A stretch of DNA of 64,000 nucleotides from Brachyspira alvinipulli ATCC 51933 (GTDB lineage: Bacteria > Spirochaetota > Brachyspiria > Brachyspirales > Brachyspiraceae). The translations under genes were made by a program, and so were the position numbers. The stretch lies in assembly GCF_000518245.1 (NCBI RefSeq), contig NZ_JADF01000019.1, positions 1-64,000 of the forward strand, read 5' to 3'. The notes under the pieces are model-generated. The model worked only from the letters and a program-made list of their open reading frames with translations. It was not told the origin of the DNA and searched no databases. Shown piece by piece: positions 1 through 64,000 of the stretch (the first letter of the stretch is position 1; every line of letters begins with the position of its first letter).

Positions 1-561
1 GCTATAAAAAAATATCAAACAGAAATATACAATCTAAAAAACAAATATATAAGCAAAACAATATACATAGCTTTTTTATATATAGTTATTAATTGGGAAG
101 TTTACACACGCAAACTGTTTAGAAAAGTTATTTATAAAAACGGAATAAGCAGATACGAAGGACAAAAATATTCTGAATACAAACAGAAATATATTGATAA
201 TATAACACTTGCTTTTAATCAGCTGCTTCAAAAAAGTGAAATTAAAAGTCTTAAAAACAAAGAAATTCAAATAATACTTAATACGAATATGCTTCTTTTT
301 AATATGGAGCTTAATAGAATATTTGATGATATAAAAAACAGACATATAGATGCTGAAAACAATAGAAAAGAAATAAATCTTTCATCAATAAAAACTAATT
401 CTAATAATAAAGAAGTTATTGAAAGCGAGCTTGAAAATATTAATGATTTTAATGAGGCTTTAAGGGAGATTGAAGACAGCATACTAAATAAAGATATTAA
501 AGAATTAAAAGAGTTTATTTTAGGTAATTTTTTGAATATGCTAAAAAATAATTATAAATAA
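1..561 (+). CDS. Partial hypothetical protein of a phage-like late operon
   Basis: An open frame runs from the first base of the window to the TAA at 559-561, so the true start lies outside. The visible 186 residues are rich in Lys, Asn, Glu and Ile and look helical, with a heptad-like C-terminal half (residues about 95-180). I do not recognise the family. It is followed after 13 bases by a holin-like gene and then by a spanin pair, so by position it could be the last structural or tail gene of a phage or gene-transfer-agent operon. That assignment rests only on context. Confidence 0.6.
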   Translation, partial: AIKKYQTEIYNLKNKYISKTIYIAFLYIVINWEVYTRKLFRKVIYKNGISRYEGQKYSEYKQKYIDNITLAFNQLLQKSEIKSLKNKEIQIILNTNMLLFNMELNRIFDDIKNRHIDAENNRKEINLSSIKTNSNNKEVIESELENINDFNEALREIEDSILNKDIKELKEFILGNFLNMLKNNYK

Positions 562-574
562 GGATATTAAAAAT

Positions 575-840
575 ATGAGTATACGTAATTTTATCAATGA
601 ACCTAATGCTAATAAAAAACTTTGTATATATACGAGCATAATAAGTTTTTTGCTAGGCTGTATTTTTGGGTATTTGTTAATCTTATTTGGAGAGGCAGAA
701 TAATAACTAAAGAAGAAGCTATAGCTGTTGTTATTATTCTTCTTGGGCTTAATGCTGTTAGTTTCGGTTCTGACTTGAGAGGTTTTTTGAAAATATTAAA
801 AGGCGTAAATAAAAAAAGCGATAAAAATCTGCCCCAATAA
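575..840 (+). pseudogene. Holin-like small membrane protein, frameshifted
   Basis: An ATG at 575 with AAGG upstream opens a 42-residue frame with one membrane segment (residues about 17-37) that stops at 701-703. Immediately after, in the -1 frame (about 700-840), the sequence continues as ITKEEAIAVVIILLGLNAVS and a basic tail, giving a second membrane segment. Joined, the product would be about 88 residues with two membrane helices and a charged C-terminus, as expected of a phage holin. The gene lies directly before a spanin pair. The break may be a real mutation, a sequencing error or programmed frameshifting; two small overlapping proteins are also possible. Confidence 0.5.
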
Positions 841-884
841 TTCGATGAATGCGGACAAAGTTATTATTGAGGAGGTTATAATTT

Positions 885-938
885 TTGAGCATAGCAACAA
901 TATATAAAGAGAGTAAAAAAGATGACTGTAATAATTAG
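885..938 (+). other. Possible remnant start of a lost gene between holin and spanin
   Basis: A perfect AGGAGG (870-875) sits nine bases before a TTG at 885 that opens a frame of only 17 codons (MSIATIYKESKKDDCNN), ending inside the next gene. In phage lysis cassettes this position is usually held by the endolysin, and no endolysin is seen here. The strong ribosome site without a gene suggests a truncated gene or a sequence error. It could also be chance. Confidence 0.25.
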
Positions 939-1302
939 TGTTATATTAAACTTCATTAAAAATAAATTATTTGAATTAGCTAAATCTAAATATTTTTTAT
1001 TAGCATTAATAGCAATTATTACTGCTGTATATATTCTATTTTTAAATATGCAATTAAATAATAAAAATAAAAAAATTAATAATCTTAATAATGAAATTAT
1101 ATCTTTAGAATCCAAAAATTCTGTTTTATACAAAGATCTTGTTTTCAAACAAACTCAGATACATATAAAACAAATTTTTACTAATAGTGATGAAGTAATA
1201 GAAAAAATAGCAAGAGAAGATGAAATTAAATTGTCAGATGAGTATATAAAAGCATTAAAAACTATTATTTATGATTATAATAAAGCTATGGAGATAAAAT
1301 GA
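922..1302 (+). CDS. Inner-membrane spanin (Rz)-like protein
   Basis: The 126-residue product has a single membrane anchor near the N-terminus (about residues 25-45), then a long Lys/Asn/Glu-rich helix with coiled-coil character. This is the layout of phage i-spanins, which sit in the inner membrane and reach across the periplasm. Its stop codon overlaps the start of the next gene, a small lipoprotein with o-spanin features (ATGA at 1299-1302). The i-spanin/o-spanin overlap is a hallmark of phage lysis cassettes that disrupt the outer membrane. Sequence identity to known spanins cannot be judged by eye; the call rests on architecture, size and order. Confidence 0.55.
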   Translation: MTVIISVILNFIKNKLFELAKSKYFLLALIAIITAVYILFLNMQLNNKNKKINNLNNEIISLESKNSVLYKDLVFKQTQIHIKQIFTNSDEVIEKIAREDEIKLSDEYIKALKTIIYDYNKAMEIK

Positions 1303-1511
1303 AATATATATTAATAATTATTTTAAGTGCTGTTATAGTTTCATGCCAAACTACAAAGTATGTAACCGTTCCATTGTCAGAGCCTCCTAACATTTACAAG
1401 CCTAATGATAATATTACAACACAAAAGCAATTGTTAAAAGAATATCAAAGAAGTTTAATAAAAATAACAGAATGGCAAAAATGGTATAATGCACAAATTT
1501 ATTCAAATTAA
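1299..1511 (+). CDS. Outer-membrane spanin (Rz1)-like lipoprotein
   Basis: A 70-residue lipoprotein. The signal peptide ends in the lipobox VIVSC (Cys16), followed by a short proline-bearing mature part (VPLSEPPNIYKP) and a helical tail. Small size, a lipid anchor, prolines after the lipobox and a four-base overlap with a coiled-coil membrane protein are together typical of o-spanins. The pair would span the periplasm and fuse the two membranes at the end of lysis. In Brachyspira such genes would fit a VSH-1-type gene transfer agent, whose release needs host lysis. That link is inference. Confidence 0.55.
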   Translation: MKYILIIILSAVIVSCQTTKYVTVPLSEPPNIYKPNDNITTQKQLLKEYQRSLIKITEWQKWYNAQIYSN

Positions 1512-1606
1512 TTCAACAAAAAACACATTTATATCATTTTAATAATTGATTTTTAGAAAATATTATTTATAATATATCCATAAAAAAACATTATTGAAGT
1601 TTTATT

Positions 1607-3481
1607 ATGAAGAAATTAAATATCGCCTCAACATTTAAAGTTGGCAAATTAAACAGTATAATGGTGAAAATACCATTAATAGTTATCATAATGATAATTA
1701 TATTATCAACAGCAATCATAAGTGTATCTATTAGCCTAGCAACTAAAGAATTAAATAGAGTAACAGCATCAGGTTTTGAAACTTCTGTTAATGGATTTTC
1801 ATCATTAATAGATAGTATATTATCTTATCAGTCTACACTTATAGAATCATATGCAAACATTCCTACAATAAAAGAATATATGTCAGATCATAGCGAAGAA
1901 GTGCAAAATAGAGCTATCAGAACTATGACTGTACTATTTGATAATAATGATTATATAATAGATTTACTTATGCTTGATCTAAATGGAAAAGTAACTGAAA
2001 GCTATAATGGAAGCAAAGAATTAACAGGTACAGATATATCAGCAAAATATAATAGATTATGGACATCATTTGTCAGTAAGAATTATCAAACTACATTATC
2101 TTACAGCATATATAAAGAGGGAGACAATATAATACTTCCTGTTTTGCAAGGAGTTAAAGATTATAATGATAAAGTAGTAGGTGCTTTTATTGCTTATGTT
2201 AATTGGGGAAAAATAATAGATGAAAGTTTGAAAGATTCCAAAGATCAATTTTCTACAGATAAAACTCTTTTTATTATCAATGATTATTTAGAGATTGTTT
2301 ATCATAATAATAAAGACAGACTATTCAGCAAAGCTACAGAATCATTAGTTATACCAGAAAATGAATCATCAGGACTTCTTTCTTATGTAAGAGATGGAGT
2401 AGGAATATCAGCATTTTTTAAGAAATTAACAAATACCAGATGGGTAATGGTTGAAAGAATAACAAATAATTTGTTATATGCTGCAGGAAAAAAGATGATA
2501 TTTATAGGTATTATAATAGGAATTATAGGAGTAATAGTTTCAGCCTTAATCACAACATTATATATAAATAGAAGTATAAAACCTATAAAGTTTATAGTAA
2601 AAGAAGCACATAATATGGCTGAAGGTAATTTTGCTTTGAATACTGTAATAAAAGATAGAAAGGATGAAATAGGTGAATTATCGCATTCATTCCAGATTAT
2701 GAGAGATAAAATAATAAGCGTTATTACGGATGTTCTTGATGCTTCTACAGAAATAGCCAATTCTGCCTCAGAACTTTATCAAGGAAGTGAAGATTTAGCT
2801 CAAAGAACAGAATATCAGGCTTCAAGTCTTGAAGAAACTGCTTCTTCTATGGAAGAGATGGCTTCTACTATAAAATCATCCGCACAAAACTCTGTAGATG
2901 GAAATAAAGTTATGATAGATTCTAAAAATGCTGTTGAAGAAGGTGCAATAGTTATATCTAATACAACTAAAATGATAGAAGATGTTTATGATGCTAGTGC
3001 TAGAATAAAAAATATTACTAAAGTAATAGAAGATATTGCATTTCAAACTAATATACTTGCACTTAATGCTTCTGTAGAGGCTGCTCGTGCTGGTGACCAA
3101 GGAAGAGGTTTTGCTGTTGTAGCAAGTGAGGTAAGAAACTTAGCTCAAAACTCTCAAGCTTCTGCAAAAGATATAACTTTACTTATAGAAGATATATATG
3201 AAAAAATCAATAAATCTGCTGAAATGGCTAGACATTCTCAGGAAATATTTAACAATATAGAAATGAAAATAGAAGAGACTTCTAAGATTATGAGTGATAT
3301 AAGCCAAACAGCTGTTGAGCAGGAAGCAGGAGTTGATCAAGTTAATACTGCTGTTACAAAAATGGACAGTATAACTCAGCAGAATGCCGCTTTGGTAGAA
3401 GAAGCTACAGCTGCTTCTAAATCTTTACTAGATCAAGCTAAGCATTTAGAAAATTTAATGTCTTTCTTCAAAATTAAATGA
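1607..3481 (+). CDS. Methyl-accepting chemotaxis protein, intact
   Basis: 624 residues. Membrane segment one is at about 23-46, followed by a periplasmic Cache-like sensor domain (about 50-290), membrane segment two at about 297-318, a HAMP domain (320-375) and a cytoplasmic signalling domain to the end. The signalling hairpin is well conserved ([18 protein letters not shown], then [19 protein letters not shown]), flanked by [16 protein letters not shown]-type methylation segments. It senses an unknown ligand and controls CheA. It is the only intact copy of four related receptors in this window, and its signalling region is nearly identical at DNA level to the two genes downstream, which suggests gene conversion. 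The start is the first ATG of the frame; no strong ribosome site is visible. Confidence 0.93.
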
Positions 3482-3626
3482 TAAAAAGTTAAATATCTTT
3501 ATTTGATTATTTTTTAGTTTAATAATAATTATATATTGAAAAACAGTTAAAAGTTATATATAATAAATAAGTTTTTAATTGTTATTTTTTGTATATTTAA
3601 CTATATAATCATTTAAAGAGGCATGC

Positions 3627-5466
3627 ATGAAAAAAATTAACAGCATATCAGTAAAACTTCCATTCATTTTAAATATTGCTACTATAATTATATGTATATT
3701 TATAATATTCTCTCTTCTAAGCATTTCCACTAAAGAAATAAGCAGCTATGTAAATAAATATATAGAATCATCGGCAAGCGGATATTGTAATTTTTTAGAT
3801 AAAACAGTAGAAGAACAAACATTATTGATGGAAAGTTATTCAAGCATGCCTATAATAATAGATTATTTACAGAATGATGCTGTTTGGCTTGAAGGTACTA
3901 TATATATTACCTTACAAAAAGTACTTAATAATAATAAATATATAACTAATGCTTATATAGCATCAAAAGAATCAGATATTATAATTTCGTATAGCGGCAA
4001 CTCGTCAAGCTCTTCATCAAAAATATCTGAACAATATCCTGAACTATGGAATAATTTTATATCAAAAAATTATGAAGTAACAATATCAGAAACTATATAT
4101 AAATCCGATATGAATAATGGATTCTTTTTACCAATAATATGTCCTATTTTTGATTATTATGATACTTATTTAGGGGCATTTATAGGTTTTTTAGATTGGT
4201 CTTTAATAATTGAAGATAGTCTTAATAAATTTGGAAACACATTTTCAAAAGACAATACCATATTCATTTTAAATAAAGATAAAGAAATAGTATACCATAA
4301 TATAAGCTCTGAATTAAAAAATAAAGTTGGAATTAATATTCCAGATAATCAAAATTCAGGAATAATCAAATACAATTATTTTAACATAAATAAATTAGCA
4401 TTCTTCAAAAAAATGAACTCTATGCCTTGGGTACTTGCTGATGGAATATCCGAAAGGTTAATTTATTCTGCAAGAAATAAAATGCTATTTATAGGAATTA
4501 TTATAGGTTTATTGGGAATTATTTTATCCGTTTTATTCTCTATATATTATATAAGAAAAACTATTGAACCTATAAAACATATAGTTAAAGAGGCAAAAGA
4601 AATATCTATGGGTAATTTTTCTATAACATCTAATATAAAAACAAGAAATGATGAGATTGGTGAATTATCTCAATCATTTGATACTATGAGAAATAGATTT
4701 ATAGAAGTAATTTCTGAAGTATTAGCTTCATCTAAAGAAATAGCAAATACTGCTGAAGAGGTTCATAAAGGAAGTGAAGATCTAGCTCAAAGAACAGAAT
4801 ATCAGGCTTCAAGTCTTGAAGAAACTGCTTCTTCTATGGAAGAGATGGCTTCTACTATAAAATCATCCGCACAAAACTCTGTAGATGGAAATAAAGTTAT
4901 GATAGATTCTAAAAATGCTATATTAGAAGGTGGCAGTGTTATAGCTAATACAACAAAAATGATAGAAGATGTTTATGAAGCTAGTGCTAAAATAAAAGAT
5001 ATTACCAAAGTTATAGAAGGAATAGCTTTCCAAACTAATATACTTGCACTTAATGCTTCTGTAGAGGCTGCTCGTGCTGGTGAGCAGGGAAGAGGTTTTG
5101 CTGTTGTAGCAAGTGAGGTAAGAAACTTACCTCAAAACTCTCAAGCTTCTGCAAAAGATATAACTTTTGCTTATAGAAGATATATACGATAAAATAAATA
5201 AATCTGCTGAAATGGCTAGACATTCTCAGGAAATATTTAACAATATAGAAATAAAAATAGAAGAGACTTCTAAGATTATGAGTGATATAAGCCAAACAGC
5301 ATTGGAGCAGGAATCAGGAGTTGATCAAGTTAATACTGCTGTTAGCAAAATGGACAGTATAACTCAGCAGAATGCCGCTTTGGTAGAAGAATCTACAGCT
5401 GCTTCTAAATCTTTACTAGATCAAGCTAATCATTTGAAAGAGCTTATGAGTTTCTTTAAGCTTTAA
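3627..5466 (+). pseudogene. Methyl-accepting chemotaxis protein, frameshifted near the signalling tip
   Basis: The frame starting at 3627 has the same layout as its neighbour (membrane, Cache-like sensor, membrane, HAMP, signalling domain) but ends early at 5192. The rest of the signalling domain continues in another frame to 5466. The break is a run of four T at 5165-5168 where the two plus-strand paralogues have three (ACTTTGCTTATAG in the third gene). The adjacent NLAQNSQ motif reads NLPQNSQ here, an Ala-to-Pro change in the hairpin that an active receptor would be unlikely to tolerate. Both changes point to decay, although the single T could be a sequencing error. Confidence 0.85.
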
Positions 5467-5664
5467 TAAATATTTTAATCATAAAAACTTAAGAATTTAA
5501 TATATTATACGATAATATTGCCTTATATATATTAATTAATCTTTAATTAAAGATTACTAATTAACATAATTGACTTTTTTTGTTATTTAAATTATACTAT
5601 ACCCCATTGGTGTTAGTTTCTTTTATTAATTAATATTAATTATTATTTTTTAGTGAGTTTAATT

Positions 5665-7492
5665 ATGAAAAAATTTGATAGTATAGTTGTGAAAATTCCA
5701 TTAATTGTTAATATAATTATAGTAATATTATCTTTTACAATAATATCCACTTCAATAGCCATAGCAAGAAAAGCTATAAATAATGCAACATACTCAGGAT
5801 TTGAAACATCCGTTAACGGTTATTCAACATTGCTTGATACAATACTTAACGACCAATTAATAATAATGGATGCATATTCAAGAATACCTGCTGTAATAGA
5901 ATATATGGAAACAAGAAGCGAAGAAGTAAGAGACAGAGCAATACAAACTATGATTAATTTATTTGATAATAATGATTACATAGTTGCATTAGATTTGATA
6001 GATTTAGATGGAAAAGTTATAGAAGCATATGATGGAAATGCAGAAAATGCTGGTACAGATATAAAATCTAGATACCCTCAATTATGGCAAGAATTCGTTG
6101 ATTCAAAATATGATCATTCTACAAGCGATGAAATATACAAGTCAACTATAAATAATGGATATGTTCTTCCAATACTACATTCTGTTTACAATTTGGAAAA
6201 TAAACTTATAGGAAGTTTTGTAGCATTTGTTGATTGGTCAAGAATCATAAATGAAACTTTAGAAGATGCTAGAGCAGAATTATCTGAGAAAAAAACCATA
6301 TTTGTTTTAAATGATGATTTACAATGCGTATATCATAATATTGATTCAAGTATAGGAATTACAGCAAATGAATCTCTAAAAACTCCTGCTGGAAAAATCT
6401 CAGGTATATTTATATATACATTTAATGATGTTACTAGAACAGCTTTCTTTAAAAGAATGAAAACTCAGCCTTGGTTTATGATGGCTGGAATTACACATGA
6501 TTTATTATATGTTGAAAGCAGAAAAATGACTTTAATAGGAATCTTATTAGGAATAGCAGGTATTGTAGTGTCTTCTATAGTATCAGCTTTCTATATAGGA
6601 AAACTTATTAAACCGCTCAAAAATATAGTAGATGAGGCTCATCAAATGGCAGACGGTAATTTTATATTCACATCTAAAATAAATAAGAGAAAAGATGAGA
6701 TTGGAGAATTATCCCAGTCATTTGATATTATGAGAAATAGATTTATAGAAGTAATTTCAGATGTATTAGCTTCATCTAAAGAAATAGCAAATGCTGCTGA
6801 AGAACTTCATAAAGGAAGCGAAGATCTATCTCAAAGAACAGAATATCAGGCTTCAAGTCTTGAAGAAACTGCTTCTTCTATGGAAGAGATGGCTTCTACA
6901 TAAACCATCCGGAAATAATGTAATGATAGCATCAAGAAATGCTGTATTAGAAGGTGGCAGTGTTATAGCTAATACAACAAAAATGATAGAAGATGTTTAT
7001 GAAGCTAGTGCTAAAATAAAAGATATTACTAAAGTGATAGAAGGTATTGCTTTTCAAACTAATATACTTGCACTTAATGCTTCCGTAGAGGCTGCACGTG
7101 CCGGAGAGCAGGGAAGAGGCTTTGCTGTTGTAGCAAGCGAGGTAAGAAACTTAGCTCAGAACTCTCAGGCTTCTGCTAAAAACATCACTTTGCTTATAGA
7201 AGATATATACGATAAAATTAATAAATCAGCAGAAATGGCAAGACATTCTCAGGAAATATTTACAGATATAGAAATGAAAATAGAAGAGACTTCTAAGATT
7301 ATGAGCGATATAAGCCAAACAGCATTGGAGCAGGAATCAGGAGTTGATCAAGTTAATACTGCTGTTACTAAAATGGATAATATAACTCAGCAAAATGCTG
7401 CTTTGGTAGAAGAATCTACAGCTGCTTCTAAATCTTTACTAGATCAAGCTAATCATTTGGAAGAGCTCATGAGTTTCTTTAAAGTAAAATAA
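5665..7492 (+). pseudogene. Methyl-accepting chemotaxis protein, broken by a net 20-base deletion
   Basis: The start is taken at the ATG at 5665 (MKKFDSIVVK), which matches the paralogues. The first part (to 6903) carries the two membrane segments, Cache-like sensor and HAMP domain. Around 6898-6922 the bases coding for AQNSVD plus two more are missing compared with the intact copy, so the frame shifts. The remaining signalling hairpin and C-terminus (ending SFFKVK) run in another frame to 7492. The deletion lies in the methylation helix and cannot be a simple homopolymer error, so this copy is probably truly inactive unless a truncated receptor is functional. Confidence 0.85.
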
Positions 7493-7501
7493 AATATAAT
7501 A

Positions 7502-8338
7502 ATGAAATATTTATTATTGTTTATTACAGCATTGATTTTATCATGCAGTAATAATACCAATGAAAATAGTATATCTAATATTATAAGCAAAAATGAAATA
7601 GAGCCGAATAATACTATAGAGTATTCTCAATTTATAGATGCGGATACTCATATTAATGCTAGTTTTGATAATTCAAGCGATATAGATTATTATCATATAA
7701 GCCCTACTAATGGATTTGCAATGGATTTTAGTATTTCAATTGCAAATAAAGATGCAGCTGTTCAATTAGAATTATTAAACAGCAATAACACTTTATTAAA
7801 ATTAAATACTAAAGATATACTAAATTATGATTCAGTTATAAATTTAAAAGATATTTTATTTGAAGAGAGCAACTATTTTTTAAAACTTAATTCTGATTTG
7901 GAATCAAAATACGAATTAAAATTTACATTTAAAAATAATGTTATAATAAATAATGAAAAAGAGCCTAATAATACATTAAGCAGCCCTGATTACATAAAAT
8001 CCCCTAATGAACATGTATACGGATATTTCATTAAAAGTTCTTCAAATATAACAATAGACAATATACTAAAACCATATATTAAACCACAAAACATAATAGA
8101 CATAGATTGTTATAAAATAGAAAATTCTACAGATATAAATACTTCTATAGATATAATTTTGCATGATGCTGATAATGCAGATATGGTTCTATTTGATGAA
8201 AATTTTAATTATTTAAAGTATGGAAATAATAATATATCCTCAGATTTTCAATCTGGAAAAGTTTATTATATAGCATTAATATGTTATGGAGATAAATCAA
8301 TTACAAAAAGATATAGTATTCATTATAAATTTAATTAA
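7502..8338 (+). CDS. Lipoprotein with two PPC-like beta domains
   Basis: A 278-residue lipoprotein: signal peptide with lipobox LILSC (Cys15), then two modules each introduced by an E-P-N-N-T motif (about residues 36 and 154), followed by D-x-D-x-Y-type strands (DIDYYHI, DIDCYKI). EPNNT-led modules with a DxDxY segment are the signature of bacterial pre-peptidase C-terminal (PPC)-like domains, which are secreted beta sandwiches. No protease domain is attached. The gene begins ten bases after the preceding receptor gene and may be co-transcribed with it. Function unknown; a surface or periplasmic binding role is plausible. Confidence 0.7.
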   Translation: MKYLLLFITALILSCSNNTNENSISNIISKNEIEPNNTIEYSQFIDADTHINASFDNSSDIDYYHISPTNGFAMDFSISIANKDAAVQLELLNSNNTLLKLNTKDILNYDSVINLKDILFEESNYFLKLNSDLESKYELKFTFKNNVIINNEKEPNNTLSSPDYIKSPNEHVYGYFIKSSSNITIDNILKPYIKPQNIIDIDCYKIENSTDINTSIDIILHDADNADMVLFDENFNYLKYGNNNISSDFQSGKVYYIALICYGDKSITKRYSIHYKFN

Positions 8339-8353
8339 TATAATTTTATTGTA

Positions 8354-8382
8354 TTGACAAAGCATTATTTTTAATATAAAAT
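8354..8382 (+). promoter_or_regulatory. Promoter for the NhaC leader and gene
   Basis: TTGACA at 8354-8359 and TAAAAT at 8377-8382 are separated by 17 bases, a near-consensus sigma-70 promoter. Transcription would start near 8389, giving a leader of about 215 bases that contains the leader peptide and attenuator. Confidence 0.7.
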
Positions 8383-8415
8383 AGCTTTACTATTAAAAGT
8401 AAAGGTTAATTATAA

Positions 8416-8475
8416 ATGACTAATTTCTTTTTTGATAAAAAGCTAAAAAAACCCTTCTTTCTTTGGGAGTGCTGA
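8416..8475 (+). CDS. Phe-rich leader peptide of a transcription attenuator
   Basis: A 19-codon frame, MTNFFFDKKLKKPFFLWEC, with AAAGG at 8401-8405 ten bases before the ATG. Five of the 19 residues are Phe (residues 4-6, 14 and 15), followed by Leu-Trp. The stop codon (8473-8475) lies just past a GGGAG segment that can pair with the terminator's left arm. Position, composition and overlap with alternative hairpins match amino-acid leader peptides such as that of pheA. Ribosome stalling when charged tRNA-Phe is scarce would favour read-through into the transporter gene. This mechanism is inferred from sequence alone. Confidence 0.7.
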   Translation: MTNFFFDKKLKKPFFLWEC

Positions 8476-8536
8476 ATTATTATTTATACAAATATAAAAA
8501 ATAATTATATAGCTCCCTAGTAAGGGGGTTTTTTTT
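8465..8536 (+). terminator. Attenuator: antiterminator/terminator pair before the NhaC gene
   Basis: Terminator: CTCCCT (8513-8518), loop AGTA, AGGGGG (8523-8528), then eight T (8529-8536). Competing antiterminator: GGGAG (8465-8469) pairs with CTCCC (8513-8517), and inside it 8475-8488 pairs with 8493-8506 with one mismatch. A weaker upstream option pairs CTTCT (8454-8458) with the same GGGAG. A ribosome at the leader stop codon would cover GGGAG and allow termination; one stalled at the first Phe run would leave it free. Confidence 0.75.
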
Positions 8537-8603
8537 ATTTAAAGGATTTTAGAAATATATGATAACTTATAACCATTAAAAAAATTATTTAGGAGTGAAC
8601 ATT

Positions 8604-10244
8604 ATGGAACATTATGGTTTATTAGGCATCATACCGCCACTTTTAGCTATCATACTAGCCTTAGTAACCAAAGAGGTAATTATTTCTCTTGCTCTTGGTA
8701 TATTGTCAGGTACTTTAATAATAGCACATGGTAATGTATTTACAGCAATTACAATATTTACAGATAAGGTTGCAGAAATGAGCGGAGACGCTTGGAATAT
8801 ACGCATACTTTTATTCTGTGCATTGCTTGGTGCTTTTGTAAGTATGCTTTCTAAAACAGGAGCTACTAAAGCTTTTGGTTTATGGGCTAGCAAATACCTT
8901 AAAACAAAAAAAAGCATATTAATATTTACTTGGTTTTTCGGACTTATAATATTTATAGATGATTATTTTAATAGTTTATCAGTGGGAACAGTTATGCGTC
9001 CTGCTTTTGACCAAAATAAAATTTCAAGAGCAAAATTGGCATATATATTAGACTCAACTGCCGCACCAGTATGTATACTTGCCCCAATATCAACTTGGGT
9101 AGTAACTGTTATGAGTTATATAAGAGATTCTGAAGGTTTTGAATCATTAAATATGAGTGAGTTTGTTTTCTTTATAAAAATGATTCCTTATTCTGTTTAT
9201 CCTCTTCTTGCATTAGCTTTTGTTGTTCTTATGTCTTTGGTATTTAAAGATTTCGGACCTATGAAAAGAAGCGAGGATGATGCTTTAAATGGAAAACTTT
9301 TCAATGAAGAGTTATACGGAGCATGTCCTGGAAATATGGAAACTTCATCAAATAATAAAGCAAAATGGTATGATATGGTTATAGCTATAGTTATACTTAT
9401 AATAGTATGTATTACAATGTTCCCAGTAACTACATATATGGGATTAGTTGGAAATGACGGAATAACTACTTTCTCACAAGCTATGTTAAGCGTATCTTTA
9501 AATCAGGCATTTTTAGATACTGATGCTTCAAAAGCTTTATTCTATGGTGCGGTAATTTCTCTTATAATAATATATATATACTATATCGCCAGAAGATTGT
9601 TAAGCATACGTTCTGCTGGAAACTCTATCATGGAAGGAATAAAATCAATGGTTCCTGCTTTAGTAGTACTTGCATTAGCTTGGTCTATAGGAAGCGTTAT
9701 AAAATCTTCTCCTGCTGACGGAGGACTTGGACTTGCTGCTTTTCTTTCTGAAGCTGTAAAAGGAGGCGGATTCCCTCTTTGGATACTTCCTGCAATAGGA
9801 TATTTACTAGGATGTGTTATTGCTTTTTCTACCGGTACAAGCTGGGGAACTTTCGCTATACTTATACCTATAGTTATACCTATAGCTAACGGACTTGCTA
9901 TGGGTAATGGATACACAGGCGATGCTCTTTTAAATGTACTTTTAATAAGCGTTGGTTCTGTAGTTTCAGGTGCAGTATTCGGAGATCACTGTTCTCCTAT
10001 ATCTGACACAACAATACTTTCTTCTACTGGAAGCAATTGTCCTTTGCTTGAACATGTTGCTACACAAATTCCTTATGCCGGTTTAGTAGCTACAGCAGCA
10101 TTTATAGGAGTAGTTGTAGGAGGTATTACTTTAAGTCCAATAGCTGCTTTATTAGTAGGATTTATAGTAATGTGCGTACTTGCTATGCTTGCTCCTAATT
10201 TTTATGATAAAATATCTAAAATTAAATTATCATCTTCTAAATAA
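8604..10244 (+). CDS. NhaC-family Na+-coupled transporter
   Basis: A 546-residue membrane protein with about 11-13 hydrophobic segments. Family features include the acidic motif FIDDYFNSLSVGTVMRP and the conserved C-terminal region FSTGTSWGTFAILIPI followed by FGDHCSPISDTTILSS, typical of COG1757 (NhaC/MleN-type) antiporters. The family was named for Na+/H+ exchange, but members also carry organic acids or amino acids. The Phe-rich leader peptide upstream suggests that this member moves phenylalanine or related aromatic residues; that is inference. The ATG at 8604 is chosen because AGGAG (8591-8595) is eight bases upstream. Single-gene unit, closed by a strong terminator. Confidence 0.85.
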   Translation: MEHYGLLGIIPPLLAIILALVTKEVIISLALGILSGTLIIAHGNVFTAITIFTDKVAEMSGDAWNIRILLFCALLGAFVSMLSKTGATKAFGLWASKYLKTKKSILIFTWFFGLIIFIDDYFNSLSVGTVMRPAFDQNKISRAKLAYILDSTAAPVCILAPISTWVVTVMSYIRDSEGFESLNMSEFVFFIKMIPYSVYPLLALAFVVLMSLVFKDFGPMKRSEDDALNGKLFNEELYGACPGNMETSSNNKAKWYDMVIAIVILIIVCITMFPVTTYMGLVGNDGITTFSQAMLSVSLNQAFLDTDASKALFYGAVISLIIIYIYYIARRLLSIRSAGNSIMEGIKSMVPALVVLALAWSIGSVIKSSPADGGLGLAAFLSEAVKGGGFPLWILPAIGYLLGCVIAFSTGTSWGTFAILIPIVIPIANGLAMGNGYTGDALLNVLLISVGSVVSGAVFGDHCSPISDTTILSSTGSNCPLLEHVATQIPYAGLVATAAFIGVVVGGITLSPIAALLVGFIVMCVLAMLAPNFYDKISKIKLSSSK

Positions 10245-10260
10245 TTTTTAAATATAAAAA

Positions 10261-10296
10261 CCTCTGATATGATTAATTTTATATCGGAGGTTTTTT
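10261..10296. terminator. Bidirectional terminator after the NhaC gene
   Basis: CCTCTGATAT (10261-10270) pairs with ATATCGGAGG (10281-10290) apart from one T/G wobble, followed by TTTTTT. It closes the transporter transcript. Confidence 0.85.
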
Positions 10297-10422
10297 ATTA
10301 TAAAAAATTTTTATCAATATTTTCTATTATAAAATTATTAAACAATATATAAATAGATTACAATTTTTGACGCATGCATTCATTATAATAGAACAAAAAT
10401 AAATGTTAAAGGAATGTATTTT

Positions 10423-10566
10423 ATGGATATCTTTGAAACTATAATGGATGCGATTGATAATTTTGATGAAGGATTTGAAAATATGCTTCAAGTTTTAAAT
10501 GAAAAAATTGAAAATATTTGTACGGATGATAGTACAGAAAAAAATAATAAAATAGATAATAATTAA
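10423..10566 (+). CDS. Small acidic hypothetical protein
   Basis: A 47-codon frame (MDIFETIMDAIDNFDEGFEN... ending KIDNN) with AAAGGA (10408-10413) nine bases before the ATG. The product is strongly acidic and helical, with a regular spacing of hydrophobic residues. It lies alone between a terminator and a dispersed repeat. I recognise no family. The ribosome site and biased codons suggest that it is real. Confidence 0.5.
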   Translation: MDIFETIMDAIDNFDEGFENMLQVLNEKIENICTDDSTEKNNKIDNN

Positions 10567-10585
10567 AGTATAAAATTTTATTAAC

Positions 10586-10690
10586 AATCCCCGCCCTTTA
10601 TACTTTAAAGCTTTATTACAAAATAGCAACTTTTTTATATTTAAAATTAAAACAGTAAAAGCACACCCGTCCAAGTTTTAATTAGTTTTT
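10586..10690 (-). repeat. Copy of a dispersed GGGCGGG-ended element
   Basis: Read on the minus strand, this stretch begins AACTTGGACGGGT and ends ATAAAGGGCGGGGATTG, and after it AATAAAATTTTA. The same two ends, in the same order and about the same distance apart, occur at 27762-27870. The AT-rich middle is not conserved. It lies in a non-coding gap between convergent genes. Confidence 0.6.
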
Positions 10691-10734
10691 AAAATTGTAT
10701 TATTAATTATCTTAACATACTAAAATTATTAAAT

Positions 10735-12576
10735 TTAATGAACTTTGAAGAAAGACATTAAATCTTCTAAATGCTTAGCCTGATCCAATAAAGACTTAGA
10801 AGCTGCTGTTGACTCTTCTACCAATGCCGCATTTTGCTGAGTAATATCATCCATTTTTGATACAGCCATATTTATCTGATCAACTCCTGTTTCCTGTTCT
10901 AATGCGGTATTACTTATATCATTCATTATCTTTGAAGTTTCTGTTATTTTTATTTCTATATTTGTAAATATTTCCTGAGAATGTCTTGCCATTTCTGCTG
11001 ATTTATTAATTTTTTCATAAATATCTTCTATAAGTAAAGTGATGTTTTTAGCAGAAGCTTGCGAGTTTTGTGCTAAATTTCTAACTTCAGATGCTACTAC
11101 TGCAAAGCCTCTTCCTTGATCTCCTGCTCTTGCTGCCTCTACTGATGCATTTAAAGCAAGTATGTTAGTTTGAAAAGCTATATCTTCTATCACTTTTGTA
11201 ATATCTCTTATTTTAGAACTAGCCTCATAAACTTCTTCTATCATTTTAGTAGTATCTGCTATAACATTCCCCCCCCTCTAATACAGCATTTTTAGAATCC
11301 GACATAACACTATTACAATCAATTGAATTTTGTGCAGACGACTTTATAGTTGAAGACATTTCTTCCATAGAACTTGCTGTTTCTTCCAGACTTGAAGCTT
11401 GATATTCTGTTCTCCTTGCCAAATCTTCGCTTCCCTGATAAAGTTCATTGGCTGCATTAGTTATTTCTCTGGAAGATATTAATATTTCCTTTATCATATA
11501 TGAAAATTTAGATCTCATTTCACAAAATGAATTTAATATTTCTCCGATTTCATCATTTCTTAATTCTATATTAGAACATATAGTTAAATTTCCAAGAGAT
11601 ATTTCTCTAGCTTCTTCAACTATATACTTTATAGGTTTAATGGTTCTTCTTATATAGATAAATGAAAATAAAACAGAAATTATTATGCCTATTATTCCTA
11701 TTATAATTCCATTAAAAAGCATTTTTCTGTTAGCCGAATAAATTAATGACTCTGAAATTCCGTCTGCAATAGTCCAAGCATTGAATTCATTTTTTTAAAA
11801 AATGCTAATTTATTTATATTAAAATAATTATATTTAATTACTCCTGCACTTTCGTCTAAAGGTATATTAAAATTAATTTTATTTTTAAGCTCTTCAATTA
11901 TATTATGATATACATATTCTTTATTATTATTAATAATAAAAATCGAATTTTCCTTTGAAAAAGTATTTCCAAATCTATCCAAACTATCTCTAATTATTAA
12001 AGACCAATCAATAAAACCTATAAAAGCTCCTAAAAAATTATTATCATAATCAAAAATAGGATGCAGCATTGGAATTACATATCCATTATTTATATCAGAT
12101 TTATATATTGTATCAGCTATAATTACATCATAATTTTTAGATATGAAAGTATTCCATAAGTCAGGATATACCCCAGAAACTTTAATAGCTTTTTCAGCAT
12201 AATCTCCTTTATATGATGTTAAGACAGTTGAATCAGGAGAAAGTATATATGCATTTGTTATATATTTATTATTATCTAAAACCTTTTGCAAAGTAATAAA
12301 AATATCAGATTCCATCTCATTCGAATTATTTTTAAGATAATCTATTATTATAGGCATGCTGGAATAACTTTCTACAAGTAATATTTGATCTTCTATAACT
12401 TTATCCAAAAAATTACAATATCCATTTGCTGAGGACTCCATATATTTATTAACATAATTCATAATTTCTTTTGTAGAAGCATTGAGCAAAGATAAAATTA
12501 TAAATGAAGATATGATAACTATGGAAATGCTTAAAATAAATGGTAATTTTACTGATATACTATTAAATTTTTTCAT
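10735..12576 (-). pseudogene. Methyl-accepting chemotaxis protein with two frame breaks, one in a G8 tract
   Basis: Three fragments in different frames add up to one receptor: 12576-11743 (first membrane segment and Cache-like sensor), 11722-11246 (second membrane segment, HAMP, first methylation helix) and 11244-10735 (signalling hairpin to C-terminus FFKVH). The first break is one missing C near 11783: paralogues read ATGCCTTGG, this copy ATGCTTGG. The second is a run of eight G (minus strand; 11269-11276) in the codons for LEGG, where seven would restore the frame. Apart from these breaks the protein sequence is well conserved, so the gene is either recently lost, phase-variable or mis-sequenced. 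Confidence 0.85.
11269..11276 (-). repeat. Poly-G (8) tract inside a chemoreceptor gene
   Basis: Eight consecutive C on the plus strand (G8 in the gene). It is exceptional in so AT-rich a sequence and lies exactly at a frame break. Seven or ten G would keep the reading frame. The other receptors have a mixed GAAGGTGGCAG here. Confidence 0.8.
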
Positions 12577-12834
12577 ATATAAAAATCCAAAAATATTTTT
12601 TATTATATAAAAAATATACTAAAACAGATGCATTAAAATCTTTGATTAAATTAATACTATAAAAATTAAAATTTTATTATATTGATTATTTATTAGACGT
12701 TAAAGTAATAAAATAATTCCCAAAATTTAAAATTATGCTTGATTAAACCTAACATATATTCTAATATTAACATAATATTCAAATACCGTCAATATAAAAA
12801 TATAAAAAAATTTAATTATTTATAAAATATATTA

Positions 12835-12873
12835 AAAAATCTCCTACTTATTATAAAGATAAAAAGCAGGAGA
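12835..12873 (-). terminator. Terminator of aspS
   Basis: On the minus strand CTCCTGCTT pairs with AAGTAGGAG across an AT-rich loop and is followed by a run of six T. It lies nine bases downstream of the aspS stop codon. The remaining 12577-12834 shows no gene. Confidence 0.75.
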
Positions 12874-12881
12874 TTAAAAAA

Positions 12882-14642
12882 TTATTCTTCTATTCTTAAA
12901 TGAAGCTCTTCTAATTGATCATCATCAACAGTAGAAGGACATCCGCTCATTAAACATTGTCCCTTCTGAGTTTTAGGGAATGCTATAACTTCTCTTATGC
13001 TGTCTTGTTTTTGTAAAAGCATAACAACTCTGTCTATACCATAAGCCATACCGCACATAGGAGGAGCTCCGTATTTTAAAGCATCAAGTAAGAATCCGAA
13101 TCTTATTTTTGCCTTCTCATCATCTATACCTAAAAGGCTGAATATCTTAGCCTGTACTTTGCTGTCATAAATACGCTGACCGCCGCCGCCTATCTCATTA
13201 CCATTCAATACTAAGTCATAAGTATCGCTTCTAACTTTTAAAACATCAGTATCTAGTAGAGGCACATCTTCAGGTACAGGTGCTGTAAATGGGTGGTGAG
13301 TAGCTGATATTCTCTTCTCTTTATGATCATATTCAAATAATGGGAACTCTACTACCCATAGGAAATTCAATTTATCTTTATCTATTAAATTTAATTTCTC
13401 AGCAACTCTTAATCTTAAATTACCTAAAGCATCAAATGTAACTTTCGGAGTGTCAGCAACAAAGAATAATAAGTCACCTTTTTCTGCTTTTGTAACTTCT
13501 AAGATTTTCTTTTGATTGTCTTCAGAGAAGAATTTTACAATGTTAGATTCAAGTCCGTTTTCAGTAACTCTCATCCAAGCAAGACCTTTAGCTCCGAATA
13601 TGCCGACATATTTAGTAAAGTCGTCAATATCTTTTCTGCTTAATTTCTCTCCGCCTTTAGCATTCAAACATCTTATTATAAATTTGTTGTCTAAAGCATT
13701 TTTGAATACTGCGAAATCGCATCCTCTAACAGCATCTTCAACATTGATAAGTTTTAATTCAAATCTAGTGTCTGGTTTGTCGCTTCCGTACATTTCCATA
13801 GCATCATAATAATTTAATCTAGGGAATGGTGTAGGCAAATCAATACCATAAACATCTTTAACTATATTAGCAGTAACTTTCTCCATTATAGATAAAAACT
13901 CATCAGTATTAAGGAAAGAAGTTTCAATATCAACTTGAGTAAATTCAGGCTGTCTGTCTGCTCTCAAATCTTCATCACGGAAACATTTAGCTATTTGATA
14001 GTATCTGTCAAAACCGCCTATCATAAGTATTTGTTTGAATATTTGAGGAGACTGAGGCAATGCATAGAAATCTCCGGCATTTAATCTTGAAGGAACAAGG
14101 AAGTCTCTAGCACCTTCAGGAGTACTTTTATTTAATATAGGAGTTTCTACATCTATGAATCCGTTTTCAGCTAAATGCTTCCTAAATGCATTGGTAATTA
14201 AAAATCTCTTATATAAATTATCAAATACTTTAGGTCTTCTTAAATCTAAGTATCTGTATTTAAGTCTTATATCTTCCCCAGTATCAATATCATCTTCAAG
14301 TAAGAAAGGAGGAGTTTCTGATGTATTAAGCAATTCTAATTTTTCTACCATTACTTCAATTTCACCAGTAGGAATTTTAGGATTAACCATTTCAGCACTT
14401 CTAGCCCTAACCTTTCCCTCAACACTAATAACATACTCGCTTCTCAAATTTTGGGCGTCATTATGTGCTTCTTTATTTACTTCCGGATTAAATACTATTT
14501 GTACAAAACCAGTTTTATCTCTTAAATCTACGAATATTACTCCGCCATGATCTCTTCTTCTTAAAACCCATCCGGCTAGCTTTACTTCTTTGCCGATATC
14601 GTCTTTTGTTAATACTCCATTGTAAGCACTTTTAAAACGCAT
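12882..14642 (-). CDS. aspS: Aspartyl-tRNA synthetase
   Basis: 586 residues, the usual length of the bacterial type. Order of domains: N-terminal OB-fold anticodon-binding domain (1-105, with GWVLRRRDHGGVIFVDLRD), class II catalytic core with motif 2 (FRDEDLRADRQPEFTQVDIE, about 215-235), the bacterial GAD insertion (about 280-420), then motif 3 (YGIDRVVMLL, near 535). It charges tRNA-Asp with aspartate in the cytoplasm. An AAGGAAA site precedes the ATG. Apparently a single-gene unit with its own terminator. Identification is secure; whether the enzyme also misacylates tRNA-Asn cannot be read from the sequence by eye. Confidence 0.97.
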   Translation of the reverse strand: MRFKSAYNGVLTKDDIGKEVKLAGWVLRRRDHGGVIFVDLRDKTGFVQIVFNPEVNKEAHNDAQNLRSEYVISVEGKVRARSAEMVNPKIPTGEIEVMVEKLELLNTSETPPFLLEDDIDTGEDIRLKYRYLDLRRPKVFDNLYKRFLITNAFRKHLAENGFIDVETPILNKSTPEGARDFLVPSRLNAGDFYALPQSPQIFKQILMIGGFDRYYQIAKCFRDEDLRADRQPEFTQVDIETSFLNTDEFLSIMEKVTANIVKDVYGIDLPTPFPRLNYYDAMEMYGSDKPDTRFELKLINVEDAVRGCDFAVFKNALDNKFIIRCLNAKGGEKLSRKDIDDFTKYVGIFGAKGLAWMRVTENGLESNIVKFFSEDNQKKILEVTKAEKGDLLFFVADTPKVTFDALGNLRLRVAEKLNLIDKDKLNFLWVVEFPLFEYDHKEKRISATHHPFTAPVPEDVPLLDTDVLKVRSDTYDLVLNGNEIGGGGQRIYDSKVQAKIFSLLGIDDEKAKIRFGFLLDALKYGAPPMCGMAYGIDRVVMLLQKQDSIREVIAFPKTQKGQCLMSGCPSTVDDDQLEELHLRIEE

Positions 14643-14895
14643 ATTAATTTCCTTTCTAAATAAATGATTTTTAGTTTAAATAACATAATAATTATATTAT
14701 AAATAAATAGAAAAATCAATGATTTATAATATATAAAAATATAATGTTTACATAATATTTAACATGCCGCATAACTAAATCAGCAAATATTCATAATGTT
14801 TTTTAATCGTATTATTTTTAAATTAAAATAATTGAAATCTTCCATACTGATTACATAGATTTTTTATAATATTTATCATCATAGTTTTAAGCCTA

Positions 14896-15795
14896 TTATA
14901 TATTTATTAATTTTATACCATATTTTTTGGAAAGCTCATGGTATCTTTGCTCGCATACATTGTTATCACCTATAGCACTGCAGCAGTTCATCATTATATT
15001 AATTTTTCCAATGATATTTTTATCATTATTGTAAATTTCGCAGAACTGTTTTATAGTTTCATAAACACAGTAATCTTTAGCCTCTCCGCATACATATATA
15101 TCATCAGCATTTTTTATTTCATAAACCCAAGAATTATCATACTTCATGGAATTTTCTGTAATAACTTCAGCTCTTAAAACCCCATACATTTCCGTAAAAG
15201 CATCCTGACCTTTTAATATTTTTTTTACCGATACTTTTTTTGACATCTCAAAAAATAAAAGCATATTTGAAAGCTGTTTCTCTATTAACCATCCGTCTGT
15301 ATAATGCAGGCAATGATAAGGCCATATCATCAGATTCTGACTGCCCTGTTTTTCTAATGCTCTTACATAATTAATCTGGATATCTCTGTCATAAACAGGT
15401 ATTATCTCATTACTTTCTATTTTATCCAATGTAACTTCTGTAAAAGGAGATACAACATTGCCAAGCGCATCTTTCCACATAATAGGATGAAAAATAGAAT
15501 CGTATCTGTGAGTATCTAATGTAACATATATATTGGCTATTCTATCCATATTGCTGTATATAAATCTTGTAATCTTCTTTATATCTTCAATCGCACCATT
15601 AACTGCTAAAGCACCTTTTTTAATGTCTACAAAATCTCTTTGAGGATCTACTATAAGCAAATTAATATTTCCTTTTGATAATTCAGCATTATATTGCTGT
15701 GATAATTGACATATACTTTGCTGATTAATAGGATTTACTTCTTTTCCTATATACTCTTCATTTACTATGCTTTCATAAGGTATTTTTACAGACAT
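14896..15795 (-). CDS. Isochorismatase-like cysteine hydrolase
   Basis: 299 residues with the cysteine-hydrolase fold. VDPQRDFVD near residue 50 supplies the catalytic Asp, WPYHCLHYTDG (about 160-170) the central loop, and EAKDYCVYETI (about 237-247) the nucleophilic Cys. Family members include nicotinamidase and isochorismatase. The fold is longer than nicotinamidase (about 200 residues) because of an N-terminal extension and insertions, so the substrate is uncertain; a nicotinamidase-type amidase is the best guess. Stand-alone gene; upstream, another minus-strand unit ends in its own terminator. Confidence 0.8.
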   Translation of the reverse strand: MSVKIPYESIVNEEYIGKEVNPINQQSICQLSQQYNAELSKGNINLLIVDPQRDFVDIKKGALAVNGAIEDIKKITRFIYSNMDRIANIYVTLDTHRYDSIFHPIMWKDALGNVVSPFTEVTLDKIESNEIIPVYDRDIQINYVRALEKQGSQNLMIWPYHCLHYTDGWLIEKQLSNMLLFFEMSKKVSVKKILKGQDAFTEMYGVLRAEVITENSMKYDNSWVYEIKNADDIYVCGEAKDYCVYETIKQFCEIYNNDKNIIGKINIMMNCCSAIGDNNVCEQRYHELSKKYGIKLINI

Positions 15796-15866
15796 AATGA
15801 AACCTCTAAATTTTATTTATTTTTTAATTAGTATATAAATCTTTTTATTAAAATCAAATATATTAT

Positions 15867-15900
15867 AAAAAAAGGAGCCTTTTTATAAAAAAGCCCCTTT
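15867..15900 (-). terminator. Terminator of the Asn/Tyr-rich protein gene
   Basis: On the minus strand AAAGGGGCTTTTTT pairs with AAAAAGGCTCCTTT with one bulge, followed by six T. It lies about 28 bases after the stop codon. Confidence 0.75.
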
Positions 15901-15927
15901 AATTAAATAAGTTCTTAAGGAATCGAA

Positions 15928-17019
15928 TTAATCATCAAATTGCTGATATAATAATTTTCCTGTTTTATCAATATAAAGCTCCATCATATTGCTCATTTTT
16001 ATTTCATAAATATCTATATATTCCATATCTACTGCCCATATTTCAGCATTAGGATAAGTTCTTTTAGCAGTGTCTAAAACAGCCTGAGGTACTTCAAATG
16101 GAGCATAGAAATTATTATTTTGAGTATTATTATAACTATCAGCTGCACCATAATTGTTTGCTGCATTATTGTAATTGTCGGCAGCACCATAATTATTAGC
16201 GGCATTATTATAATTGTCAGCTGTACCATAATTGTTTGCTGTATTATTGTAATTGTCAGTTGTTCCATAATTATCAGCTGCATTATAATTATTAGCTGCA
16301 CCGTAATTATTAGGATCATTGTATCTGCCGTTTTGAGCATAATTGTTATTATAAGGATCATTATAATTATTATTTTGTGCCTGTCTGCTTGATTGTTCAG
16401 CTGCTTTTATCAATTCCTGTGCCGCTAATTCATAAGGATTTTGAGAAGAATTTACAGGGGCATTATAATTTTGGTATGAATTTGCAGGTGTGTTATAATT
16501 TTGATAATTCTGATTATTATAATTATTGTTATTTTGATTCTGTGATGCATTAGGACTATAGTAAGGGCTGTTAGGATTTTGAGATTCTTTTTCAAGCATT
16601 TTCATTAATTCTTCATAAGGATTAACTACATTATTTTGACTATTTCCGTAATAACCATTATTATAACCTTGATTATTCTGATTATTATAATTATCAGAAG
16701 CAGCATTCATAGCATCCATAACTTCCTGATAAGGATTATTATGTGTTTGGTTTTGAGAATAATTATTATACTGCTGTGCAAAAGTAGGGCTATAATAAAT
16801 ACTGTTAGGATCTTGTGCTTGCTGAGCTAATGTTTTCATAAACTCATTATAATAATTATAATAACTGTTGTTTTGATTGTTATAATTATTTGCTGTATTG
16901 TTTTGGGTATTGTAAGGATCATAACTATTGTTGTAATTATTATAAGCATCATATTGAGCAAATAAAACACTTCCTGATATTGCTAAAATAGGTATTGCTT
17001 TTAAAATTGAGTTTCTCAT
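15928..17019 (-). CDS. Secreted Asn/Tyr-rich repeat protein with PepSY-like C-terminus
   Basis: 363 residues: a signal peptide (1-21, ending VLFAQ), then about 285 residues of low complexity dominated by Asn and Tyr, with at least four sparse segments of the type NPYEELMKMLEKESQNPNSPYYSPN that look like diverged copies of one another. Next come five tandem 13-residue units (NYGAADNYNNAAN type) and a compact C-terminal domain of about 55 residues (VPQAVLDTAKRTYPNAEIW to the end) resembling PepSY-like (DUF2874) domains. Location is probably periplasmic or surface. Function unknown. The repeats make length change by slippage likely. Confidence 0.7.
   Translation of the reverse strand: MRNSILKAIPILAISGSVLFAQYDAYNNYNNSYDPYNTQNNTANNYNNQNNSYYNYYNEFMKTLAQQAQDPNSIYYSPTFAQQYNNYSQNQTHNNPYQEVMDAMNAASDNYNNQNNQGYNNGYYGNSQNNVVNPYEELMKMLEKESQNPNSPYYSPNASQNQNNNNYNNQNYQNYNTPANSYQNYNAPVNSSQNPYELAAQELIKAAEQSSRQAQNNNYNDPYNNNYAQNGRYNDPNNYGAANNYNAADNYGTTDNYNNTANNYGTADNYNNAANNYGAADNYNNAANNYGAADSYNNTQNNNFYAPFEVPQAVLDTAKRTYPNAEIWAVDMEYIDIYEIKMSNMMELYIDKTGKLLYQQFDD
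16118..16313 (-). repeat. Tandem 39-base repeats (five units)
   Basis: About five units of 39 bases coding for NYG(A/T)(A/T)DNYNN(A/T)AN in the Asn/Tyr-rich protein. The last and first units are the most diverged. Confidence 0.75.
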
Positions 17020-17274
17020 AAATACTCCTTATGCAAATATATTGTAAAGCATTTATTAGCTATATTTACATTATAATCTATTTATTATTAAATGTCAATT
17101 TTTTTTACAAAAAAATATAAATAAATTTACATTTTTATATAAAAAATAACACTTTTTTAATATTAATCACTCTAAACTACCAACTTTACATAATTATTAA
17201 AAAGAATAGCTTCATATTTTTATACCTATTTCTTCAAATTATATTAATAAAAAATAATCATTTCAAAAATAATA

Positions 17275-17302
17275 TTGACTTTATATTTGAAAATGTTAAA
17301 TT
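17275..17302 (+). promoter_or_regulatory. Likely promoter of pstSCAB
   Basis: TTGACT (17275-17280) and TAAATT (17297-17302) with a 16-base spacer. The gap 17020-17340 otherwise shows only AT-rich sequence with no gene; I cannot confirm a Pho box. Confidence 0.45.
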
Positions 17303-17340
17303 AACTATAATTACAAACATTTATAAGGAAGGATTGTATC

Positions 17341-18117
17341 ATGTCAGACAAATCTAAAACAATTATATCTTTTGAAGGATCATCTTCTCTAGCTCCTATA
17401 ATATCTTCTATAGGAAAAGACTTTATGCTTTCTAATGAAAAAATATCTATTTCTGTTTCAGCTTCAGGTTCCGGTATCGGAGTAAAAAGCATATTGGATA
17501 ATAAAGCAAATTTCGGAATGATATCAAGAAAGATAAAAGATGATGAAAAATCTAAAATGCCTAATTACAAGGAATTTTTAGTAATTTCAGATGCTTTAAC
17601 AATATCCGTTAATGCTAAAAATCCAATAGCAAAAATTAAGGATAATTTAGACAGCGATACCATTAAAAAAATATTTTCAGGCGAATATAAACATTGGAGC
17701 GATATTGACTCTTCTTTGCCTCAAAAAGAAATATCAGTTATAGTAAGAGACTCAAACAGCGGAGCTTATGAGGTTTTTCAAAATTCTATAATGAAAGAAA
17801 GCAAAATATCATCTAATGCTATTCAGACTTCATCTATGGAAGAGCTTTACAAAAAAATATCAGAAAATGAAAATGCTATAGGTTATGCTTCTTATGGTGT
17901 TTATAACAAAAATAAAGATAAATTATTCGCTTTCAAAGTTGATGGAGAAGAGGCTAGCAAAGAAAACATTTTAAGCGGAAAATATAAAATACAAAGACCA
18001 TTAATGCTTATAAAAAATTCTGATGTTTCAGAAGATGAGAACACTTTTATAAATTACATATTAAGCGATGCTGGAAAAAAAGTTATAGAAGAAAACGGAT
18101 ATATTCCTGTAAAATAA
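17341..18117 (+). CDS. pstS: Phosphate-binding protein PstS-like, without signal peptide
   Basis: 258 residues of the PstS fold: FEGSSSLAPI near the N-terminus (the phosphate-binding TGAGAT-type loop), SASGSGIGVK about residue 40, RDSNSGAYEVF about 140 and a C-terminal AGKKVIEENGYIPVK. The protein starts directly with the mature domain: no signal peptide or lipobox is present, and the frame is closed by a stop about 30 bases upstream. AAGGAAGGA (17325-17333) fits the ATG at 17341 well. The three transporter genes follow closely. Either export is lost, or the 5' end has been changed. The fold assignment is sound; its function as a periplasmic receptor is uncertain. Confidence 0.8.
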   Translation: MSDKSKTIISFEGSSSLAPIISSIGKDFMLSNEKISISVSASGSGIGVKSILDNKANFGMISRKIKDDEKSKMPNYKEFLVISDALTISVNAKNPIAKIKDNLDSDTIKKIFSGEYKHWSDIDSSLPQKEISVIVRDSNSGAYEVFQNSIMKESKISSNAIQTSSMEELYKKISENENAIGYASYGVYNKNKDKLFAFKVDGEEASKENILSGKYKIQRPLMLIKNSDVSEDENTFINYILSDAGKKVIEENGYIPVK

Positions 18118-18124
18118 TTATTAA

Positions 18125-19030
18125 ATGTTGGAATACTCTTATAATAAATCTAATATTAAAGAAACTGTTTTTTCTTTATTTATAAAATTAATTTCTTTTT
18201 TATCTATTATGCTGTTAGCTTTTATTATATTTTTTATAATTAAAGAGAGTATTCCAATATTAAAACATATAGGCTTATATAATTTTGTATTTGGAAAAGT
18301 ATGGCGTCCCTTAGCTTTCGGAGTTTCTGAGAGCTATGGGATTTTTTATATTATACTTGCCACAATATACACAGCTTTCCTTTCAACTTTAATCAGTTTA
18401 TTTATAGGCATAGGATTCAGTATATTTTTAACATTTATTGCCAATGACTTTGTACGTTCTTTTTCTCTATCTTTGATGGATTTGATAGTTGCTGTACCTT
18501 CTGTTATATATGGATTTATTGGTTTGGTTATAATAGTAAAATTCTTTGAACATATACCAATACTTAATATGTCTGCAGGGGAATCTGTTTTAGCGGCAAG
18601 CATATTATTATCTTTTATGATACTTCCATTTATAATATCAACTATTACAGAAAGCATGATGATATTAAAAAAGAGTTATAATGATATTTCTCTTTCTCTT
18701 GGAATAGATAAATGGTATATGATATCCGAATTAATTTTACCGAATTCTAAAAATGCAATTTTAGTAGGATTCATACTTGCAATATCAAGGGCTTTAGGAG
18801 AAACTATGGCTGTTATGATGGTTATAGGTAATTCTTTAGTTTTTCCAAAATTATTAGGAAAGGCTGAAACGATAGCTTCATTAATTGCTTTGGAAATAGG
18901 GATGTCGGAAGTTAAAAGTCTTCATTACAGTGCATTATTTGCAAGCGGTGCTATACTTATGGTTACACTATCCATTATAAATATATCTGTTCATTTTTTA
19001 AAAAAATATTTGCTTAAATTGGAATTATGA
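18125..19030 (+). CDS. pstC: Phosphate ABC transporter permease PstC
   Basis: 301 residues with six membrane segments and the EAA-type loop ALGETMAVMMVIGNS (about 222-236), typical of phosphate permeases. It would form the inner-membrane channel with PstA. It begins seven bases after pstS and overlaps pstA by four bases (ATGA), so the genes are translationally coupled in a pstSCAB operon. No phoU or phoBR gene follows, unlike in many bacteria. Confidence 0.92.
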   Translation: MLEYSYNKSNIKETVFSLFIKLISFLSIMLLAFIIFFIIKESIPILKHIGLYNFVFGKVWRPLAFGVSESYGIFYIILATIYTAFLSTLISLFIGIGFSIFLTFIANDFVRSFSLSLMDLIVAVPSVIYGFIGLVIIVKFFEHIPILNMSAGESVLAASILLSFMILPFIISTITESMMILKKSYNDISLSLGIDKWYMISELILPNSKNAILVGFILAISRALGETMAVMMVIGNSLVFPKLLGKAETIASLIALEIGMSEVKSLHYSALFASGAILMVTLSIINISVHFLKKYLLKLEL

Positions 19031-19857
19031 AAAATTTAATTAAGATATGGGCTGTAATAAGTTTTGCTGTGGTCATTTTTATAATAGCATTTATATTTAT
19101 CTTTATATTTTATAAAGGAAGAAATGCCATTAATATAAATTTTATTTTTGGAAAGCCTGAGGGTATTATTTTAGGAAAGGAGGGCGGAATATTTCCTGCC
19201 ATAGTAGGAAGCTTATATACATCTATACTTTCATCTTTAATATCATCTATACTTGGTATATCTTCAGGAATATATTTAGTATTTTATAATAAAAACAAAT
19301 TTGTTAATTCTTTTTTCGATATAATTTTTCAATGCATAGCAGGAATTCCTTCCGTTGTTTTAGGATTATTTGGATATGCTATGCTTGTATTATATTTAGG
19401 ATTTGGAAAATCAATACTTTCTATGGCCATAACCCAGTCTATTATGATTCTGCCTTTTATAGCAATAAGAATAAAAAAAGTATTAAAAGAATTAGATAAT
19501 GATATAATAAATAGTTCTTATGCTCTAGGTATAAGCAAGTCATATACTATAATTCATATAGTTTTGAAAGAAATCGGTATAAAGGCTTTATCTATAATTA
19601 TGCTTGCCAATGCTCTAGCTATAGGGGCTGCTGCTCCATTGATGTTTACTGGTGCTGTAATAAATGCTCCTTTAACAACTTCTATATTTAAGCCTTCTAT
19701 GGTTTTGCCTTATCATCTGTATATACTTCTTACTCAGGGAATATCTACAGAAAATGCTTATGCCACAGCTTTTGTTCTTCTTTCAATAGTTTTAATATTA
19801 AACTTTTTTGCTGTGCTTTTGAGATTTTTTAAAATTATAAACAGGGTTAAAATATGA
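19027..19857 (+). CDS. pstA: Phosphate ABC transporter permease PstA
   Basis: 276 residues with six membrane segments. The cytoplasmic coupling loop contains SSYALGISKSYTIIHIVLKE, and the conserved AIGAAAPLMFTGA segment lies near residue 200. Partner of PstC in the inner membrane. It overlaps both neighbours by four bases, as expected for a tightly coupled operon. Confidence 0.92.
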   Translation: MKNLIKIWAVISFAVVIFIIAFIFIFIFYKGRNAININFIFGKPEGIILGKEGGIFPAIVGSLYTSILSSLISSILGISSGIYLVFYNKNKFVNSFFDIIFQCIAGIPSVVLGLFGYAMLVLYLGFGKSILSMAITQSIMILPFIAIRIKKVLKELDNDIINSSYALGISKSYTIIHIVLKEIGIKALSIIMLANALAIGAAAPLMFTGAVINAPLTTSIFKPSMVLPYHLYILLTQGISTENAYATAFVLLSIVLILNFFAVLLRFFKIINRVKI

Positions 19858-28698: not shown

Positions 28699-29682
28699 AT
28701 GATATTAAATGAAGAATTAAAACAGAAAATATTAAATCATTTTAAAAATCAAAAAATAGCTGTCTTATATGGCGGAACAAATGAAGAGAGAGAAGTATCT
28801 ATTAGAAGCGGAAAAAATGTTTTTAAAGCATTAACAAGTTTCGATGAGCTTAAAGATAATTGTATTTTAATAGATGTTCAGGATTATTTTGAATTGGTGA
28901 ATATCTTAAAAAAAGAAAAGATAAAATACTGCTATAATATACTTCATGGAACTTTTGGAGAAGACGGAGCTATACAGGGACTTTTGGAAACACTTAATAT
29001 AAAATATACTGGAGAGAATATTTTAGTAAGTGCCGTTTGTATGAATAAGGTTTATACTAAAAGAATATGGAAATCTTCAAATGTATCAACATCTGATTTT
29101 TTCCTTCTTGAAAATGTAAGCTCTGTTAATGATGACGGTATTAAAGCTGATAATAAAGTATTTAATTTCCCTATAATATTAAAACCAATATCAAGCGGAT
29201 CTAGTGTAGGAGTATCACTAATAAAAAGTAAAAATGAATTTGAAAGTATAGTTGATAAATTAGATAATGTAAGCAATTATTTTATAGAGCCTTATATAAA
29301 GGGTAAAGAAATAACTATAGGATTAGTTAAAGAATGTGATGATATTTATGTATTTCCTATATTGGGTATAAATTCAAAAAATGAAATATATGATTATGAT
29401 GCAAAATATACCCCTGGAAAAACAGAACTAGAAATGCCTGCTAAAATATCAAAAGAAATAGAAAATAAAGTTATAGAAACTGCTAAAAAAGCATATACAG
29501 TATTAGGCTGCACAGGTCTTTGCAGAATAGATGCAATCATAGGTGAAAACAATGAAGTTTATCTAATGGAAGTTAATACTCAAAGCGGTATGACTGACAC
29601 TTCAGATATACCTGCTATGGCCAAATATAAAGGGATGGGATTTGAAGACATTGCTTTATATGTTTTAGGACTGCTTCAATAA
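28699..29682 (+). CDS. ddl: D-alanine--D-alanine ligase
   Basis: 327 residues, ATP-grasp fold. IAVLYGGTNEEREVSIRSG near the N-terminus, ILHGTFGEDGAIQGLLE (about 90-106), KPISSGSSVGVSLI (about 165-178), the phosphate-binding region IEPYIKGKEITIG and the C-terminal metal-binding segment LMEVNTQSGMTDTSDIPAMA, where the usual N-x-x-P-G-[ML]-T becomes N-T-Q-S-G-M-T. It makes the D-Ala-D-Ala dipeptide for peptidoglycan. Own terminator follows. The Pro-to-Ser change in the last motif is worth noting but need not abolish activity. Confidence 0.93.
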   Translation: MILNEELKQKILNHFKNQKIAVLYGGTNEEREVSIRSGKNVFKALTSFDELKDNCILIDVQDYFELVNILKKEKIKYCYNILHGTFGEDGAIQGLLETLNIKYTGENILVSAVCMNKVYTKRIWKSSNVSTSDFFLLENVSSVNDDGIKADNKVFNFPIILKPISSGSSVGVSLIKSKNEFESIVDKLDNVSNYFIEPYIKGKEITIGLVKECDDIYVFPILGINSKNEIYDYDAKYTPGKTELEMPAKISKEIENKVIETAKKAYTVLGCTGLCRIDAIIGENNEVYLMEVNTQSGMTDTSDIPAMAKYKGMGFEDIALYVLGLLQ

Positions 29683-29690
29683 AAATTAAA

Positions 29691-29722
29691 AATCCTCCAA
29701 ATAAAATTATATTTGGAGGATT
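29691..29722. terminator. Bidirectional terminator between ddl and the DinB-like gene
   Basis: AATCCTCCAAATA (29691-29703) and TATTTGGAGGATT (29710-29722) form a perfect 13-bp stem with a six-base loop. Confidence 0.85.
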
Positions 29723-29734
29723 ATATTATAGAAA

Positions 29735-30559
29735 TCAAATAATTGTCAATAAATTAGAATAATCGTTACTGTATCCCATTTGATCTAAAAGTACAGAAAT
29801 CTCGCCTCTATGATGCGTATTATGATTAAGCTCATGCATTATTAAATGATATCTTGATTTTTTCACTTCTAAATTAGGAACTGAAACTTTTCCTGTTATA
29901 TTAAAATCATCTATAGAATTAACTATAGCTATTATAACATCATCAAGTTTCATTCTTACATCTATTAAAGTTTGGAAATCTTTTTCTATATCTTTATTGA
30001 AAGTAAAATCATCATTCAAATAAGTTAATAACTCTTCATTTGCAATAGTTTTTTTGTTTGAATATTTTCTATATACACTAAAGAAATACATATCACATTG
30101 AATAATATGAACAAATATTCCATATATAGATTTAAAATGAGCTCCTGTATCTTTCTTCAAATCATCCTCTTTAACTTTCTTTAAAATTTCAATAAGATTT
30201 GCATTGGCAGTTTTATTATATAAAGCCATCATATTCATAATTTTTTTTGCTGTTTTATCTATAGGCTTTTTGTTTTCAACAGCTTTTTTGCTTGCAGCTA
30301 TCTTTTTATTTACACCTTTTTCTACACTTTCTTTTTTAGCATTTATAAGATTAGTTTTCATTTGCTTAACTTTATCTGTAATATTTTTCTTCTCTTCCTG
30401 AAGTTTCTTTAATTGCTTAGTCTTTAACTCCTTAACATTTTTTTTCAAATCTTTTGTTATGCTTGCCTTTATTTTTTCTATGTCCTTAATTTTTTTATCT
30501 AATTTCTTAGATTCCATTTCTATTTTTTTAGTTAATTCTTTTACTTTAGATTCTATCAT
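29735..30559 (-). CDS. DinB-like domain with a lysine-rich coiled-coil N-terminus
   Basis: 274 residues. Residues 1-100 are a highly charged, Lys-rich coiled coil. Residues about 108-274 form a DinB/YfiT-like four-helix domain: MMALYNKTANANLIEIL at the start, SIYGIFVHIIQCDMYFF with one metal His, and MHELNHNTHHRGEISVLLDQMGY with the C-terminal His pair. DinB proteins are metal-dependent and often act as thiol transferases; substrates are unknown here. The N-terminal extension is not part of the usual family (about 150-170 residues) and could bind nucleic acid or a partner. Single gene facing ddl. Confidence 0.75.
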   Translation of the reverse strand: MIESKVKELTKKIEMESKKLDKKIKDIEKIKASITKDLKKNVKELKTKQLKKLQEEKKNITDKVKQMKTNLINAKKESVEKGVNKKIAASKKAVENKKPIDKTAKKIMNMMALYNKTANANLIEILKKVKEDDLKKDTGAHFKSIYGIFVHIIQCDMYFFSVYRKYSNKKTIANEELLTYLNDDFTFNKDIEKDFQTLIDVRMKLDDVIIAIVNSIDDFNITGKVSVPNLEVKKSRYHLIMHELNHNTHHRGEISVLLDQMGYSNDYSNLLTII

Positions 30560-30635
30560 AATAATAACCCTTAATTTTTATTTTTATATATTATAATATT
30601 TTATTTTGATAATTCAATATTCTAGTAAAAATATT

Positions 30636-31163
30636 TTATTTAAAAATATGATTTCTATAGCAAAAAATCAAACATTCTAAATTAAATGAAAAAGGAAATA
30701 TTTTTAATATTCTAATAACTTCTTTTAATGTTTCTCCTGAAGCATAAACATCATCTATCAAAAGTACATTTTTATTTATTAAATTATCCTTTTCTATTAT
30801 TTCAAATGCATCTTTTATGTTCTCATTTCTTTCTTTTAAAGTATTTAAAAATTTTTGTTCTTTTATATCCTTTTTTATTTTTATGCAGTCTAGCTTCAAT
30901 ATATTAAATTCATTAAAAAAATAATCAGCAAAAAAATTCATAATACCGTTATTTTTATTAGAAGGTATATAAATTACAATATCAAATTTATTATTACTGT
31001 TAATATAATGTTTTATATTTTCTATTATTTTAACTGGAAAATCAATATTTTTGCTTTTAAAAGCCCTAAGCTCATCTCCAAGTTCTTTATCTAAATCTCC
31101 AAGTGCAGTTACTTTTGTATTATCAACATAAAAAACTTTATACGGATTAAAAATATCATTCAT
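30636..31163 (-). CDS. ComF-like phosphoribosyltransferase
   Basis: 175 residues ending in the PRPP-binding signature VLLIDDVYASGETLKEVI (about 133-150) and a short C-terminal strand. The N-terminal zinc-ribbon cysteines of full ComF proteins are absent, so this is a short version. ComF proteins link to DNA uptake in some bacteria, but many homologues are unassigned. It overlaps the upstream membrane-protein gene by eight bases (ATGAATGA) without its own ribosome site, so it is translationally coupled to it. Confidence 0.75.
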   Translation of the reverse strand: MNDIFNPYKVFYVDNTKVTALGDLDKELGDELRAFKSKNIDFPVKIIENIKHYINSNNKFDIVIYIPSNKNNGIMNFFADYFFNEFNILKLDCIKIKKDIKEQKFLNTLKERNENIKDAFEIIEKDNLINKNVLLIDDVYASGETLKEVIRILKIFPFSFNLECLIFCYRNHIFK

Positions 31164-31650
31164 TATTTTTTAATATAAGATATGTAATACTTGAAAATAA
31201 AACATTTACTATTATGCCTTTATAGCTATTTATGACACCATTAAACCAATCATTAATACTTACATCAAAAATAAAAGTTAATACAAAAGATGATAATCTT
31301 GCTGATATAAAAGCCAATAATGCAATTAAAACAAATGATATATTTTTATTTCTTAATAGTACCACAATAGAAGAAAATACAATACCTTCCAATATCAAAA
31401 AATACAAAGTTGGAGGCATTGGCATATTAGTAATAAAATAATTCATCAATGGGGAAATTATAGAAAGTATTATTAAAAACAAAGGATTTAGTATATATGC
31501 CCCTATAGATAAAGTAAAAAATATAGGCAGAAATTCATTTCCTTTTAATCCTAAAGAATGTGTTAAAATAGGACATGCTAAACTTAATGCACTAAGAATA
31601 AATAAAATAAATATATTAATATTTGATTTTCTTAATGATAAACTTGTCAT
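31156..31650 (-). CDS. Membrane protein resembling an ECF transporter S component
   Basis: 164 residues from the ATG at 31650 (MTSLSLRKSN); a longer TTG-started form to 31728 is less likely. Five or six membrane segments. LGLKGNEFLPIFFTLSIGAYILNPLF and NMPMPPTLYFLILEGIVF follow the pattern of ECF-type substrate-binding S components (vitamin or precursor uptake), where a 'G.P.LPxM..E' segment is conserved. No ECF ATPase or T component is next to it; solitary S components sharing a common energy module are known. Substrate not predictable. Confidence 0.6.
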   Translation of the reverse strand: MTSLSLRKSNINIFILFILSALSLACPILTHSLGLKGNEFLPIFFTLSIGAYILNPLFLIILSIISPLMNYFITNMPMPPTLYFLILEGIVFSSIVVLLRNKNISFVLIALLAFISARLSSFVLTFIFDVSINDWFNGVINSYKGIIVNVLFSSITYLILKNNE

Positions 31651-31751
31651 ATTAATAATCCAGATATTATTTTGATATATTATACTTAAAATACAATTTT
31701 TTTCAAATTTAATCTGCCAAAAAATCAAATATAAAGCTACCCTAGCATATA

Positions 31752-32091
31752 TGTTGATAATTTGTTAATAATAAATAAAAAATTATTAACATTATAAACA
31801 AATTTGAAATTAAGAAAAATTATAAATTCTATTATTAAATTCTTTATTTTAAACAAATACTCAAACTGTTAATATAAAAAAAGTTATCAACAATATATTA
31901 TTAATAAAATTCTATTTTCTTCTTATATGCAAAAACTTATCAACATATAAACAGTTTAATAATAATAAAAAATATATTTAAAAAATTTAATATATAATAT
32001 TATTATACTAAGACAAATTATACATACTTCAAAATTTAAATTTATCTTATGAAATATTATATGAATTCAATTAATTTAACTATGTTGATAA
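31752..32091. other. Cluster of four DnaA-box-like sites (possible oriC)
   Basis: In the 520-base gene-free gap 31729-32252, four exact TTATCAACA nonamers occur: 31884-31892 and 31937-31945 on the plus strand, 31752-31760 and 32083-32091 on the minus strand. They differ by one base from the general DnaA box TTATCCACA. The sequence between is extremely AT-rich. Genes point away on both sides. Two parS-like sites lie 3.2-3.7 kb away. dnaA and dnaN are not in the window. Confidence 0.55.
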
Positions 32092-32252
32092 CTTGTTCAT
32101 AATGTTAATAATTTTAAATATAAAATACTGTATAAATTCATAATAAAAATTCTTTTTATAAATTTAAACATTAAATTCAAATTTTGAATTTAATATTTAA
32201 ATACATAATTAGCTTTTTTAATTATTTCATGTTATAATTTAAAAAATATATT

Positions 32253-33017
32253 ATGTTTATTTATATTAAGGCTATGAAACAAAGTTTTTATATTAATGAT
32301 AAATTAAAAGATTTGATATCTAATCTTATATATGAAATACAAAATTATAATTGTGTAATATCAAAATATATGAACTTGGAAAAATATGATGAAGAATATA
32401 AAAATATAGTAATGAGGCAGTCTTTTTTTATAGATAGAACTATGGAAGCATTAAACGATTTTAATGATATTAATTCTAAATCTTTTGAGCTTAATATGAA
32501 CTTTGAAAATGTTGATAATATAATAAATAATGTTATTGATAATTTTTCTGATATATTTAAATCTAAAAGAGTCAAATTTACTATAGATAACAACATAAAT
32601 AAAGATTGTACTGTTCTTATGGATAGGAATAAATTAATAAGCAGTTTATTTAATATACTAACTTTTATATATAACATAATAAAAGTTAATAGCAATATTA
32701 GTATATTATGTAATTTTTTACATTATGATAATGAAGATTTTTTAATTATGAATGACAATGAATGCAGCAATGGATCAGATTGTGTAAAAAAATATATTGA
32801 TATATCAATAATATTTGAATGCGACAGCATACCTAAAGAAATAAAGAGAAAATTTTTTAAAACACCTTTAATATCTTATGAAAACAGCACTTTTAATAAT
32901 TTATATTTGTATACTGCTTATAATATTATAAAAATGCATTCAGGAAATATTTGGTTTGAGGTTTTGGATAATAAAGAAAGGATTAATATAATTTTTCCAG
33001 CTAAGAATAAGTTATGA
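32253..33017 (+). CDS. Degenerate histidine-kinase-like protein
   Basis: 254 residues with the outline of a soluble sensor kinase. The segment LISNLIYEIQNYNCVI (22-37) aligns with the phosphoacceptor helix (SHELRTPL), but Tyr27 stands where the His should be. The ATPase half has the N-box outline DRNKLISSLFNILTFIYNII with the key second Asn replaced by Phe, IIFECDSIPKEIKRKFFKTP instead of DxGxGI, and ends NLYLYTAYNIIKMHSGNIW, like the G2 box region. It therefore lacks phosphorylation and ATP-binding residues. Its stop overlaps the start of the next gene, a membrane LuxR protein, so the two probably act together. The start could also be 32274. Confidence 0.65.
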   Translation: MFIYIKAMKQSFYINDKLKDLISNLIYEIQNYNCVISKYMNLEKYDEEYKNIVMRQSFFIDRTMEALNDFNDINSKSFELNMNFENVDNIINNVIDNFSDIFKSKRVKFTIDNNINKDCTVLMDRNKLISSLFNILTFIYNIIKVNSNISILCNFLHYDNEDFLIMNDNECSNGSDCVKKYIDISIIFECDSIPKEIKRKFFKTPLISYENSTFNNLYLYTAYNIIKMHSGNIWFEVLDNKERINIIFPAKNKL

Positions 33018-33943
33018 ATTATATATTAGTTTATGTGCTTTTATTTGGATATTTATTGGGATTTATGATAGGTTTTTCTGTCATACTTTATTCTATTATA
33101 TATTATATAATAGAAAGAGTGGCATGGCTTAAATATTATATAATATTCTTATTAAGTTTTGCTTTTCTTTTGCTTATAAGGGCTGTAAAACTTTTTAGTT
33201 TCCTTACTATACCATCCTTTATGTCTAATAATATATTTAATATATTGTATTTTTTTACCTTTAGTATAGCTATGTCTTTAATGCTTTATTTTATACCTGC
33301 ATTCTTATATAGATTTTTAAATTTGAAATGGAATTTCAGAGAAAATATTATATATATACTTTTGTCTGTTATACATTTTATTTTAGGAATATTAGGAATA
33401 TTAATTAAATTTGATATATATATTTTAAGCAGTGTTATATTTTATGCTTCGATTACATATCTATTTATAATAGGCTTTATAAATTATAAGAATATAAAAG
33501 ATAAGACTATAAAACTTATAGTAAAAATGCTTGGAATAATAACTATAATAATATATCCAATATTAATATACCAGTTAATTTTATATAGAAGAGAAGCTGC
33601 TGACATTGGCTCTATGGATATAACTTTGATTCTATTTTATATATGGTGGAATTTAGTTATGCTTGGATATTTATCTTGGTATTTCATAAATATAGTTAAG
33701 AATAAAAACATCTTTACTGAGACTGTTATTAATAATGATGAAAGAGAAAAGATTGAAGATAATATAGTTTTGACTAGAAGGGAGAAAGAAATACTTTCTT
33801 ATTTGCTTGATGGAAAAACTAATAAGGAAGTATCATTAATACTTGATATATCTTTGAATACAGTTAATAATCATGTTGCTAATATATACGAGAAATCAGG
33901 GGTAAAAAATAGGGTAGAGTTAGTTAATAAATTTTCTAAATAG
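33014..33943 (+). CDS. Membrane-bound LuxR-type transcription regulator
   Basis: 309 residues. About seven membrane helices fill residues 1-225, followed by a LuxR (GerE) helix-turn-helix at 248-305: LTRREKEILSYLLDGKTNKEVSLILDISLNTVNNHVANIYEKSGV. It is a one-component regulator with a membrane sensor. Coupled by a four-base overlap to the pseudokinase gene before it. No terminator is obvious, and 33944-34050 is non-coding. Target genes unknown. The membrane part may sense a lipophilic or quinone-like signal, as for other 7TM-LuxR proteins; that is speculation. Confidence 0.75.
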   Translation: MNYILVYVLLFGYLLGFMIGFSVILYSIIYYIIERVAWLKYYIIFLLSFAFLLLIRAVKLFSFLTIPSFMSNNIFNILYFFTFSIAMSLMLYFIPAFLYRFLNLKWNFRENIIYILLSVIHFILGILGILIKFDIYILSSVIFYASITYLFIIGFINYKNIKDKTIKLIVKMLGIITIIIYPILIYQLILYRREAADIGSMDITLILFYIWWNLVMLGYLSWYFINIVKNKNIFTETVINNDEREKIEDNIVLTRREKEILSYLLDGKTNKEVSLILDISLNTVNNHVANIYEKSGVKNRVELVNKFSK

Positions 33944-34050
33944 GCGAATTCAATTTTACTTGGTTATGATAACTTTAAAACAAAAAATAGTAAGCGAATA
34001 AATCCTTACTATTTTAAAATACAAATCTATTATAAAGACCTAAAATGATA

Positions 34051-34344
34051 TTAATCTAAAGGCATAGAATCTATAATAGAGTTAGCAAGAGAATTTAATA
34101 CTTCTTCTCTTAAAGCTCCATCTTTCATATATAATTCAAGTCTTTGTTTAGCTTCTGCTATTTTTTCTTCTCTAACATCAGGTGCTTCTTTAATGATATT
34201 AATAAGTCTTTCATTTTGCAAAGCTAATCTTGATTCGTTAGAAATTTCTATTCTATCAGAACCTGTTTTAGAAACTTTATCATTGTATTTTACATTTGAT
34301 TTTTGCTGTATATTTGATGTGCCGCCTATTTTATCAATTGTCAT
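34051..34344 (-). CDS. flgM: FlgM-like anti-sigma-28 factor
   Basis: 97 residues from the ATG at 34344 (AAGGAG seven bases upstream). Starts MTIDKIGG, then DRIEISNESR and LINIIKEAPDVREEKIAEAKQRLELYMKDG, ending LANSIIDSMPLD: the FlgM pattern (short start motif, disordered linker, helical sigma-binding C-terminus with PDVREEK). It would hold the flagellar sigma factor until hook completion. It overlaps the end of rsmI by 11 bases, so the two are co-transcribed. The upstream in-frame extension is ignored because it lies inside rsmI. Confidence 0.8.
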   Translation of the reverse strand: MTIDKIGGTSNIQQKSNVKYNDKVSKTGSDRIEISNESRLALQNERLINIIKEAPDVREEKIAEAKQRLELYMKDGALREEVLNSLANSIIDSMPLD

Positions 34345-35167
34345 AATCTGACTCCTTACATGAATTATTTTCGGCATTAGCTTCGCATACTTTAGATTTT
34401 CTATTATCAATAATGATGCAAAATTCACCTTTAGTAAGTATACTACCATCTGTAAAAAAATCAAGAATATTTTTAGCTTCAGACCTTATAATTTGCTCAA
34501 ATTGTTTAGTAAGTTCCCTTCCGATAACAATATCCGTTTTTTCTCCAAATATGTTAACAATATCTTCTATACAATCTTTTATTCTATAAACAGATTCATA
34601 AATTACTATAATACTCTTTTGATTTTTATATAAATCTTTAAGTTGATTTTTTCTCTTTCCTGATTTATTAGATAGAAATCCTACAAATAAAGTATTGCCT
34701 GAAAGACCGGATACAGAAAGCAAAGAAGTAAATGCGGATATTCCTCCTACAGGCACAATCTTTATATTATTTTCTATAGCTGTTTTTATAATGCTTACTC
34801 CAGGATCGCTTATACATGGAGTTCCAGCATCGCTTATAATAGCAGCAGATTTTCCATCTAAAATATTTTTGATATATTCATTTATTCTGTACTCAGATGA
34901 ATGACTATGATATGAAAACATTGTATTTTTTATATTATAAAAATTTAATAATTTCAAAGCAACCCTTGTATCTTCTGCTAATATAAAGTCTACATTTTTA
35001 AGTATTTTTAATGCCCTTATAGTTATGTCTTCTATGTTTCCTATAGGAGTGGCAACTACATATATTACACCATTTTCAACTTCATTTTTATTGTTATTAC
35101 TATCTATAATTTCTTCAATAAATTGGGAATCATTTTTTATATTTAAATCTTTATTATTCTTTTTTAT
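34334..35167 (-). CDS. rsmI: 16S rRNA 2'-O-ribose methyltransferase RsmI, unusual start codon
   Basis: About 277 residues. VIYVVATPIGNIEDITIRAL, ILAEDTRVALKLLNFY, SDAGTPCISDPGVSI, VGGISAFTSLLSVSG and FVGFLSNKSGKRK are all RsmI (tetrapyrrole methylase fold) motifs; it methylates C1402 of 16S rRNA. Within the conserved frame no ATG, GTG or TTG exists before the first motif. AAGGAG (35179-35174) sits six bases before an ATA (35167-35165) and three before an ATT. Hence either a rare start codon is used or the ATG has mutated to ATA. A start at the internal ATG 34957 would remove the SAM-binding region. C-terminal residues end in NNSCKESDYDN. Confidence 0.88.
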   Translation of the reverse strand: MKKNNKDLNIKNDSQFIEEIIDSNNNKNEVENGVIYVVATPIGNIEDITIRALKILKNVDFILAEDTRVALKLLNFYNIKNTMFSYHSHSSEYRINEYIKNILDGKSAAIISDAGTPCISDPGVSIIKTAIENNIKIVPVGGISAFTSLLSVSGLSGNTLFVGFLSNKSGKRKNQLKDLYKNQKSIIVIYESVYRIKDCIEDIVNIFGEKTDIVIGRELTKQFEQIIRSEAKNILDFFTDGSILTKGEFCIIIDNRKSKVCEANAENNSCKESDYDN

Positions 35168-35290
35168 AATGAACTCCTTAATTGTTTTTTTTATTATATA
35201 TTAAAGTTTTTATTAATACAACAAATATGTTATTAAAAAATAGATATATAAACGACATATATTTTTATAATATTAGGCCACTTATAAAAA

Positions 35291-35306
35291 GTTTTCACGT
35301 GAAACA
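35291..35306. promoter_or_regulatory. parS-like ParB binding site 1
   Basis: GTTTTCACGTGAAACA matches the general bacterial parS TGTTTCACGTGAAACA at 14 of 16 positions, including the whole TTTCACGTGAAA palindrome. It lies in the gene-free stretch 35168-35758, which shows no other feature. Confidence 0.7.
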
Positions 35307-35734
35307 TTTGAAAATAATATTTTATAGAAAATATCTTTTAGACATTAACAATATAGCTGTATTTTTGTAATCTATAAGCTATACTGTTATATTTACAGAT
35401 AAAATAACAAATAAGTTTAAAATTTTTAATTCTATAATTAATGATTATATACAAATTAAAATTATATAATATATTAAATATGATTTTTAATATAAATGCA
35501 TTGTATTAAAATATACTTGTGCAAAGATAAAAATTTTGAAGAAATATAAACTATGATATAAATAATATGATTATGTTTTTGTTACATTTAAACTGTTATA
35601 AAATACGTAATAAATGTTTATATATTTTTTTATTTTATAATTATTATTTTACTATATGCTAAATTTAATTTACATAGATTCTGTTTGTTGGTATATAAAT
35701 GTATTTTATTATAAAGTAGGTTTATATATAGCAA

Positions 35735-35750
35735 GTTTTCACGTGAAACA
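35735..35750. promoter_or_regulatory. parS-like ParB binding site 2
   Basis: An identical 16-mer, GTTTTCACGTGAAACA, 444 bases from the first copy and eight bases beyond the end of the radical SAM gene. Two identical copies so close together argue against chance. Confidence 0.7.
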
Positions 35751-35758
35751 TTTTTTAG

Positions 35759-36796
35759 TTAAAAATATCCAGGCATGTTGTATTCTCCTTGAGTACAATG
35801 CATGCATACATGTTTTTTATCTCCAATTAAAAAAATGTCTTTTCTAAAATCTGTCATTTTTTCATTAGTATATACATCAAAAATAGTATCATTTTGTATA
35901 TTTCCTAATATATACTGTTTATGACTTTCTATATCACTTCTTATTTCACAGCAAGGCGTATAATTGCCGTCATAATCTACTTGTATTCCTATAACCGGCA
36001 TAAAGCATTGCATAGTTCTTTTATTTAATTTTATATCTGTTATTGTTTCTCCTCTTGGAGTGGCGACATATTTAAAATTTTGTGCTTTATATATTATATT
36101 CATATTATAATATTTTATTTTTATATAATATTCATATTCTGATCTTTTTAAGATCTCATATTCTAATTTCAATTTGTTTAATAGCTTATCCATTCCGGGT
36201 TGTATTATATTGTCTATATCAAATTCAATATTTTTATCAACTGAATCATAATAATATGATATAATAATATTTTTTACATTTAAATTTCTAAGTAATTCCA
36301 AATATTCTATATTTAAATAATCTCCATTCGTAAATATTTGTACATTTGAATTAGGTATATATTCGTTAATTTGTTCTATTCTTTTTCTTAAAAGATCCAT
36401 ATCATAAAGAGGTTCATTATATCTGTGTAAATTTATCATTCCTGAATAGTTTATTTCTTTAAGTTCATTAATTACTTTTAAAAATAATTTTTCATCTAAT
36501 TGTATATTATTTGATCTTCTATCTACAATTGAATTAGGACAAAACCAACATTTTCTATTACAATATGATGATATTCCAATTTCAACTAAATAAACATTTT
36601 CTTTAAATAATCTTTTCTTAATATCATTATCATTTTGAACTGTTAATAACCTGGCTGTTTTATCTATTAAAGTTCTGCATTTTTGATTATAGTCTTTACC
36701 AAGTTCTGCAGATGCTGTATATTCTCTTATAAAATTTCTTATTTTTTTACTGGGAATCCACCAAACTATTTTATTAATTTTTTTAAAATCAGCCAT
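35759..36796 (-). CDS. Radical SAM/SPASM-type protein
   Basis: 345 residues. The radical SAM cluster motif CNRKCWFC is at about residues 78-85 and a SPASM-like C-terminal region carries Cys in CFMPVIGIQVDYDGNYTPCCE and HVCMHCTQGEYN. Such proteins in surface-polysaccharide regions may modify sugars or peptides. The N-terminus (KIVWWIPSKKIRNFIR) resembles the N-terminus of the fucosyltransferase-like protein at 41505 (KILWLIPFKKFRYFLR), so they may share a targeting or partner-binding segment. Stand-alone on the minus strand. Substrate unknown. Confidence 0.85.
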   Translation of the reverse strand: MADFKKINKIVWWIPSKKIRNFIREYTASAELGKDYNQKCRTLIDKTARLLTVQNDNDIKKRLFKENVYLVEIGISSYCNRKCWFCPNSIVDRRSNNIQLDEKLFLKVINELKEINYSGMINLHRYNEPLYDMDLLRKRIEQINEYIPNSNVQIFTNGDYLNIEYLELLRNLNVKNIIISYYYDSVDKNIEFDIDNIIQPGMDKLLNKLKLEYEILKRSEYEYYIKIKYYNMNIIYKAQNFKYVATPRGETITDIKLNKRTMQCFMPVIGIQVDYDGNYTPCCEIRSDIESHKQYILGNIQNDTIFDVYTNEKMTDFRKDIFLIGDKKHVCMHCTQGEYNMPGYF

Positions 36797-37012
36797 TTTT
36801 ATTTCCTTATTTATGTAATCTTTTCACTATTTGAATATTAAATATTTTTAGATATTATTTAAATTTTAACAAATTTTAAAATATATTGTTTTAAAGTATT
36901 GTAATTGAACATATGTTATAGCATTTTGTTATAATGTCAAGTGAAAATGAATTTTATATAAAATGATAAACATAATATTGTAAAATATAATAATTGGTAT
37001 AAAATACTTATT

Positions 37013-37936
37013 ATGAAAGAAAAGTTTTTGAAATTTAAAAATAGAATAATAAAAAGAAAAGATATAATATTCTCTATTATAGTATCTTTTATATTGCATA
37101 TATTTATATTTAGTTTTATAAATACATCTATAATGCAGGATGTATTTGCTTATGAAAAATTAAAGCAAGCTGAAGAAGAACAAACTAAGAAAAAAGATGA
37201 TTATATGTTCTTAGTAGAAACACCTGAGGTTGAAGAAGAGGAAAGTAAAGAGGATACACCTTTTGCTTCTGATAAAACTTTGAGATCTAAAGGAATGACA
37301 GATGTAAAACCTTCTAAAACATTTTCTGATACTTCTGTTTTTTCTTTCTTGGGTGACGGAGCAAATAGTCCTATAGTAGAAAGACGTCCTACTGAAAATA
37401 TAAAGCCTAATAATAACAATATGCCTAATGAACAGAAAAAAGATTTAGGAAAGGATATAAGCAGAGATAATGTAGAAACTTATAAGCCTAAAAATCCTGG
37501 TCTTAAAGGTGATACTAAAATTCCTGCTTCTTTTGAGGAAGGTGCGGATAGGGCAGTTGTTTTTTCAAGTGAAACAGGAAGCATACAATTAGGAACTAAA
37601 GCTCAAGAGTATTTCTGGTATTTTTATGCACTTGTTGGCTCTATAAGAGATTCTTGGTATTTAACTATTCCTAATCAGGCACATTATTTAGGACTTATAA
37701 GAACGGATGAAGTAGAAGTTTTAATTTCTATTGATGATGAGGGAAATATTGGTTTTGAGAAGTTTTTAAAAACATCTGAAAAGGGTCAGACTAGCTTAGA
37801 TAATTCATGTTCAAAAGCTATAGAATATGCCAAAAAATTAAAACCGCCTCCTCAAGGTTTATGGAATGATTATGCCGAAAATGGAAAAATTTATATACCA
37901 TTTAAATTTATATATCAAAATTTTTCTAGAGAATAA
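37013..37936 (+). CDS. TonB-like protein
   Basis: 307 residues. One N-terminal membrane anchor (about 20-40), a long acidic and Lys/Pro-containing periplasmic linker (50-190), and a C-terminal TonB/TolA-like domain (about 200-305) with YFWYFYALVGSIRDSWYLTIP, VEVLISIDDEGNIGFEKFL and AKKLKPPPQGLW. TonB proteins link the proton motive force to outer-membrane receptors. No exbBD or receptor genes are nearby. Alternatively it is a TolA-like or other energy-independent anchor. Ends before a repeat-led glycosyltransferase gene. Confidence 0.75.
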   Translation: MKEKFLKFKNRIIKRKDIIFSIIVSFILHIFIFSFINTSIMQDVFAYEKLKQAEEEQTKKKDDYMFLVETPEVEEEESKEDTPFASDKTLRSKGMTDVKPSKTFSDTSVFSFLGDGANSPIVERRPTENIKPNNNNMPNEQKKDLGKDISRDNVETYKPKNPGLKGDTKIPASFEEGADRAVVFSSETGSIQLGTKAQEYFWYFYALVGSIRDSWYLTIPNQAHYLGLIRTDEVEVLISIDDEGNIGFEKFLKTSEKGQTSLDNSCSKAIEYAKKLKPPPQGLWNDYAENGKIYIPFKFIYQNFSRE

Positions 37937-38005
37937 TAATTAATTTTTTAATTGATAATTTTTTATATTTATAGTATAATAAATAAAAATATACTGGTGT
38001 TTATC

Positions 38006-38068
38006 ATGCAACACAACACAACACAACACAACACAACACAACACAACACAACACAACACAACACATAA
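38006..38068 (+). repeat. (ACACA)11 pentanucleotide repeat within a short leader frame
   Basis: Eleven perfect ACACA units (38011-38065) follow ATGCA at 38006. As written the ATG frame ends at TAA 38066-38068 after 20 codons. With one unit fewer, or two more, the frame would run without stop to TGA 38125-38127, which overlaps the ATG of the next gene (ATGA at 38124). With one unit more it would stop at TAG 38112. The repeat could thus switch translational coupling of the glycosyltransferase. Confidence 0.65.
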
Positions 38069-38123
38069 TCATTTATTTTTATTTAATAATTTTATTATCT
38101 GTAATTTTAGGTAGTTTATCGAT

Positions 38124-40274
38124 ATGAAAAACTATGACAATTGCAGAAATAATAAATTATTTATATATATAATTTCCATATCTATTTTATTTCTTCCGAT
38201 AATCATTTTGTATATATTAGGAAATATTCCTAGAGAAGGTTATATATCTGATTTTCAAACTGAAAGTTATAATATGATTAAAACTTTAGAATTAAATGGT
38301 TTGGGTCATTTGAAGAATGATTTTATTGTAAATAATAAAATAAATGAAGATAAACTATTGAATTATATTTTAACTAATAAAAGTATTACAAATTATAGTT
38401 ATGGTTTTAAGATAAAATATCATACTAAAGTTTTTAAAAATAGCGATATATATGGAGTATATCCCAATTCAGATAAAGCTTTGAAAGAAAATAGTTTTAT
38501 AAAATATATAACAAATGTAAATGGAAGTCCATTTGGAGAATTAATATCTACTAAAATAATAAACTCAGATGAAAAATACAATATAGAATATAAACTAAAT
38601 ATAAAAATAGGTTTTTTAATATACATTTTGATAATATTTATATATATTAGTATAATATTTTTTATACGTTTTTTAATAGAAAAAGATAAACAAATACTAT
38701 ATGTATATGAAAGTAAACAACTTTTTAGTGATAAAGTATACATAATATTGTTGATTATAATATTTATTTTAGCATCATTTATACGTATACATTATGCATC
38801 TAATCAAAAAGATATATATTGGGATGAATATGCTACTCTTATATGCATTTTTAGTCAAGATTATGATACTGATCATATAGGAAGTACTTTAGATGCAGAT
38901 ATGAGCAGAGAAAATAACAATTTACATGAATATTTTAAAGATATAAGTATTATGTATAAATATACTCATGATCCATATATCTCAAATTTTTATTATTCTT
39001 TGTTAAGAACAGCACTTATCTTTCGATTCAATTATTCCATAGAGGAAATAATATTAATAGGTACTATATTAAATATTTGTTTCTTTTTAGTATCATATAT
39101 ATTCATGTATAAATTATTAAGGATGCTTATAAAAGATAAAGATATTGTTTTATTTTCTATGTTATGTATATCGTTAATACCATCTTCTATAACATTTTCT
39201 ATGTTTTTAAGACCATATCAATTGCAAGAAAGTTTATTTATATTTTTTAGTTATTTAATTATTTGTATATATAGAAATAATAAATTATCATTTAAATATT
39301 TTGTATTAACTAGTTTATCATGTTCTTTTTTATATTTAACATTAGTTTCTTCAATAATATTCGTTTTTATTTTATCTATATTTATATTTATGTTATTTTT
39401 AATAGAAATTAATAGAAAAAATATTTATTTTAATATTAAGAAGCTTATGTTTTTTGCATCATCATTTGTCATAGCTTTTCCTTTATCTCAAATTTTTTAT
39501 AATAGTTTTTTTAATTCACTTTTAATTTCTAATGATAGAGCAAGAGTTAGTTTTAAATTTCCTGAAAATGTTTTGGGTTATATAAATTATTTAGGTTTTG
39601 TAGATATTTTACTTTATTTAATTATATTTGTAGTTTTTTATATATTATTAAGTATTTTTAGAATGATTAAAAATAAAAATACTATTAAATTTAATATGGA
39701 TATATTTTATTTAATTATTATAGTTTTTGTAGCATTACTTTTTACTATATATTCTAATATTAATGCTCCGTTTAATATACCAAGATATTGTACAACATCT
39801 TTTCCGATAATATTTTTATCTTTGCCATTGTTTTTATATTTTATAAAAGAGAAGTATATAAGATATATGTTAATGTTAATTATATCTATAATATACATAT
39901 ATAATATAACTACACCAAAAAATTTTGATTATTATGAGGATGTAAAATCTTATTATAGTGTTGATAATTTATTGTTAAATAATGGTTTAGATTCTATAAA
40001 TATATATGTAATAACGGGACGTTTTGGATATTATAATAATTCAATACTTGGAGGTACAGGAGCTATTACATTTAAAAAAATGAAAAGTTATGAAGAACTT
40101 AAAAAAAATATAAATATGGATTCTCCAAGCAATTTCTTTGTTATAAATAATTTAGATTTGAATTTAAATATGAATTCCAATTTTATTGATGCATGCTATG
40201 GATATACAAATATAAGAAAAACATATAGAAACAGGTATATATTTGAATTTGAAAAAATTAAGGATGAAGAATAA
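38124..40274 (+). CDS. Membrane glycosyltransferase-like protein (GT-C fold)
   Basis: 716 residues with about 12 membrane helices. A first helix (12-34) precedes a soluble stretch of some 120 residues, an anchor at about 150-175, then the helix containing ILASFIRIHYASNQ and the acidic motif DIYWDEYATL. An Asp-Glu motif after a membrane helix is typical of GT-C enzymes (GT39/ArnT type) that use lipid-linked sugars. The soluble insertion before the catalytic part is unusual. It starts a run of three surface-sugar genes and has a pentanucleotide repeat just upstream. Donor and acceptor unknown. Confidence 0.65.
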   Translation: MKNYDNCRNNKLFIYIISISILFLPIIILYILGNIPREGYISDFQTESYNMIKTLELNGLGHLKNDFIVNNKINEDKLLNYILTNKSITNYSYGFKIKYHTKVFKNSDIYGVYPNSDKALKENSFIKYITNVNGSPFGELISTKIINSDEKYNIEYKLNIKIGFLIYILIIFIYISIIFFIRFLIEKDKQILYVYESKQLFSDKVYIILLIIIFILASFIRIHYASNQKDIYWDEYATLICIFSQDYDTDHIGSTLDADMSRENNNLHEYFKDISIMYKYTHDPYISNFYYSLLRTALIFRFNYSIEEIILIGTILNICFFLVSYIFMYKLLRMLIKDKDIVLFSMLCISLIPSSITFSMFLRPYQLQESLFIFFSYLIICIYRNNKLSFKYFVLTSLSCSFLYLTLVSSIIFVFILSIFIFMLFLIEINRKNIYFNIKKLMFFASSFVIAFPLSQIFYNSFFNSLLISNDRARVSFKFPENVLGYINYLGFVDILLYLIIFVVFYILLSIFRMIKNKNTIKFNMDIFYLIIIVFVALLFTIYSNINAPFNIPRYCTTSFPIIFLSLPLFLYFIKEKYIRYMLMLIISIIYIYNITTPKNFDYYEDVKSYYSVDNLLLNNGLDSINIYVITGRFGYYNNSILGGTGAITFKKMKSYEELKKNINMDSPSNFFVINNLDLNLNMNSNFIDACYGYTNIRKTYRNRYIFEFEKIKDEE

Positions 40275-40386
40275 TAATTGATTATTTGAATATTTGTGAT
40301 ATAATAAAAAAATATATTGGTATATATTATGAAATGCAATAGAATTTATATATCGTATTAGAATTAACACTTTTTAGAGACTAGTA

Positions 40387-41400
40387 ATGTATAAAAATAA
40401 AAATATATATCTGCTTTCATTTTATAGTTTAAATTTATACCCTTCTTATTTAAGATTTTTAAATCAAGCAAAAGATTTTGGAATATTTGATAAAATACTT
40501 ATATATAATCAATATAATTTACCAAAAAATGAAAAATTTGATTCTTTACTTAAAAACCAATTAGTAAAAAGTAGAGGGTTTGGATATTGGTGTTGGAAAC
40601 CTTTTATAATTTTAAATACATTAGAAAATATGAATGATGATGATATTGTAATTTATTCTGATATAGGATGCCATATAGATAAAAATGGATTAGATTGTTT
40701 TTATGAATATTTGGATAAAGTAATTGATAATAAAATATTATTTTTTAATGTAGGGCTTTTAGAAAAATATTGGACTAAAGCAGATTTATTTTCTTTTTTT
40801 GAAAAACTTGATGATAAGTTATTTACTGATACAAGTCAAAGAGCAGCAACAGTGTTATTATTTCAAAAGAATCAATTTACATTAAATTTTGTAAAAGAAT
40901 GGCTTGATGTATTTTATCAAGATTTTACTTTAGCTGATGATACTCCATCCAAAATACCAAATTTTGACGGATTTAAAGAACATAGACATGACCAAAGCAT
41001 ATTTTCCATTCTTACTAAAAAATATGATTTAAAAGATATTAATATTGGTAAATACGATTATACTCCATTTTTATTATTAAGAGACAAAGAAAATATTTAT
41101 GATTTTATTATAAAAAATGCTTTAAATAATTTGATAAATAAAGTTTCATGGTTTATCTCAAAAAGAGAAGTGAGAGATAGTTTTAGAGAAGTATTAAATA
41201 TAAATATGATTAATTTTATAAAAAGCTATCTTAAAAAAGAAAATTTTATTTTTACATCATCTAATAATTTTATTTTTGATCTTTTAATAAAGAATTTATT
41301 TTTAGTGAAAATCAAAAAATACATAGATAATGATAATCAATTTAATGAAATTTTTAAAAGTATGTTAGAATATGAATCCGTATCTTTAATATTAAATTGA
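40387..41400 (+). CDS. Glycosyltransferase-like protein (GT-A type)
   Basis: 337 residues, soluble. SRGFGYWCWKPFIILNTLE (about 58-76) and the following DDDIVIYSDIGCHIDKNG contain the acidic metal-binding pattern of GT-A enzymes, and EHRHDQSIFSILTKKY (about 198-213) is a conserved acceptor-side motif in bacterial polysaccharide transferases. The C-terminal hundred residues are Lys/Asn-rich. The short leader before it (ATTGGTATATATTATG) resembles that before the preceding gene. Probably acts in surface glycan assembly with its neighbours. Confidence 0.65.
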   Translation: MYKNKNIYLLSFYSLNLYPSYLRFLNQAKDFGIFDKILIYNQYNLPKNEKFDSLLKNQLVKSRGFGYWCWKPFIILNTLENMNDDDIVIYSDIGCHIDKNGLDCFYEYLDKVIDNKILFFNVGLLEKYWTKADLFSFFEKLDDKLFTDTSQRAATVLLFQKNQFTLNFVKEWLDVFYQDFTLADDTPSKIPNFDGFKEHRHDQSIFSILTKKYDLKDINIGKYDYTPFLLLRDKENIYDFIIKNALNNLINKVSWFISKREVRDSFREVLNINMINFIKSYLKKENFIFTSSNNFIFDLLIKNLFLVKIKKYIDNDNQFNEIFKSMLEYESVSLILN

Positions 41401-41504
41401 TAATTTATTATAATTAATATATAATGATTGCATAAAATATATTAGATTTTTTATGCTGTATTATATGTGTATAAAAATTAATAATTTTTTATTTTGGAAT
41501 AAAA

Positions 41505-42611
41505 ATGGAAGACAGCAAAAAATATATAGATAAGATATTGTGGTTAATACCATTTAAGAAATTCAGATATTTTTTAAGAGTTTTATTTTATAATATTTTA
41601 GATATAAAAGAAATAAAAGATGATGTAAAAACATTAAAAACTGAATTATTTGATTTAAGAAATGAAATAAGATCTATTAATAAAAATGTTAACAATTGTA
41701 TATTTTTTATGAAGGAAAGTAATCACTATCAAGATATATCAAAAGGATGTGATTATTTTTTAATTTTTCAATCTATTTTATCAAAGAAGAATATCAAATT
41801 ATTATTTACTAAATATGATCCTGATATAGAATTATTTTATGTTTATGGAGATAGAAAAAATGTCATCTCATCAAAAGCAAAGATAAAAATTTTTTATACA
41901 GAAGAGCCTGTTCAAGTATTTAGAAAAGATTATAATGATAATTGTATAGATTTATGTGATTTATCTTTAGGATTTAATCATATATCTAATTCAAACTATA
42001 TAAGGTTTCCCTTATGGATAAGATGGAATTTTAATATTATAGAACTTAATAAAGATAATATATACAAAAGAATACTTGAACTAAATAATGCTAAATTTAA
42101 AAAAACAAAATTTGCTTCATTAATAGCAACTTGGGGAGGAGCTAACAATTTAAGAGGCAGTATATATGATAGTTTATCCAAAATAGATAAAGTTAGCTGT
42201 CCGAGTAAATTTTTGCATAATGACGATTCATTAAAGAATGATTTTAATGATAGTAAATACGAATATTTAAAACAATTTAAATTTAATATATGCCCGGAAA
42301 ATTGCATAGAAGATGGATATATAACAGAAAAATTATTTGATGCTTTTAAAACAGGATGTATACCAATATGGAATGGCGATAAAAATTTAGAAGGCGATAT
42401 TGTTAATAAAAATGCTGTTCTTTATTGGGATATAGATTCTGATAATAAAGAACTTATTAAAGAAATAAAATCTCTTCATGAAAATGATGATTTGTATGAT
42501 AAATTTGTTTCACAGCAAAGATTTATTACTGATAATGCACTTGAATATATATATGGTCAAATAAAGCTGTTACATGAAAAGATAGAAGAATTAGCTAATA
42601 AATTAATATAG
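41505..42611 (+). CDS. GT10-family (alpha-1,3-fucosyltransferase-like) glycosyltransferase
   Basis: 368 residues. The C-terminal half contains FNICPENCIEDGYITEKLFD and FKTGCIPIWNG, the hallmark of GT10 fucosyltransferases, which transfer fucose from GDP-fucose to N-acetylglucosamine or glucose. The N-terminal 60 residues (KILWLIPFKKFRYFLR, then a coiled coil) are extra and resemble the radical SAM protein at 35759. Such enzymes in gut bacteria can build Lewis-type epitopes that mimic host glycans; whether it does so here is inference. Confidence 0.82.
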   Translation: MEDSKKYIDKILWLIPFKKFRYFLRVLFYNILDIKEIKDDVKTLKTELFDLRNEIRSINKNVNNCIFFMKESNHYQDISKGCDYFLIFQSILSKKNIKLLFTKYDPDIELFYVYGDRKNVISSKAKIKIFYTEEPVQVFRKDYNDNCIDLCDLSLGFNHISNSNYIRFPLWIRWNFNIIELNKDNIYKRILELNNAKFKKTKFASLIATWGGANNLRGSIYDSLSKIDKVSCPSKFLHNDDSLKNDFNDSKYEYLKQFKFNICPENCIEDGYITEKLFDAFKTGCIPIWNGDKNLEGDIVNKNAVLYWDIDSDNKELIKEIKSLHENDDLYDKFVSQQRFITDNALEYIYGQIKLLHEKIEELANKLI

Positions 42612-42744
42612 AAATATTTTTCAAATAATATTAATAATCATCATCAATTATACTATAATAATAAAATTTATAATATATAATTATAAATTTAAAAATTTAT
42701 ATGGTAAAATTCTTTAAAAATGTATATATTTAATAATATTATTA

Positions 42745-42772
42745 TTGACACTATATTTTTAAATGTTATAAT
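42745..42772 (+). promoter_or_regulatory. Strong promoter of the Fe-alcohol dehydrogenase gene
   Basis: TTGACA (42745-42750), 16-base spacer, TATAAT (42767-42772), then AGGAG before the ATG. Both boxes are perfect consensus, which fits a highly expressed fermentation enzyme. Confidence 0.8.
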
Positions 42773-42807
42773 AGAGAACAATAAACAGATATTTTAGGAG
42801 ATTAAAT

Positions 42808-43977
42808 ATGTCAAGATTTACAATTCCTAGAGATTTATACTATGGCGATAACGCTATGGAAGAGTTAAAAAACTTAAAAGGTTATAAAAAAGCTATAATA
42901 GTTACAGGCGGTTCTTCTATGAAAAGGGGAGGCTTCCTTGATAAATGCGAAAAGATATTAAAAGATACTGGTTTGGAAGTTAAAATATTTGACGGTGTTG
43001 AACCAGACCCTTCTATAGAAACAGTTTATAAAGGTGCTGAGGCTATGAGAGCTTTTAATCCTGATGTAATAGTTGCATTAGGAGGAGGTTCTGCACTTGA
43101 TGCTGCTAAGGCTATGTGGGTGTTCTATGAATATCCTGAGAAAAAATTCGATGATATCAAAACTCCTTTCACTATGCCTAAACTTAGAAAGAAAGCTATT
43201 TTTGCAGCTATACCTTCTACAAGCGGTACAGCTTCTGAAGTTACAGCTTTCTCAGTTATAACTGATTATTCTACTAACATTAAATATCCGTTGGCAGACT
43301 TTGAAATTACTCCTGACATTGCTATATTAGATTATTCTATTCCTATGACAATGCCTGAAACAGTTTCTGCTGATACTGGTATGGATGCACTTACTCACTC
43401 TATAGAAGCTTATGTTGCAGGACTTAGAACAGATATAACAGATGCTTTAGCTATGAAAGCTATTGACATGATTGTTCATAATATAGAAAAAGCAGTTAAA
43501 GGCGATAAAGAAGGAAGAGCAAAACTTCATGTTGCTCAATGTTTAGCCGGTATGTCTTTCTCTAACGCTTTGCTTGGTATAGTTCACAGCTTGGCTCATA
43601 AAACAGGTGCTGAATTCCATATTACTCATGGTAGATGCAATGCTATACTTCTTCCTTATGTTATTCAATACAATTCAAAAGTTTGTGCTAATAGATTTGC
43701 AGATATTGCCAGAATGTTAAAACTTTCTGGAAATACTGATGCAGAACTTACAGTTTCTTTAGTAAACAAAGTTAAAGAATTGAATACTAAATTAGGCATT
43801 AAACAAACTTACAAAGAAAACGGCGTAACAGAAGATCACTTCAAACAAAAATGTGATGATATAGCTAAAAATGCTGTTGCTGACCCTTGTACTGGTTCTA
43901 ACCCAAGAGAAACTGACGCTGCTAACATGAAAAAAGTATTAGAAGCAGCTTACTACGGAAAAGACGTCGACTTTTAA
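42808..43977 (+). CDS. Iron-containing alcohol dehydrogenase
   Basis: 389 residues of the family III (Fe-dependent) type. GGGSALDAAKAMWVF binds NAD(P), PSTSGTASEVTAFSVI is the central family signature, and DTGMDALTHSIEAYV plus GIVHSLAHKTGAEFHITHGRCNAILLPYV supply the metal-binding Asp and His residues. It resembles butanol/ethanol dehydrogenases and the C-terminal half of AdhE, and would reduce aldehydes to alcohols to regenerate NAD(P)+ during fermentation. Codon use is biased (GC-richer wobble) and the promoter is perfect, suggesting high expression. Confidence 0.92.
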   Translation: MSRFTIPRDLYYGDNAMEELKNLKGYKKAIIVTGGSSMKRGGFLDKCEKILKDTGLEVKIFDGVEPDPSIETVYKGAEAMRAFNPDVIVALGGGSALDAAKAMWVFYEYPEKKFDDIKTPFTMPKLRKKAIFAAIPSTSGTASEVTAFSVITDYSTNIKYPLADFEITPDIAILDYSIPMTMPETVSADTGMDALTHSIEAYVAGLRTDITDALAMKAIDMIVHNIEKAVKGDKEGRAKLHVAQCLAGMSFSNALLGIVHSLAHKTGAEFHITHGRCNAILLPYVIQYNSKVCANRFADIARMLKLSGNTDAELTVSLVNKVKELNTKLGIKQTYKENGVTEDHFKQKCDDIAKNAVADPCTGSNPRETDAANMKKVLEAAYYGKDVDF

Positions 43978-44001
43978 TTAATATATTCTAATCATAGTTT
44001 T

Positions 44002-44036
44002 CCCCAAGTGTTATTATATAATGCTTGGGGTTTTTT
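44002..44036 (+). terminator. Terminator of the Fe-alcohol dehydrogenase gene
   Basis: CCCCAAG (44002-44008) and CTTGGGG (44024-44030) followed by six T. Confidence 0.85.
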
Positions 44037-44154
44037 GTATTAAAAAATATTATGCTTTTTAAGTATAAAACTATATAATACATAAGTATTTGATATATAT
44101 TATAAATCTCCTATAATTAGTACAAACATTAATGATTAGGAGGCTAAAAAACTT

Positions 44155-45245
44155 ATGAAAAAATATTTATGTTAATGCTGTTTTTTATTGTGTCATGCAA
44201 TGCAAACTATTCTGGAAATTCAGAGAATAGTCAAACAAAAGGAGATAAGAATATGGATACAAGAGTATTTAAAGTTTATACAAATATTGAAATGAAGCAG
44301 GTAAAATTTACAAATCGTTTCGGTATAGAAATAGCAGGTCATTTATATTTACCGGAAAATTATACTAATCAAAAAAATCCTGCAATAGTTGTATCAGGAC
44401 CATTCGGAGCAGTTAAGGAACAATCTTCTGGATTATATGCTCAGGAGATGGCATCAAATGGTTTTGTAGCTTTAGCTTTTGATCCTTCTTTTACAGGAGA
44501 AAGCGGAGGAACTGTAAGAAACACATCTTCACCAGATATATTTACAGAGGATTACAGTGCAGCTGTTGATTATTTAGGTTTGCTTGATTATGTAGATAGA
44601 AACCGCATCGGAGCAATAGGTATATGCGGACTCTCCGGTATGACTATAACTGCCGCTGGAACTGATACTAGAATAAAAGCGGTTGCAACAGCTTCAATGT
44701 ACGATATGTCAAGAGATATGAGTAAAGGTCATCAGGATTATTATACTCCGGAGCAAAGAAGAAAAATAAGAGAATATTTAAGCGAACAGCGTTGGAAGGA
44801 TGCAGAAAATAAAAGTTATGCATTAGGAAATCATGAACCATATTTTGATGAAAATAATAATTTGGTTGCTTCTGCTATGGTTGTTCCGGAAGAATTACCA
44901 GAAAATGCAGATCCTGTATTTGCTGCTTTCTACAATTATTATGCTAAAAGAGCTTATCATCCTAGAGCAATAAACTTCGTTACTTCTTGGACAGCTACTA
45001 TGCCTTTTTCTTATTGGAACTTCAATTTGATGGATAATCTTCAGGATGTATCTCCAACTCCTATATTGTTGATAGCAGGAGATAGAGCTCATTCAAGATA
45101 TTATTCAGAAGATGTTTATAAAGAGGCTAAAGAACCTAAAGAACTTTTAATAGTAGAAGATGCCGATCATGTTGATTTATATGATAATATGGACAAAATA
45201 CCATTTGATAAATTGGTTCAATTTTTCAAAGACAATTTAAAATAA
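44155..45245 (+). pseudogene. Alpha/beta hydrolase lipoprotein, frame break at the start
   Basis: The body encodes a dienelactone-hydrolase-like protein: GHLYLPENYTNQKNPAIVVSGPFG, FDPSFTGESGG, AIGICGLSGMTITAAG with Cys as likely nucleophile (G-x-C-x-x-x-G), and VEDADHVDLYD with the catalytic His. It begins with a lipobox segment (FFIVSC). The ATG with AGGAGG upstream (44155) opens MKKYLC and stops at once; the body is in another frame from 44169. Seven instead of six A after the ATG would give MKKIFMLMLFFIVSC, a perfect lipoprotein signal. So either slippage, mutation or a sequencing error. An intact gene starting at the internal ATG 44169 is possible but lacks a ribosome site. Confidence 0.7.
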
Positions 45246-45316
45246 TGAAACAATAAGCAATTACTTATTTGTAATATCTTAATTATATTAAATAGTTAGG
45301 ATATTACAAAAAGTTA

Positions 45317-45345
45317 TTGACAATAAATAGTATATAGTTTATTAT
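45317..45345 (+). promoter_or_regulatory. Promoter of the beta-glucoside unit
   Basis: TTGACA (45317-45322), 17-base spacer, TATTAT (45340-45345). Transcription would start near 45352, just before the RAT site. Confidence 0.7.
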
Positions 45346-45361
45346 ATTCTAGTTAATTATT

Positions 45362-45395
45362 GGATAGTTATTGCTGTATTTCGGCAAGCTAAACC
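45362..45395 (+). promoter_or_regulatory. Ribonucleic antiterminator (RAT) site
   Basis: GGATAGTTATTG ... GGCAAGCTAAACC follows the RAT pattern bound by BglG/LicT proteins (GGATTGTTACT ... GGCAAAACC). Its 3' end overlaps the left arm of the terminator at 45391, as the mechanism requires. Confidence 0.75.
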
Positions 45396-45461
45396 TATTT
45401 ATATAAGAATGAAATATCAGGAAAAGTTATATATTTTATTTTTATATAAGTAGGTTTTTTT
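45391..45461 (+). terminator. Regulated terminator before licT
   Basis: AAACCTATTTATATAA (45391-45406) pairs with TTATATAAGTAGGTTT (45442-45457) with one mismatch, followed by T to 45461. Folding of the overlapping RAT would prevent it. Confidence 0.75.
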
Positions 45462-45479
45462 ATTTTAGGAGAACATGCT

Positions 45480-46325
45480 ATGAAAATAGGTAAAATACTT
45501 AATAATAATGTAGCTGTTATTTTTGAAGATGATAAAACAGAAAAAATTGTTATGGGCAGAGGAATATCTTTCAAAAAGAAAGTAGGGGATGAAATAGAAG
45601 AGGAAAAAGTTGATAAAATATTTTTACTTGCTGACTATGATAATAACAATAAACTTCAGCAATTACTTAAAGATATACCTATAGAATATTTCAATACAAC
45701 AGAGAAAATCATAGAATATGCTAAAACTAAAGCGGAGAGAAGTTTAAATGATTTTTTATATATAACATTGATGGATCATATATACATGGCAGTATTAAGA
45801 TGCAAGGATAATATAAATATAAAAAATATGATGCTTTGGGATATAAAAAAGTTTTATAAATATGAATATGATATAGGCTTGAAAGCTTTGGATATTGTAG
45901 AAAATGATTTTAATATTAGACTTTCTGAAGATGAGGCAGGATTTATAGCACTTCATATAGTGAATGCTCAAACTAATGATAATTGCAACTGTATAAAAGA
46001 AATGGGAGAAATTACTAAACTTATACAAAAAATTGTTTTGATAGTAGAAAGGCATTTTAATATAAAGTTTAATGAAGATTCTATTTATTATAATAGATTT
46101 ATAACTCATTTAAAATTTTTTGCTTTGAGGCTATTTCAGAAAAATATTTATAATGATAAAGAAGATGAAGATTTGCTTAGCATAGTAAAACAAAAATACA
46201 AGGATGCTTATGAATGCAGTTTAAAAATAGCTGAATATATTTTACTTTCTTATTCTTATGATATAAGCGATGAGGAGAAATTATATTTAACTATACATAT
46301 AGAAAAAGCCAAAAGAAAGGAATAA
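45480..46325 (+). CDS. licT: BglG/LicT-type transcription antiterminator
   Basis: 281 residues. N-terminal CAT RNA-binding domain (1-55: MKIGKILNNNVAVIFEDD, VMGRGISFKKKVGDEI), PRD1 (about 65-170) and PRD2 (about 175-281). The four regulatory histidines are present: MDHIYMAVL and GFIALHIVNA in PRD1, RFITHLKFFALRL and LYLTIHIEKAKR in PRD2. It would bind RAT sites and prevent termination when its PTS partner carries sugar. The RAT and terminator directly upstream imply autoregulation, and the PTS and glucosidase genes follow. Confidence 0.92.
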   Translation: MKIGKILNNNVAVIFEDDKTEKIVMGRGISFKKKVGDEIEEEKVDKIFLLADYDNNNKLQQLLKDIPIEYFNTTEKIIEYAKTKAERSLNDFLYITLMDHIYMAVLRCKDNINIKNMMLWDIKKFYKYEYDIGLKALDIVENDFNIRLSEDEAGFIALHIVNAQTNDNCNCIKEMGEITKLIQKIVLIVERHFNIKFNEDSIYYNRFITHLKFFALRLFQKNIYNDKEDEDLLSIVKQKYKDAYECSLKIAEYILLSYSYDISDEEKLYLTIHIEKAKRKE

Positions 46326-46365
46326 TTTATTATAAGCAAATATTTATAGGATTTAATATATATTT

Positions 46366-48361
<1,996 letters not shown>

Positions 48362-48415
48362 ATATAATTTTTAAGTGAGAATAAATAATTAAAGAAGAGT
48401 AAATAAAAGGAGTAA

Positions 48416-49843
<1,428 letters not shown>

Positions 49844-49878
49844 CAATATAATTAAATACTATTTTATTAAAAACTATC

Positions 49879-49919
49879 GGCTTAGTAATATTTATAAAGT
49901 TTTTATATTTTACTAAGCC
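49879..49919. terminator. Bidirectional terminator between bglA and the LysR gene
   Basis: GGCTTAGTAA (49879-49888) and TTACTAAGCC (49910-49919) form a perfect 10-bp stem flanked by T/A-rich sequence. Confidence 0.8.
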
Positions 49920-49943
49920 TATAATTTATTATTAATGATAAAT

Positions 49944-50831
49944 TTAAAAATTTTCTTTTAGTTTATCTAAAAATATTTTTGAAGCTCTTGAAAATTCCTG
50001 ATTCTTTTTCCAAACTATATTAAGCCCTGATTCTAATTTTGGCTTTAAAGGTATGAAGCATATATTTTCATTATTTATATTGTCAATTAATTTATCCAAA
50101 GCTAAAGCATAACCCATTCCTTCACGTACCATTATTAAAGCATTATAAATTAAATTATATGTAGCAACTATATTTAATTTTTCAAAAATGTCTCCGAACC
50201 ATCTCATAAAGTCATTATCTTGAATTTTATTTTCTATAGTTTGTCTTGATACTATTAAAGGAAGATTCAGAAGATCATTTTTTACAATATTTTTTTTATT
50301 TGCAAGTTTGGAATCTTTTCTCATTATTATTCCCCATGTATCTTTTGCGGGTATTTTTAGATAATCATACTTTGACAAATCTGCCGGATCTATTAATACT
50401 CCGAAATCTAATAATCCTTTATCTAATTTTTCTGTAATATCTTCAAAATTTCCGCTATGAATATTATATCTTATATGAGGATAATTTTTTTGAATGTCTT
50501 TCATAATTGAGGCAAGCATACTCATAGCCCAAGTTTCACCCGCTCCTATAAATATATCTCCTGCTATTACCTCATTTGTGAAATTAAATTCTGCTCTGGT
50601 TTTATCTATCATATCCATTATTTCTTCGGCTCTTTTTTTCAATAATATTCCTTCAGGTGTGAGTTCTATATTATTATGCTTTCTTTCAAAGAGTTTATGC
50701 CCTATATCTTTTTCAAGCATATTTATTTGTCTTGAAAGATTAGGCTGTGTAAGGTTAAGATATTTTGCAGCTTTTGTTATATTGCCTTCTTTTACTGCTG
50801 TTAAAAAATATTTTAAAGCTCTAATCTCCAT
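49944..50831 (-). CDS. LysR-family transcription regulator
   Basis: 295 residues. N-terminal winged helix-turn-helix (1-60: MEIRALKYFLTAVKEGNITKAAKYLNLTQPNLSRQI), linker helix, and a periplasmic-binding-like effector domain from about residue 90. Resembles the CynR/CysB-like group of LysR proteins. The gene is divergent from the ankyrin gene across 126 bases, where it may bind, but the ankyrin protein gives no hint of the effector. AAAGGAG precedes the ATG. Confidence 0.9.
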   Translation of the reverse strand: MEIRALKYFLTAVKEGNITKAAKYLNLTQPNLSRQINMLEKDIGHKLFERKHNNIELTPEGILLKKRAEEIMDMIDKTRAEFNFTNEVIAGDIFIGAGETWAMSMLASIMKDIQKNYPHIRYNIHSGNFEDITEKLDKGLLDFGVLIDPADLSKYDYLKIPAKDTWGIIMRKDSKLANKKNIVKNDLLNLPLIVSRQTIENKIQDNDFMRWFGDIFEKLNIVATYNLIYNALIMVREGMGYALALDKLIDNINNENICFIPLKPKLESGLNIVWKKNQEFSRASKIFLDKLKENF

Positions 50832-50957
50832 AAATATAATCTCCTTTTTATCATGTTTTAATTTTACAAAACTATTAATTATTATTCAATACTTTAAAGG
50901 CATGACTATTGAATAATAATAAATTTTTAATATAATCTATTTAAAGGAGTTTTTTAT

Positions 50958-51647
50958 ATGTTAAATGATTTTTTTGAAGCTGCAAAGAATGGTAATTTAG
51001 AAATAGTAAGAAAATATATAAAAGAGGATATTGATAATATAAAAAAACTTGATGATGAAGGATTTAATGCTTTAATGCTTTCAAGTATTTTTAATAGAAT
51101 TGAAATAGTGGAAGAATTAATAATAAATGGGGCAGATATTAACTTTAAAACGGATGAAAATTGGACTGCATTGATGCTTGCTTCTTTTTACGGACATTGT
51201 TCTATTGCTGAGATTCTTCTTAAAAATAATGCGGATTCTAGTATTAAAAATAATCAAGGATTTGACGCTTTGCTTATAGCTGTATTTTATAAAAGAACAG
51301 ATATAATAAAATTGCTTTTGAATTATAAAGCAGATGTTAATACAAAAAACAATGATGGTATGTTTCCTCTAATATATGCATGCAATTATAATAATTCTGA
51401 TATAGTAAAATTATTATTAGATAATGGGGCATATATTGATAATAAAAATAACAATGGAACTACTGCTTTGATGTATGCCGCTTTAATGCTTAAAGAAGAT
51501 ATAATAATTGAGCTTCTTAAAAATAATGCAAAGATTGATGAGCTTGATAATAATTCAGATGATGTTTATGCTTATTTAAAAAGCAATGAATGTGACAATC
51601 CGGATGAAGTGAATAATATAAAGAAAATATTAAAAAATTATAAATAA
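50958..51647 (+). CDS. Ankyrin-repeat protein
   Basis: 229 residues without signal peptide. Six ankyrin repeats of about 33 residues, e.g. GFNALMLSSIFNRIEIVEEL and WTALMLASFYGHCSIAEILL, with the usual loop ADINFKTD / ADVNTKNN between them. Cytoplasmic protein-binding scaffold. AAGGAG precedes the ATG. Partner unknown. Confidence 0.92.
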   Translation: MLNDFFEAAKNGNLEIVRKYIKEDIDNIKKLDDEGFNALMLSSIFNRIEIVEELIINGADINFKTDENWTALMLASFYGHCSIAEILLKNNADSSIKNNQGFDALLIAVFYKRTDIIKLLLNYKADVNTKNNDGMFPLIYACNYNNSDIVKLLLDNGAYIDNKNNNGTTALMYAALMLKEDIIIELLKNNAKIDELDNNSDDVYAYLKSNECDNPDEVNNIKKILKNYK

Positions 51648-51816
51648 AAAAATAGGCTAAACTATATAATAGCTAGCCCTTTACATTGGTTGATATCTAT
51701 AATTATTAAAACATTTCTATAATATAAATGTAAAATATTAAAAAATCAAAATAATACATTGAAATATTTTTAATTATATATATCATTATTTAAAATAAAA
51801 ATTAGGATTAAAATAG

Positions 51817-52755
51817 ATGAAAAGAATTGTTGTAACAGGAGGAGCTGGTTTTTTAGGCTCTCATTTATGCGAAAGATTATTAAAAGAAGGAAATTATGTA
51901 ATATCAATAGATAATTTTTTTACAGGCTCAAATGAAAATATAGCACATTTAATGAATAATAAAAATTTTGAGAATATAAGACATGATATAACAGAACCTA
52001 TACATATAGAATGTGACGAGATATATAATTTTGCATGTCCGGCATCACCTATTCATTATCAAAGAAATCCGGTTCACACTTTCAAAACTAGTGTTTTTGG
52101 AATATTGAATATGCTTAATTTAGCAAGGGACTGCAATGCAAGAATACTTCAGGCATCTACAAGTGAAGTTTACGGAGATCCTTTAGAGCATCCTCAAAAG
52201 GAAAGTTATTGGGGACATGTTAATCCTAATGGAATAAGAAGCTGTTATGATGAGGGAAAAAGAGGTGCTGAAACTCTTATGATGGATTATCACAGGCAAT
52301 ATAATACAGATATTAAAATTATAAGAATATTTAATACTTACGGACCTAGAATGAATGAGAATGACGGAAGGGTTGTTTCTAATTTCGTTATACAGGCACT
52401 TCAAAATATACCTATAACTGTTTATGGTGATGGAAGTCAGACTAGAAGTTTTTGCTACTGCGATGATTTGATTGACGGAGCAGTAAAAATGATGAATAGT
52501 GAAAATTTTATAGGGCCTGTTAATTTAGGAAATCCTGCTGAGATGACAGTTATTGAATTTGCTAAAAAGATAATAGAGATGACTAATTCAAAATCTGAAA
52601 TAGTATTTAAAGAACTACCTAAAGATGATCCTATAAAAAGACAGCCTAATATAAGTTTGGCTAAAGAAAAACTTAATTGGTCTCCTGATTATAAACTTGA
52701 AGAGGGGCTTAAGAAAACTATTGAATATTTTGATAATTATTTAAAATCTAAATAA
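51817..52755 (+). CDS. UDP-glucuronate decarboxylase-like NAD-dependent epimerase
   Basis: 312 residues, extended short-chain dehydrogenase. NAD-binding [15 protein letters not shown] at the N-terminus, catalytic STSEVYG with Ser/Thr and YDEGKR as the Y-x-x-x-K pair, and the family signature [21 protein letters not shown] typical of UDP-xylose synthases. It would convert UDP-glucuronate to UDP-xylose or a related nucleotide sugar for surface polysaccharide. dTDP-glucose dehydratases are similar but lack the CPASP motif. Single gene. Confidence 0.87.
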
Positions 52756-52945
52756 ATATTCTTTTTTAGATTTTTTAATTGCTTCAAATTAATTAGGGTT
52801 AAAATTTGTAATTTTCATAAAAATATAGAGGCCATGTATTATAATAGATTTTTTGATATGAAATAATCAAAAATAAAATTTGATTTTTTTTACTTTCATG
52901 CTAAAATTGTAAGTAAACATAATATATTAAGAGAGATTGTTATAC

Positions 52946-53599
52946 ATGAAAGAATTACCAAATTTAATTAGTTTAATCAATTCTATAAAAGGTGAAATTT
53001 GCTATTCTTATATAAATAGAATAGTGGCCATAGATAAAGAATATAAAGAAATGGAAGATGTTGAAGGGCAGAAGATTATAGATGTGCTTAGATACGGCGG
53101 ATATATGCATTTTCAATTTTCACAGGATGCTATGCTTGTGGATTTAGGACCTAACGGCTCATTTGTATTAACTGAAGATGATGATTATGAGAACAGCATT
53201 ATTAAATTAGAAACGGATCACGGCAATTTTTTTGTAGTTGATGACAGCAAAGATAAAAAAGATAGTACAAAGATAATTCCTATATGGAAAGATTCTACTA
53301 CTATGCCTCAGGTTGGATATGATCCATTAACAAAACAATTTAATTATAATTTATTTTGCCAGTTATTAGCAGATAATCCTACAACAGTTGAAAAGTTAAT
53401 CAAAAACCCTTTAATATTAAGCGGCATAGGTGATACTTACGGAGATATGATATTAAAAAAAGCTTCTATAACTAAAAAGACAAAAACTTCAGAGATAAAT
53501 AAAGCAAAAGCAAGAGAAATATTTGATGCCATAAAACAGGTGCTAAGAGAGGCATCAGGAAATACGGAAGAAGAAGAAAGCGATTCATTAGAAGAATAA
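52946..53599 (+). CDS. Fpg/MutM-like protein lacking catalytic residue and zinc finger
   Basis: 217 residues from the ATG at 52946. The N-terminus MKELPNLISLINSIKGEICY parallels MPELPEVETIRRGLEPLLVG of formamidopyrimidine-DNA glycosylase, but the catalytic Pro2 is Lys and Glu6 is Asn. The middle is a beta-sandwich-like part. GYDPLTKQFNYNLF and NPLILSGIGDTYGDMILKKA match the helix-two-turn-helix DNA-binding region (GPDPL..., ...GIGNIYADEILFRA). The C-terminal zinc finger is missing; the end is an acidic tail (EEEESDSLEE). So it probably binds DNA without excising bases. Fold call fairly good; role unknown. Confidence 0.7.
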   Translation: MKELPNLISLINSIKGEICYSYINRIVAIDKEYKEMEDVEGQKIIDVLRYGGYMHFQFSQDAMLVDLGPNGSFVLTEDDDYENSIIKLETDHGNFFVVDDSKDKKDSTKIIPIWKDSTTMPQVGYDPLTKQFNYNLFCQLLADNPTTVEKLIKNPLILSGIGDTYGDMILKKASITKKTKTSEINKAKAREIFDAIKQVLREASGNTEEEESDSLEE

Positions 53600-53648
53600 A
53601 TCTTTTCTATATATTTATATGCTGCATTTCTAATAGGTATAATACAAT

Positions 53649-53676
53649 AAACCCAATGAGAAATAACATTGGGTTT
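53649..53676. terminator. Bidirectional terminator
   Basis: AAACCCAATG (53649-53658) and CATTGGGTTT (53667-53676), a perfect 10-bp stem between convergent genes. Confidence 0.85.
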
Positions 53677-53715
53677 ATCATTTTCATTAAATATTAAAAT
53701 CATGGGATAGTCTGA

Positions 53716-54543
53716 TTAATAGAATAATTCAGGTTCTGCTCTTCTTTCAAAAGTTTTTTCAAGATCATGCTGATGGTATAAATATCCTTCATCATCATAA
53801 TATCTGCAATGCTCAGGACATTTTTTTACACATGCCCCGCATTTTATACATTTTCCTACATACTTTGTAATATCATCAAAATCTATCGATGCTAAAGGGC
53901 ATACATGAGCACAAGTTTTACAGTTTGTGCATTTGGAAGTATCAACTTTAGGTTTTACTTTTAATATATCAATAGCATGTTCATGTTCATCCTTTGGTAT
54001 ATAGTAAGGTCTTATAGGATCATTGCCTCTTACTTTAACTGCTTCATTTGGAATATCAGTTAGGCTTTTTATTTTATCAGCTACTTTTTTTGCAAACTCA
54101 TAAGCTATTTGCATATCTTTTTCATCAGGTCTGTTAGCAGCAAGTACATAAGAGAAAGCATGCTCTCCTATGAACCCTGCACCTGCTATAGTATGAAATC
54201 CATTTTCTTCCATAGTGTTTCTAAGTTCTATTAATGAATCATCAAAATTTCTATTTCCATATAAAACAATAGGAACAGCCAAAGCATTATCAGCTTTTAT
54301 ATTATTTTTGTAGAAAGGGAGCATTACATTTGGTATCCTTCCAGCATAAGTAGGTGTACCGCATATTACTAAATCATTTTCTTTGAATTGTAATATGGCC
54401 TCTCTTTTTTTAGGCATAGAAAAATTATATTTTTCAAATGGTACATTTAATTCCTTTGCTATATTTTCTCCGATAAAAGATACTATTTTTTGAGTTGTGC
54501 CTGTTGCACTATAATAGATTGAATATACTTTATTAATTATCAT
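53716..54543 (-). CDS. EFR1-type flavodoxin/ferredoxin fusion
   Basis: 275 residues. An N-terminal flavodoxin-like domain (YSIYYSATGTTQKIV binds FMN phosphate; VICGTPTYAGRIPN) is followed by two 4Fe-4S motifs CTNCKTCAHVCP and CIKCGACVKKCP near residues 195-245. These 'EFR1' proteins carry electrons in anaerobes. No partner gene is adjacent. A short tail with HQHDLEKTFERRAEPELFY ends the protein. Stand-alone gene facing the Fpg-like gene. Confidence 0.88.
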   Translation of the reverse strand: MIINKVYSIYYSATGTTQKIVSFIGENIAKELNVPFEKYNFSMPKKREAILQFKENDLVICGTPTYAGRIPNVMLPFYKNNIKADNALAVPIVLYGNRNFDDSLIELRNTMEENGFHTIAGAGFIGEHAFSYVLAANRPDEKDMQIAYEFAKKVADKIKSLTDIPNEAVKVRGNDPIRPYYIPKDEHEHAIDILKVKPKVDTSKCTNCKTCAHVCPLASIDFDDITKYVGKCIKCGACVKKCPEHCRYYDDEGYLYHQHDLEKTFERRAEPELFY

Positions 54544-54670
54544 ATGTTATATACCTTCGTTAAATTTAAACCATATAAATAATATTATGTAAATTTATAT
54601 AAACATATTTTTACACTATAAATGCCATATTATTTGATTAATAAATATGTAATTATTTTATATTAATCTA

Positions 54671-54699
54671 TTGACATTTTTTTTATTTTATGATATATT
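54671..54699 (+). promoter_or_regulatory. Promoter of the tRNA-Met gene
   Basis: TTGACA (54671-54676), 17 bases, TATATT (54694-54699). The tRNA begins 42 bases later. Otherwise 54544-54740 is empty. Confidence 0.6.
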
Positions 54700-54740
54700 T
54701 TTTAAATCTAAAGAGCTTAATTTTTTATTTAGATTTATAG

Positions 54741-54814
54741 GGGCCAGTAGCTCAGTCGGTTAGAGCAGATGACTCATAATCATCGGGTCCGGGGTTCAAG
54801 TCCCTGCTGGCCCA
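54741..54814 (+). tRNA. tRNA-Met (anticodon CAT)
   Basis: Complete cloverleaf of 74 bases. Acceptor stem GGGCCAG/CTGGCCC, D-arm with TCAGTCGGTTAGAG, anticodon stem GATGA/TCATC with loop CTCATAA (CAT at 54775-54777), T-arm CCGGGGTTCAAGTCCCTG. Discriminator A; CCA is not encoded. Initiator features (three G-C pairs below the anticodon loop) are absent, so elongator Met, or tRNA-Ile with modified C34, is meant. Confidence 0.95.
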
Positions 54815-54893
54815 CATCCCTATATAATTTTCCTTATTACATAATTTTATATTATTATCTCCTTTAATTAAGGTTAGTAAAATAGGGATAATT

Positions 54894-55000
54894 AAAAGGC
54901 ACTTTATTTATAGTGTCTTTTAATTTTGTCTAACCCTAACAATAAAACTTTTTCTATTATATTTATTATTTTAGTACCTAAAATATTTTTTAGGTACTAG
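54894..55000. terminator. Two hairpins between tRNA-Met and the next gene
   Basis: AAAAGGCACT (54894-54903) pairs with AGTGTCTTTT (54914-54923) with one G/T, followed by AATTTTG, closing the tRNA transcript. TAGTACCTAAA (about 54972) pairs with TTTAGGTACTA before the end of the minus-strand gene and probably terminates that one. No gene lies between. Confidence 0.65.
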
Positions 55001-55003
55001 TTT

Positions 55004-55321
55004 TTATATCCTATTTAAAGTAATATTTCTTGTTAAAATAATGCTGTTATTAATTTGTTCAGGCAATGCTATATCTATAGATTCATTAGAATTAAATTTT
55101 ATATCAAAATTAACATTTTCAAAATTCATACTGTAATTGTCTTTATCATAATCGCTTCCTAATGATATAGTATGGCTTATTTTACCAACAATAGGAGCTA
55201 AAGTATTAACTGTAATATCCCCATTTGAAGATATGTTTGCCTCTATATCTAAATCAAAACTTAGGAAGTTCTTCACTTTTGCTTTTCCTCTATAAACTCC
55301 ATTTCTATCTTTTAATAACAT
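55004..55321 (-). CDS. Small beta-strand-rich hypothetical protein
   Basis: 105 residues from the ATG at 55321 (MLLKDRNGVYRGKAKVKNF), with GGAG upstream. Alternating hydrophobic pattern, few charged clusters, ending ILTRNITLNRI; no signal peptide. I recognise no family. It is a single-gene unit with its own terminator hairpin. Probably a cytoplasmic beta-barrel or sandwich protein; function unknown. Confidence 0.6.
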   Translation of the reverse strand: MLLKDRNGVYRGKAKVKNFLSFDLDIEANISSNGDITVNTLAPIVGKISHTISLGSDYDKDNYSMNFENVNFDIKFNSNESIDIALPEQINNSIILTRNITLNRI

Positions 55322-55435
55322 AAATATAATCTCCAAAATCATTTAATTTATATATAATATAATAACATTTTTTATAAAAAAGACAAATTTAAAAAAGTGT
55401 CTTTTTTGATTTTTATATAAAAAAATTAAATAAAA

Positions 55436-55464
55436 AAGGAGTTCCTAAATATTAGAAACTCCTT
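55436..55464 (-). terminator. Terminator of oppA
   Basis: On the minus strand AAGGAGTTT pairs with AACTCCTT around a 10-base loop and runs into TTTTTATTTAA, 18 bases after the stop codon. Confidence 0.75.
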
Positions 55465-55481
55465 ATATTACAAATTATTAA

Positions 55482-57089
55482 TTATTTTGCTAATTTAGCA
55501 TAGAAGAATTTATGAGCACCAAGAGGATCATAAATGACATCTGATAATTTTTTACTAATCATAATAGGGTCAGTATAGAAATAAAGAGGTATTAATCCCA
55601 TATCTTCCATAAGTATATCTTCGGCTCTATGCATAGCATCCATTCTTTCTTTAGCATCCACTGTTGACATAGCAGTGCTTAATTCTTTATCAAAATCTTT
55701 ATTGTTATATCCGCCGTTATTTTGTACACTATAGCTTAAAAATACTCCCAAGAAACTCATAGGATCATTATAATCAGCAATCCATCCATGACGTGCTATA
55801 ACAAAGTTTTTATGCTGTCTTGTATCTTGGAAAGTAGCCCATTCTTCCTGAGATATGGTAGAATCTATATTCAATACCTCTTTCCACATCTGCTGAACAG
55901 CTTCAAATATTTGTATATGCTCTCCTGAATTTGATTTAAACTCTAAAACAGGAAATCCTGCTCCGTCAGCAAATCCTGCTTCTGCTAATAATCTTTTTGC
56001 TTCATCGCAGTTCTTTTGATAATCATTAGATTGAACGCTGTAATAATCTCCTCCAACCTCTCTGAAATCTTTACCGTCAATGTCTTTTACACCTGAAGGC
56101 ACCCATCCTCCTGCAGGAAGCTGTCCTCCTCTTGTAACTTGTTCAACTAAATAATTTCTGTCTATTGCTAAAGATAATGCCTTTCTTACATTTGGATCTT
56201 TTAATATTTCATTAGTAATATTTAAACAATAATAATATGTTCCCAAATAAGGAGATATATGCATTAAGCCTTCGCTTTTTAAATTCTCAATATCCTGAAG
56301 AGGCGGATTATTAGCAAAGTGTATAGAACCTTCTTTTATAGCTGCCACAGCTGCAGTACCATTTTGCATAAGTATAAATACGAGTTTTTGTGGAATTATA
56401 TTTTGAGCATTCCAATAATTAGTATTTTTTTCCATTATTATTCTGTCGTCAGTTCTTCTTTCTTTCAAAACGAAAGGTCCGTTTCCTATATAAGTTTCAG
56501 GTGAAAGAGTCCAATTATCTCCATTTTCTTCTATAATATCTTTTCTAATAGGGTAGAATGTAGGAAAAGCGGCAAGCTCTAAAAAGTATGCAGTAGGCGC
56601 ATTTAATTTTACTTCAAATGTTTTTTCATTTATTGCTTTTACTCCTAATTCGCTCACTTCTTTTTTACCTGCTGTAATATCTATGGCATTTGATACAGGT
56701 TCAAATTGATAAGCATATTCGCATGCTGTAATAGGATCAACAGCTCTTTGCCATGCATAAACAAAATCATCAGCTGTTATATTTTTACCATCAGACCATT
56801 TAGCATTTTCTCTTATATAAAAAGTATAAGTAAGTCCATCCTCACTTATATCCCATCTTTCTGCAACACCAGGTATTATATTGTTATCTTTATCTCTTGT
56901 GGCAAGTCCTTCAAAAGCATGTTGAATATATATGCTTCCATCTACAGCAGAGTTTAAAGCAGGGTCAATAGTTTTAGGTTCAGGACCCACATTAATATAT
57001 ATTGCTCCGTCATCTTTATTACTACCTTTACATGATAATAAGAATATAATTGAAAAAGTAATCAGTATCAAGACTATATTTTTTTTCAT
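55482..57089 (-). CDS. oppA: Oligopeptide-binding lipoprotein OppA
   Basis: 535 residues, lipoprotein with lipobox FLLSC (Cys20). PEPKTIDPALNSAVDGSIYI, the family signature AERWDISEDGLTYTFYIRENAKWSDGK, and RKALSLAIDRNYLVEQV identify the peptide/nickel-type solute-binding protein. It delivers oligopeptides to an ABC importer. No permease or ATPase genes are adjacent, so it must share a transporter encoded elsewhere. Several OppA paralogues per genome are usual in Brachyspira (recalled, not shown here). Confidence 0.93.
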   Translation of the reverse strand: MKKNIVLILITFSIIFLLSCKGSNKDDGAIYINVGPEPKTIDPALNSAVDGSIYIQHAFEGLATRDKDNNIIPGVAERWDISEDGLTYTFYIRENAKWSDGKNITADDFVYAWQRAVDPITACEYAYQFEPVSNAIDITAGKKEVSELGVKAINEKTFEVKLNAPTAYFLELAAFPTFYPIRKDIIEENGDNWTLSPETYIGNGPFVLKERRTDDRIIMEKNTNYWNAQNIIPQKLVFILMQNGTAAVAAIKEGSIHFANNPPLQDIENLKSEGLMHISPYLGTYYYCLNITNEILKDPNVRKALSLAIDRNYLVEQVTRGGQLPAGGWVPSGVKDIDGKDFREVGGDYYSVQSNDYQKNCDEAKRLLAEAGFADGAGFPVLEFKSNSGEHIQIFEAVQQMWKEVLNIDSTISQEEWATFQDTRQHKNFVIARHGWIADYNDPMSFLGVFLSYSVQNNGGYNNKDFDKELSTAMSTVDAKERMDAMHRAEDILMEDMGLIPLYFYTDPIMISKKLSDVIYDPLGAHKFFYAKLAK

Positions 57090-57282
57090 AATAGCTGCCC
57101 CTTTTATAATTAAAAAATTGAGTTAATAAAAATAATAGACAATATTATTATAGTTTTAATTATATTATTAGTCAATAATTCAAATTTTCATTAATATTTT
57201 TTCATATACTATGACTATGTACTTGATATTTTTCATATTTCATATTATATTTACCGGACATTATTTTATAAAAGGAAAGTTT

Positions 57283-57642
57283 ATGGAAAAAGGAAGCGTA
57301 AGAAACCCGATTCAAGTTATTTTATTAAGTATAGTTACATGTGGGATATACTATTATTATTGGCTTTATTTAACTACAAAAGAAATTAAAGCAGCAACTA
57401 ATAATGAAAGTTTGGATCCTATGAAAACTATACTATTTACTATTATTACATGTGGGATATATAGTATTTATTGGTATTATAAAATTTCCCCTATAGTATT
57501 TAAAGAAATGGCTGAAAAATCAGGTGCTGCAGTTGAAGAAGATAAGATAAAACTTGTATTTATATTATCTATTTTATTACAGTTAGTTTCTTGTTACTTT
57601 TTACAAACTAAGTTAAATGAGATTTGGGAAAAACTATCTTAA
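57283..57642 (+). CDS. DUF4234-like membrane protein
   Basis: 119 residues from the ATG at 57283 (AAAGGAAAG upstream; MEKGSVRNPIQVILL). Three membrane segments and two copies of the motif (V/I)TCGIYxxYW (SIVTCGIYYYYWLYLTTKEI and TIITCGIYSIYWYYKISPIV), the defining feature of DUF4234 proteins. Function unknown. A terminator follows. Confidence 0.85.
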   Translation: MEKGSVRNPIQVILLSIVTCGIYYYYWLYLTTKEIKAATNNESLDPMKTILFTIITCGIYSIYWYYKISPIVFKEMAEKSGAAVEEDKIKLVFILSILLQLVSCYFLQTKLNEIWEKLS

Positions 57643-57656
57643 TAATCTTTTTTACT

Positions 57657-57691
57657 TAAAAGGCTTGGGTGTTATTATTACTCAAGCCTTT
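57657..57691. terminator. Bidirectional terminator
   Basis: AAAGGCTTGGGT pairs with ACTCAAGCCTTTT (one mismatch) around a short AT loop, between convergent genes. Confidence 0.8.
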
Positions 57692-57701
57692 TATTTGCAT
57701 T

Positions 57702-59330
57702 TTAATTATATAAAAATCTTTTTATCTTCTGAGTAGGACTTTTAATAAATTCTTCTTTTTGTATAGTAAATCCAGATATTCTTCCAAATTCAGGAAGTAT
57801 TTTATTTACTTCTACTCTGTTTTTTTCTATTAATTTAATAACTTCTTCATCGCTCAAATTCTCTGCTTTTATTCTTTCTGAATCTAAATATATTAAAGCA
57901 TGGAGTTTATTATCTCTTTGTAAAACTAAAGATTCTAATATATAAGGCATAGTATTTAATTTACTTTCAAGCTCTTCCGGATAAATATTCTGTCCGCTTG
58001 CACCAAGAAGCATATTTTTACTTCTTCCTTTTATAAATATTCTGTTATTTTCTCCAAGTACACCCAAATCTCCAGTTCTAAGCCATCCGTCTTTTGAAAG
58101 CACATCAGCAGTTGCCTTATAGTTTTTATAATAGCCAAGCATTACATTTTCACCTTTAACCATTATCTCGCCTATTTCACCTTCTTTTTTAGCATCTATT
58201 TTTACTTCTAAAGTGTCAATTATACATCCGCAGCTTCTAGGAACATGCTTATCCCAAGGTCCATAACTTATTAAAGGCCCGCATTCTGTCATACCATATC
58301 CCACAGTGAATTTGAATCCTATATCCATAAGAAATTTTTCAACATCGCTATTCAAAGCACTTCCGCCGATTATAAGCTCATAAAAATTACCGCCGAAAGA
58401 TTGAGTTAAATTATTTCTTATCTTTGATTTAATTAAAGATGATATAATAGGCATTTTTAATAATTTAGCCATTATAGGTTTTTCTATAGCAGGAAGTATT
58501 TTTTTTAAGTATATTTTTTCTATTATGAGAGGAACCATAAGTATAAGATTAGGCTTTACCTCATCAAATGCTTTTAATAAAACATTAGGGCTAGGTATTG
58601 CATTAAGCATATATATGCATGCTCCTCTTGAAAATGGGAATAAAAAATCAAATAAACATCCGAATACATGGGCAAGAGGAAGAAATGAAAGTATATGATC
58701 ATTAGGTTTTACCGGCATATTATTAATGGCAAATCTGATATTAGCAGCCAATGAATTATGATTGAGCATAACACCTTTACTGAATCCTGTAGTTCCTGAA
58801 GTGTATATTATAGTAGCCAATGTGTCATTTTCAAATATAGTAAGATTAAATTTTTCTTTGCTTAGTTTTTCTATTTCTATATCATTAAATATATTTTCTT
58901 CTTTTTCTTTCTCTTTTACAACAGTATTGAAATTTTCTAAATAGAAACATTTAGTTAATGAAGATAATGTTTTATCATCTATTCCTTTTATAATATTAGA
59001 ATTGGCAAAAAAGAATTTAGAGCCTGAATCTTTTATAATTGATGCTATATCTTCTTTTGAAAAATCTACAAGTATAGGAACAACTACTGCTCCGTAGCTT
59101 ACTACAGATAAATATACTAAAGCCCAATTAACGGAGTTTCCTCCGCATAATGCTATTTTCTCACCTTTATGAATATCGAGCTTTTTAAAAGCTATATGTA
59201 TTTTTAATATATTTTCTGCAACATCTGAGTATTTTAATATTCTGTCGGTACCGTAATCAGATAATGCATTAATGTCCCAATTATTTTTTATAGTGTCTTG
59301 AATATAATCGCTGAGTCTTTCTTTAATCAT
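57702..59330 (-). CDS. Long-chain acyl-CoA synthetase (AMP-forming)
   Basis: 542 residues. ATP-binding motif IIYTSGTTGFSKGVMLNH (about 165-182), VGYGMTECGPLISYG (A5-like, about 340), GWLRTGDLGVLGENNRIFIKGRSK and a C-terminal SPTQKIKRFLYN with the catalytic Lys. It activates fatty acids (or other carboxylates) to CoA thioesters. Start ATG with AGGAG five bases upstream. The neighbour 59359 on the same strand starts its own unit 28 bases upstream and may be co-transcribed. Confidence 0.9.
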   Translation of the reverse strand: MIKERLSDYIQDTIKNNWDINALSDYGTDRILKYSDVAENILKIHIAFKKLDIHKGEKIALCGGNSVNWALVYLSVVSYGAVVVPILVDFSKEDIASIIKDSGSKFFFANSNIIKGIDDKTLSSLTKCFYLENFNTVVKEKEKEENIFNDIEIEKLSKEKFNLTIFENDTLATIIYTSGTTGFSKGVMLNHNSLAANIRFAINNMPVKPNDHILSFLPLAHVFGCLFDFLFPFSRGACIYMLNAIPSPNVLLKAFDEVKPNLILMVPLIIEKIYLKKILPAIEKPIMAKLLKMPIISSLIKSKIRNNLTQSFGGNFYELIIGGSALNSDVEKFLMDIGFKFTVGYGMTECGPLISYGPWDKHVPRSCGCIIDTLEVKIDAKKEGEIGEIMVKGENVMLGYYKNYKATADVLSKDGWLRTGDLGVLGENNRIFIKGRSKNMLLGASGQNIYPEELESKLNTMPYILESLVLQRDNKLHALIYLDSERIKAENLSDEEVIKLIEKNRVEVNKILPEFGRISGFTIQKEEFIKSPTQKIKRFLYN

Positions 59331-59358
59331 TTTTATCTCCTATTTTTTTAATATAGTT

Positions 59359-64000: not shown

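Follow-up and report, generated by a model that had tools for sequence, protein, structure and literature searches.

Leader-peptide attenuators are classically those of Trp, Phe, His, Thr, Leu and Ile/Val, and the control of lysine genes is usually credited to a riboswitch. Attenuators of the thrL, trpL and pheL type share a short translated ORF, tandem control codons, an antiterminator and a terminator that exclude each other, and a U-run. In the textbook form, a protector hairpin between regions 1 and 2 ensures termination in the absence of translation, although this hairpin is not universal. Candidate Cys leader-peptide attenuators in Actinobacteria are described in the available part of an earlier study (PMC1262725). 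We found no description of a lysine leader-peptide attenuator in the open-access literature, including that on attenuation in Brachyspira and other spirochaetes, and this absence is provisional. The nearest precedent is an upstream ORF of Sinorhizobium with six Thr and three Lys codons, for which the accessible text suggests a leader peptide (PMC10117765). As regards the NhaC superfamily, lysW is placed in it, under lysine riboswitches, in the portion available of PMC5584792. An excerpt of a 2024 review treats the function of a riboswitch-controlled NhaC gene of C. difficile as unknown and names lysine transport and pH control as possibilities (PMC11477304). Tyr T-boxes precede Firmicutes NhaC genes according to the accessible part of PMC2494555, which is likewise amino-acid control of an NhaC-family gene.

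Here we consider a leader in the gut spirochaete Brachyspira alvinipulli ATCC 51933, in a window (the whole stretch of DNA analysed) of 64,000 nt. A preliminary description had read it as a pheA-type, Phe-sensing attenuator of an aromatic amino acid transporter. Its conservation, codon pattern and modelled folds, together with the lysine riboswitches of homologues, make it probable that this is a ribosome-mediated attenuator that senses the charging of lysyl-tRNA and controls a LysW-like, predicted lysine transporter. In our best reading, the Brachyspira attenuator stands in for the lysine riboswitch used elsewhere. It would differ from the thrL, trpL and pheL type in its control amino acid, Lys, and it differs in its spirochaete host and in having region 2 inside the last codons of the ORF. 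The lysine riboswitch (L-box, RF00168) found before lysW/NhaC genes serves the same gene superfamily and presumably the same lysine-shortage signal, but here there is no aptamer and sensing would be by codons.

All features lie on the + strand. A sigma-70-type promoter (8354-8382) consists of TTGACA (8354-8359), a spacer of 17 nt and TAAAAT (8377-8382). A TTGACA-type promoter-like match is present upstream of 25/25 orthologues; for L007 and L008 the listed match is a spurious later one, and the conserved TTGACAAAG promoter is visible in their sequences. The presumed 5' end of the transcript carries an inverted repeat, CTTTACT...AGTAAAG (8385-8404), which is conserved in most orthologues. The leader ORF (8416-8475) encodes MTNFFFDKKLKKPFFLWEC and a stop codon; its 19 codons include five Phe, as originally described, four Lys and one Trp. 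Codon positions are counted below from the invariant TGG (W). The transporter gene (8604-10244) has its ribosome-binding site at 8591-8595 and matches PF03553 with 149.7 bits against a cut-off of 23, in agreement with its earlier assignment to the NhaC family. Shared with LysW are this NhaC-family domain and homologues under lysine riboswitches. No solved homologue was found by sequence at E <= 0.01.

An orthologue of the gene is present in 25/26 Brachyspira genomes searched, and comparison of the leader across the genus, a check proposed with the preliminary description, showed a leader of the same design with its frame kept ahead of 24 of the 25 orthologues. Between the codons conserved at the N- and C-terminal ends, leader lengths differ by multiples of 3. 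One of the 24 leaders (L020) has no ATG, and its start would be ATT or an internal TTG. The remaining orthologue (L027, genome G001) retains the promoter, the inverted repeat and the gene, but both leader and terminator have been lost; it is presumably a natural variant with constitutive expression. A covariance model of the element found the same locus in 24/26 genus genomes (E <= 8.1e-10 in 23 and 1.2e-4 in one) and no second genuine locus in the 26, the remaining rows being reverse-strand shadows and one chance-level row (G001, E 0.495). The element is confirmed as real and beyond chance, and leader-peptide attenuation in a spirochaete, as first proposed, is well supported. No attenuator leader was seen by eye in 25 upstream regions of homologues from other spirochaetes, so the element appears to be specific to the genus. 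By eye, we also saw no leader of such kind before lysS or lysA of the same genome (G000), which speaks against the lysine reading.

The intrinsic terminator (8511-8536) is formed by region 3 (CTCCC), region 4 (GGGGG) and T8, with a stem at 8511-8530 around CTCCCT/AGGGGG and the T-run at 8529-8536; stem and T-run are found in 24/24 leaders. The left arm of the antiterminator is region 2, UGGGAG (8464-8469), which covers the Trp-Glu codons. Pairing of its GGGAG (8465-8469) with CTCCC (8513-8517) is possible over an interrupted AU helix (8475-8506), and the fold of this segment has -15.3 kcal/mol. The two alternatives noted at the outset, a GGGAG/CTCCC antiterminator and a T8 terminator, are both present and are mutually exclusive in the fold model. 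The AU-rich inner helix, described as extending the antiterminator, does occur in the fold, but its excess over shuffles is modest (p < 0.05 in only 7/24 leaders, mean z -1.36). In region 2 the TGG is conserved in 24/24 leaders and GGGAG in 23/24, with GGAG in L028. Region 2:3 pairs hardly vary, and covariation support for them is therefore thin.

The preliminary description had missed the conserved Lys codons and an element complementary to the 3' arm of the terminator. The latter, region 1 (CCCTTCTT, 8452-8459), spans codons W-4 to W-2 and can pair with region 4 and more weakly with region 2. The 1:4 pairing exceeds shuffles (median p 0.05) and the 1:2 pairing does not (median p 0.29); these p values are non-independent, since the leaders are related. 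Two covarying columns give the 1:4 pairing modest support. As minimum-free-energy folds often have 2:3 nested inside 1:4, the folding model suggests a nested antiterminator. Region 1 as a protector of region 2 was an idea from inspection to which shuffles gave no support, and the element thus differs from the thrL, trpL and pheL type in having no protector better than chance.

Tandem Lys-Lys occurs in 24/24 leaders. The proposed control codons are AAA AAG at W-9 and W-8 (8437-8442), where Lys is found in 23/24 leaders at each position; in L018, which departs from this, a deletion has left Lys-Lys at W-6/W-5. The second pair, AAA AAA at W-6 and W-5 (8446-8451), is looser, with at least one Lys of two in 24/24. 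The codons are AAA in 15 and AAG in 8 leaders at W-9, and AAG in 14 and AAA in 9 at W-8; AAC and AAT are absent. On the gene tree without L018, about 5 parsimony changes fall at W-9/W-8 and all are synonymous third-position A/G changes, while the neighbouring codons W-10, W-7 and W-4 change often. In A-dominated spacer columns, 15/34 alternatives are A to G, and at this rate five synonymous changes in a row would have a chance of about 0.02. Lys makes up 20.9% of leader codons compared to 8.5% in long window ORFs, and Phe 16.2% compared to 5.6%. Against the lysine reading, Lys is common in this AT-rich genome, so that A-richness could account for part of the Lys signal, and Phe is equally enriched.

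Sensing of Phe, with Phe codons 4-6 as control codons of an aromatic amino acid transporter, has in its favour the five Phe of the window leader and the at least one Phe near the N-terminus of 24/24 leaders, and, by geometry in the folding model, the early Phe codons (W-13 to W-11) could act as control codons since they lie within the read-through zone. Tyr T-boxes carried by some NhaC genes, in the accessible part of PMC2494555, would also fit. However, Phe runs in the usable zone are found in only 5/24 leaders (L004, L005, L006, L011, L013). No Phe column exceeds 18/24, and the one that reaches it (W-3) falls within the termination zone and overlaps with region 1. The AGCTTC element of L028 is in another frame. 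Phe14, Phe15 and Trp17 are positioned where a stalled ribosome would mask GGGAG. The Rfam Phe_leader model (RF01859) gives a weak overall match (31.4 bits, E 0.0031), but this is below its gathering score of 55. Nor was a leader seen by eye before pheA of the same genome (G000). Control by Phe as the main reading was therefore rejected on the scarcity of Phe runs, the position of the late Phe codons and the lysine riboswitches of homologues, and we regard it as very unlikely; the pheA-type sensor of the preliminary description is not supported. Phe may still contribute to some extent, given the N-terminal Phe kept in all leaders.

The leaders were truncated at the edge of the ribosome (A-site base + 11), and the pairing of region 3 was computed for each stall position. 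Stalls from W-13 to W-8 favour read-through, with mean P(terminator) of 0.20-0.23 over the 24 leaders, and from W-12 to W-8 (mean 0.20-0.22) P(terminator) is below 0.5 in 20/24. The mean then rises to 0.47 at W-7, 0.57 at W-6, 0.65 at W-5 and 0.70 at W-4. Stalls at W-3 or later give the terminator (mean at least 0.91), with 0/24 leaders below 0.5. The boundary shifts one codon for a 3-nt change in the ribosome footprint. Before region 4 is transcribed, stalls from W-13 to W-4 keep region 3 sequestered (0.99-1.00), and stalls from W-2 on leave it mostly free. By this stall geometry, the Lys codons at W-9/W-8 can serve as control codons, as can those at W-6/W-5 on kinetic grounds; Phe at W-3/W-2 and Trp cannot. 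Against the lysine model, stalls at W-6/W-5 lean to the terminator at equilibrium. As a yardstick we used E. coli thrL, for which clear read-through is confined to the Thr/Ile run (P(anti) 0.87 at codon 11). The model responds to a known attenuator, albeit over a narrow interval.

The same geometry bears on the invariant TGG, through which Trp might be sensed. This codon is kept in 24/24 leaders and stays in frame in L028 despite shifted neighbouring bases. However, a ribosome stalled on it would mask region 2 and tip the RNA towards termination (P(terminator) 0.94), the opposite of what is needed, and the GG is required anyway for pairing with region 3. We rejected Trp control on this stall geometry and consider it extremely unlikely. 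The leader ends in Trp-Glu-Cys (8464-8472), with the TGG seemingly more invariant than pairing alone needs.

Returning to lysine, the lysyl-tRNA attenuator would act as follows. When lysine is plentiful, the ribosome would pass the Lys codons to the leader end and cover UGGGAG. By masking region 2, the terminating ribosome would leave CTCCC free to pair with GGGGG, and transcription would stop at T8. When lysine is scarce, the ribosome would wait on the tandem Lys codons W-9/W-8 with its front edge just upstream of region 1; in the model, the edge of a ribosome whose A site holds W-8 falls immediately upstream of region 1. A stall there would therefore let 2:3 pair and 1:4 become possible, no terminator would form and the transporter would be transcribed. 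Lysine starvation would thus be expected to raise read-through.

With no ribosome present, read-through is predicted in 18/24 leaders, in contrast to thrL, for which the model gives termination (P(terminator) 0.996). Since there is no 1:2 protector better than chance and the naked RNA is predicted to read through in most leaders, the Brachyspira attenuator departs from the textbook form. A fuller reading, which we offer tentatively and as somewhat short of an even chance, is that this is the first known lysine-codon attenuator, a riboswitch replacement that is protector-free and ON by default, with a nested double antiterminator left open by tandem Lys. On that account, the tandem Lys codons would be the last possible position leaving the nested antiterminator open, and successful translation of the leader would switch the transporter off. 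The default read-through also suits a general sensor of translation failure, in which any block of leader translation, including by ribosome-targeting drugs, turns the transporter on. A sub-threshold match of the transporter to Tet(35) (163.7 bits, cut-off 750) points the same way. But such a sensor leaves the conserved Lys-Lys and the lysine riboswitches of homologues unexplained, and as a sole explanation it is very unlikely, although it could coexist with the lysine model.

Evidence on the substrate comes from homologues. Bacterial and archaeal genomes were scanned by alignment, and out of 527 homologous places the best 80 (L060-L139) were retained, picked by peptide patterns and score and not at random. 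One of them, L060, is the orthologous locus of Brachyspira sp. G79 (92% identical); the other 79 and L034 were searched for Rfam families. Among these 79 loci outside the genus, a lysine riboswitch lies upstream in at least 21, on the same strand and with its end about 140 to 420 nt upstream of the matched coding stretch. The number is a lower bound because some loci have little upstream sequence. The same 79 of the best 80 contain no T-box, and none was matched at E <= 10 within 8000-8700 of the window, unlike the NhaC genes with a Tyr T-box. The lysine riboswitches and the lack of T-boxes in the 79 loci stand against Phe sensing. The leader itself was searched with Rfam for a T-box or lysine riboswitch, and neither was found. 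Across the 26 Brachyspira genomes no lysine riboswitch (RF00168) was detected, compared to 4/14 control genomes. Aromatic amino acid transport, as first suggested, is unsupported, since the homologues of this transporter carry lysine riboswitches.

Against the lysine reading, identity to the homologues that bear a riboswitch is about 40%, and these come from neighbouring lineages outside the spirochaete clade. In the tree, a riboswitch-free spirochaete clade stands beside riboswitch lineages (L101; 20 rows in a 70-row group), and other NhaC paralogues fall outside. As this tree was built quickly and has long paralogue-outgroup branches and several open forks, we used it for bracketing only. 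Spirochaete orthologues outside Brachyspira have neither riboswitch nor attenuator in the regions scanned or read, which likewise counts against the lysine reading. In 20 more distant NhaC paralogue loci there was no T-box, and the only lysine riboswitch was one already found above (L144 is the L079 gene).

If one transporter family is under two unrelated kinds of lysine sensor, this would speak for a lysine carrier, and lysine would then be the substrate. The protein could instead be a cation/proton antiporter for pH balance under lysine-responsive attenuation, in line with its PF03553 annotation and with the option named for the C. difficile homologue, whose function is called unknown, in the available part of PMC11477304. 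However, a lysine carrier is the simpler match for a family with two unrelated lysine-responsive types of control, and we find the antiporter unlikely. If the lysine attenuator is true, a lysine-codon attenuator in a spirochaete widens both the amino acids and the phyla of attenuation, and gives mechanistically unrelated evidence on the function of riboswitch-controlled NhaC genes such as that of C. difficile (excerpt of PMC11477304). All 26 genus genomes have lysA, so Brachyspira can probably make lysine, and import would save the cost of biosynthesis.

A second spirochaete NhaC subgroup (L058, L059, L088, L116, L117, L131) is about 40% identical, with riboswitch and attenuator absent in the regions scanned or printed. 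Among viral contigs, one contig, found twice, carries a homologue: IMG/VR contig L034 (3561-5015), 37% identical to the window protein, with a tRNA gene as well. This contig may be host DNA.

A crude scan of the window for leader-type attenuators returned the 8354-8536 element and further candidates, some overlapping gene ends. Just upstream of the promoter, 7502-8338 encodes a putative lipoprotein of 278 aa with an LSC motif near its N-terminus and no Pfam or NCBIfam match. Three genes at 3627-5466, 5653-7492 and 10735-12576, which from their translations we take to be methyl-accepting-chemotaxis-like, look frameshifted, each being broken up into two or three ORFs that overlap or abut and lie in different frames.
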